A stretch of DNA of 44,850 nucleotides from Deltaproteobacteria bacterium (GTDB lineage Bacteria > SAR324 > NAC60-12), in assembly GCA_002683785.1 (NCBI GenBank), contig NYUB01000158.1:1-44850 (forward strand). Reading direction: 5' to 3'. This document shows positions 1 to 44,850 of the stretch, piece by piece. Position numbers and translations under genes: made by a program. The first letter of the stretch is position 1; each line of letters starts with the position of its first letter. The notes beneath the pieces are model-generated. The model had not been told where the DNA came from. It ran no database searches and worked only from the letters and a program-made list of their open reading frames with translations.

Positions 1-291
1 ACGATTCACCAAAGTGGGAAGAAAATCTTTTTCTGAAGGCTTGGCTTGAACCGTTTCGCGCATTGCTTCAGTCATCAGGTCCGGGATCAAGCGCGGATCC
101 AGATTTTCGGTCAAGTCCAAGCCCAGTTTTTCGATTGCCTGCTGATTGAAGGAATCACTAACTCCAATTGGAACATTGGAGGAGACATAAAAATTTTGTC
201 GGGAACTTTCATCATCCTTAAAAAAAAGCCAGTAAGCACCGAGAATGATGATCACTACTAGAAGAAAATCAGTTGAGAAGAGTTTTTTCAT
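1..291 (-). CDS. Membrane-anchored hypothetical protein (3' truncated by window edge)
   Basis: An open frame starts with ATG at 291 and reads leftward off the window; 97 residues are visible. It begins MKKLFSTDFLLVVIIILGAY: a short basic start followed by about 16 hydrophobic residues, so it is either a signal anchor or an uncleaved signal peptide. The rest is soluble and charged, with no Cys and no motif I recognise. The upstream sequence has only a weak AAGTGA ribosome site. It follows the carboxyltransferase gene on the same strand after about 145 bases, so it may share its transcript. The function is unknown. The reading frame and signal-anchor pattern make it a credible gene. Confidence 0.6.
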   Translation of the reverse strand, partial: MKKLFSTDFLLVVIIILGAYWLFFKDDESSRQNFYVSSNVPIGVSDSFNQQAIEKLGLDLTENLDPRLIPDLMTEAMRETVQAKPSEKDFLPTLVNR

Positions 292-436
292 CGTTCACTT
301 TTTATTCGGATGGATGGGACATTGATGAGAACCCATCTTATAATGTGGTGTCCGAGTTTTCAATCATCGGGAGATAATTTCAGCAGGTGGAGTCAGAAAA
401 AAGGACAATGGTTCAAACCCACTCAAAAATTTTGCT

Positions 437-2095
437 TTATTCGCGCTGCGGCCCTGCAAGAGGACTGGGTTGGTAATGGCGCAGGAGATAATGCAGGGAT
501 GATCCTAAAACCTGACGGCTGTAACCTGGCATCACGAGGCTGGAAACAGAACCGAGTTTGAGGGCTTCTTCCGGATTGAGAAGTTCGCGCTCATAGCGCT
601 CGGTAAGCCCTTCAAGTGCTTGATCACGTTGAGTCACTGCATCAGATTTATCTTTCCCTGAATCAATATCATCACGGTATTGTTTCATGATGTTCCTGTA
701 TTCCTCTTTGTAGACATACTGTCGACCGGCAGGCCCCATCACCGAGATCCTGGAAGTGGGTAACGCAAAGACAAAATCTGCTCCAATGTGGTAACTGTTC
801 CAAGCACAGTAGGCTCCACCAAAGGCATTCCGGACTATCAAAGTCAGTCTTGGAACCCGGAGGTCAATGATCGAATCCAATAGCTCACGGCCCGCCTGGA
901 CTATGCCTGCCCGTTCCTGTTCGGAACCTGGAGCGTAACCACTGACATCTTCCAAAAAAATGACCGGAGTGTTGAAGAGGTTGCAGAAACGCATGAACTT
1001 CTTACCTTTGCGGGAAGCATCAACATCGATGTTGCCCGAATTGAAGGCACTGTTGTTAGCCAGAAAACCCACGACAGAACCGCCCATGCGACCAAAAGCG
1101 GTGATCAATTGCTTCCCTCTATCGGGTTGGAGTTCGAAATAATCTCCATAATCGACCATCTGCTGAAGAAGCAGTCTCATGTCTAAGGGAGTGTTGAATC
1201 CTGATGATGATTCGGCAAAGGTTTTACGGAGCAAGATTGCCTCCTCTTCAACAAATCCTTCCAAATCAAGGGAAGTTTCCACAAAAGGCGCCAATTCGCG
1301 GTTGTTATTAGGAAGGTAACTCAAAAGCCTGAGTGCTGTTCTCAGAGCCCCCAGTTCATCTTCGGCACTGACATCGACGACTCCACTTTGGGAGTGAACC
1401 CGGGGACCGCCCAACTGGTCTGGAGTGATGTCCTCCCCAAGTGCCTCACGCACGACATCAGGGCCAGTCAGTCCGAAAAAGGTGTCATTGGGTTGAATCA
1501 GAAATGAACCTTGTCGCGGAAGGTATGCTCCCCCTCCAGCATTGTAACCGAACATGAGCATGATGGAAGGCACCACTCCGCTGATCTTTCGCATCGCTTG
1601 GAAGGCTTCAGAATAGCCGTCAAGCCCTCCGACTCCTGCCGGCACGAAAGCTCCGGCAGAATCGTTCATCCCAATCAAAGGGATTCCGTGTTCTCCGGCC
1701 ATCAGGATCTGTCGTGCGAGTTTGGCACCGTTGGTGGCGTCCATCGATCCTGCACGGACGGTGAAATCGTGACCGTATAGGGCAACGTCTCGCCCCTTAA
1801 TGTTCATGATCCCGGTTACGATTCCTGCACCGTCAAGTTGAGCCCCCCAATTCTGAAAAGTGATGTGCGGTTCTTTGTCGGTCAGTACCTTGATCCTTTC
1901 CCAGACAGTCATCCGGCCTTTGCCATGCTGTATCTGAACTCGGCTTTCTCCTCCTCCTTTTTTAGGAAGTTCCAGGAGTTCCTTTCCGCGTTCCAACATT
2001 TCGTGATAACGGGAAGGAGTTTCAGGGATATTTCCGTTCATATGAGAGGAAGGATCTTTCTCAGCAAATGGATTTTTCAGGCTGTATTGTGTCAT
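437..2095 (-). CDS. Acyl-CoA carboxylase, carboxyltransferase (beta) subunit
   Basis: A 552-residue protein of the biotin-dependent carboxyltransferase family (propionyl-/methylcrotonyl-/acetyl-CoA carboxylase beta type), which moves CO2 from carboxybiotin to an acyl-CoA in the cytoplasm. Both crotonase-like halves are present. The first carries the oxyanion loop [11 protein letters not shown] near residues 183-193, after [16 protein letters not shown] near 145-160. The second carries [11 protein letters not shown] near 422-432. Length is usual for the family. The second-half loop reads EDVSGYAPG where propionyl-CoA carboxylases usually have a DTPGF-type motif, so this is a divergent subgroup and the substrate cannot be named. 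No biotin carboxylase or biotin-carrier gene is visible nearby. It starts about 50 bases after the cyclase-like gene and is probably co-transcribed with it. Confidence 0.85.
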
Positions 2096-2146
2096 AAGGC
2101 CATCGCTGAAGAATACGGTAAAAAAATGGGAAAGAATAAGAAAACC

Positions 2147-5100
2147 CTAATTCAGAGCTTCTTGTCCCATTTCGTCGAAGGTTTTATCAAGTGCAGTAGG
2201 TTTCAACTGCTCCCTTGTCCCAATTGAATCCTGAGGCCAAAGGGTTTTTGCGATTCCGTTGATATAGCGCTGCAAAAATTTCTGGGCTATCGGAAGATCA
2301 TATTTGCCCGCGTTGATCCAGATGCTCAGTTTCGGGCGGTTACTGCTCAAGATGGGAATTTTGAGGGCAGCAAGATGCCTGAGAAAAAGAACACGACATT
2401 GCTGGCTGTTGAACCGCAACAGAAATTCTGGAAATTGTTCATCCCCGCCGATTCGAAGTTTTGGAGGAACTTTTTTAACCGGGATGCTTTTGATATCAAA
2501 ATTGATGGCAAATTGTTCTCCCATATTGTCGCGTATCACCAACGAAATCACATTGTAACGGTTAACATGACATATCATGAAAACTTCACGAACATAGTGA
2601 ATGTTCTCAAGTACCTCCTGTGAAGAGGCATGCATGGAAGGAAAAGTTGATTTAATTTCCTGGGCCAGGTTGAAAAGGTCCTGCCCGGTGACTGGGTTGG
2701 TTGCCACTTCACTCCGGGCTTGTGCAGGAGGTTTTTCAAATGTTGACAAATACTTTCCTCCAAAGCCCACATAACCGCTAGAAACACATCTCGAGAGACC
2801 GTCTACTAAAGGAGCCTCGAACATTGGTAGGACTGAATCTCCTCCTCCTCCTGCTTCCTGTTTGGTCAGCATTGAACTGAACAGCCATTTCCCTGTTTTT
2901 TGATTGAAGTCGACTTTGATCCGGTTTCTTGGAATGCTGAGGCTTTTGGAAATCGGCAGAGGAATTTGAAAAGGTTTACGTTCGAAATTTCTGTCAAAAT
3001 GATATTTGAAGATCACGTTTTCCAGGGAGTCACCAGCAATGGCAACTTTGGACTCCTCAATCGCCTTTCGGACCCATCCCTCCTCGATTTTCATTTTAAA
3101 CTGACCAAAGTATTCGACAATATTTCCCTGAACGCTTTTCAGTTTTTTATGATCATCGTAAATGTTTTTTGCCTGCATCTTTTCGAGTGCATTCATCGGC
3201 ATTTTCTTTTTGACTTTGATCAGCACTTTTTTATCTTCGATGGCAACCCTTTGGTTCACCACAGCGAGAAGGGGGTGCAGGTATTTTCTCGCGTTTTCTA
3301 AGTCGAGTGATTCTGCACTGATCCTTACCAAATGGTTGCTGATGTTTTCGACGGCATGATCTAATCCAATTGTGCAGAGTTTGCTTTCAACCCGTTTCAT
3401 CGATTCCAGGAAAAGCAGTTTAAGCACTTTTTCGACCCGGTTCCCGGCGTCATCTCTACCCTGAGAAAAACGAACCACCTCGGCACGTTCTTCAGGATCG
3501 CTGAAAAAGACATTGTAATAATCAACCATCGCCCTAGAGCGCCAGGTAGCATCGTCATCGAGCCATTTGGCTTTTCCCTGGTCTCCATAATTAATGATGT
3601 CGGAGATTCTTAGGTGCTGTGCGAAACAAAAAATAATTTGTTTTTGTGTCACACTAAGGGTTCCTAGGGAGAAATCCTTTTCGTCTTCATCCTGTTCATA
3701 ACTTTCAAACCTTGCCAGCATCTCTGTAAATTTAAGCCACCAGGGATCCAGAGGAAGTCCTGGATAATCGGTTTCAAGTTTTATGATGGCATCGATCAAC
3801 GGGCCATTGATCTCGTCGGATAGGAAGTAACGTTGATCAGGATTCCAGAGTAATCGGGTCAAGCTGGTTGGCAGGTCCTCTTCCTTGTCGATACAGACGA
3901 TCATTTCGAGCCACCAGCAGTTTAAAAGTGCTTTGGGAAGATTACGGTGACTGACTTTTTCACTTTCTCTGAGGAAGATCGGTACCGAGTGCTCAAGGAA
4001 TTTTTTACGTGGGATATGGATCTCGCCCCAATTGGGCAAATGTCCCAGAACAAATGATTCCTTTTCCACGTCTGCCCCGGAAGCAGCAGGCTCGGGAGGA
4101 GATTCCTCTTCTTCAGATGATTCTCCTTCAGTCTCAGGCTTGGGAGGTGCTTCGATGATTTCGATAGACTGATTCAAGGTCCAATCTGCATCTGGAAACA
4201 CTCCGATGGAGGAAATGACTTTAAAATCCTTTGGAAGATCAAAAGGCATCGGAGGAACACCGCACATCATGACTGCTGGATTCAAAAGAAAATCATTCAG
4301 CATCAGGGAATAGGCCATGCTTCCTTCCGGGGATACCAAATAGGGAGTGTGATGTCCGGCACGTTGCTTCCGAAGGATATTGGTAAAGAAATGAATTTCA
4401 GTGCTGGGATATTTTTGGGTCAGATAGGCTTCGGATTGTTGAATTTTAAGATGCAGAGGAAATTCGAGTTCGGCTTCAAATCCCATTGCCTCAAAATCAG
4501 ACCGTGCTTCAATCAACGCAACCATGTGCAACCGATATTGTGCATCGAGTTTTTCTTGCAGCCTGGTGGTCAAATCCTCTGGAAAATCCAGTCCGTTAGC
4601 CCCAAATTTTTGTTGAAGCATCTGAACCATTTCTGGAACTTTTCCTCGACCCGAATGGGAAAGCTGATCCATTAGGAAATCAAGGAATTCCAAAAGAAGC
4701 TGGTTGAGTTGGTTGTTGCTGGAGATGTTCTCCAGGAAACAGGCCTTTTGTTTATCTTCTGGGACTTTTTCAGGGGATAAATTGTTTTGAATTGCATAGC
4801 GCCAAAGGATCTGTCGTGCTCCTTCGACTCCCAGGAAAGTGGTTCTGAAGTATTGAGTCAGCCAGCCCATTAGTTTGTCCTGACTGAACTGCTGAACCGA
4901 ATAAGAAAATCCTTTTGTGCGAAGTTCGTCTGCAGGAGTTTTCTGTAAAAATCCGAAAAATTGCCGAAGTGGTTCGATCAGCATTTCACAGTCCGGGAAC
5001 TCCTTCAGTGATTCCAGAATGATCGGCATAAATGCTTCAGTTTGTTTTTCTGCTTCCTGGGATTGCAGATGTTCCAGAATGAGTCGCTGTTTTTCTTTCC

Positions 5101-5989
5101 GGTATCGGCTGGTGAAGATGAATTCCACGACTTTTCCTTCTTCCGGAGAAACACCATCCTGGAACTCTTCCAAAAGAACGCTGGAGGCAGTTTTTCTGAG
5201 TTCTACCCGGCTTTTGGGATCCATTCCACGGAGGAAATAGTGATCATAGAATCGCTCAATAATACGGCATAGGAGTGCCAGGAAAAAATCAGCGTCGCTC
5301 CAGCAATAACGGTATTCGGGGTTGGTATTGATGATCACCTGAGCGTCCATGTCGGAATCCGGTTTGTGTCCGATCCCCCCTAGACTACCGATGGTGGTCA
5401 GTGCCTTGATTGGTTTGTATTCTGCCTTCTGGAAGTGCTGAACCCGATCAGGATATTCTTCTTTGAGGTAGGCGTGCATCCCCTCTTCCCCTTCACAGAT
5501 GGATTTCGGAACAAATCGCTCCACTCCTTCGATTCCGTATAAAGCATTCTTTTGAAACACTTCATAAGAGAAGGTTTTCATGATGGGTTTCCCCTCATCA
5601 TCGAACTCGCCAGTACGGGCTTGGACCTCGGCTGTTGGGGCATCAAGGGGATTGATATCGAAAAGGAAGAACCCCTCAAACATGGTTCGGTGCATGTCTT
5701 CATCAGACAAAATGGCTAAATTGCGAACCCGTTTACGGTTGATCTGTCCCATTGCCTCAAATTCCTTGTCCGCGTATTCCTTCCACTCCTTGAGCTTTTC
5801 CGCCGAAAAAGAATCACGCAAAGCGTCGCTAAGAGAATTTTTATTAAGGGATTGGAGGATTTTTTTCAGACCTGCTTCGGCTGCGTCCCCTTGAGGATTG
5901 GAGGGAACCCGGCTGTTCAGGTCACGGATCAGTTCAAGCTGGCGTTCGTCCTGGGAACGCAAATCGGGATTAGAGACTTCCTCACTCAT
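2147..5989 (-). CDS. Large protein resembling class I adenylate cyclase
   Basis: A 1280-residue soluble protein. Near residues 201-215 it has GSLGGIGHKPDSDMD, a nucleotidyltransferase signature (GS, spacer, SDxD) that resembles the catalytic site of class I adenylate cyclases such as E. coli CyaA (GSTSSVGQ, then SSDLD). Further on, a segment SHRNLPKALLNCWWLEMI weakly recalls the conserved mid-protein region of that family. An acidic Pro/Glu-rich linker lies near residues 620-645. It is much longer than E. coli CyaA (about 850 residues). Seen: the motif and the length. Inferred: cAMP synthesis. It could be another nucleotidyltransferase. It is the first gene of a likely operon with the carboxyltransferase, with about 290 bases upstream free of genes. 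Confidence 0.5.
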   Translation of the reverse strand: MSEEVSNPDLRSQDERQLELIRDLNSRVPSNPQGDAAEAGLKKILQSLNKNSLSDALRDSFSAEKLKEWKEYADKEFEAMGQINRKRVRNLAILSDEDMHRTMFEGFFLFDINPLDAPTAEVQARTGEFDDEGKPIMKTFSYEVFQKNALYGIEGVERFVPKSICEGEEGMHAYLKEEYPDRVQHFQKAEYKPIKALTTIGSLGGIGHKPDSDMDAQVIINTNPEYRYCWSDADFFLALLCRIIERFYDHYFLRGMDPKSRVELRKTASSVLLEEFQDGVSPEEGKVVEFIFTSRYRKEKQRLILEHLQSQEAEKQTEAFMPIILESLKEFPDCEMLIEPLRQFFGFLQKTPADELRTKGFSYSVQQFSQDKLMGWLTQYFRTTFLGVEGARQILWRYAIQNNLSPEKVPEDKQKACFLENISSNNQLNQLLLEFLDFLMDQLSHSGRGKVPEMVQMLQQKFGANGLDFPEDLTTRLQEKLDAQYRLHMVALIEARSDFEAMGFEAELEFPLHLKIQQSEAYLTQKYPSTEIHFFTNILRKQRAGHHTPYLVSPEGSMAYSLMLNDFLLNPAVMMCGVPPMPFDLPKDFKVISSIGVFPDADWTLNQSIEIIEAPPKPETEGESSEEEESPPEPAASGADVEKESFVLGHLPNWGEIHIPRKKFLEHSVPIFLRESEKVSHRNLPKALLNCWWLEMIVCIDKEEDLPTSLTRLLWNPDQRYFLSDEINGPLIDAIIKLETDYPGLPLDPWWLKFTEMLARFESYEQDEDEKDFSLGTLSVTQKQIIFCFAQHLRISDIINYGDQGKAKWLDDDATWRSRAMVDYYNVFFSDPEERAEVVRFSQGRDDAGNRVEKVLKLLFLESMKRVESKLCTIGLDHAVENISNHLVRISAESLDLENARKYLHPLLAVVNQRVAIEDKKVLIKVKKKMPMNALEKMQAKNIYDDHKKLKSVQGNIVEYFGQFKMKIEEGWVRKAIEESKVAIAGDSLENVIFKYHFDRNFERKPFQIPLPISKSLSIPRNRIKVDFNQKTGKWLFSSMLTKQEAGGGGDSVLPMFEAPLVDGLSRCVSSGYVGFGGKYLSTFEKPPAQARSEVATNPVTGQDLFNLAQEIKSTFPSMHASSQEVLENIHYVREVFMICHVNRYNVISLVIRDNMGEQFAINFDIKSIPVKKVPPKLRIGGDEQFPEFLLRFNSQQCRVLFLRHLAALKIPILSSNRPKLSIWINAGKYDLPIAQKFLQRYINGIAKTLWPQDSIGTREQLKPTALDKTFDEMGQEALN

Positions 5990-6281
5990 CAGATGTTTTT
6001 ACTGAAATAGATACAAAATTGCTTAAAAAGTGAGAGCCCATGATTTAAATGCTTCAAGACTCGCCAAATATATTTTTATGAAAAGAAACGATAAAAGTCC
6101 AACTCTGAGAATTTACCCCTTTCGAATAAAAGTGTACGAAATCTCCTCTTTATCTTTTTGATGGGATGGGAAAAAAGAGAAACGGACGAAAGAATCCTAT
6201 CTAGAGATGGTTGAACGTGATGATTTAGAGGTGTGATTTTTTTTTCCCATGAATTGGAAAAAAGGGGGAATTCCCCTGAGT
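5990..6281. other. Intergenic region upstream of the cyclase-like gene
   Basis: About 290 AT-rich bases between the flgH stop and the cyclase-like start. It holds the flgH terminator at its right end and presumably the promoter of the cyclase-like gene. I found no convincing -35/-10 pair. A 69-codon minus-strand frame here (6076-6285) overlaps the flgH stop and the terminator hairpin, has no recognisable sequence, and is not called. Confidence 0.5.
6258..6276 (-). terminator. Rho-independent terminator after flgH
   Basis: On the minus strand the sequence just after the flgH stop reads GGGGAATTCCCCC followed by six T. This is a 4-bp all-GC stem with an AATT loop and a T-tract. It sits 5 bases beyond the stop codon, where an end-of-operon signal is expected. 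The stem is short, so termination may be partial. Confidence 0.5.
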
Positions 6282-7094
6282 TCATTGTTTGGCAAAATCA
6301 CCGAGGCGGCCAAGCAATCCTGCTTTTTGCTGACCCACTAAAGGAGCCAGTTTCTGAAGCCGTTCACGGATGAAAGTTCCTGATTGCTGTCTTTTAATTT
6401 TGACATTAGGATTGGCAAGTTTAGTCGCAGAAACGATGTTTGAATCATCGACATCAGCGGGGCGCAGGATACCGGTTATGGTGGTGATGTAACGTACCTG
6501 GTTGCGCTGGCGATAATCGATTTTCTGGCCTTTAATCAGCATATTCCCGTCGGGAAGGACTTTAGTCACCCGTGCTGAAATGGTTTCAAGACTTCTGAGG
6601 ATATCATTTTGCTCATTCTCAATTTCATCTCTCATCGTGATGGCTTCCAGAAGCAGGCTTGCACGCTGAGTGTCGTTGGTGGGGGCCGCTGCTTCACCTT
6701 CTGCTTCGGCTTTTGGTTCCGCGACATTGACGACAGCAGGGAGTTCGCTGATGGTCATCAAATCACCACGAAAACGCGCCCGATGATCCCTGAGGATGTT
6801 GCCAAAAGAAGATTCATAACGCCAAAGTGATCCCTCATAGAGATTTCTGCTGACTGATATTCTTTTCCGTCGCAGCCTTTTTTCTGAACTTAAGCGGGCG
6901 TTCGTTGTTTTTTTTGACTTTGAAACGGCAGTCTGGCTGGCGCTAGGGGTTTGTGGCTGATTGAAAGGCGTTCTGCAAGCTGCAAACGAAAAGAGAAAAA
7001 GAAGTACCAGCAAAATTTTACCTAGTGTGGATCTCAGTTTTACCACCAAACGAAATCCGTTCTGAGTGGATATTTTTTTTGAAAGATTAGACAT
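6282..7094 (-). CDS. flgH: Flagellar L-ring protein FlgH (lipoprotein)
   Basis: FlgH forms the outer-membrane L-ring, the bushing around the flagellar rod. The frame contains SLWRYESSFGNILRDHRARF and the following RGDLMTI, the usual FlgH core, and a C-terminal KVLPDGNMLIKGQK segment typical of the family. The N-terminus has a hydrophobic stretch ending FSFAAC, a lipobox for lipid attachment. The start is uncertain. The frame is open to 7190, but that would extend into flgA. ATG at 7094 lies 7 bases after the flgA stop. ATG at 7118 has a better AGGA ribosome site but gives a long N-region. GTG at 7046 would give the most standard 24-residue lipoprotein signal. It is last in the flgF-flgG-flgA-flgH operon. 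Confidence 0.9.
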   Translation of the reverse strand: MSNLSKKISTQNGFRLVVKLRSTLGKILLVLLFLFSFAACRTPFNQPQTPSASQTAVSKSKKTTNARLSSEKRLRRKRISVSRNLYEGSLWRYESSFGNILRDHRARFRGDLMTISELPAVVNVAEPKAEAEGEAAAPTNDTQRASLLLEAITMRDEIENEQNDILRSLETISARVTKVLPDGNMLIKGQKIDYRQRNQVRYITTITGILRPADVDDSNIVSATKLANPNVKIKRQQSGTFIRERLQKLAPLVGQQKAGLLGRLGDFAKQ

Positions 7095-7101
7095 CAGTTT
7101 T

Positions 7102-8100
7102 TCAGTTAACCTGGACATGGTTCCTGTCCTGGACGGTCGCATAGACGAGGATTTTACTTTGCAGATTTCGAACTTGAATCCGGTCACCAAGGGCCCCTTT
7201 TTGCAGTGAGATTCCAGGTGCGGTCAATCTTAAATTTGGAGTTTCAAAGACAATCATCAAGCGGTCTCCAGACTTAATCACGGGTACTGCAGAGACGGTT
7301 GTTTCCTGGATGACTTCGTTGGGATTGATCGCTCTGGATGCTATCTTGCCAAGGATATCTTCTTCATCTGTAACATAAGCGGATGGCATCCGGTCGACAT
7401 TGCGCCGGACTTTGAGAATGTCTGCTTCACTGATGATGTGATCTTCTTTGATGGTGTCTTTTGCAATCAGCACATCTTTATAAAGTTTGATGTAGGTCCG
7501 TACTGGTACTTTTCGGATGGATTTTCCATCGACACTAAATTCGATTTCAAAAGTCTGATATCCACCTTCTTTGAGGTGACGTCCTTTTTTTATGAATCTG
7601 TAACTTACCTCTCCGCGAGGGAGGAATACATCACGGGTTTTTGCCAGGATCCGGGGTTTGATGTCCATTCCAGAATACGCATCCCGGATGTGATTCAATA
7701 CGGACTCATCGATGTCCTTACCGGGAATCTTAAGGGCCGCACGTTGAATGCGTGTGCTCTGGCTGGCAGGGAAGACAATCTTCTTAGTGTCGATTTTTGC
7801 AGACCGTATACGGGATAGCATGATCGACCGGGAAACGTTCAGATTTCTTCCAGGAAGTGGGGAACGTCCGATTTTGATTCTCTCCAGCCTTGCGATCAGG
7901 TGAGGGTCAGGGCCTTCGAGCCTGGCGATGTCACCCAGGCGATAGGTTTCTTTTTGCACCACCGATGACTCTGGAAGCAGAATACGGATCATTTGATCCT
8001 CCCCGAGTCGGTCATCCTGAACTGCCCAAACAGGTGATGAGCTAAGGAAAACAAGCAGAACCGTCGTTAAGCTTAAAGAAATCATCAACCTCTTGAGCAT
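7102..8100 (-). CDS. flgA: Flagellar P-ring assembly chaperone FlgA
   Basis: FlgA is a periplasmic protein needed to assemble the FlgI P-ring. The chosen ATG gives MLKRLMISLSLTTVLLVFLS followed by SSPVWA, a clean Sec signal peptide with cleavage after VWA. The frame is open for 29 more codons to 8187, but those would precede the signal. The C-terminal third contains a SAF-like region, with VLIAKDTIKEDHIISEADIL followed by IASRAINPNEVIQETTV and a closing RLMIVFETPNLRLTAPGISL segment, as in FlgA. About 332 residues is longer than the E. coli protein (about 220), but long FlgA proteins are common outside enterics. It lies between flgG and flgH, on the same strand with short gaps. Confidence 0.88.
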   Translation of the reverse strand: MLKRLMISLSLTTVLLVFLSSSPVWAVQDDRLGEDQMIRILLPESSVVQKETYRLGDIARLEGPDPHLIARLERIKIGRSPLPGRNLNVSRSIMLSRIRSAKIDTKKIVFPASQSTRIQRAALKIPGKDIDESVLNHIRDAYSGMDIKPRILAKTRDVFLPRGEVSYRFIKKGRHLKEGGYQTFEIEFSVDGKSIRKVPVRTYIKLYKDVLIAKDTIKEDHIISEADILKVRRNVDRMPSAYVTDEEDILGKIASRAINPNEVIQETTVSAVPVIKSGDRLMIVFETPNLRLTAPGISLQKGALGDRIQVRNLQSKILVYATVQDRNHVQVN

Positions 8101-8207
8101 TTCGATATCAAGGATCGAACTGAACCAGCTCAAAAGGTTTGGTTCAGTTCGATTCTGTATTTCAGGACAAGATTTTTGTAGCAGCATCAGCTCAATTCAA
8201 GGATCGA

Positions 8208-8996
8208 TTACCGAACCAGGTTATTGGTATTTTTGAGCATTTCGTCAGCCGACTGGATGGCCTTTGAATTGACTTCATAAGCACGCTGCGAAGTGATCAT
8301 GTTTACCATTTCTTCTACCAGCGACACATTCGAACGTTCTAGGAATCCCTGAGTGAGAGTGCCCATGCTGTTGGCACCAGGGGCATCAACAATCGCGTTT
8401 CCTGAAGCAGGAGTGGAAACATATAGATTTTTTCCAGTCGGAGTCAATCCTGCTGGATTTTGGAAGCGAGCAAGCTGAACGCTGCCGATCGCTTCCGGCA
8501 TAGTTTCATCACGCAGAAAGACGGTTACGGTACCGTCAAAACCAACTTCTATTTTTCTGGTGTCCTGCGGAATATTAATTTCTGGGTCGAGCAGCATGCC
8601 ATCATTGGTGACCAGTCTTCCCATTCCATCGATGTTGAAATGTCCGTCACGGGAATAACCCACGATTCCATTCGGTTGAAGGATCTGAAAAAAACCGTGT
8701 CCATCAATACTGATATCAAGATCGTTACCGGTGTTTTCCAGATTTCCTTGGGTGTGGATTTTTTCTGTGCCGATGAATTTCACACCATGACCCACGTGCA
8801 GACCGACTGGGACCTGGGTTGAAACGGAAGAAGGAACTCCCGCCGTCCGTTCGTTGTGATAAAGCAGGTCCTGGAAATGGACTTTGCTTTTTTTGTAACC
8901 GGTGGTGTTGACGTTGGCCAGATTGTTGGCTGTGGTGTCGATATTTCTTTGTTGGGCAGCCATGCCGGTGGCAGCCGTGTAGAGAGCGCGCATCAT
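8208..8996 (-). CDS. flgG: Flagellar distal rod protein FlgG
   Basis: FlgG builds the distal rod of the flagellar basal body. This 262-residue protein has the standard N-terminal rod signature RALYTAATGMAAQQRNID with NNLANVNTTGYKK. The central LDISIDGHGFFQI segment is typical, as is the C-terminal coiled-coil segment NVSLVEEMVNMITSQRAYEV. Length matches E. coli FlgG (about 260). Two ATG codons are adjacent at the start, with a strong AAGGAG about 10 bases upstream, the best ribosome site in this operon. That fits FlgG being needed in many copies. It lies 44 bases downstream of flgF. Confidence 0.96.
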   Translation of the reverse strand: MMRALYTAATGMAAQQRNIDTTANNLANVNTTGYKKSKVHFQDLLYHNERTAGVPSSVSTQVPVGLHVGHGVKFIGTEKIHTQGNLENTGNDLDISIDGHGFFQILQPNGIVGYSRDGHFNIDGMGRLVTNDGMLLDPEINIPQDTRKIEVGFDGTVTVFLRDETMPEAIGSVQLARFQNPAGLTPTGKNLYVSTPASGNAIVDAPGANSMGTLTQGFLERSNVSLVEEMVNMITSQRAYEVNSKAIQSADEMLKNTNNLVR

Positions 8997-9040
8997 GGGC
9001 GGTCAACTCCTTTAGGGTTGAAGGTTATTATTTGCATCGG

Positions 9041-9817
9041 TCAACTGACTCTTGAAATCGAGATTGCTTTTTCATCGATGTTGTCGAGGTTCATGATCGC
9101 CTTTTGTACCATTTCATAAGAACGGGTTGCGTTGACCATGCGTGACATCTCCATCACCGTGTTTACATTGGATTGCTCCAGCATTCCTTGCCTGACAAGA
9201 ATTTCCCGGGAAGGAATCGGGACATCGTCACTCCGGATAGGCGCATAAAAATGATTTCCAAGTTTCTGGAGTTGGTCCTGGTTTCTGAACCTGACGGTTT
9301 TCAACTGGTCCATGATTGTTCCTTCGACAGCGACCTGTCCATTTCCATCAACCTGGATCGGACCATTCCCCTTGATCTGTATCGGGCCTTTCTTGCCTAA
9401 AAGTGGGAAACCATCCTGGGTCACCATTCTTCCCTGTGAATCCAGTTTAAAATTACCGGCACGTGTATAGCGTTCCCCCTGCGGTGTGCTGATGCTGAAG
9501 AATCCTTCATTTTCCAACGACAAGTCGAGTTCGTTGCCGGTATCGCGGAACCGTCCTGTTGTGAAATTTTTCCCGATTTCATCCACCATCACGGCAGATT
9601 TATCCATGCCTACATATTGGTCTAGGTATTCATGGGAAAGAAAATTCTCTTCTTCTGATTGAGGAACCACACGCTGCACCGTGGAAAGTACCTCCCTGAA
9701 TGATGGTTGGTCTTCTTTGAATCCAACAGTGCTGACGTTTGCTAAATTGTTGGCTACTGTTTCGATCTTTTTTTCCAGGACCCCGCCTGCCTGAACTAAG
9801 CTTGTCAATCCGCTCAT
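9041..9817 (-). CDS. flgF: Flagellar proximal rod protein FlgF
   Basis: FlgF is a proximal rod protein. The 258-residue sequence has the N-terminal ETVANNLANVSTVGFKED rod motif, the central DLSLENEGFFSISTPQGERY region and the C-terminal NVNTVMEMSRMVNATRSYEM helix shared by rod and hook proteins. It is called FlgF rather than a second FlgG because it precedes a canonical flgG and lacks the FlgG-style N-terminus (MxRALYTA). No clear Shine-Dalgarno sequence is seen before the ATG. It is the first gene of the operon, with a sigma-54-type promoter about 50 bases upstream. Confidence 0.92.
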   Translation of the reverse strand: MSGLTSLVQAGGVLEKKIETVANNLANVSTVGFKEDQPSFREVLSTVQRVVPQSEEENFLSHEYLDQYVGMDKSAVMVDEIGKNFTTGRFRDTGNELDLSLENEGFFSISTPQGERYTRAGNFKLDSQGRMVTQDGFPLLGKKGPIQIKGNGPIQVDGNGQVAVEGTIMDQLKTVRFRNQDQLQKLGNHFYAPIRSDDVPIPSREILVRQGMLEQSNVNTVMEMSRMVNATRSYEMVQKAIMNLDNIDEKAISISRVS

Positions 9818-9863
9818 GAAGCAATTTGATGAAATGAGTGCGTCAGTGTTAGACGAGACTCAA

Positions 9864-9879
9864 AGCAAGCAACATACCA
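9864..9879 (-). promoter_or_regulatory. Sigma-54 (RpoN) -24/-12 promoter for flgF operon
   Basis: The minus strand reads TGGTATGTTGCTTGCT. Compared with the sigma-54 consensus TGGCACG-N4-TTGCW, the essential GG and GC are present at the right spacing, and only two C positions of the -24 box differ (both T). Transcription would start near 9853, giving a leader of about 35 bases before the flgF ATG. Rod genes are often sigma-54-dependent in polarly flagellated bacteria. An activator site was not identified. Confidence 0.6.
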
Positions 9880-9919
9880 AAGGGTGGAGACCCGATTTGC
9901 ATTCCCGAGGTGTAATTTT

Positions 9920-9932
9920 AGAGCAATAAATG
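9920..9932 (-). repeat. 13-base repeat, copy 1 (flgF side)
   Basis: The minus strand carries CATTTATTGCTCT, identical to a plus-strand copy at 10204-10216. The copies are inverted relative to each other and each faces its own downstream gene. A TTGACA hexamer lies 10 bases upstream of this copy (9943-9948, minus). It could be a shared regulator site or a coincidence in AT-rich DNA. Confidence 0.35.
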
Positions 9933-10191
9933 TTAGTTAAAGTGTCAATTTCTTGGTTGCATTGCAGAAAGGATTCCTGAACGGTCCTGTATTTTAAACC
10001 GTTTCCCTTTTAAAAATTATTCAGGTCGTAGAATTCAAAAATTCATCACTGAATGAATGAGACTCTGACCGAAGGTGATGACCTAGTAAAAAAGACAACA
10101 AATTGTCAATAAGCCGTTTTCTTGAGCAAGCGCACAAAAAATAGGCATTTCTTTTAAATTTGGAAATAAATAAAATAATAAAATCAATAAC

Positions 10192-10220
10192 TTGACAATG
10201 GTTCATTTATTGCTCTTAAT
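10192..10220 (+). promoter_or_regulatory. Candidate sigma-70 promoter for glnA
   Basis: TTGACA (10192-10197) is separated by 17 bases from CTTAAT (10215-10220, 4 of 6 matches to TATAAT). A very AT-rich stretch (about 10151-10190) lies just upstream and could act as an UP element. Transcription would begin near 10227, leaving a leader of about 90 bases. No sigma-54 site was found ahead of glnA. Confidence 0.45.
10204..10216 (+). repeat. 13-base repeat, copy 2 (glnA side)
   Basis: CATTTATTGCTCT lies between the -35 and -10 of the candidate glnA promoter, 6 bases after its TTGACA. An exact inverted copy is present at 9920-9932. A protein bound here would overlap the promoter spacer. Confidence 0.35.
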
Positions 10221-10232
10221 TATTTTGGTCTA

Positions 10233-10284
10233 ATCCGGAAGTAAGCAATGCTTTAATAGGTAAACTTGAATTCCAATTCCGGAT
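10233..10284 (+). promoter_or_regulatory. Inverted repeat in the glnA leader
   Basis: ATCCGGAA (10233-10240) and TTCCGGAT (10277-10284) form a perfect 8-bp inverted repeat around a 36-base loop in the untranslated leader. The loop also holds AAGC-AAT-GCTT, a small hairpin. The structure ends about 25 bases before the AAGGAG ribosome site of glnA (10310-10315). It may act in RNA stability or regulation; no T-tract follows. Confidence 0.35.
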
Positions 10285-10318
10285 CAAAACAAATTCTTAT
10301 TCATTTTTTAAGGAGTCT

Positions 10319-11731
10319 ATGAAATCCCCTAAAGAAGTAATTGATTTAGCAAAAACAAATAATGCTGTGATGGTCGATTTGAAATTCATTGATTTTCTTG
10401 GAACCTGGCAGCATTTTTCTGTTTCCATTTCCGACCTCAGTGAGGAAATGTTGGAAGAAGGCAGGATGTTTGACGGTTCGAGCATCCGTTGCTGGCAGAC
10501 CATCGACAGCAGTGACATGAAAGTCATGCCGGATCTCAGCACGGCTACGATGGATCCGTTTTATGCCCATCCGACCCTGTCCATCATTTGCGACATCATT
10601 GACCCGATCACTGGAGAGGGTTATACCCGTGATCCGCGTAATATTGCTTCAAAAGCTGAAAAATATCTGATTTCCACTGGGATAGCGGACACCGCTTTCT
10701 TCGGTCCTGAAGCGGAATTCTTCATGTTCGATGATGTCCGTTATGCTCAGGATGCAGAGGGAGGCTTTTATGCGATTGATTCTCCGGAATGTCCGTGGAA
10801 CACCGGGACCGATGAACCGGGGGGAAACAAGGCTTACAAGCATGGACACAAACTTGGATACTTTCCCACGGCACCCTTTGACCAGGACCGCGACATCCGT
10901 GCTGAAATGGTGCTCAAACTCGAAGAAATGGGGATCACGGTCGAAGCACAGCACCATGAAGTTGCTCCTGCTCAGCATGAAATCGACATCAAGTTCGATA
11001 CCCTGCTCAAAACTGCGGACAATCTGCAGTGGTTCAAATACATCATCAGAAATGTTGCTCGGGAAAATGGGAAGGCAGCGACTTTCATGCCGAAGCCGAT
11101 GTTCAACGACAACGGAAATGGGATGCATACCCACCAATCATTATGGAAAAATGGTCAACCTCTTTTTGCAGGAGATCAGTATGGAGGTTTGAGCCAGGAT
11201 GCTCTCTACTACATCGGTGGCATTCTCAATCACGCCCCTGCACTGGCTGCTTTCACTAATCCTTTGACCAATTCATACAAGCGTCTGGTACCAGGTTTTG
11301 AAGCGCCGATCAATCTCGCCTATTCCAACCGTAACCGCTCTGCTACCGTTCGTATCCCAGTGGTGGATTCTCCCAAAGCTCGTCGTTTGGAATATCGTTG
11401 TCCGGATCCAGGAGCAAATGTTTATATCGCCTTTGCCGCGATGTTGATGGCTGGGCTGGATGGAATTCAGAACAAAATCGACCCGGGTGACCCGATGGAT
11501 GTGAACATCTACGATCTACCTCCAGAAAAGTTGAACAAAATCGGAAAGATGCCGAGGTCCCTTTATGAATCCCTAGAGGCTCTTCAAGCGGATCATGAAT
11601 TTATGCTGAAAGGAAATGTATTCACTAAGGATGTGATCGATTACTGGGTGGATTACAAGATGGAAGAGGAAGTCCAAGCGATTGATTCTCGGCCCCACCC
11701 CCATGAATTCAGTCTGTACTTTAACTACTGA
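10319..11731 (+). CDS. glnA: Glutamine synthetase type I (GlnA)
   Basis: GlnA makes glutamine from glutamate, ammonia and ATP. The 470-residue length is standard for the dodecameric type I-beta enzyme. The beta-Grasp N-terminus contains MFDGSSIRCWQ. The catalytic domain shows FFGPEAEFFMFD, the NGNGMHTHQSLW motif, NRSATVRIP and LEYRCPDPGANVY. The adenylylation site is NIYDLPPE, with the target Tyr at residue 398, equivalent to Tyr397 in E. coli. A strong AAGGAG lies 3 bases before the ATG. The gene for the matching adenylyltransferase, glnE, follows directly, so activity is very probably controlled by reversible adenylylation. Confidence 0.98.
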   Translation: MKSPKEVIDLAKTNNAVMVDLKFIDFLGTWQHFSVSISDLSEEMLEEGRMFDGSSIRCWQTIDSSDMKVMPDLSTATMDPFYAHPTLSIICDIIDPITGEGYTRDPRNIASKAEKYLISTGIADTAFFGPEAEFFMFDDVRYAQDAEGGFYAIDSPECPWNTGTDEPGGNKAYKHGHKLGYFPTAPFDQDRDIRAEMVLKLEEMGITVEAQHHEVAPAQHEIDIKFDTLLKTADNLQWFKYIIRNVARENGKAATFMPKPMFNDNGNGMHTHQSLWKNGQPLFAGDQYGGLSQDALYYIGGILNHAPALAAFTNPLTNSYKRLVPGFEAPINLAYSNRNRSATVRIPVVDSPKARRLEYRCPDPGANVYIAFAAMLMAGLDGIQNKIDPGDPMDVNIYDLPPEKLNKIGKMPRSLYESLEALQADHEFMLKGNVFTKDVIDYWVDYKMEEEVQAIDSRPHPHEFSLYFNY

Positions 11732-11741
11732 GTGAGGTAGA

Positions 11742-11785
11742 AACGGAGGAAAGATGCTGACTTCAGCAAATTATTTTCCTCCGTT
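11742..11785 (+). promoter_or_regulatory. Hairpin between glnA and glnE
   Basis: AACGGAGGAAA (11742-11752) pairs perfectly with TTTCCTCCGTT (11775-11785), giving an 11-bp stem. The 22-base loop contains a second palindrome, TGCTGA-CT-TCAGCA (11755-11768). The 5' arm includes a strong Shine-Dalgarno sequence GGAGG, which the stem would hide. No T-tract follows, so it does not look like a normal terminator. It may limit glnE translation or mark an RNA processing site. Confidence 0.5.
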
Positions 11786-11813
11786 CACCATTGAATCTCA
11801 AAAACTGGATTGA
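11754..11813 (+). CDS. Possible 19-residue leader peptide overlapping the glnE start
   Basis: ATG at 11754 lies 4 bases after GGAGG and opens a frame, MLTSANYFPPFTIESQKLD, that stops at 11813, inside glnE. This is the only good ribosome site near the glnE start. It is either a leader peptide coupled to glnE, or the true N-terminus of GlnE joined to the main frame by a +1 shift at the A5 run at 11800-11804 (one A fewer would join the frames). Confidence 0.3.
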   Translation: MLTSANYFPPFTIESQKLD

Positions 11814-14800
11814 ACACCTTCTGACACGGGATCCTGTCGTCAGTTGGAAAGGAGTTCTCACCGAAGACCCTTCTGGTGTTTTTTCCGGCCTCAATCTCCC
11901 TGATCTCGAAGAACAGCTGACCAAATCGGATCAGCTCCAAGGGTTTCAGGCTTCTCGTAAAAAATTACTGCCGATATTGCTGGGATCTGGAAATCCTCTT
12001 TCAGCCTTCCAGCAATTACTGGATTTCTCTGAAGCCTATGCTTTAGAACATTCAGCACCCTTCGATTTTGCATCCCCCCGGGTTCCGCAACTGCTGAGCG
12101 TTTTCGGTCGTAGTGACTACCTTTCCCGGAAACTGATCCGAGATCCGCATCTGGCTTTGGAGTTTTGCTCCCTTAATGCTTGGAAAGCAGCCAGGTCTTC
12201 CGAAAGCATGCTGGAGGAACTCAGAGCACGGGTCCGCCGTTTGGAACCAGAGACCCTGGGGGATCTTAAAAATATCCTGAGACGCTGGAAGTATCGTGAG
12301 TTTCTCAGGATCAGTCTTCGTGACTTCTGTCTCAGTGAAGCTTTTGTCGAGACCCTGGAGGAATGGGCTTCCGTGGCGGAAACCCTGCTGCAGGTTGCCC
12401 TGGAAGAAATCCATGCCCATCTCCAAAAAAAGGATGAAGTTCGTTTTTCTGAAACTCCGTTCATGATCCTGGGGATGGGCAAACTGGGGGGAAGTGAACT
12501 GAATCATTCTTCGGATGTGGACCTGATTTTTATCCATGATGATTTAATTCCAGCTGAGGAACAGGAGCAGTCCAACCGGCATCGACTCAAGGTTGCAAGG
12601 AACCTGATCGATGTCATGAGTGATTTGACAGAAGAGGGTTTCCTGGCCAGGGTTGACATGAGGCTTCGTCCAGGAGGAAATCGCGCTCCTTTGGTTCAGT
12701 CTTTGGATGAAGTCGAACTTTATTACTCCGCCAAAGGGGAATTATGGGAACGCCAGGCTTTGATCAAAAGCAGGGGAGTTGCGGGATGTGAGAGGACAAA
12801 AAAATCTTTTGAATCCATGATTACCCCCTTCATTTATAGCCGGCTTATGGATGAAAGGTTGTCCCGTGACATCCAGCATATGAAGGAGCGCATCGAAGAG
12901 GAGCATCTTCGGGAAAACCAATTGAACGTAAAGTTGGGAGTTGGAGGGATCCGTGAAGTAGAATTCTTTGTCCAGACCTTCCAACTGCTTTACGGAGGAG
13001 GCAGAAAAGCGCTCAGGCAGACCAACACCCTTAAAGCGCTGGAAGCGATCGAAGAAGCTGCTTTGATTCCGGCATTGGATGGAGCCCATTTGAAAGGGGC
13101 TTATATTTTTCTTCGTCGTGTCGAACATCGACTGCAGATGCGGGAGGAACAGCAGACCCATACCATTCCATTACATGCTGAACCACAACGGCATCTTGCA
13201 CGATGTATGGGTTATGATGATTTGGATCCGGAAAAAGCGCGGCAGCAATTCCTCTCCGATCTGAAAGATGTAATGGGGCGGGTCAGGGTGATTTTTAGTG
13301 GACTTTTCAGCAACAAACATCTGGAGATCGAGGCGGCTCTCAGAAACAGTTCACGAATTCAAAATTTTAGTGAAGAGGAAAAGGGAACCCTCCAAAACCT
13401 GGCCCAGAGCCTAACTCCCTACCTGAATTCCCATACAGAAAAACGGTTTCAGCGTCTGTTTGAGTCGATCGGGCCGAGAATCCATCTCTATCGGCCTTTA
13501 CTCGAAAGACCCTCCGCTCTTTCAAGGCTTGCCAGAATCTGTGAAACCAGTGAAATGCTTTGGAATCATCTTCTGAATCATCTGGAACTGCTGAATCGTC
13601 TTGAACAAAGGAGCCTTGAAGTGGACCGGGAATCTGCTCAAAAACAGATAAGGTCCATGCTTTTAGAGGTAGATGGTGATGAAGAACAGCAAATCGACCG
13701 ACTGAGGCAATTTAAGCATGCCATGACATTTCTCTTAGGAAGCGCAGAACTGGAGGGAATCCTCAGTTACTCACGTGCCAGGAAGAATTTGAGTCTGGTA
13801 GCGGAAATTGTGCTTCAGGAAGCCTTCTGGATGGGGATCAGGAAACTGGAACGTCGATACGGGAGTTCACTCGAAATGCTGGATTCTCCACTTGAATTTG
13901 CCATCATCGGGCTGGGTAAACTAGGTGGCCGGGAACTGACCTATCACTCCGATCTGGATCTGATCATTGTCCATTCCGGAAAGGCTTCGGCTTCCCAAAG
14001 CGACAGGTTTTTGATCCAGGAATATGGTGTCAAACTGGTACAGCGAACGATTTCCATACTGACCACCATGACTCGTACCGGTTTTGCCTACAAAATGGAT
14101 ACCAGGCTACGTCCATCAGGAAATGCGGGAATGCTGGTCACTCCCTGGGAGGTGTATTTTCAATATCACCAAAATTCTCAGGCCTGGGAGCATCAGGCTC
14201 TGGTCAAGGGTCGTGTTGTCGCTGGGGCTTCCACAATACGTTCTGAAAACAAAAGGTCGGGCATGGACCAGATTTTCCATTCTGGTTCAAAGCGTGGGTG
14301 GTTTAGAGAAGTCGAATCAGGAATTCAGGATGTCGTATATGACTGGGAAGCTCCCAAAGATCTCGCTTCCCAGATTCATTATTTACGAACCCGTAAGGAA
14401 AAGGAACTTTCCGGAGAAACCGATAAGAAACGAAATCTTAAGGAAGGACGTGGGGGGCTTCTGGATGTTGAATTTCTTACCCAGTATTTACAACTGGTTC
14501 ATGGTCGTGAGTTACCTCAGATGAGGACTACGGAAACCCTGAAGGCTCTCGAAAATGCCGGTAATCTTGGATTATTGAATCAGGTCCAAGTTAGATCCTT
14601 GTCGGAAGGATATACGCTGCTGAGGTTGATTGAAAATGGTTTGAGGCTCCTTTATGATGATTCCACAAACATGCTTGATTTTGAAAGGATCGATCAGCAA
14701 CTGATCCTGATGCTTCTCAAAAGACATGGATATGAAACTGAAGATCTCTTTCAAATCGTGGAAAAGACCACTACGAGCATTCGTCAAACCTATTCCGAAA

Positions 14801-14817
14801 TCATGAAAAGGACTTGA
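11791..14817 (+). CDS. glnE: Bifunctional glutamine synthetase adenylyltransferase/deadenylylase (GlnE)
   Basis: GlnE attaches AMP to, and removes it from, the conserved Tyr of glutamine synthetase in response to PII and glutamine. Both nucleotidyltransferase domains are intact. The N-terminal deadenylylase half has GMGKLGG (228-234) with SDVD (241-244). The C-terminal adenylylase half has GLGKLGG (707-713) with SDLD (720-723). RPGGNRAPLVQS and RPSGNAGMLVTP follow the two sites, as usual. At 1008 residues it is slightly longer than E. coli GlnE (946). The start used is a TTG without its own Shine-Dalgarno. The next in-frame ATG is about 140 codons on, too far in, so the start is either this TTG or the upstream leader frame. 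It lies directly downstream of its substrate gene glnA. Confidence 0.95.
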   Translation: MNLKNWIEHLLTRDPVVSWKGVLTEDPSGVFSGLNLPDLEEQLTKSDQLQGFQASRKKLLPILLGSGNPLSAFQQLLDFSEAYALEHSAPFDFASPRVPQLLSVFGRSDYLSRKLIRDPHLALEFCSLNAWKAARSSESMLEELRARVRRLEPETLGDLKNILRRWKYREFLRISLRDFCLSEAFVETLEEWASVAETLLQVALEEIHAHLQKKDEVRFSETPFMILGMGKLGGSELNHSSDVDLIFIHDDLIPAEEQEQSNRHRLKVARNLIDVMSDLTEEGFLARVDMRLRPGGNRAPLVQSLDEVELYYSAKGELWERQALIKSRGVAGCERTKKSFESMITPFIYSRLMDERLSRDIQHMKERIEEEHLRENQLNVKLGVGGIREVEFFVQTFQLLYGGGRKALRQTNTLKALEAIEEAALIPALDGAHLKGAYIFLRRVEHRLQMREEQQTHTIPLHAEPQRHLARCMGYDDLDPEKARQQFLSDLKDVMGRVRVIFSGLFSNKHLEIEAALRNSSRIQNFSEEEKGTLQNLAQSLTPYLNSHTEKRFQRLFESIGPRIHLYRPLLERPSALSRLARICETSEMLWNHLLNHLELLNRLEQRSLEVDRESAQKQIRSMLLEVDGDEEQQIDRLRQFKHAMTFLLGSAELEGILSYSRARKNLSLVAEIVLQEAFWMGIRKLERRYGSSLEMLDSPLEFAIIGLGKLGGRELTYHSDLDLIIVHSGKASASQSDRFLIQEYGVKLVQRTISILTTMTRTGFAYKMDTRLRPSGNAGMLVTPWEVYFQYHQNSQAWEHQALVKGRVVAGASTIRSENKRSGMDQIFHSGSKRGWFREVESGIQDVVYDWEAPKDLASQIHYLRTRKEKELSGETDKKRNLKEGRGGLLDVEFLTQYLQLVHGRELPQMRTTETLKALENAGNLGLLNQVQVRSLSEGYTLLRLIENGLRLLYDDSTNMLDFERIDQQLILMLLKRHGYETEDLFQIVEKTTTSIRQTYSEIMKRT

Positions 14818-14906
14818 AATATGAAGAGTGAAGGGGGTTTCATGATCAAGTTTCAACAAAAGGGATGTACCCCTTTTTCACTCCAAAATCCCTACGGGTT
14901 GCAGTC

Positions 14907-16601
14907 GTGCTGCTCCATCTGAAGATTAGAAATTTTGCCACCATCAAGGAGGTGGAAGTTGATTTCGGCTCTGGTTTTTCCATCCTGACGGGAGAAACAG
15001 GAGCAGGAAAATCGATCCTCATTGATGCCATTATGCTGCTGCGTGGTGACCGGGGACGCACGTCCCTGGTTCGTTCCGGAGAAGATCAGTCCGAAGTGGA
15101 AGCAGTACTTTCCCTTGAACGAGCAGAGGAAACCTGTCAACTCTTAGAAGAATCCGGAATCGAAGTGGAAGATGAAATGATCATCCGCTGTCTACTTTCC
15201 AATCAGGGGCGACTGAGGCGCTTTGTGAACGGCGTTTCAGTCACAGCAGATTATCTGAAAACCCTGACTAGGCCGATGATCACGATCCATGGACAGCATG
15301 AACATCAGAGTCTTCTCCAGACTTCATCCCACCTGGATTTTCTGGACGGTTTTGGAGGATTGTATCCGCTTCGGGAAAAGGTTGGAAAATTTTATCTTCA
15401 TTACATGGATTTAGCTGACCGTGTGACGAAGCATGAGCAAGATTTGAATCAAAGAACGGAGCGGATTGCTGAATTGAATGAGGTCATCGAGGAACTTCAG
15501 GAGTTGTCACTTGAACCAGGTGAGGAAGAACATCTCCTCCAGGAAACAAAAAGACTTTCAGGCGCAGAAAATTTAATTCAATTACTTTCTGATTCCAAAG
15601 GTATGTTGATTGAGAATGAGATGTCTTTGATGGAGCAGATGGAATTCCTTCGCAAAAACATCCAGGAATCTTCAGAACTTGATCCCTCTTGTGCTCCTAT
15701 GTTGGAGGAGCTTGAACAATGCTTCTACCAATTGGAAGACTTTGGACGGACCCTCCAGAAAAGATATGATTTGGTGGAAATCAATCCTGATAGACTGAGT
15801 TTTCTCAATGACCGGTTGAATCGGATTCAGAGGCTTCAGCGAAAATATTCGTTGAGTCACAGTGATGAACTGTGTGAGTTGCTAAAGTCTGCAGAAATAG
15901 AGCAGGAGGAACTGCTGAATCTGGAAGAGAATAGCCAGATGCTGGAAGAACAAAAGGAAAACGCCTTGATGGAACTCAAAAAAAATTCAGCAAAACTCTC
16001 TGCAAAAAGACGAAATATTTCGACCGACCTGGACGATCAGATTATCAAACAACTTCAGCATTTGGGGATGGAAAAAGCTCAGTTTCAGACAAGATTCAAA
16101 GACGGGGTCAGTATAGATGAAACCGAATGGAGTGAAAAAGGAATCGATCATGTTGAATTCATGCTCTCGGTCAATCCCGGTCAAAACATGAAAAGCCTGA
16201 CTCAAGTCGCCTCCGGAGGAGAGCTATCAAGGACGATGCTGGCTTTGAAAACGGTTCTTCAAACCCACGATCCTGCATCGGTGATGATCTTTGATGAAGT
16301 CGATACCGGCATCAGTGGTCGAGTTGCAGAGATGGTGGGTCAAAAATTACGAAACCTAGGATTTCAACAGCAGACCCTGTGTGTGACTCATTTGCCTCAG
16401 ATTGCAGCCTTTTCGGAAACACATTATGTCGTGAAGAAGCAAATTCTGAAGGATGAAACCTATACAGAGGTCTGCAAAATGAACACCCCTGAAGAAAAAG
16501 CTCAAGAAATCGCTCAGTTGATTGGTGGCAGGGAAATTACAGAAAAAACCTTCAGTGTGGCTTATGAGATGCTGGAACAGGCACAAAACGCCATTCGATG
16601 A
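14907..16601 (+). CDS. recN: DNA repair protein RecN
   Basis: RecN is an SMC-like ATPase that helps repair double-strand breaks. The Walker A motif GETGAGKS lies near residues 29-36 of the chosen frame, followed by a long Glu/Leu-rich coiled-coil centre. The ABC signature ASGGELSRTMLALK, the Walker B segment VMIFDEVDTGISG and CVTHLPQIAAF are near the end. GTG at 14907 gives the family-typical start (M)LLHLKIRNFATI and 564 residues (E. coli about 553). An ATG at 14865 would add 14 unrelated residues. No SOS box was recognised upstream. It follows glnE on the same strand and ends 28 bases from a convergent gene. Confidence 0.95.
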   Translation: MLLHLKIRNFATIKEVEVDFGSGFSILTGETGAGKSILIDAIMLLRGDRGRTSLVRSGEDQSEVEAVLSLERAEETCQLLEESGIEVEDEMIIRCLLSNQGRLRRFVNGVSVTADYLKTLTRPMITIHGQHEHQSLLQTSSHLDFLDGFGGLYPLREKVGKFYLHYMDLADRVTKHEQDLNQRTERIAELNEVIEELQELSLEPGEEEHLLQETKRLSGAENLIQLLSDSKGMLIENEMSLMEQMEFLRKNIQESSELDPSCAPMLEELEQCFYQLEDFGRTLQKRYDLVEINPDRLSFLNDRLNRIQRLQRKYSLSHSDELCELLKSAEIEQEELLNLEENSQMLEEQKENALMELKKNSAKLSAKRRNISTDLDDQIIKQLQHLGMEKAQFQTRFKDGVSIDETEWSEKGIDHVEFMLSVNPGQNMKSLTQVASGGELSRTMLALKTVLQTHDPASVMIFDEVDTGISGRVAEMVGQKLRNLGFQQQTLCVTHLPQIAAFSETHYVVKKQILKDETYTEVCKMNTPEEKAQEIAQLIGGREITEKTFSVAYEMLEQAQNAIR

Positions 16602-16629
16602 AAGAATAGAAAATGGTTGAGTGTCTGAC

Positions 16630-18237
16630 TTAATTTGAAAGGCAGGTTTCTATAATTTTGAGTCGCTTCCGGTATTCCTCCTCACTCATCGGAGTCATCT
16701 GCTCCCGAACACACTCGGGCTTTTCCAGCAACTGACGCTGGCGGCGATAAAAATTCAATTGCATTTCGATTTCTACTGGAAAGGCTTTCAGAGGCCCGGA
16801 AAGAAGAAGATCGTGAGAAGCATCTTCCCGGAGGGTTTTCATTTCGGAGATGATTTGAGATTCAAGCAAATCCGTGTCTTCAACCATCTGGAGATCCAGT
16901 TTCCCCATCAGATCCTGCATGGATGAATGCATTCTGTTGAAACGTGCGAGTATTTTTTTGTGATACTCGGACTGACTTTCGAGTTGGAAAAAGAACTTTT
17001 CCGAGACTGAGCTATTGGGTCCGTTCAAAAGATCCCGGTCTGACGCCTCAATCCAAACCATGACGGAGTCTCCTGCACGAAGGGGGGTCATGGAAAGATC
17101 CCAGACATAATTCTCACTGTAGGTTTTATAGTCCTCTTCATACGACTGAAGGATTTCTTTATAGCGGCCTCCGGTCTGCTGGACTTGATAATGAAGCTGA
17201 ACCTGGTGCAGGGCATGGTCGTCTTCGGCGAAAACCTGGACGGCCATTTGGCTCGAATCGAATATATGCTTGATCTGAGGCCATTGGACTTTCAAAACTG
17301 GTTTCTGATCCGGGATGACTTTCCATGGAATCTCCCTTGATTCCCAGCCCAGTTTGAGTATTCCAGAATATTCAGGAGTGAGCCTCGCCAGAATCTGCTG
17401 TCCCCTTTCAGTCCATTGAAGAGGGATTTTTCCTTTAGGATTCACAAAGTAGGATGAATCTTTTGAAAAGGGAATTTCGATCCAGGACATTTCCAATTGA
17501 CTACCTAAGGGTGTAGAAAGCTGTTCAGGCAAGTTTTGATATTTTTGCGCAGACCGTTTGAGGTAAGCAGGAAACAAGATTCTGTAAGATTCGGCTTTTC
17601 CTTCCTCAGTGTGTGAAAAGGCGCCCCCTCCAGAAGCCGGATTTTGCTCCATGAAAAAAAAACCTGCCAGCATCGCCTGGACAATCATTGAAAATGCGAT
17701 TGCAGAGATCCATCCTGGTTTTGGTGAGTAACGTCGGATGGAATCAAGCAGTTCCTGCTCATGCTTTTCTTTGAAGTATTTTTGATAGATTTGTCTGGAT
17801 TCTTCCTGTTCACTGATCCGTTTATCTATAAAAAATATCTCAGTGTCTCGGTCCAGATCGAATTGTGTTCTTAATTTCTCGGTGAGATTGGAATAGGTGC
17901 CTCCGAGTTTTTTGAGACAGCCCTCTTTGTTAACTCTGAAGAAAGTCCAGACTGAGGAAAGTATCAGGAAAAAGAAACTCAGGGAAAGGAGGCTGCCAAA
18001 GGAATATCTTCCAGGCTCAAACCAGATCAACAGGGAGGCAAAAAGACTGCAGCCACTCCAGGCAAGTGCTCCATGCCGGATCCGCTGCAGCAGGATATAC
18101 TTTTGAAACCAATTCGAATGGGAACTGGAGGAAGTGTGCTTTATCGGTGGTGGCTCGGGATTTTTCGAAGGAGTTTCGGGATCATCAACTGGATCAATTG
18201 AGGTGACTGGGATGCTCCAGCAGGTCCATAAGGTCAT
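16630..18237 (-). CDS. Membrane protein of unknown function (DUF4175-like)
   Basis: A 535-residue protein. A Pro-rich N-terminal tail is followed by two close hydrophobic segments (about 58-96), then a charged stretch, then a third membrane segment (about 175-195). A large domain presumably outside the membrane includes VQVFAEDDHALHQVQLHYQV, a beta-sandwich-like segment reminiscent of DUF4175-type proteins. The C-terminus is helical and Gln/Glu/Arg-rich. I cannot assign a function. Its start overlaps the 3' end of the small upstream gene by about 44 bases, and no ribosome site is visible, which suggests translational coupling. Confidence 0.65.
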   Translation of the reverse strand: MTLWTCWSIPVTSIDPVDDPETPSKNPEPPPIKHTSSSSHSNWFQKYILLQRIRHGALAWSGCSLFASLLIWFEPGRYSFGSLLSLSFFFLILSSVWTFFRVNKEGCLKKLGGTYSNLTEKLRTQFDLDRDTEIFFIDKRISEQEESRQIYQKYFKEKHEQELLDSIRRYSPKPGWISAIAFSMIVQAMLAGFFFMEQNPASGGGAFSHTEEGKAESYRILFPAYLKRSAQKYQNLPEQLSTPLGSQLEMSWIEIPFSKDSSYFVNPKGKIPLQWTERGQQILARLTPEYSGILKLGWESREIPWKVIPDQKPVLKVQWPQIKHIFDSSQMAVQVFAEDDHALHQVQLHYQVQQTGGRYKEILQSYEEDYKTYSENYVWDLSMTPLRAGDSVMVWIEASDRDLLNGPNSSVSEKFFFQLESQSEYHKKILARFNRMHSSMQDLMGKLDLQMVEDTDLLESQIISEMKTLREDASHDLLLSGPLKAFPVEIEMQLNFYRRQRQLLEKPECVREQMTPMSEEEYRKRLKIIETCLSN

Positions 18238-18418
18238 CTAAAACTTTTGCAAAAACATGCGTTGCATAATCCACCTTGGTTTCATTGTCTAGAAACCGAT
18301 GTTCCAGCATTTCCGCAAGTTCCATCACCGCATCAGTGATTTGTTTTTCAAATCGATAGCTGATGTCTGCACCAACTATGGTATGAAACTTCTCGATTTT
18401 TTGTTCAGTCGGGGTCAT
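18194..18418 (-). CDS. Small hypothetical protein, coupled to the membrane protein gene
   Basis: A 74-residue acidic, mostly helical protein with no membrane segment and no Cys. The frame is open to a TTG at 18445, but ATG at 18418 is preceded by GGAG five bases upstream, which decides the start: MTPTEQKIEKFHTIVGADIS. Its end overlaps the start of the 535-residue membrane protein gene, so the two are probably made together. I do not recognise the family. Confidence 0.55.
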   Translation of the reverse strand: MTPTEQKIEKFHTIVGADISYRFEKQITDAVMELAEMLEHRFLDNETKVDYATHVFAKVLDDLMDLLEHPSHLN

Positions 18419-18592
18419 AGAATCTCCAATATTTTCATCGCTCAATCAAGTTCAGATGATCACCAAGGAACTCCGGAAGAAAGGTCCGAGTTTTGATGAA
18501 TCGGAAGGCTTTAAAATTGCTTATCCAGAATGATTATTCGTTCTGCCTTATTTCCCTATCGGCAACCGTCACTGAAACTTGAACTTCGATTT

Positions 18593-19033
18593 ATGAAATT
18601 CCTTAAAACTCTTCTGGCATCTTTGAATGTTCTCTACCGGTGGTTTTTTCAAAATTTTGTTTGGTTGACTGTTTCTTGGCTTTGTATTGCAATACTTTTC
18701 ACTTCCACTGCAAGGGCTCAAGAATATGAAACCGACCGGATCTTCATCAGGCAACAAAGCAAAAACCATTGTTTGATCCAGGTTCAGGATCAGATTAGGG
18801 AACTTAGAAAAATCAGAGAGATGAGTGATGAACACAGCAAACATCTGAATCGTGATGTTTGGAATCGAAATAGAACCGGTCTTCAGATGAACCAGAAACA
18901 ACAGCAAAGGCTGAATCAATTGCTTAAAGGGAATCCAGGTCCAAAATACTCAAGTGCACGTCAACTCCAGCAGAAAAGACAAAGACGGTTTGCGGGGATG
19001 AAGCAGAATTGTAGGGATCTTGCGTCCGATTGA
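18593..19033 (+). CDS. Small exported hypothetical protein
   Basis: A 146-residue protein with a long basic/aromatic start and a hydrophobic core ending FTSTARAQ, a plausible signal peptide cleaved after ARA. The mature part is about 100 residues, rich in Gln, Arg and Lys, with two Cys (in NHCLIQ and KQNCRDL) that could form a disulfide. The frame is open to an ATG at 18530; the later ATG is preferred because it puts the signal peptide nearer the N-terminus. No good ribosome site is seen for either. The function is unknown. It is divergent from the gene pair on its left. Confidence 0.5.
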   Translation: MKFLKTLLASLNVLYRWFFQNFVWLTVSWLCIAILFTSTARAQEYETDRIFIRQQSKNHCLIQVQDQIRELRKIREMSDEHSKHLNRDVWNRNRTGLQMNQKQQQRLNQLLKGNPGPKYSSARQLQQKRQRRFAGMKQNCRDLASD

Positions 19034-19219
19034 AGTCCGATTCAAGGATGTTTCTACGTTGAATCCGACTTGCCTTTCAACTCCCACCCTTTGAACATTA
19101 ATCGTTTAAATTCAATACTTAGCCGTTCCATCCACAAAGTAGGGGATGGACAGATGCGGTGATCCCAGGATTCAAATGGTGTGAGCCGTTGGAGTCCACA
19201 TTCAATCTTCAGGTAAACC

Positions 19220-21733
19220 ATGGCGTTGCGCATCCCCTTAAGTTGGCTGCAGGATTTTGTCGATCTAGATCAAAGTCCTAACAAACTAGCCGAAGTTCTG
19301 ACCATCTCTGGTATGGAGGTGGAAAGCATTGAACACCTTGGTGGCAACTGGGGGGATTACTGCCGGGTAGGTGAAGTGCAGAAGGTGGTTGCCCATCCCA
19401 ATGCGGACAGTCTTAGTATCGCAACCGTTGATTACGGAACCGATCAATCACTGGAAGTGGTGACTGGGGCGCCAAATATTCGTGAACTGGAAAACAGTCC
19501 TAGAGGAACACCTCCCAAAGTTGCCTTAGCGCTTTCTGGAGCAACCCTGGTGGATCCTTATCATGATCACCACCCGCTGATTCGTTTGAAACCCTCGAAG
19601 ATCCGCGGGATTCTCTCGGAGGGCATGATATGCTCCGAATTGGAATTGGGACTGGGTGAGGCACATGAAGGAGTTTTATTTCTTCCTGAAGACGCACCGG
19701 TCGGACGGTTGCTAAAGGATTATCTTGGGGATTCGATCCTGGAATTTGATATCAAGGGTGGTTTCGCCCACCTCCTTTCCATTTTTGGGCTAGCTCGGGA
19801 AACGGCGGCCATTACCCGGATGCGGCTTAAATCTGAAAAACTTCCGGACCTCTCAAGACTGATCTTTCAACAGCCCAATCAGAAGTTGAAATCATCTGAA
19901 GCCGATTTCGTGAAACTGAAAATCGAGGACCCCTCTTTGTGTCCACGTTACAGTGCCTTACTGGTACGAGGGATAAAGATTGGACCTTCACCCTTTTGGT
20001 TGCAGCAACGGCTTCAGCGAGCAGGCATGCGACCTATCAACAATATTGTTGATATTACGAATTACGTCATGTTGGAGCTTGGACAGCCACTTCATGCATT
20101 TGACTATCAGGCGTTATGTCAAAGGGCAGCTGGAGATATTCCTGAAATCATCATAAGAGCCGCCAGGAATGGTGAAATCCTGACGACACTCGACGGTGAA
20201 GAAAGAAAACTGGATGATCAGATGCTGATGATCACCGATCGTTCAGGCTTGATCGCCATTGCTGGGGTAATGGGGGGAGAAGAAACAGAGGTTGATAAGG
20301 AAACCTGTGATGTTTTGCTGGAATCTGCGAATTTCGATTTCTTGAACAATCGCCGTACTTCCCAGTTACTCAAACTAAAAACCGAAGCTAGCGAACGCTT
20401 TGGAAAACGTCTCAATGCGGATGGCACCATGACTGCCGCGCTCAGGGCGGCAGAACTTTGCGAATCGATTGCAGGAGGAACCCTGGAAGTTCAAGCAGCT
20501 GATCTCTATCCTGGACTGGTTGAAGATCAGACAGTGGATCTGGATCTGCTTTATCTTGAAAGGGTGCTTGGAATTCAGGTGGAAAAAGTTGAAGTGATCA
20601 GAATACTTGAAGCCCTTGGTTTCTCTGTCGAGACCATGACAGGGGAAGAAAAACTTCATGTGACGGTACCTCCACATCGGCTTGATATTGATATTCCTGC
20701 CGATCTGGTTGAAGAAATCGCCAGGGTTCATGGTTATAACCGGATGCCTTCGACTTTGATACGGGATGCCCTTCCTCCACAAAGAGAAAACATTCAACTC
20801 CAGGGGGTAGAGTGGATTCGCGATATTCTCACCGGATCAGGTCTGGATGAAATCATCACCTACACCATGACCAGTCCTCTGGATGAGTCATATTTATTTT
20901 TGAGAGAAGGATTTGAGGAAAAAGATTATGTCCCTGTACGCAATCCTCTATCCAACGAACGAAGTCATCTTCGTCGGAAACTGCTTCCGGGAGCATTGCA
21001 TTCTGCGAGGCAAAACCTGAGATTTGAAGATCAGGTTCATGTATTTGAAACGGGTGGAGTTTTTATTCCTGAACAAAACGAGGTGCTTCCCAAAGAACCA
21101 ATGGAACTCTGTCTGTTGATGATTGGCAAACGTGAGAAGCAGAGCTGGCATGATGCAGTGGATGGAGACATGGATTTTTTTGACATGAAAGGGGTGATTG
21201 AAAATCTATTTGCCACCCTGCACCTTCTTGATGTTGAATGGAAGAAATCCCGGCAATTGCCTTACCATCCTGGCCGTTGTTCTGAAATCATCTCAAACGG
21301 AGTGCAAATCGGTATTATGGGTGAACTACACCCGGATGTTCGACGCCTGTTTGAACTTCCTGACAGACCTGTGGTTTGTGCAGAACTTCAACTTCATGAA
21401 TTAATGAATGCCGTCAGTCCTCATTTTTTAATGGAGGAAATATCTTCTTTTGCACCGATATATGAAGACCTGGCATTTGTGGTTGACGGTTCAATCGAAG
21501 TAGAAACTCTGGTTCCCTTCATTCTAAAAAATGGGAAGCCTTTGCTGAAGAATGTTCAGCTTTTTGATGTGTTTCAGGGAGAAGGTTTAGGAGATGGGAA
21601 AAAAAGCTTAGGTTTTTCAATGACCTATCAGGCAAAAGACAGAACCCTCAGCGATAAAGAAGTGGAAAAAATCCGCAACCGTATCATCAAGAAAGTGAAC
21701 CAGAACTTTCAGGCAACCCTGCGTGAATCGTGA
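19220..21733 (+). CDS. pheT: Phenylalanyl-tRNA synthetase beta subunit (PheT)
   Basis: PheT is the beta chain of the alpha2-beta2 enzyme that charges tRNA-Phe. It carries tRNA binding and the editing of misacylated Tyr-tRNA. Domains in order: N-terminal region with an EMAP-type tRNA-binding domain (about 40-150), B3/B4 editing domain (about 215-390), B5, the catalytic-like core, and a C-terminal FDX-ACB domain (about 740-836) containing APIYEDLAFVV. At 837 residues it is somewhat longer than usual. The segment after the tRNA-binding domain reads FDIKGGFAHLLSIFGLARE, where most PheT proteins have NR(P/G)D before LS. pheS, normally adjacent, is not in the window. The stop overlaps the dgkA start. 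Confidence 0.96.
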   Translation: MALRIPLSWLQDFVDLDQSPNKLAEVLTISGMEVESIEHLGGNWGDYCRVGEVQKVVAHPNADSLSIATVDYGTDQSLEVVTGAPNIRELENSPRGTPPKVALALSGATLVDPYHDHHPLIRLKPSKIRGILSEGMICSELELGLGEAHEGVLFLPEDAPVGRLLKDYLGDSILEFDIKGGFAHLLSIFGLARETAAITRMRLKSEKLPDLSRLIFQQPNQKLKSSEADFVKLKIEDPSLCPRYSALLVRGIKIGPSPFWLQQRLQRAGMRPINNIVDITNYVMLELGQPLHAFDYQALCQRAAGDIPEIIIRAARNGEILTTLDGEERKLDDQMLMITDRSGLIAIAGVMGGEETEVDKETCDVLLESANFDFLNNRRTSQLLKLKTEASERFGKRLNADGTMTAALRAAELCESIAGGTLEVQAADLYPGLVEDQTVDLDLLYLERVLGIQVEKVEVIRILEALGFSVETMTGEEKLHVTVPPHRLDIDIPADLVEEIARVHGYNRMPSTLIRDALPPQRENIQLQGVEWIRDILTGSGLDEIITYTMTSPLDESYLFLREGFEEKDYVPVRNPLSNERSHLRRKLLPGALHSARQNLRFEDQVHVFETGGVFIPEQNEVLPKEPMELCLLMIGKREKQSWHDAVDGDMDFFDMKGVIENLFATLHLLDVEWKKSRQLPYHPGRCSEIISNGVQIGIMGELHPDVRRLFELPDRPVVCAELQLHELMNAVSPHFLMEEISSFAPIYEDLAFVVDGSIEVETLVPFILKNGKPLLKNVQLFDVFQGEGLGDGKKSLGFSMTYQAKDRTLSDKEVEKIRNRIIKKVNQNFQATLRES

Positions 21734-22104
21734 AAGCAGAAATCCTCCATGTCTGGAAAGCCCTGCATTATTCCGCAGATGGTCTGATCTCGACTTTTCG
21801 CAATGAAACGGCTTTTCGACTCGAACTGCTCATGGCCGTAGTGCTGATTCCAATCGCTCTGATTCTGCCTCTTAAGGGTATAGAAAAAATGATGCTGATC
21901 TGTTCTGTACTCCTGGTATTGGTGGTTGAGTTGCTCAATACGGCAGTAGAGTCCGCAGTGGACCGTGTATCTGAAGAAACCCACCACCTTTCTAAAAGGG
22001 CCAAAGACGCTGGCAGCGCAGCGGTTTTTATCAGCCTCTTCATTATGGGAACGACTTGGTTCACTCTGTGTTTCGAACTTTTTTTTCAAAGTGATGTTGA
22101 TTAG
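21730..22104 (+). CDS. dgkA: Diacylglycerol kinase DgkA
   Basis: DgkA is a small inner-membrane kinase that phosphorylates diacylglycerol (or undecaprenol in related proteins), recycling lipid products of envelope synthesis. The 124-residue sequence has the expected three hydrophobic helices. The family signature is present: VELLNTAVESAVDRV followed by AKDAGSAAV, including the catalytic Glu and the metal-binding Asn/Glu pattern. It starts with GTG inside the pheT stop (GTGA overlap), so it is translationally coupled to pheT. E. coli DgkA is of similar length (122). Confidence 0.93.
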   Translation: MKAEILHVWKALHYSADGLISTFRNETAFRLELLMAVVLIPIALILPLKGIEKMMLICSVLLVLVVELLNTAVESAVDRVSEETHHLSKRAKDAGSAAVFISLFIMGTTWFTLCFELFFQSDVD

Positions 22105-22147
22105 ATGTTTTTGAATGGAAGGGTTTCGTTTTCAAACCGTTGAAATC

Positions 22148-22399
22148 ATGATAATAAAGATTGAAGCCTTTGCGATTCTGAAAGACCTTTTCGGACAAGA
22201 GTTTCTTGAATATGAATTGCCTGAAGGGACAACTGCTGAAAAGATGCTGGATATGCTTTCGAGAACTTTTCCTAACTCGGAACAGATTCTGAATGTCACT
22301 CGGGTGGCTCATCAGGATGAGTACCTGTCCCAGAGTGAGGTACTCATGGAAGGCGAGTCTTATGCATTGATTCCTCCTGTGAGTGGAGGTTTGAAATAA
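22148..22399 (+). CDS. MoaD/ThiS-family sulfur-carrier-like protein with C-terminal extension
   Basis: A ubiquitin-like (beta-grasp) protein of about 83 residues resembling MoaD, the small subunit of molybdopterin synthase, which carries a thiocarboxylate on its C-terminal Gly. The end reads ALIPPVSGGLK: the conserved PPVSGG motif is there, but two residues (Leu-Lys) follow the Gly-Gly. Classical MoaD and ThiS end exactly at GG. Proteins such as QbsE have extra residues that a JAMM protease removes. ATG at 22148 gives MIIKIEAFAILKDLFG, the family-like start; the frame is open to an ATG at 22115. It lies between dgkA and the MBL/cNMP gene with gaps under 50 bases. No other molybdopterin gene is nearby. 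Confidence 0.8.
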   Translation: MIIKIEAFAILKDLFGQEFLEYELPEGTTAEKMLDMLSRTFPNSEQILNVTRVAHQDEYLSQSEVLMEGESYALIPPVSGGLK

Positions 22400-22446
22400 A
22401 ATAGACGGTCTGTTGCGGTGTTGAATCAAAATTTAGTGGCAGTCTC

Positions 22447-24654
22447 ATGATTGAAAGTATTTTTGTTTCACCTGGGGTACATTGGGTGTCTTTTCCTGAA
22501 GCCAACCTCAATGTGCTCTGTGGATGTCCTGCAGACAGTGTGAAACACCTGATGAAAAAGGGTCTGATCCGAAGTATCGAAAAAGACGGTATGACCTACG
22601 AATCAGGTCCTAATGCCATCCTCCTCTCCGATTTAAAACTCCAAAACGGTCATTTCGCAAATCTTGCAGAATTTCCCATCCTCCAGATGCTTTACCGGCA
22701 AGGGATGTTGCTTCCGAATCATCCCAATAATACAGGAGCTAAGCCAATTCTGATTGGCCGTGAAGATTTGGTTCGGGAACAAATGAACTACATATTCCGT
22801 GGAAATTATGGTCTGACTTCTGTTGAAGAAATCATCGATGCGGGAATCGATTCTGAAAAGGCCGAAGAAATGATGCGTCTCAAGCTACGTTTTGCCTTTG
22901 GACACATCCATCCCAGTGAAAAATTACTCGAAGCTAAAATCGTGGATGAGGGTAAGACGGAAATCTCCAATGGAGTTGAAGTCTCCCGTCTGGCAATGAA
23001 TGTATACCGTTTCGAATACCAAGGTGAATCGTTGGATGTGGATTTAAATCTGAAGCAGGATGAGGATTATGAGACGCCCTTTGAACTCGAATTACACAAT
23101 TTTAAGAGGGAATATTTTTCAGTCGTTCATACTGGTGAGGGAGATGGTTGGGATGTGAATCGGCCGTGTATGGCAAGTGTCCTCAATTATCAGGGGAAAA
23201 TATACTTGATTGATGCAGGGCCGAACATATCACATAGCTTGAACGCGATGGGGATCGACATCAACGAAGTTGAAGGCATCTTTCATACGCATGCCCATGA
23301 TGATCATTTTGCTGGACTGACTACGTTGATTCGGGCAGATCATCGAATCAAGTATTTTGCCACACCGTTGGTAAGGGCTTCTGTTACTCACAAACTGGCA
23401 GCATTGATGTCGATTGAGGAGAGCAGTTTCCAGGAATTTTTTGATGTTCATGACCTTGATTTCAATACCTGGAACAGCATCAATGGGCTTGAGGTTCGTC
23501 CAGTTTTTTCACCTCACCCTGTGGAAACAAACATTTTGTTCTTCCGAACACTTTGGAAGGAGGGCTACATCGAATATGCGCATCTGGCGGATATCGCATC
23601 TTTTGAGGTACTGGAAGGAATGATTACGGAAGACCAACTGTCTCCCGGAATTTCCAAAAAAATGTTCGAGGATACACGTGAGGACTACCTGAAACCGGTA
23701 CATCTTAAAAAAATTGATATCGGTGGAGGATTGATTCATGGCAAAGCGGAAGATTTTGTCGAAGATGGTTCAGAAAAAATCGTACTTTCCCACTCGTCCC
23801 ATGAACTGAGCAACCAACAAAAGATGACTGGTTCGGCTGTATCATTTGGAACCACCGATGTGCTCATTCCCGGGAATAGTGATTATAGCATGAGGTCCGC
23901 ATACGGCTTTTTGAAAGGATATTATAGGGGGGTTGAGGAAAGTGACATCAACATGTTGCTTAATTGCGGACACCAGATTTATAACGCTGGGACTTTGCTC
24001 ATCCATAATAATGAAGTTCCCAAATCTGTTTTTTTGATCTTAACAGGAACCGTCGAATTCATTGCTGCGGAGGATTCCAGTGCGAGTATTCTCTCTAGTG
24101 GATCGATGGTAGGGGACTTGGCGGTACTATCCGGTTTAAATAATTTTGGAACGTACCGAACCTTGACTCATGTAGACGCTTTGACTGTTCCTGCTTCGCT
24201 ATTCAAGGAATTCGTGAACCGAAACCAGCTTTCAGAAGAGATTCAGAACATTCAGGATACAATTGGATTTTTTCAGAAAAGCTGGCTTTTTGGAGAATCG
24301 GTTTCTTCTCCGGTCAAAGCCAGGATTGCGCGCAAGACCGAATTGCTGACTTGCCCTGAAGGGAAGGGTTTGCCCACCGATTCCGGGTTGATCCTGTTGA
24401 AACATGGAGAGATCGAACTCACTGTAAGTGGTGACCAGAATCATCTTGTTCAAGTCGCCAATGGGGATTTCTGGGGTGAAGAAAAGATCTTATCGCATGA
24501 ACCTCTCTATAAAAGTTCAGAGGCTAAAGTAGATTCAACGCTTTACAAAATCAACGAAATGGATCTTCTCAAAGAGATTCCTGTGGTTCGTTGGAAATTG
24601 ATTGAACATTGGGAAAAGAGGCGTGATAAAATTCAGAACTCAATCCGTTCTTAA
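22447..24654 (+). CDS. Metallo-beta-lactamase-fold protein fused to two cyclic-nucleotide-binding-like domains
   Basis: A 735-residue protein. Residues 1 to about 210 are an N-terminal region I do not recognise. The next part (about 215-500) is a metallo-beta-lactamase fold: LIDAGPNISH, then HTHAHDDHFAGL with metal-binding HxHxDH at H282, H284, D286 and H287, then SPHPVETN, EYAHLADI and LSHSSHEL as later metal ligands. From about 505 to 615 there is a cyclic-nucleotide-binding-like domain (FLILTGTVEFIA, then GSMVGDLAVLSG). A more degenerate second one lies at about 620-730 (LILLKHGEIELTV, then GDFWGEEKIL). The first lacks the usual phosphate-binding Arg, so ligand binding is uncertain. The substrate is unknown. 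It is downstream of pheT-dgkA-moaD-like and probably in the same operon. Confidence 0.75.
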   Translation: MIESIFVSPGVHWVSFPEANLNVLCGCPADSVKHLMKKGLIRSIEKDGMTYESGPNAILLSDLKLQNGHFANLAEFPILQMLYRQGMLLPNHPNNTGAKPILIGREDLVREQMNYIFRGNYGLTSVEEIIDAGIDSEKAEEMMRLKLRFAFGHIHPSEKLLEAKIVDEGKTEISNGVEVSRLAMNVYRFEYQGESLDVDLNLKQDEDYETPFELELHNFKREYFSVVHTGEGDGWDVNRPCMASVLNYQGKIYLIDAGPNISHSLNAMGIDINEVEGIFHTHAHDDHFAGLTTLIRADHRIKYFATPLVRASVTHKLAALMSIEESSFQEFFDVHDLDFNTWNSINGLEVRPVFSPHPVETNILFFRTLWKEGYIEYAHLADIASFEVLEGMITEDQLSPGISKKMFEDTREDYLKPVHLKKIDIGGGLIHGKAEDFVEDGSEKIVLSHSSHELSNQQKMTGSAVSFGTTDVLIPGNSDYSMRSAYGFLKGYYRGVEESDINMLLNCGHQIYNAGTLLIHNNEVPKSVFLILTGTVEFIAAEDSSASILSSGSMVGDLAVLSGLNNFGTYRTLTHVDALTVPASLFKEFVNRNQLSEEIQNIQDTIGFFQKSWLFGESVSSPVKARIARKTELLTCPEGKGLPTDSGLILLKHGEIELTVSGDQNHLVQVANGDFWGEEKILSHEPLYKSSEAKVDSTLYKINEMDLLKEIPVVRWKLIEHWEKRRDKIQNSIRS

Positions 24655-24740
24655 AAAGAGGAGCTTAATTCTTCAGCTTACTCCCTGTTTAGTCTTTTCT
24701 TACAGCATTTCAATTGAGTCTCAGCAGATAGATTACTGAT

Positions 24741-25052
24741 TCATCCTCCTCCACCGCATTGAGGAGTAGGTTGAATCAGTCCCGCTGCATTTTCCCATTG
24801 CTCAGGAGTTTTAGCACGGATGGAAAGGGCATGAACCGGTCCTTCTATTTCTTCACTCAGAACTTCATTGATTCTTTGGTGCCGTTTTACCAATGACATG
24901 CCCTCGAACTCTTCGGAAACAACAGTCACTCGGAAGTGGGATTCCGAACCGGGAGGGACATTATGTTTATGGCTTTCATTTTCGACATCTAGAAAAGCGG
25001 GTTGGAATGCAGAATTCAGTTTGGTTTGAATTTGGTTTTCTATGACTGCCAT
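24741..25052 (-). CDS. bolA: BolA family protein
   Basis: BolA proteins act with monothiol glutaredoxins in iron-sulfur cluster handling and affect morphology and stress responses. This 103-residue protein has the family pattern FLDVENESHKHNVPPGSESH followed by FRVTVVSEEFEG, then LVKRHQRINEVLSEEI, HALSI and TPEQW. The tail QPTPQCGGGG matches the PPC-G tail of E. coli BolA. The conserved His residues are present. The open frame extends to a TTG at 25112, but ATG at 25052 gives the family-typical start. It lies about 95 bases downstream of acetoacetyl-CoA synthetase on the same strand. Confidence 0.9.
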   Translation of the reverse strand: MAVIENQIQTKLNSAFQPAFLDVENESHKHNVPPGSESHFRVTVVSEEFEGMSLVKRHQRINEVLSEEIEGPVHALSIRAKTPEQWENAAGLIQPTPQCGGGG

Positions 25053-25146
25053 GGTTGGTTTCATTAAGAGGAGATAAAATTGTTTTTTGGATGTTCCTGA
25101 TTTGTGATCCAAGGCCCCAAAGAGCCATGGATTCTATGAAAACGAA

Positions 25147-27108
25147 TCAAGCAACCAAAGACTGACGTAGCTTTTCAAAAAATTCTAGACTTTCCGGGTT
25201 TGCAAGGGCTGAAGTATTGTCCACTTCTTCCTTCTGGATCACTTTGATTACCGCTTTTTCAACTTTCTTCCCGCTGATGGTACGTGGAACGTCAGGAATC
25301 GGCAAAATGATCTCAGGGACATGTCTGGGAGTTGCATAGGCTCTGATGCCGTTCTTGATTTTAACCGTCAATTCCTGGGTTAGTTCGATGCCTTCCTTAA
25401 GAACCACAAAGAGCACCACCCTTACATCTCCCTGCCATGGTTGTCCCACCACCAGGCTGTCGACGATTTCATCCATCGCCTCGACGGGTCGATAGATTTC
25501 TGCCGTTCCGATACGGACCCCACCTGGGTTAAGCACGGTATCACTACGCCCGTAGATGATCACTCCGCCCCTCGGGGTGATTTCGATGAAATCACCATGA
25601 GTCCAGACCCCAGGGAAACGTTCAAAGTAGGCCTTTCGGTATTTGATTTCTTCCGGATCATTCCAGAATCCTATCGGCATCGAGGGGAAGGGAGCACAAC
25701 AGACCAGTTCGCCTTTTTCACCCATAACTGAATTTCCTTGAGGGTCGAAAGCTCGAGTGTCCATGCCGAGGCTTTTGCATTGAAGCTCTCCGGAATAAAC
25801 GGGGAGAGTGGGATTGCCGCCCATGAAACAACCGATCAGGTCAGTGCCACCGGCAATCGACATGAGGGGAATCCCCGGATGTACTTTTTCGTAGAACCAT
25901 TCAAAGAGGTTTTCTGGCAAAGGTGAACCTGTGGAAAAAACCGCCTTCAGCGAGCTTAGCTCATGTTCCTGGGAAGGATCATAACCGGATTTCTGAATTG
26001 CTCCTAAAAACTTTGGGCTGGTGCCGAAATGGGTGATTTTTTCTTCATCGATCAAGTGCCACATCCTTTCCAGTCCAGGGAAGGTTGGGGATCCATCATA
26101 GAGGACAAGGCATGCACCACAAGCGAGTCCGCTGATGAGCCAGTTCCACATCATCCAACCGCAGGTGGTGAAGTAAAATATCCTGTCACCTGGTTTCAAA
26201 TCACCATGATAGCGTTGTTCCGTCAGATGCTTCAGAAGGGTCCCGCCTGCACCATGAACGATGGATTTGGGTAATCCAGTGGTTCCCGAAGAATACATGA
26301 TATATAGAGGGTGATCGAAATTGAGCTGTTCGTAATCTGGAATTTCTTCTTCCCGGTTCAGAAACTCGTTCCAATCCTCCTCATCCTGCTCAAACGGCAT
26401 GACCGAATCGGTGAACGGTACCACGACGGTTTTGGAGATCGAAGGAATCTCTTTGAGGACTTCCCGAATTTTCTCCAGACAGGAATGCTCCTTCCCATTG
26501 TAGTGGTAGGCATTGACGGTGATGAGGACTTTCGGTTCGATTTGACCCAGCCGATCATGAATGCCGCTGATGCCGAAATCCGGAGAGCATGAGGACCAAA
26601 CCGCCCCCAGAGAAGCGCTTGCGAGGGCTCCTGTCACGGCTTCCGGGCAGTTTGCGAGCACTGCCGCAACCCGGTCCCCTTTTTGAACTCCAGCATCTTT
26701 TAAGCCTGCTGCACAGCGAGCCACTGCGGTTTTCAGTTCTTTGCGGGTCCAGACGATTTGCTTTCCTGTTTCTCCAGTAAATCGAATGGCCGGATCCGCA
26801 TCGTTCGCACGTTCCAGCAGGTTTTCTGCAAAATTAAGCTGCGATCCTTCAAACCATGGAGTTCCAGGCATTTTCGCAGGTCCCATCACCCTTCTGTAGG
26901 GTTTGGAGCAAATGACCTGTGCATCTGTCCAAACTTCTTCCCAGAATTGTTCGGGATTTTCAATGGACCAACGATGCAGACTTTCATAATCATCTTCCTG
27001 GAAGCGATATTTCTGTGCTGTCTTATTTCCGAAAATGCTCAAGTTGGTCTGTTTCAGTTGTTCTGGATCGGGATTCCAAAGAAGTTTCATTTCATCAATG
27101 CGTGTCAT
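25147..27108 (-). CDS. aacS: Acetoacetyl-CoA synthetase
   Basis: This enzyme activates acetoacetate with ATP and CoA, feeding ketone bodies or PHB breakdown products into acetyl-CoA metabolism. The 653-residue protein is an acyl-adenylate-forming (ANL) enzyme. The P-loop YIMYSSGTTGLPKSIVHG is present, with TTCGWMMWNW and the hinge region NPGGVRIGTAEIYRP. The C-terminal catalytic Lys lies in VPRTISGKKVEKAV. The N-terminus, with MPGTPWFEGSQLNFAENLL, and the overall length match AacS rather than acetyl-CoA synthetase. It follows the small anchored protein gene by 15 bases. Confidence 0.93.
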   Translation of the reverse strand: MTRIDEMKLLWNPDPEQLKQTNLSIFGNKTAQKYRFQEDDYESLHRWSIENPEQFWEEVWTDAQVICSKPYRRVMGPAKMPGTPWFEGSQLNFAENLLERANDADPAIRFTGETGKQIVWTRKELKTAVARCAAGLKDAGVQKGDRVAAVLANCPEAVTGALASASLGAVWSSCSPDFGISGIHDRLGQIEPKVLITVNAYHYNGKEHSCLEKIREVLKEIPSISKTVVVPFTDSVMPFEQDEEDWNEFLNREEEIPDYEQLNFDHPLYIMYSSGTTGLPKSIVHGAGGTLLKHLTEQRYHGDLKPGDRIFYFTTCGWMMWNWLISGLACGACLVLYDGSPTFPGLERMWHLIDEEKITHFGTSPKFLGAIQKSGYDPSQEHELSSLKAVFSTGSPLPENLFEWFYEKVHPGIPLMSIAGGTDLIGCFMGGNPTLPVYSGELQCKSLGMDTRAFDPQGNSVMGEKGELVCCAPFPSMPIGFWNDPEEIKYRKAYFERFPGVWTHGDFIEITPRGGVIIYGRSDTVLNPGGVRIGTAEIYRPVEAMDEIVDSLVVGQPWQGDVRVVLFVVLKEGIELTQELTVKIKNGIRAYATPRHVPEIILPIPDVPRTISGKKVEKAVIKVIQKEEVDNTSALANPESLEFFEKLRQSLVA

Positions 27109-27123
27109 CAGTTTTATGTCTGT

Positions 27124-27558
27124 TTATTGTTTGAAAACCAATTTGATGATTTTTGTTTCAAAACCTCCGGCCCAGTTTTCTGGAACGATATCATCGAGCA
27201 GCAAACCGAATTCTTTGGATTCACCGGGTTTCAGAGGTTTCGGATCCATCCAGGAAAAACGATTCACCGGAGAAAAGTCATGAACTTTGATGATTTCTCC
27301 GGAATCATCCAAAAAACTTACTTGTAAGGTGGCGATGGTGATGGTTTCTTCCCCTTCATTCACGAGGTTCCCAAACATTCCTGTGCCTTCTTTGTTTCCG
27401 TAACTTCCAACTCCGATCCGCAGATTCGAAACCTTGACCAATTCGATAGCCGACTCGAATTCTGTTTTTTTCTGCTGTTGAATGTAAAGTACACCCCCAC
27501 TCACCAAAATCAGGGTGATCACAATCAACATTGGGATACGGAATTTGGATGGGATCAT
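27124..27558 (-). CDS. Small membrane-anchored hypothetical protein
   Basis: A 144-residue protein with an N-terminal hydrophobic anchor (about residues 8-26) and a soluble beta-rich domain: GMFGNLVNEGEETITIATLQ, then FLDDSGEI, then LKPGESKEFGLLLDDI. This pattern resembles small Ig-like FxLYD-type domains that follow a membrane anchor, but I cannot assign a family with confidence. It probably faces the periplasm. It precedes aacS by 15 bases and is likely transcribed with it. Confidence 0.7.
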   Translation of the reverse strand: MIPSKFRIPMLIVITLILVSGGVLYIQQQKKTEFESAIELVKVSNLRIGVGSYGNKEGTGMFGNLVNEGEETITIATLQVSFLDDSGEIIKVHDFSPVNRFSWMDPKPLKPGESKEFGLLLDDIVPENWAGGFETKIIKLVFKQ

Positions 27559-27920
27559 CTATTGCTCGTCATTGGATCTCTCTTCCTATACTCGGATAGA
27601 AAACATTTTTACAATGTATCTTAAAAAGCCTGCATCCGGCAAATATCTCTAAAACCCATCAAAATCATCCAGGATTGGGTGCTACAAAAATTTAAATATA
27701 GTGAATCCTCTCAGGAAAAGTCGAAACTTTTTACTAAATATTTCTGGACCAGTCACGAGTACAAAATCTCAGAATTTCCTGGATATGCACCAAGCCTTGT
27801 TCTTCATGAATCTGGAAAAAATATATTTCAAAAAATGGTTCAAGCTGGCCCATGTCGAGAATTAATTGATTTTAAACGTAAAAAAAAAGTTGTAGTCAGT
27901 TTCTCGTATGGATATAGTTG

Positions 27921-27970
27921 ATTTTCCTGAGTAAGCAGGATTTGGCAGAAGACCCTTCACCGAAGCGGTG
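27921..27970 (+). repeat. Leader element, copy A (upstream of the IHF-like gene)
   Basis: ATTTTCCTGAGTAAGCAGGA is followed by TTTGGCAGAAGACCCTTCAC and a hairpin CACCG-AAG-CGGTG (27958-27970). TCCTG...CAGGA around AGTAAG is another small stem. A similar sequence (copy B, 28441-28496) lies before the next gene. Shared blocks are AGTAAGCAGGA, GCAGAA and CCCT, then CAC and CGAA, in the same order with small length differences. Confidence 0.4.
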
Positions 27971-27991
27971 TCCAGCCTGAAAATCGTGGAA

Positions 27992-28019
27992 TTCTCCAGT
28001 AAGCTGAACGCTTAGAGAA
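27992..28019 (+). promoter_or_regulatory. Hairpin in the leader of the IHF-like gene
   Basis: TTCTC (27992-27996) pairs with GAGAA (28015-28019), and TAAGC (28000-28004) with GCTTA (28010-28014), around the loop TGAAC; CAG is bulged on one side. The 10-bp interrupted stem lies 32 bases before the start codon. No T-tract follows. Confidence 0.35.
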
Positions 28020-28051
28020 CCATTAACAGTTCATCAAACACGGAGACTGGA

Positions 28052-28333
28052 ATGGTAAAAGTTGATATCGTCCGAGCCATACAACTTGAAACAGGACTTC
28101 AGTTTGGTGAAGCGGAACAGCTTGTTAACGAGATGCTGGAAATCATGAAACAGACTCTTGAAAGTGGAGAGGATGTACTGGTCACCGGTTTGGGAAAATT
28201 TCAATTGCGCCAGAAAACTTCACGTCCAGGAAGAGATCCTAAAAATAAACAGGATTATGTTATCTCTGCACGACAAGTCGTCACCTTTAGGCCCTCTAAA
28301 GTCTGGCGGGACCAAATCAACGGAAAAGTCTAA
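28052..28333 (+). CDS. Integration host factor-like (HU/IHF family) DNA-binding protein
   Basis: A 93-residue histone-like protein that bends DNA as a dimer and supports transcription, replication and recombination. The arm sequence RPGRDPKNK resembles the RPGRNPKTG of IHF-alpha. The downstream ISARQVVTFRPSKVW matches IHF-alpha ITARRVVTFRP, so IHF subunit alpha is the closest match. The N-terminal helical part with VLVTGLGKFQLR is standard. A GGAG-type ribosome site (CGGAGACTGGA) lies just before the ATG. It lies alone after a long structured leader; the following gene is not part of a recognised set. Confidence 0.88.
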   Translation: MVKVDIVRAIQLETGLQFGEAEQLVNEMLEIMKQTLESGEDVLVTGLGKFQLRQKTSRPGRDPKNKQDYVISARQVVTFRPSKVWRDQINGKV

Positions 28334-28393
28334 GGATTCAGCCAACATTACCTAAAAGAAATTCAAATTCTGGAAAAATCTGTTAAGATGGTG

Positions 28394-28438
28394 ATTCACT
28401 GCAGGGTTTTTATGTTGAAAAGACGTACAACAGTGAAT
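28394..28438 (+). promoter_or_regulatory. Inverted repeat upstream of the unknown 340-residue gene
   Basis: ATTCACTG (28394-28401) and CAGTGAAT (28431-28438) form a perfect 8-bp inverted repeat with a 29-base loop. It sits immediately before leader element copy B. It could be an RNA hairpin or an operator. No T-tract follows the 3' arm, so it is a poor terminator for the IHF-like gene. Confidence 0.35.
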
Positions 28439-28440
28439 TC

Positions 28441-28496
28441 ATTTCCCAAGTAAGCAGGAAGCGTTTAGCAGAAATCCCTCACACACCGAACGGTTG
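28441..28496 (+). repeat. Leader element, copy B (abutting the next start codon)
   Basis: ATTTCCCAAGTAAGCAGGAA, then TTTAGCAGAAATCCCTCACA, then a weaker hairpin around ACCGAACGGT (28485-28494). It matches copy A in order and content. It ends 4 bases before the ATG of the 340-residue gene, which has no visible Shine-Dalgarno sequence, so the element occupies the ribosome-binding region. Confidence 0.4.
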
Positions 28497-28500
28497 CATC

Positions 28501-29523
28501 ATGGATTTGAAGCAACAGGACGAAAAACTCTACAAAACTTTTACAAGCTGTCTGGTTAGTTCAGAGTCACACAAAACTCTGGATATCGATCAGATGAAAC
28601 TGTGCCTCGTTCCCGATGGGCAGTTGGAGGAGGGAAAAAACCTGGTGGAACAGTTGCTCAATCCTTCAGGAGGTACAGGCCTTCAGCAACCGCTGACCTT
28701 TGAGCTCAAGGAAATCCTTCAGGCCTGGCTTAAAGATTTCATCAAGAAAAATTCGAGGTATCAGCAGGAAGATTTAAAACTTTTTGAAGTCATTGAACCT
28801 GATGCCATTCTCAGTTTTGAGCAGTTGGTGATCACTCCCCGCATCACGAAGAACCTTCACGACTTAAACGGGGGATTGACAGGGAAAGTGGTCATTGAAT
28901 CGATCCGGGGCAAAAGCTATTTCATCTACGAAAGTGGTGATCACAAACTGTTCTATATCAACCCGAACGCCCTTATTTCAGGAATTTCTGGAATGGGTTT
29001 CGAAGTCAATGAGGAGCTTTCAGGAATTCTGAAAAAAAAGATCAATCTCAAGAAAAATATCCAGCTCTTGATCAGGAATCAAAATTTCTACTACCAGGCG
29101 ACTCGTAAAGAGGAGCCCCAGCCCATCGGGGTTTCCTTCAGCATTTTGGATAAGCCAGTTTCGTTTCTCAGCCGTTTTAATGAAAATAACTCAGACACGG
29201 TTTTCACGACTCCGGTTTCAGAAGAAATCATAAAAAAAATCAATGATATTCAGAGGAATACTTCCTACAGCGAATTTCAGATAAAGCATAGTGGAGAAGA
29301 TATAAGCCTGCTCTTGCATTCTCAGACTTTAGGGGATTCCCTGGAAATCCACCGTTTCCATTGTGGTATCCCGACTCTGGATCGAGAAACCGTTTATCAT
29401 TTGGAAGATTATCTCTTCAGTACCACGGCAAAATCTTTTTCACTGTTAAAAAATGGAGTCTTCATTGTCGACCTTGAGGATGATTCTCTGGTGATCATCA
29501 TCTGCAAAACTGAAAAATTTTAA
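28501..29523 (+). CDS. Hypothetical protein, 340 residues
   Basis: A soluble protein with no signal peptide or membrane segment that I can see. It has an N-terminal helical part (1-100), then an alternating strand-like region with LNGGLTGKVVIESIRGKSYF, then a Lys-rich segment (KKKINLKKN) and a mixed alpha/beta C-terminus. I do not recognise a family or catalytic motif. Codon use looks like that of its neighbours. The start codon is preceded by leader element B rather than a normal ribosome site. Confidence 0.75.
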   Translation: MDLKQQDEKLYKTFTSCLVSSESHKTLDIDQMKLCLVPDGQLEEGKNLVEQLLNPSGGTGLQQPLTFELKEILQAWLKDFIKKNSRYQQEDLKLFEVIEPDAILSFEQLVITPRITKNLHDLNGGLTGKVVIESIRGKSYFIYESGDHKLFYINPNALISGISGMGFEVNEELSGILKKKINLKKNIQLLIRNQNFYYQATRKEEPQPIGVSFSILDKPVSFLSRFNENNSDTVFTTPVSEEIIKKINDIQRNTSYSEFQIKHSGEDISLLLHSQTLGDSLEIHRFHCGIPTLDRETVYHLEDYLFSTTAKSFSLLKNGVFIVDLEDDSLVIIICKTEKF

Positions 29524-29768
29524 AGATCATTCCTGTATTTATATTCCCTTCTTCTCTGTCTTACTAAATCACAAAAATCATACTTTCCGTGTCTTTAAAC
29601 CCATCTTTGTTGGCGGTTCAGATTTGGTAAGGGAATCGTCTTGATCAGGTTTGAAGGCAAATTTCAATCAATTTTCGATTCTACAAAGAGGATTGATTTC
29701 AGGAAGCCAAAAACTCAGATCATCCCTTAGACCCATGCCTGGACTTCATGATCATGGACGCTATTGGG

Positions 29769-31082
29769 CTAATAATTGTCAGCTGGTTTGACCTGGATTG
29801 GGATATTTTCACTTTCACGGAAGGATCCTGGATCGGTTGCGTCATAATCCGGGTCAATACGAGGATCGAGTTGAGGATGAACGGGAGGCATCCTTGGAAT
29901 GACGACGAAATTCTCTTGAGCTTCAACCGGAAGTGCTTGACGGACCTGGATTCGGTAGAGGATGAAGAGCATCAGGGTCCCCATCACCGTGCCCAGGTAA
30001 ATCAGAAACCCTTCGGCACCGAGGTGTTGCATGGATAGACCGAGCAGGAATGGACCAGCGATCGAACCCAGTGCAAAGGTCAGGATCATGTTCCCTGATG
30101 CAGCAATCATCTGCTTTGGTCTCAGCCAGTCGAAGATGACAGCCGTGCTCATGGGATAGATGCTGCCGACCACTCCTCCTAGAAAAAGTCCTATGATCCA
30201 AATCGGAGTCATGCCCAATTGGGCATTGGATACAGCCCATTGAAGTCCAAGCAATGAAATCAAACCCATGACTTGGACGAGTCCTAATATCTTTCTTCGG
30301 TCCCAGGCATCAGAAGCTTTTCCCAAAGGATATTGAAACAAAAGGGATCCGATCACCATCACGGCCATGAAGAATGAAATGTTTTCAACATCCCATCCCA
30401 GATTGCTTCCAAAAATCGGTCCCATGCTGATCAGTCCCCCAAACCCCATGCCAGCAGCAAATACCCCGGCAAGACCTACTGGAGAAATGCGAAACAGTTC
30501 AGGAATTGAAATCGATTCGAGTTCATAAGATTCAGGTGTCGGAGCAATCGAGAAGGAAACTGGGGCCGCAGATAAGGCGATGGCAATTGCCGAGATGATG
30601 AAGATTTGTGAGGGGTCTGGTCCATCCAGATTGACCATTAATTGCCCGATTGCGGAACCACTGTAATGGATGACGAGATAAGTACCCAGGACCCGTCCCC
30701 TGTTGCTGGTCGAGGAATTTTCATTGATCCAGCTTTCGACCACCAGATAAGCGGTTGCAGTAAAAAATCCTCCAATGATTCTCAATCCCATCCAGAAGAA
30801 AGCATTCATCCATAGTGAATAAGAAAGCACTACCCCGGTGAAAATCGCACAAGACATGACAAAGGTTCGTACATAACCGATGCGTTCAACCAGCTTGCGC
30901 CCTATGAGACAGCCAAGGATGAGTCCCACTGCGTTTGCGGACATGGTGATGCCGATCCAGGATTCATCAAATCCAAACTGATTCATCCTCAACGGGAGGG
31001 TGATATTATTTAGATTATTTCCTATCGCTAATAGAAGGCAGCTGAAATAAAGCATGCCTAAAATGTTGATCATCTGTTTCAT
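29769..31082 (-). CDS. Major facilitator superfamily transporter
   Basis: A 437-residue inner-membrane protein with about 12 hydrophobic segments. It shows the MFS loop 2-3 pattern GCLIGRKLVERIGYVRTF (Gly, Arg/Lys and the Asp/Glu-Arg-x-Gly type) and a second-half repeat, GKASDAWDRRKILG. It resembles the YcaD-like branch of MFS permeases. The C-terminal tail of about 50 residues is hydrophilic and rich in Pro and Asp. The substrate is unknown; drug or metabolite efflux is possible but not shown. It converges with the 340-residue gene across about 245 bases in which I find only a weak 7-bp inverted repeat (AATCAAT/ATTGATT, 29666-29698). Confidence 0.88.
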   Translation of the reverse strand: MKQMINILGMLYFSCLLLAIGNNLNNITLPLRMNQFGFDESWIGITMSANAVGLILGCLIGRKLVERIGYVRTFVMSCAIFTGVVLSYSLWMNAFFWMGLRIIGGFFTATAYLVVESWINENSSTSNRGRVLGTYLVIHYSGSAIGQLMVNLDGPDPSQIFIISAIAIALSAAPVSFSIAPTPESYELESISIPELFRISPVGLAGVFAAGMGFGGLISMGPIFGSNLGWDVENISFFMAVMVIGSLLFQYPLGKASDAWDRRKILGLVQVMGLISLLGLQWAVSNAQLGMTPIWIIGLFLGGVVGSIYPMSTAVIFDWLRPKQMIAASGNMILTFALGSIAGPFLLGLSMQHLGAEGFLIYLGTVMGTLMLFILYRIQVRQALPVEAQENFVVIPRMPPVHPQLDPRIDPDYDATDPGSFRESENIPIQVKPADNY

Positions 31083-31382
31083 CGCCTAGGCCGAGTTTAT
31101 TTAGAATCTTTGCATCTGTTGCCATTCAGTTTCAGAATGGGCCATTTCCAGAAACCAATTTACCGTTTTTCAAGAATCCAGGAAAATGATAAAAATTCAT
31201 GAATTCATTCATTAAATTTATCAATCCATGAAAGGATTCTGCTCAACATCCTGATTTTTTGACGGTTCAACTGAATAACCAGAATTGAAACTTTAAAAAC
31301 TTGCCTTGAATTTTGCATAAATTTGGAAAGACTTGTGTGGTTGATTGCACCAAGAAGATTCACCTAAGCGAGGGAACCAGTT
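31083..31382. other. Divergent intergenic region, no gene seen
   Basis: Exactly 300 AT-rich bases between the MFS start and the acidic protein start. It should hold both promoters, but I find no convincing -35/-10 or -24/-12 pair. A GAGGGA ribosome site is present at the right end. Short frames here show no coding character. Confidence 0.5.
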
Positions 31383-31757
31383 ATGGCCGAACCTGAATTT
31401 GATGATGAGATAGAAGAGGAAGAAGACGATGGTTTAGCCGCAGATAACGAAGACGATAACGACGTTGTCTTCGGAAATGGCCCCATCAACCGCCCGGCCA
31501 TGGTCAAATTTATTAACAAATATCCTGACAGTGCATTGCGTTTTCTCACCCGCCGGGACCTTGACGGACGTCCTGTACGTTCTGATTTTGAGCCGATTTA
31601 TGAAAAATGGGCGGATCGTGGACTGATGAAAGGACGTGTCAAAAAATACATCCTGACTCTGATGGAGTGGGATGACCTTCCTGACCGTCCCCTGCATGAA
31701 TTAGTGGGTGACATGAGGAATAAACTGGCAGAAATGAGACTGGCTGGAGAAGCCTGA
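31383..31757 (+). CDS. Small acidic hypothetical protein
   Basis: A 124-residue protein whose first 30 residues are almost entirely Asp, Glu and small residues, followed by a more balanced, probably helical domain (FINKYPDSALRFLTRRDLDG and onward). There is no membrane segment and no Cys. A GAGGGA Shine-Dalgarno lies about 9 bases before the ATG. The function is unknown. It converges with msrB. Confidence 0.65.
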   Translation: MAEPEFDDEIEEEEDDGLAADNEDDNDVVFGNGPINRPAMVKFINKYPDSALRFLTRRDLDGRPVRSDFEPIYEKWADRGLMKGRVKKYILTLMEWDDLPDRPLHELVGDMRNKLAEMRLAGEA

Positions 31758-31805
31758 TTGTTTCATCAGGACTTGTTTGCGCTCTAAAAAAAGTTTACCT
31801 CAGTC

Positions 31806-31839
31806 AAAAAGAAGGGGTCGATACAATCCCAGCCTTTTT
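31806..31839. terminator. Possible bidirectional terminator between convergent genes
   Basis: AAAAAG (31806-31811) pairs with CTTTTT (31834-31839), with an inner GGG/CCC stem after a small internal loop. The A- and T-runs give a T-tract on either strand. The site lies between the acidic protein gene (plus) and msrB (minus), where both transcripts should end. The stem is imperfect. Confidence 0.4.
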
Positions 31840-31929
31840 GTTCCAGATCTGCACAGGATTTGGATTTCCTAATAAAAACTAATGAGGGGCCTCGATCAGG
31901 TCAAACAGGAGTTTGGTGGGCGGACTGAT

Positions 31930-32325
31930 TTATTTTGAAATGTTTTTCGCCTGATCTTCAAATTTGAGACTGAGACTATTCATGCAATAGCGCTGTCCAG
32001 TTGTATTTCTTGGACCGTCCGGGAAGACATGACCCAGATGACTTTTACACCGCGAGCATTGAACCTCCACCCTGGTCATGCCATATGAACTGTCTTCTTT
32101 TTCGATCACAGCATCTTTAAGGGCCTGATCGAAGCTGGGCCATCCGGAACCGGAATCGAATTTTGTATCACTGCTGAACAAAGGTTGCCTGCAGCCTCGG
32201 CAGTTGTAGATACCATCTGAATCGTGTTTATTGTATTCTCCGCTCCAGGCTCGTTCCGTTCCTGCTTCTCGGAGGACATGAAATTCTTCCGGATTCAAGT
32301 GACTGAAGTCAAAATTCTCTGACAT
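31930..32325 (-). CDS. msrB: Peptide-methionine (R)-S-oxide reductase MsrB
   Basis: MsrB repairs oxidised methionine (R-sulfoxide form) in proteins using thioredoxin. The 131-residue protein has the structural zinc Cys pairs C42/C45 and C90/C93, the GSGWPSF motif, GHVFPDGP and the catalytic Cys in RYCMNS (C114). Length equals the stand-alone enzyme (E. coli 137). There is no signal peptide, so it acts in the cytoplasm. The start lies inside the 3' end of the upstream small gene, so the two are probably coupled. Confidence 0.96.
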   Translation of the reverse strand: MSENFDFSHLNPEEFHVLREAGTERAWSGEYNKHDSDGIYNCRGCRQPLFSSDTKFDSGSGWPSFDQALKDAVIEKEDSSYGMTRVEVQCSRCKSHLGHVFPDGPRNTTGQRYCMNSLSLKFEDQAKNISK

Positions 32326-32527
32326 CTATCTTGTCTTGTTTCTTTGTAAGTGAATTTCTGTTTGGTTTGTTGTTTTGTTCTACTTTTGTTTCCTTTTCCC
32401 AATATTCAATGATTTCATCACGAAAATGGAGCAGTCCTAACTCGATTTCCTTCTCCATGTCTTGTTCTGCAAGCAACGAATGTGAATCATCCTCATTTTC
32501 AAATAAACGATTTTCAATCTTTTCCAT
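32309..32527 (-). CDS. Small hypothetical protein upstream of msrB
   Basis: A 72-residue charged, mostly helical protein rich in Glu, Lys and Asn, starting MEKIENRLFENEDDSHSLLA. AAAGGAA lies 5 bases before the ATG, a good ribosome site. The stop is 17 bases inside msrB, suggesting coupled translation. No family was recognised. The low-complexity, AT-rich C-terminal part leaves some doubt. Confidence 0.5.
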   Translation of the reverse strand: MEKIENRLFENEDDSHSLLAEQDMEKEIELGLLHFRDEIIEYWEKETKVEQNNKPNRNSLTKKQDKIDVREF

Positions 32528-32702
32528 GTATTCCTTTAAACATCAACAGACTAATTTCCTCGAATATAAAAACCACACAAGGCCATTGATCAGAATAAAC
32601 CATAAAGATCTATGGTAATCTGATCACATATTTTTTTTATGAACATCATAATAGCTGGATGGAATAGATTTCTCCATAAATACATGAATTCCCTATAAAT
32701 AA

Positions 32703-35081
32703 ATGTTGAAAAAAAACATTATTTTCCTGCTCAGCTTATTCATCATCGGACCTATCCTTTTAGGAATTGGAATCTGGTTTTATGGAATTTTGAGTCTTCC
32801 AAGAACGGAAGGAATCACAGAGATCCGTGGAATTTCTTCTCCGGTGAAAATCATCCGTGATGCCGCAGGCATTCCACACATTTTTGCCTCCACGGACCCT
32901 GACGCCTTTTTTGCGTTGGGATATGTACATGCTCAGGACCGCCTCTGGCAGATGGAAATGCACCGTCAAATTGGTGCGGGTCGGTTGAGTGAAATCTTTG
33001 GTGAAAAAACTCTCAAAACAGATCAATTTTTGAGAACGCTTGGGGTCTATCGTGCAGCATCCAAAGCCTGGGAATACCTGAATCCACGAGTCCAAAGGAT
33101 GTTTGAGGCCTATGTCCAGGGCATCAACCGTTGGCTTCAGCAGGGACATGTACTGCCTCCGGAATTCAAATTATTGGGTTTCATACCTGATTCGTGGAAA
33201 CCGATCGACTCATTGGTCTGGGCTAAAATGATGTCCTGGGATCTGGGCGGTGATTACGGTAAGGAACTGCTCCGTGCCCAACTCATACAGGCCCTCGGAG
33301 AGGAGCGTGCGGCCTCGATTCTTCCTGAAAACCAAACTGGAGGTTCAGGCTCTCTTGGTTCCTGGATACCAAGTGCGGAAGATTTAGAAAGCATGCTGGC
33401 TTTTGAAGATCACCTGCATCAGGAATTGGGCTTTCGTGGTGCCGGGGTCGGCAGCAACAACTGGGTGGTTTCAGGGGAATACACCGAATCCGGATTTCCG
33501 ATGCTGGCAAATGATCCCCATCTGGCGACGCGCATGCCCTCGATCTGGTATTTTGCCGAGTTGAAAGGGGAAAGCTTTCATTGGTTCGGTTCGACTCTTC
33601 CACCACTCCCGGGCTTTGCCATGGGTCACAACGAACACATAGCCTGGGGATTGACCAACCTCGGTCCTGATGTTCAGGATCTTTTTCTTGAGCGAATCCA
33701 TCCCCAAAACCCGAACCAGTACCTGGCTGACGGACATTGGGTTGATATGAAAATCGTGGAGGAGGAGATTCGCGTCAAAGGTTTTGAGGAACCCATCAGC
33801 TGGGCGGCGAGAAGTACCCGTCATGGACCTTTGATCAGTGACGTTCAAAACACTCTTTCGACCGTGGCCTTACGCTGGACTTCCCTGGATGACCGGGATA
33901 CCACGGTGGAAGCTTTTTTTGATGTAGCCTATTCCAAAAACTGGGATGAGTTCAATCATGCACTCAGAAAGTTCGTTGCTCCAAGCCAGAATTTTGTCTA
34001 TGCCGACCGTGAGGGTAACATCGGCTACATCAGCCCTGGAAAGATTCCGATACGGAAAAAAGGCAATGGAATGCTTCCAGTTCCGGGTTGGGACAGCAGC
34101 TACGACTGGAAAGGCTGGATTCCCTTTGAAGAACTTCCACGAGGATTCAACCCGGAAAAAGGTTTTTTTGCAACGGCCAATCAGAAGGTCGTTGGATCGG
34201 ATTATCCATACCTGATTGCCAATTCCTGGGAACCTCCCTACCGGGCCAAACGTTTGAATCATCTTTTGGAAGAAGCGATTGATTCAGGAGGAATCAGCCT
34301 GGAACAAATGAAGCATATCCAGATTGACCAGATTAGTTTGCAGGCGCTTGAGGTACTTCCGTATTTACGTCGTCTTGAGGGTCGGAACGAATCTGAACAT
34401 AAAGCACTGATGCTTTTAAAGGAATGGACTGGGGAGCTTTCCAGGGATAGCCGGGCTGCTGTGGTCTATGAAGTCTGGCTTCATCATTTCGAAAGAAAAC
34501 TGTTCCGTGATGATCTCCGGGATCCGCTCTTTGAACGGATGAACGGGCGGTTTCATCCATTGCTTGTCAAAAATGTACTGGAAATGCCTGAACAGGGCCG
34601 TATCTGGTGCGATGATGTCCGTTCCAGCCCCCAGGAAAGCTGCAAAGAGCTGATGCTGGAGGCACTAGGTGAGGCTTTGGAATTCCTGAAGAATGAACTT
34701 GGTGAAAACGAAAATGATTGGACCTGGGGCCAACTACACCAAACTCAATACCCACACAATCCCTTCAGCCAGGTGCCTTACCTGAAATTCCTCTTTCACC
34801 GGAGCATTGAAAACGGAGGTGACAAATACACACTCAATGTTGCATCACATAAAGCTACGAATCCCTTTGCGCAGACACATCACCCGAGTCTTAGGATGTT
34901 GTTGGATTTGAAAAACTGGAACCGTCAGCGCGTCATTCTGGGAACCGGGCAGTCAGGCCATCTTCTGAGTAGTCATTTTGATGATCTGATGAAACCTCAT
35001 CGTGATGGTCAATATCTGGATGTTTCTTTTGGAAATCCTGAAATGGAAGGAGAAATCCTTATTTTGGAACCCTTGCCCTGA
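32703..35081 (+). CDS. Penicillin acylase family protein (Ntn hydrolase)
   Basis: A 792-residue amide hydrolase of the penicillin G acylase/acyl-homoserine-lactone acylase superfamily. An N-terminal signal or anchor (about residues 5-30) sends it to the periplasm. The alpha chain has RDAAGIPHIFAST and GYVHAQDRLWQMEMHR. Autocatalytic cleavage should occur before Ser251 in GVGSNNWVVSG, which becomes the N-terminal nucleophile of the beta chain. The beta chain has ANDPHLATRMPSIWY and GHNEHIAWGLTN, as expected. The natural substrate cannot be predicted. No Shine-Dalgarno is visible. It stands alone, facing away from the msrB pair. Confidence 0.93.
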   Translation: MLKKNIIFLLSLFIIGPILLGIGIWFYGILSLPRTEGITEIRGISSPVKIIRDAAGIPHIFASTDPDAFFALGYVHAQDRLWQMEMHRQIGAGRLSEIFGEKTLKTDQFLRTLGVYRAASKAWEYLNPRVQRMFEAYVQGINRWLQQGHVLPPEFKLLGFIPDSWKPIDSLVWAKMMSWDLGGDYGKELLRAQLIQALGEERAASILPENQTGGSGSLGSWIPSAEDLESMLAFEDHLHQELGFRGAGVGSNNWVVSGEYTESGFPMLANDPHLATRMPSIWYFAELKGESFHWFGSTLPPLPGFAMGHNEHIAWGLTNLGPDVQDLFLERIHPQNPNQYLADGHWVDMKIVEEEIRVKGFEEPISWAARSTRHGPLISDVQNTLSTVALRWTSLDDRDTTVEAFFDVAYSKNWDEFNHALRKFVAPSQNFVYADREGNIGYISPGKIPIRKKGNGMLPVPGWDSSYDWKGWIPFEELPRGFNPEKGFFATANQKVVGSDYPYLIANSWEPPYRAKRLNHLLEEAIDSGGISLEQMKHIQIDQISLQALEVLPYLRRLEGRNESEHKALMLLKEWTGELSRDSRAAVVYEVWLHHFERKLFRDDLRDPLFERMNGRFHPLLVKNVLEMPEQGRIWCDDVRSSPQESCKELMLEALGEALEFLKNELGENENDWTWGQLHQTQYPHNPFSQVPYLKFLFHRSIENGGDKYTLNVASHKATNPFAQTHHPSLRMLLDLKNWNRQRVILGTGQSGHLLSSHFDDLMKPHRDGQYLDVSFGNPEMEGEILILEPLP

Positions 35082-35141
35082 ACCCAAACGACCCTGAGGC
35101 ATTCAAGATTTCATTCACATCGATTGTCTGCTTCTAAAGCT

Positions 35142-35999
35142 TCACTCGGATCCGAGCTTCAAAAATGGTTTTTCTCCTCTGAGAGTAATGCGGTGCATGA
35201 TACGACGATGTCCGTGATAATCATTCAATGGGTAATGCTGCATACTTCTGTTGTCCCAAAATGCCAGAGTTCCAGGGGTCCATTTGAACCTGCAGCAGAG
35301 TTCTGTACGGACCTGGTGGACGAAGATAAAATCCAGAAGCGCTTTTCCCTCTTTTTCTGAAAGTTCCTGAAAGCCCTGGGTGTGGGCGCGGTTTACAAAA
35401 AGTGCTTTTTTCCCGGTTTCCGGATGAGTTATCACGGCAGGATGTTCTGCTTCAAACTGCTCTGCCTGAATCCCGCTGCCTGAATCCTGAATCCGTTCGC
35501 TACGAGTGGAAACGATGGCCGGGTTTCCTGCAGTATTGATTGCCGTGAGACCGGATAATAGACGCTGCATCGGTTCCGAGAGGGATTCGAAGGCCAGAAT
35601 CTGATTCGCAAAAAGCGTGTCTCCTCCATGTTCAGGGACTTCCATAGAATACAACAGGCTGGCCATGGGAGGGATCTTCAGGTAGGTGGTGTCTGAATGC
35701 CAAATTCCACCAAAATTGACCTCCTCATGCTCCATCTTGGAAACGACGGTGATGTCCGGGAAACCTTCCAATCCTCTGAGCAGTGGGTATGGCATCGCTT
35801 CCCCGAAGTATTCTGCAACATGAAGAAGTTGTTTTGGTTCGAGATTTTGATCTCTAAAGAAAAGCACCCCGTGTTGAAGCCAGACCTCACGGAGTTCATC
35901 CACAATCTTTCCTGAAAGCGGAACGGAGAGATCCAACCCCTTGATTTCTGCACCTGCAGCACTAGTGAGTAGAAACGTTTCGAAGTCAGATGAAGGCAT
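35142..35999 (-). CDS. TauD/TfdA family 2-oxoglutarate-dependent dioxygenase
   Basis: A 285-residue Fe(II)/2-oxoglutarate dioxygenase related to taurine dioxygenase. The facial triad is visible: H101 and D103 in WHSDTTY, and H255 in SMQHYPLNDY. A downstream Arg (HGHRRIMHR) is suited to binding 2-oxoglutarate. Length matches TauD (283). No sulfonate transporter genes lie nearby, so taurine is not implied; the substrate is unknown. It converges with the penicillin-acylase gene, and its start is divergent from aconitase. Confidence 0.92.
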   Translation of the reverse strand: MPSSDFETFLLTSAAGAEIKGLDLSVPLSGKIVDELREVWLQHGVLFFRDQNLEPKQLLHVAEYFGEAMPYPLLRGLEGFPDITVVSKMEHEEVNFGGIWHSDTTYLKIPPMASLLYSMEVPEHGGDTLFANQILAFESLSEPMQRLLSGLTAINTAGNPAIVSTRSERIQDSGSGIQAEQFEAEHPAVITHPETGKKALFVNRAHTQGFQELSEKEGKALLDFIFVHQVRTELCCRFKWTPGTLAFWDNRSMQHYPLNDYHGHRRIMHRITLRGEKPFLKLGSE

Positions 36000-36192
36000 C
36001 AGATTTTTGCCGGCGTTTTCATGCTTGGGGAAATTAATTCGACCTATCCAAAATCAGGATTTCACGGACAAGATTCAAGTTGGTTGTCTCCAAATGAGAA
36101 CGACACGTAGATGTGTTTTTGTCATTTCATTATGAAAAGAAACTCTTCTGAATCAAATCATGCAATCCAATGAACCATTTTCTGTCGACTTG

Positions 36193-36226
36193 CAAGAAAT
36201 TCTAAGATAGTAGAAATTATTTCTTG
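36193..36226 (+). promoter_or_regulatory. Hairpin upstream of aconitase
   Basis: CAAGAAAT-TCTA (36193-36204) pairs with TAGA (36211-36214) and ATTTCTTG (36219-36226), with AATT bulged on the 3' side. The pairing is 12 bp in total. It ends 39 bases before the preferred aconitase start and may be an RNA structure or operator. Confidence 0.4.
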
Positions 36227-36265
36227 TTACACATAATAAAACCAACCAATGATCTAGAGAATAAC

Positions 36266-38944
36266 GTGTATCAGAATTCCTTCAACTGTCTCACTCAACT
36301 CGACCTACCAAACGTCGAAGCCCAGTTTTATAAGCTTCCTTCATTGAGGGTGGAAGGATCCACCCCGCTGGAAAAACTACCCTTTTCTATTCGTGTTCTT
36401 CTGGAGCAGGCTCTGAGGAACGTAGATGGATTCCAGGTCAATGAGGAAGATGTCAAAGCCCTTGCCTGCTGGAAAGCAGGAGTGAAGTCGGAGCGCGAAA
36501 TTCCCTTCAAACCCACACGTGTGATCCTTCAGGATTTTACCGGGGTTCCTGCAGTGGTGGATCTGGCGGCGATGCGTTCGGCGATGATCGAACTAGGGGG
36601 TAATCCGGATCTGATCAATCCACGGGTTCCAGTTGATTTGATCATTGATCACTCCGTTCAGGTGGACGTTTCAGCAAGCCCTGATGCGGTGCAGAAAAAC
36701 ATGGAAATTGAATTCGAGCGTAACCGGGAACGTTACCAATTCCTGAAATGGGGGCAACAGGCGTTCGAACAATTCGGTGTTTTTCCTCCAGGAGTGGGGA
36801 TTGTGCATCAGGTTAACTTGGAACATGTGGCCCAGGTGGTTCATTTGCGTGATGGACTTTGCTTTCCTGATACCTTGGTCGGAACCGATTCCCACACGAC
36901 GATGGTCAATGGACTTGGTGTGATGGGTTGGGGTGTTGGAGGAATCGAGGCCGAATCAGTGATGCTGGGGCAACCGGTTTCCATGCTTATCCCGGATGTG
37001 GTTGGTTTCCGGTTGCTTGGTCAATTGCGAGAAGGTGTGACTGCCACCGATCTCGTTCTGCGCGTTGTGGAAATGCTGCGTCAAAAAGGGGTGGTGGAAA
37101 AATTCGTTGAATTTTTTGGAACAGGACTTTCGGGACTTCCCCTGGCGGACCGTGCAACTGTGGCCAACATGGCTCCAGAATATGGAGCAACGATGGGTTT
37201 TTTCCCGATCGACTCCGAAACCCTGAATTACCTGAAAAATACAGGAAGGCCGGATGATCTTGTCCAAAGAGTCGAAGTTTATGCGCAGGAACAGGGTTTA
37301 TTCAGGACCGAGGCAACCCCGGATCCTGAATACAGTGACTTGCTGGAACTGGACCTGAACAGCGTTGAACCTGCCCTTGCAGGGCCGAAACGCCCCCAGG
37401 ACCGGATCCCCCTGGATGCGATGCAAAGCACCTGGAAGAAAACCCTGCAGGCACCAGTGAAAGAACGTGGATTTGAACTTGAACCATCCCTGCTCGAAAC
37501 TTCGGTTGAAATGAAGGGGAAATCGGCTTCTTCCCTCAAACATGGGTCTGTGGTGATTGCTGCGATTACTTCATGCACTAACACCAGCAATCCATCGGTG
37601 ATGATGGCCGCAGGATTGTTAGCTAAAAAAGCCGTGGAACGGGGACTCCGGCCTGCTGAATGGGTTAAAACCTCACTTGGCCCGGGCTCAAGGGTGGTGA
37701 CAGACTACCTTAATGCTGCAGGGTTGACCAAACCTCTGGAAGAACTTGGATTTCATACCGTAGGTTATGGATGCACCACCTGCATTGGAAATTCTGGTCC
37801 CTTGGATGATGAAATTGTGACGGCGATCCAGGAAGGCAACCTGGTCACGGCGTCCGTCCTTTCCGGTAACCGTAATTTTGAGGGACGCATCAGCCCACAT
37901 GTCAAAGCCAATTACCTGGCCAGTCCGCCATTGGTTGTCGCCTATTCGCTGGCAGGAACAGTGGACATCGATCTCAGCAAGGAATCCTTGGGACGTGATT
38001 CTCAAGGAAAAGAGGTTTTTCTCAGAGAGATCTGGCCCTCATTCCAAGAGATTGCTTCGGTTCAGGATCAGATCAAGCGCGAAATGTACCAGAAGGAATA
38101 CGGGAAGCCGGATCAGCATTCTCCACTTTGGGGAACCATCGATTCATCCGCTGGGAGTGAGTATCAGTGGAATGAAGATTCGACCTACATCCAGAATCCT
38201 CCATTCTTTCAGGGCATGTCCATGGAACTCAAAGCCCTTGAAGACATCGAGGGTGCCAGGGTGTTGGTCAAAGTAGGAGACTCTGTTACCACCGATCATA
38301 TTTCTCCAGCAGGAGCGTTTGCAGCGGAGACTCCTGCAGGGAAGTACCTGCAGGAACGAGGGGTCGAAAGAAAGGATTTCAATTCCTACGGATCACGAAG
38401 AGGCAATGACCGGATCATGACCCGCGGGACTTTTGCCAACGTCCGTTTACGCAACCAAATGGCGCCAGGAACCGAAGGAGGTTTCACCCGCCATCTGGAA
38501 AGTGGACAAGAGATGGGCATTTATGAAGCATCCCTGCGCTACAAGGAATCAGGAACTCCATTGATCGTCCTTGCTGGAAAAGAATATGGAACCGGGTCTT
38601 CACGTGACTGGGCTGCCAAGGGGACTTTCCTGTTAGGAGTGCGGGTGGTGGTGGCAACAAGTTATGAGCGTATCCACCGTTCGAACCTGGTTGGGATGGG
38701 AGTTCTCCCCCTCCAGTTCCTCGATGGAGCAACGCATGAATCCCTGGGACTAAGCGGTGAAGAGACTTATTCGGTGATCGGGCTCAATGATTCTATTCGG
38801 CCAGGCCAGCAATTGATGCTGAAAGCTGATGGAAGCGAAATCCCGGTGCTCTGCCGCCTTGATACCCCGGTTGAAATCGAGTATTTCCGCAATGGGGGAA
38901 TTCTTCATACGGTGCTGCGAAATTTCTTGAGGAATGACTCGTGA
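36266..38944 (+). CDS. acnA: Aconitate hydratase (AcnA type)
   Basis: Aconitase interconverts citrate and isocitrate in the TCA cycle using a 4Fe-4S cluster. Cluster Cys residues are visible in [10 protein letters not shown] and [34 protein letters not shown] and the C-terminal swivel segment [14 protein letters not shown] are typical of the AcnA/IRP branch. The frame is open to a TTG at 36224, but that codon lies in a hairpin. GTG at 36266 gives 892 residues and places the YxLP motif at residue 22, exactly as in E. coli AcnA (891 residues), so I prefer it. It is followed after 15 bases by the HNH gene. Confidence 0.96.
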
Positions 38945-38959
38945 GACTAAGGATTTAAA

Positions 38960-39511
38960 ATGGGCGACATCTTGCTGCTGAACCTGGATGGTCAGCCTCT
39001 CACGCTCTGGCCTTTAAGCACGATTTCATGGCAGCAGGGAATCAAGGCCCATTTTCTTGGCAAGGTCAAAATCCTGAGATCCTACGACGACTGGATATGT
39101 CGTTCACAGCATTTGGCAATGCCCATGCCCAGCGTCGTAATGATGGCTCGTTACCGTCCCCATGCAGGCAAAGTCAATTTCACCCGCCGTAACATCTACC
39201 TCCGGGACAGTTTCAGATGTCAGTATTGCCTCAAAATTCTCAGTCCAGAACAGTTGACCATCGATCACGTGATTCCTAAAAGCAGGGGCGGTGGAACCCA
39301 GTGGGACAATGTGGTTGCGGCATGTCATCGGTGCAACCTGAAGAAGGGGGCAAACATCGAAAAACCAGTCAAAAAACCTTTTGAACCGAACTACTGGAAG
39401 ATGGTTGAACTGGCAAAGTCCCTTCCATTGAGGATTCCGGATCCGCAATGGCAGGATTACCTCCAATGGCCGGAAAACCTGATTCAAATTGTCAAAGCCA
39501 AGGCAGCCTAA
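38960..39511 (+). CDS. HNH endonuclease family protein
   Basis: A 183-residue protein with an HNH nuclease core: CQYC, then LTIDHVIPKSRGGGTQWDNV, then CHRCNLKKG. This contains the two CxxC zinc pairs and the His-Asn-His catalytic pattern. The 85-residue N-terminal part is of the kind often found in chromosomal HNH proteins of unknown role. AAGGA lies 8 bases before the ATG. It is only 15 bases from acnA, so probably co-transcribed. No methylase or mobile element is nearby, so a restriction or homing role is not supported. The stop overlaps the serC stop by 3 bases (convergent). Confidence 0.88.
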   Translation: MGDILLLNLDGQPLTLWPLSTISWQQGIKAHFLGKVKILRSYDDWICRSQHLAMPMPSVVMMARYRPHAGKVNFTRRNIYLRDSFRCQYCLKILSPEQLTIDHVIPKSRGGGTQWDNVVAACHRCNLKKGANIEKPVKKPFEPNYWKMVELAKSLPLRIPDPQWQDYLQWPENLIQIVKAKAA

Positions 39512-40596
39512 CCTTCCCGACCTTCGAAATCCCGCATAAAATCTGCTAGTGCCTGGACTCCTTCAAGGGGCATGGAATTGTAGATCGAAGCACGAATACC
39601 TCCCACATCACGATGCCCTTTGAGGGCATAAAGCCCTTCCTTCAAGGACTGTTCAAGAAAATTGTTTTCCTTTTTGTCATCTGGAAGATGAAAGGTGACG
39701 TTGCAGATCGATCGGTCTCCTGGGTTTGCCACTGCATGGTAGAATTCTGATCCATCCAGAACTTCGTAGAGCAGCTGAGATTTTTCCTGGTTCCTCTGCT
39801 CCATAACAGCCACCCCGCCCTGTTTTTCCATCCAACGTAACATTTTCAAAGTCACATAAATCGAAAAGACGCTGGTGGTGTTCGCCAGCGAACGTTGTTC
39901 ATCGGCAAGCTGGTAATCCAAAAGTTTGGGGGTCTGCGGCAAAGCCAGGCCCAACAAATCCTTGCGTATCAGGACCAGTGCTAATCCTGAGGGACCCAGA
40001 TTTTTCTGAAGCCCCGCATATACCAATCCAAACCGGGAGTAGTCCACTTTTCGTGAGAGGATATCAGAAGTCGAATCACTGACGAGAGGAATCTCTCCGG
40101 TTTCGGGATATTTTTGCCATTGGGTGCCGTAGAGGGTGTTGTTTGAGGTCAGGTGGACATAACTCGTTTCAGGGTTCAAAGTTCCTTGCCATGCGGGGAT
40201 TTTTCTGTAATCAAAGGATTTTCCATCGACAGCAATTTCGGTACTTCCAAACTTGCGGGCCTCCTTTTCGGCGAGTACCCCCCATTTTCCGGTAATGAGG
40301 TAGACGGCAGTTTGTCTTTCTTTTCGGGCGATCAAATTCAATGGAACCGCCGAGAACTGCATCTGAGCTCCGCCGTGCATGAAAAACAGGGCATGACTCG
40401 ACCCCAGACCGCTCAGTCTGCGGAAAAGTTCTTCGGTTTCTTCAAGGATTTCCAGAAATGGCGGGGCACGGTGACTGATTTCAATGATGGATGCACCATG
40501 GCCTTGGTAATCGAGCATTTCCTGCTGAACTTCTTCCAACACTTCAGTGGGAAGCATCGCAGGACCGGCACCGAAATTATAAACTCTTTGACTCAT
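39508..40596 (-). CDS. serC: Phosphoserine aminotransferase SerC (PdxF)
   Basis: SerC transfers an amino group to 3-phosphohydroxypyruvate in serine synthesis and to the 4-phosphoerythronate-derived keto acid in vitamin B6 synthesis. The 362-residue class V aminotransferase has NFGAGPAMLP at the start, the HGGAQMQFSAVP segment, and the PLP-binding Lys198 in GLQKNLGPSG, the same position as in E. coli. AGGAAA precedes the ATG by 6 bases. It is last in a likely htrA-nudC-serC operon (gap about 21 bases to nudC). pdxA, the adjacent step in B6 synthesis, lies a few kb away. Confidence 0.97.
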   Translation of the reverse strand: MSQRVYNFGAGPAMLPTEVLEEVQQEMLDYQGHGASIIEISHRAPPFLEILEETEELFRRLSGLGSSHALFFMHGGAQMQFSAVPLNLIARKERQTAVYLITGKWGVLAEKEARKFGSTEIAVDGKSFDYRKIPAWQGTLNPETSYVHLTSNNTLYGTQWQKYPETGEIPLVSDSTSDILSRKVDYSRFGLVYAGLQKNLGPSGLALVLIRKDLLGLALPQTPKLLDYQLADEQRSLANTTSVFSIYVTLKMLRWMEKQGGVAVMEQRNQEKSQLLYEVLDGSEFYHAVANPGDRSICNVTFHLPDDKKENNFLEQSLKEGLYALKGHRDVGGIRASIYNSMPLEGVQALADFMRDFEGREG

Positions 40597-40617
40597 CAGC
40601 TTTTCCTAGAGTGTTTG

Positions 40618-41511
40618 TTAGTTGTCTTCTGCCAGCCATTCATCCAACAGACGACGGGCGATGGAATCCTTGCGGGGCATTCGAAAATCCTCGTTTTCTG
40701 GTGATTGTTTCAGTTCTTTCCGCGAGAACCACCTTGCCGATTCCAGTTCCTCGGTGTTTACCGTAAGCGATTGTCCTGGTGTTGCTATACTGCGAAAACC
40801 AAGCATCAAGGAGGATGGAAACGGCCAGGGTTGTGAAGATTCATACTGCGGATGTTCCACGTCGATTCCTACCTCTTCCTTCACTTCCCGGATGACCGTG
40901 TCTTCGAGGCTTTCTCCGGGCTCTACAAAGCCGGCAAGGATCGAATGCATCCCGGGAGGCCAACGTTGCTGTCTTCCCAGAACAACATGGTCTCCGTCAT
41001 GGACGAGCATGATGACGGCAGGATCGGTTCTCGGGAACTGGGGAAATCCACAGGAAGGGTTGAGGCATTTTTTTTGATGTCCTGCATCGAGCACCTGGGT
41101 CGCTTCCCCGCAGCGTGGGCAGAAGCGGCTGGAACGGTGCCAATGACACATTCCTCGGGCGTAAGCCAGCAAGGCTCCTTCTTCCAGAGGGAGCAGGCCG
41201 GCCAGCGTTCGAAGGTCTTCGAATCTTCCATCTTCATGAACCGGAGGTGTCTCCAGTTCTGAACAGTCGTAGGTGAAGAAGGCTTCACCGTTGAGCATTC
41301 CGAGGAAAATGCACTCCTGAGGATCGACTGGAGAATTCTCGGATAGACGGGGGAAAAGTGCTTCACAGATTTCACCGTTACGGACCAGATTCTTTTCCTG
41401 CCAGAGAGGGATGCAACAACTTTCTCCGGAACGGAGTTTGTTCCGAAGCCAGTCTGTTTCTCTGCGCAGGTGGGCGGCACGATCGAGCCTGATGCTGGAA
41501 TAGGTGTTCAT
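40618..41511 (-). CDS. nudC: NADH pyrophosphatase / RNA decapping Nudix enzyme NudC
   Basis: NudC hydrolyses NADH and removes NAD caps from RNA. The 297-residue protein has a zinc ribbon (C131, C134, C149, C154). The Nudix box starts GFVEPGESLEDTVIREV and continues KEEVGI (194-216). The NADH-specific SQPWPFPSS motif (226-234) distinguishes NudC from other Nudix enzymes. E. coli NudC is 257 residues; the extra length is N-terminal. No clear ribosome site is seen. It lies 17 bases after the protease gene and 21 before serC. Confidence 0.95.
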   Translation of the reverse strand: MNTYSSIRLDRAAHLRRETDWLRNKLRSGESCCIPLWQEKNLVRNGEICEALFPRLSENSPVDPQECIFLGMLNGEAFFTYDCSELETPPVHEDGRFEDLRTLAGLLPLEEGALLAYARGMCHWHRSSRFCPRCGEATQVLDAGHQKKCLNPSCGFPQFPRTDPAVIMLVHDGDHVVLGRQQRWPPGMHSILAGFVEPGESLEDTVIREVKEEVGIDVEHPQYESSQPWPFPSSLMLGFRSIATPGQSLTVNTEELESARWFSRKELKQSPENEDFRMPRKDSIARRLLDEWLAEDN

Positions 41512-41528
41512 GAGGAAGGGTTCTGCAA

Positions 41529-42623
41529 TCAGGAACGAGGCCTGAGCACGAGGGTGGCTTTGACGCTTTCTTTATGGTTATCGCGAATGTAATCCAGCGT
41601 GATTACCTCTCCTGCTTTGCGGGTTTCAATCTGGGCAGCGAGTTCTTCCATGGTTCTTACCGGTTGATTATTGACGTGGGTCAGAATATCCCCACCCCAT
41701 GGGACCTGATAACGTCCCACGACAATCTGTCGGGTTGCTCCACGCAAACCCGCTTTGGCTGCAGTGGCTCCTCTCACCACGCGGGAGATCAGCATACCTT
41801 CGGGGATGTCGAGCCCCAGCCTGCGGAGGTAGACGGTTGGAATCGGTTCAACCCCGAGCCAGGGTCTTCGCACGTATCCGTATTTGAGCAGGTCCGGGAT
41901 GATACGCTTCGCAGTGTTACCCGGCACCGCAAACCCGATGCCCACGCTGCCTCCTGCTCCAATGATGGCGGTGTTGATGCCAATCACCTTGCCTTCTGAA
42001 TCCAGCAGTGGTCCTCCGGAGTTTCCGGGGTTGATGGCTGCGTCGGTTTGGATCACACCTTCGATCTTCCTCCCGTTTCGAGCTTCGATGGTTCTTCCGA
42101 GTGCGCTGATGATGCCCGTGGTCAAGGTCAGTCTCAGGCCGAAGGGATTCCCCAGTGCAAGAACCTTCTGGCCCACCACGATATCGCTGGAATCGGCAAA
42201 ACGGAGCACGCTGTAGAGGCCGCTTGGAGCCTCGATATGGACCACTGCAAGATCGTTGTTGGGATCCGTTCCAATCAGTTTGCCAGGCCATTGACTGTTG
42301 TCAGAAAGGGTGACGATCAGTTTGCTTGCATTCTCCACCACATGAAAATTGGTGAGGATCATGCCTGAATCATTGATCAAAAAACCAGTGCCTGAACCCG
42401 ACTCGCTGGGAACGGGTCGGTAGAAAAAATCATAGTTGACTCCGATGTTGCTGATGTTGACCACCGCCGTGCTTTTTTGCTGGTAGATGCGGATGTTTTC
42501 TTTCTCTTCTTCAGAAAATCGTGAAACCCCGAAAACGATTCCTGGAAGGCTGGTCAACAAAAGCAGAAGAAGTATCAGGAAATTTTTTTGAATATTTGGA
42601 AGGAGGTTGTTTCTTTGACTCAT
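41529..42623 (-). CDS. Periplasmic trypsin-like serine protease, HtrA/DegS type with one PDZ domain
   Basis: A 364-residue envelope protease. An N-terminal hydrophobic segment (about 14-31) is a signal peptide or anchor. The catalytic triad is visible: H94 in TNFHVVENA, D124 in NNDLAVVHI and S202 in NPGNSGGPLL. A single C-terminal PDZ domain (about 255-355) is typical of DegS-like members; DegP has two. Such proteases handle damaged envelope proteins or trigger the sigma-E response. GAGG lies 5 bases before the ATG. It is the first gene of the htrA-nudC-serC run and divergent from pdxA. Confidence 0.94.
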   Translation of the reverse strand: MSQRNNLLPNIQKNFLILLLLLLTSLPGIVFGVSRFSEEEKENIRIYQQKSTAVVNISNIGVNYDFFYRPVPSESGSGTGFLINDSGMILTNFHVVENASKLIVTLSDNSQWPGKLIGTDPNNDLAVVHIEAPSGLYSVLRFADSSDIVVGQKVLALGNPFGLRLTLTTGIISALGRTIEARNGRKIEGVIQTDAAINPGNSGGPLLDSEGKVIGINTAIIGAGGSVGIGFAVPGNTAKRIIPDLLKYGYVRRPWLGVEPIPTVYLRRLGLDIPEGMLISRVVRGATAAKAGLRGATRQIVVGRYQVPWGGDILTHVNNQPVRTMEELAAQIETRKAGEVITLDYIRDNHKESVKATLVLRPRS

Positions 42624-42820
42624 AAAACCTCAAATGGTTGGTTGGTTTGAAACGGCATCGTCAATTCTAGCCGAGTTCTACCCATTTATACAGAACCAGC
42701 TTGGAGGCAGATTCCTGGATTTCTATCGCTCAAGTCTTCAGGATGTTAACATATTTGGTTGTATTCAAGGCTGGAGCGGAAACCCGTGAAGTCCAAAAAC
42801 CTGATGCGAAACGTTCCCTG

Positions 42821-43864
42821 ATGAAGGTTCCTTCTTTCAAAGAAATATTTCCCGTTTTAGCACTCACCATGGGCGACCCCAATGGAATTGGTGCGGAAGT
42901 CATGCTAAGAGCCCTGGATCACCTTTCTCCGATCAAAGCTTGGCAGCCACTGATTTTTGGTGATTTACAGGTCCTGGAAGAAGTCCGGAAACGGCTCCAG
43001 CTTGACTTGGTGTTTTCCAGGATAGATCTGGACGAATGGAGCAAGTCCCGGAAAGACCAAAATTCCCGTATTCCTGTTTTGGATCTTGGTCAGCAGACCC
43101 TCAATGATTGGGAGCCAGGGACATGCAGTAGTTGGGGCGGGGATTCTGCATTCCGGTTTTTAAATAAGGCGATTCAATGGACTCTTGAAGGACGTATCGA
43201 TGCGATTGTGACGGCCCCCCTGAACAAGGAAGCACTCAAAAAAGCCGGTCATGATTTCCCCGGGCATACCGATATTCTCGCAGAGGTGACAGGACGGAGT
43301 AGGGCCTGGATGATGCTTGAATGTGCCGGGTTGCGTTCGGTGATGGTCACCCTCCACATCAGCCTACGAGAAGTGCTGGAACAGATTTCCCGGCCCATGA
43401 TCCTGGAAACCATCGAAGTTGCTCATCAGGCGCTTTTGCAGATGGGGTTGGAAAATCCAAGGATAGGGGTCGCGGGGCTCAATCCTCATGCTGGGGAAAA
43501 CGGCCTGTTTGGGGACGAGGAAAGGCTGCAGATCACACCAGCAATCGAGGACGCCCTCCAAAAAGGTATCCAAGTCTCTGGGCCATTTTCACCCGATACC
43601 ATCTTTCTGCGTCACCGTTCGGGAGAATTCGATGTGGTGGTGGCCATGTACCATGACCAGGCTCTCGTTCCTCTCAAGTTGATGGGATTCGGCAAATCGG
43701 TGAACATCACCCTTGGACTGCCTTTGATCAGGACTTCGGTGGATCATGGTACTGCTTTTGACCGAGCAGCATCCTTCAATTCGGATCCTTCTTCGATGGA
43801 AGCCGCAATCAAGGCGGCCATTCGACTCTATGGAAGCTCAACCGTTGTGGCTGACCCGGATTGA
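42821..43864 (+). CDS. pdxA: 4-hydroxythreonine-4-phosphate dehydrogenase PdxA
   Basis: PdxA oxidises 4-phosphohydroxy-threonine in the deoxyxylulose-5-phosphate-dependent pyridoxal phosphate pathway. The protein shows LALTMGDPNGIGAEV at the start, APLNKEALKKAGHDFPGHTD, GLNPHAGENGLFGDEE with metal-binding His, and MYHDQALVPLKLMGFG, all family hallmarks. ATG at 42821 gives 347 residues (E. coli 329). The frame is open to a TTG at 42701 with an ATG at 42743; those extra residues do not look like the family and no start has a clear ribosome site. Its last 27 bases overlap the end of the convergent transpeptidase gene. Confidence 0.95.
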   Translation: MKVPSFKEIFPVLALTMGDPNGIGAEVMLRALDHLSPIKAWQPLIFGDLQVLEEVRKRLQLDLVFSRIDLDEWSKSRKDQNSRIPVLDLGQQTLNDWEPGTCSSWGGDSAFRFLNKAIQWTLEGRIDAIVTAPLNKEALKKAGHDFPGHTDILAEVTGRSRAWMMLECAGLRSVMVTLHISLREVLEQISRPMILETIEVAHQALLQMGLENPRIGVAGLNPHAGENGLFGDEERLQITPAIEDALQKGIQVSGPFSPDTIFLRHRSGEFDVVVAMYHDQALVPLKLMGFGKSVNITLGLPLIRTSVDHGTAFDRAASFNSDPSSMEAAIKAAIRLYGSSTVVADPD

Positions 43865-44850
43865 TTCTGGATTTGTTTTTTCGTTGGGAGGTGGGAGGAC
43901 CTTCTGAATCATCATCGTTTTTTGAGCAATATCCCTAAAGATCGGTGCGGCGACCACTCCGCCATAATATGATTTTCTTGGATTCCGGATCAATACCAGG
44001 ATGCTGATCTGTGGATCGTTAGCCGGGACAAAACCTCCGAAGGAAGCAACATACTGGGTTTTTGAGTAACGTCCCAGTCTGGGGTCATAAACCTGGCTGG
44101 TGCCGGTCTTCCCTGCCACCTCATATCCCTCGATAGCAGCTCTTCGGGCCGTTCCTCCTTTTTCGGTGACAGAGATCATGAACTTTCGGACCAAATCTGA
44201 AACCTGAGGTTCAATCACCGTTTCAGGTATTTTTGGACCAAATTGGTATGGGGTCTTCTGTCCGGGTTGAATCAATTCGCTTAGTTTCTTTCCTGTCGAA
44301 TCGATGGCATGTTCCACGGTATAGGGAGTGATCAGCTTTCCCTGGTTGGCAAAGACATTGATCGCCATCAGCATCTGCAATGGTGAAGCCAGAATGCCCT
44401 GGCCAAAGGAAATGCTGGCATGGTCCACAGAAGTCCATTTTTTTGCTGGAAGCAGTTTTCCTGAAGCTTCAGCCGCCAATCCCGAACCAGGCTTCGAGCC
44501 GAATCCGAAGCGTCGGATGTAATCCTGAAAAACATGGGGCGTCAGCCTCATTCCAATTTTTGCCGCACAGATGTTCGATGATTTCTTGAGTACTTCCAAC
44601 AGGCTTAGCTGCTGGTGTTTTTTAACATCCCTGATACGGTGTCCGCCGACTTTGTACTCTCCGTTTTCACAATCGAAGTTTTGGTCTACTGAAACGAGTC
44701 CTTCGCTCAAAGCCGCAGAAAGGGTAATGACCTTGAAGGTCGATCCGGGTTCATATCCTGAGGTCACTGCCCGATTCAGGAAATGAGCACGGCTGAACTG
44801 GCGGTATCGATTCGGATCAAATCCTGGATAACTGGCAACCGCAAGGATGG
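43838..44850 (-). CDS. ftsI: Penicillin-binding protein transpeptidase, FtsI type (5' end outside window)
   Basis: The C-terminal part of a class B penicillin-binding protein that cross-links septal peptidoglycan. The frame continues through ASYPGFDPNRYRQF to the window edge, so the N-terminus with its membrane anchor is missing. The active-site motifs are complete: STFK in YEPGSTFK (nucleophile Ser), SSN in LKKSSNICAAKIG, and KTGT in VAGKTGTSQ. The YGGVVAAPIFRDIAQ segment near the end is typical of FtsI/SpoVD. An internal GTG at 44767 is not the start. It converges on pdxA with a 27-base overlap. Other division-cluster genes are not visible in the window. Confidence 0.93.
   Translation of the reverse strand, partial: ILAVASYPGFDPNRYRQFSRAHFLNRAVTSGYEPGSTFKVITLSAALSEGLVSVDQNFDCENGEYKVGGHRIRDVKKHQQLSLLEVLKKSSNICAAKIGMRLTPHVFQDYIRRFGFGSKPGSGLAAEASGKLLPAKKWTSVDHASISFGQGILASPLQMLMAINVFANQGKLITPYTVEHAIDSTGKKLSELIQPGQKTPYQFGPKIPETVIEPQVSDLVRKFMISVTEKGGTARRAAIEGYEVAGKTGTSQVYDPRLGRYSKTQYVASFGGFVPANDPQISILVLIRNPRKSYYGGVVAAPIFRDIAQKTMMIQKVLPPPNEKTNPESIRVSHNG

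Follow-up and report, generated by a model that had tools for sequence, protein, structure and literature searches.

P0001 is a 735-residue protein encoded in a 44,850-nucleotide contig from the SAR324 lineage (the whole stretch analysed here, referred to as the window), and it joins an N-terminal domain, a metallo-beta-lactamase (MBL) domain and two cyclic-nucleotide-binding (cNMP)-type domains in a single chain. We propose, with about as much confidence for as against, that P0001 is a metal-dependent phosphodiesterase controlled by its C-terminal cNMP-type pair, and that it belongs to the MBL branch shared by RNase Z and the class II cyclic-nucleotide phosphodiesterases. The combination of an MBL domain with two cNMP domains is already known from Dictyostelium; P0001 differs in being bacterial and in the loss, in its branch, of the arginine that binds the cyclic phosphate.

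In Dictyostelium, cGMP or cAMP stimulates the MBL phosphodiesterases PdeD (GbpA) and PdeE (GbpB) via two downstream cNMP domains (PMC11988041; PMC3188802). Like them, P0001 has an HxHxDH-containing MBL domain ahead of a cNMP-type pair within a single polypeptide, a likeness of domain layout, and is a bacterial counterpart of an arrangement documented, in the literature found, only in amoebozoa. It differs from the two eukaryotic proteins, whose cNMP domains bind and activate, in that its clade is without the cassette arginine. The searched literature yielded no assayed bacterial counterpart of PdeD/PdeE. An earlier note on this DNA had pointed out that cNMP domains usually gate channels, kinases or transcription factors; the domains are real, and PdeD and PdeE provide a precedent for their pairing with an MBL enzyme (PMC11988041; PMC3188802).

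Domain organisation and distribution

P0001 is a genuine protein and not a chance reading frame, since about 50–82% identity is retained across dozens of genomes. The start codon is ATG, according to the ORF list and translation, and the chain is divided as follows:

22447–24654, + strand: P0001, whole gene, 735 residues, N-domain, MBL and cNMP-type domains 1 and 2 (ORF, Pfam, family conservation)
22447–22980, + strand: N-terminal domain, residues 1–178 (family alignment; in every homologue class)
23110–23886, + strand: MBL domain, residues 222–480 (Pfam, PDB profile matches, phrog_392)
23932–24261, + strand: cNMP-type domain 1, residues 496–605 (Pfam, genome search, cassette comparison, PKG profile match)
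24262–24651, + strand: cNMP-type domain 2, residues 606–735, more degenerate (28.3 bits, above cut-off; PKG profile match)

The earlier note had read an MBL motif and two cNMP-type domains in this chain, and a Pfam HMM search finds both families, all above their cut-offs. It had also left an N-terminal stretch unassigned; neither Pfam nor the PDB offers a match for some 178 residues there, even with a 31-sequence profile. This N-domain is common to all 57 aligned family members, in which K33, E75, F76 and G122 are invariant. The possibility that it is a degenerate half-MBL was considered and rejected: residues 22–61 lie in the expected register against the MBL core, a result that is not significant (P 0.023), and profile searches were empty. 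AlphaFold2 models of full-length P0001, built from a two-sequence alignment (mean pLDDT 28.5), and of the C-terminal pair (mean pLDDT 37.9) carry no structural claim, their low confidence being due to insufficient alignment depth.

The nearest named relative belongs to a SAR324 metagenome-assembled genome (82% identity). Among 30 other genomes in the same SAR324 family, 29 carry the gene, and a homologue at E ≤ 1e-30 is found in 45 of 52 genomes of the phylum, its own included; the assembly that contains the window has a completeness of 87%, and the genomes compared are drafts. Outside SAR324 the distribution is sparse, covering at least two other phyla. A plasmid tblastn search with P0001 gave no match, and a scan of viral contigs gave short MBL matches only.

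Homologues fall into classes that differ in length and C-terminal content. Class c1 is P0001-like (~735 residues) and has members in two other phyla, one of which also carries relatives of ~740–765 residues with a canonical second cNMP domain. Class c2 (~480 residues) consists of the N-domain and MBL only, with the metal ligands kept, and has a TerB-domain gene and the gene for EPSP synthase as neighbours. Class c3 is ~805 residues long, class c4 (~480 residues) has no fused cNMP domains, and class c5 (~800 residues, from another phylum) is flanked by genes for a Der-like GTPase and an EF-G-like protein, both named from sequence only.

Metal site and probable chemistry

P0001 belongs to the MBL superfamily of binuclear metallo-hydrolases, with the HxHxDH motif, which the earlier note had correctly located at residues 282–287, and downstream His, Asp and His ligands present in each of the 57 family members aligned:

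23290–23307, + strand: HxHxDH metal motif, H282-A-H284-D-D286-H287 (invariant, 57/57)
23515–23517, + strand: H357, predicted metal ligand (57/57)
23590–23592, + strand: D382, predicted bridging metal ligand (57/57)
23716–23742, + strand: DxGGGxIHG signature, D424–G432 (H431 in 57/57, D424 in 56/57)
23791–23793, + strand: H449, predicted last metal ligand (57/57)

Two Pfam models, Lactamase_B_2 (9.8e-9) and Lactamase_B (1.9e-8), exceed their cut-offs, the MBL models lying at residues 240–358, and phrog_392 matches residues 247–464 (E 1.2e-13), nearly the entire domain. K316 is likewise kept in all 57 members. The full predicted ligand set, together with K316, H431, K33 and E75 in 57/57, speaks for an active metalloenzyme throughout the homologue classes.

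Searched against the PDB, the MBL family profile finds its best solved structures in Apyc1 and RNase Z/ELAC1, all phosphodiesterases. Of the regulated hydrolase or oxidoreductase suggested in the earlier note, the hydrolase half therefore stands, while the oxidoreductase half is not favoured because these closest MBL relatives are phosphodiesterases. Apyc1 and YhfI are class II phosphodiesterases that cleave cyclic mononucleotides (PMC9117128) and share the MBL fold and HxHxDH motif with P0001, but are single-domain enzymes. Against the Pfam Apyc1 model (PF23023) P0001 scores 19.4 bits, under the cut-off of 50.

The case for a phosphodiesterase is built from the metal ligands, the Apyc1 and RNase Z matches, the cNMP hydrolysis by Apyc1 and YhfI, the precedent of PdeD and PdeE, phrog_392 and, as described below, the PKG match, the arginine-bearing relatives, the separate cNMP gene of class c4 and the cyclases. 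Against it are counted T292, which occupies the place of the catalytic E74 of Apyc1 (five past the last His of HxHxDH), the profile match to known phosphodiesterases, which is strong mainly across the first ~75 positions, and the c2 forms, in which N-domain and MBL occur without cNMP domains.

A different substrate within the same MBL branch would make P0001 an RNase Z-like nuclease, or another RNA or nucleic-acid phosphodiesterase, whose cNMP-type pair and N-domain would help in oligomerisation or substrate choice and not in cNMP turnover. RNase Z is the best NCBIfam match (43.2 bits, residues 238–296), ELAC1 ranks high in the PDB search, and the four other MBL proteins of the assembly that were scanned against NCBIfam gave no RNase Z match (0/4). 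However, the score is far below the equivalog cut-off of 292.95 bits, RNase Z has no cNMP domains, and the neighbours of relatives are mainly signalling rather than RNA genes, with two exceptions that adjoin a pseudouridine synthase. We consider such a nuclease unlikely.

Tandem cNMP-type domains and their cassettes

By sequence, both C-terminal stretches match the cNMP-binding domain fold. Pfam PF00027 (cNMP_binding) matches P0001 in two stretches (61.9 bits, cut-off 27.5); scored separately in the genome search, positions 23980–24225 reach 41.1 bits and 24379–24573 reach 28.3 bits, both of which pass. The second domain had been called degenerate and is indeed more so than the first, yet it remains over the cut-off, and hhalign aligns the two with each other (Prob 97.8, E 1e-12). 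Over residues 493–727, an 18-homologue profile aligns end to end with the cNMP pair of cGMP-dependent protein kinase (PKG; E 4e-31), sequence evidence that agrees with the cNMP fold assigned earlier to this region. The tandem arrangement resembles the regulatory pairs of PKG and PKA, with the differences that the output of P0001 is an MBL enzyme ahead of the pair, not a kinase, and that the cassette arginine is lost. PADLOC matches cover only the cNMP domains of Pycsar proteins, and a defence role is thus unsupported.

The functional cAMP/cGMP cassette, FGE(L/I)A...R(T/A/S)A with its phosphate-binding Arg, is absent from P0001 and its clade. The domain 1 cassette (residues 552–572, GSMVGDLAVLSGLNNFGTYRT) is without this Arg, as the earlier note had observed, and so is that of domain 2 (GDFWGEEKILSHEPLYKSSEAKV); all c1 members have lost it from both domains. 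Classes c5 and c3 retain it in their domain 1 cassettes (FGELAVNTSNPHRRATVRA; GDVGVMAARPRMASVKS), and in three ~740-residue relatives from another phylum domain 2 is canonical, with a cassette of the FGEIAL..RRTATVRA type. The simplest reading of these cassettes would be an ancestral cNMP control that was afterwards lost or retuned in c1. Across the wider family, with its Arg-bearing distant classes, control by cAMP, which the earlier note had proposed, is plausible; in its classical form it is doubtful for P0001, because the entire clade has lost the Arg from both domains, which counts against cNMP sensing there. The Arg-bearing and Arg-less relatives form a natural series for studying ligand change and ligand loss in cNMP domains.

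In the proposed phosphodiesterase, whose chemistry, substrate and direction of allosteric control we infer, MBL activity would be set by the C-terminal pair, arranged as in PKG, PKA-R and PdeD/PdeE. In the distant classes the sensor would probably respond to a cyclic mononucleotide, so that the phosphodiesterase, under cNMP control, would damp its own signal. In the P0001 clade, since both cassettes are without the phosphate-binding Arg, the pair has probably shifted to a different ligand, to a partner or a sensor joined to it (the hemerythrin domain carried by some relatives would be one) or to a structural role, and the enzyme would remain active despite the Arg loss.

Taken further, this loss could mean that the cNMP-type domains bind nothing and serve as scaffolds, P0001 being a constitutive hydrolase of an unspecified small molecule, as might be suggested by the clade-wide disappearance of the Arg from both domains and by the c2 forms, which keep the metal ligands and dispense with cNMP domains. 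It is quite improbable, given that both domains are retained in every clade member, paralogues included, and that those of P0001 still pass the family cut-off.

Class III cyclases are present in all 52 SAR324 genomes searched, with 8 matches in that of P0001. This ocean lineage is rich in such cyclases, yet the P0001 assembly contains only three cNMP-domain proteins: P0001 itself, L001 (G000:C43), a transporter-like protein with two cNMP domains at its end, and L002 (G000:C96), in which a receiver-like stretch and a GGDEF-like region come after a cNMP domain, the last two described by sequence resemblance. The large-genome SAR324 relatives G005, G010 and G006 have 44–51 class III cyclase matches apiece.

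Gene neighbourhoods and added domains

P0001 is preceded on the same strand by pheT, dgkA and moaD, in that order:

19220–21733, + strand: pheT, with which the same-strand run considered begins (Pfam, NCBIfam)
21730–22104, + strand: diacylglycerol kinase dgkA, same direction as P0001 (Pfam)
22115–22399, + strand (true start probably 22148): moaD-like neighbour, C-terminus PPVSGGLK (Pfam, NCBIfam, relatives' ends)

The moaD-like gene lies 47 bp upstream of P0001 and its product looks like an ordinary MoaD; it scores 49.9 bits against TIGR01682, below the cut-off of 66, and MoaE is encoded elsewhere (G000:C10). The earlier note had taken it for an operon partner. The adjacent same-strand gene is there, but the pairing is not conserved: in a neighbourhood survey of full-length homologues, moaD adjoins the MBL gene at all examined loci of genera g1 and g7, which are sister clades on a tree built by a quick method with long branches between classes, and in no other family member. 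A functional link between MoaD and P0001 was accordingly rejected as lineage-specific. A hydrolase tied to molybdopterin synthesis, for instance by processing the MoaD C-terminus, would explain why moaD is immediately upstream at these loci and why the window copy, ending in GGLK, would require trimming; most neighbouring copies end in PPVSGG, however, and so already in GG, every other examined lineage has the MBL family without moaD, and MBL enzymes are not known to act as MoaD peptidases, all of which renders this role hardly credible.

Several g7 homologues (L015, L017, L019, L020, L022, L025 and others) have one stop codon within the aligned stretch and long frames, which probably marks the end of the alignment and not a broken gene. 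Elsewhere in the window, two ORFs are without a Pfam match (16630–18237, − strand, 535 residues; 28501–29523, + strand, 340 residues).

In class c4, the gene order in L061, L062 and L063 is N-domain plus MBL, a small unassigned gene, a Memo-like gene and a separate canonical cNMP-domain gene, so that in three genomes the cNMP domain is encoded three genes downstream of the MBL. Other c1 members often adjoin histidine kinases, response regulators, SpoIIE, STAS, chemotaxis receptors, MscS channels and GGDEF genes. These neighbourhoods are only suggestive, as the genomes are signal-rich and the counts have no background rate.

A C-terminal hemerythrin domain is found on five c1 relatives of MBL-cNMP-cNMP layout from three phyla (L039, L040, L075, L076 and L077), four of which cluster on the tree; that of L075 sits inside a long GC-rich frame. 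The literature searched contained no description of a protein combining MBL, cNMP and hemerythrin domains. L079 is adjoined by separate hemerythrin, REC-GGDEF and Hpt genes, and L080 by a REC-GGDEF gene.

Such fusions and neighbours would fit a signalling hydrolase linked to redox state or to O2/NO: its MBL centre, and in some proteins also hemerythrin, would respond to oxygen, and the cNMP-type pair would act as a relay. The metal-ligand spacing of P0001 (69, 24 and 66 residues) is also of the order seen in flavodiiron proteins. The second ligand of flavodiiron proteins is typically Glu, though, where P0001 has His; the flavorubredoxin match ranks well under the phosphodiesterases, and P0001 and its close relatives have no hemerythrin. 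On balance a redox role of this kind is unlikely.

Returning to the phosphodiesterase reading, its broader form is possible, although we would not expect it: a bacterial class of MBL phosphodiesterases whose tandem cNMP-type domains gave up cyclic nucleotides for another signal, to which hemerythrin and two-component modules were added by lineage, and which share an undescribed N-domain throughout. One c1 relative (L031:3986–6673) carries a C-terminal Zn_protease-family domain (PF05618) and no hemerythrin.
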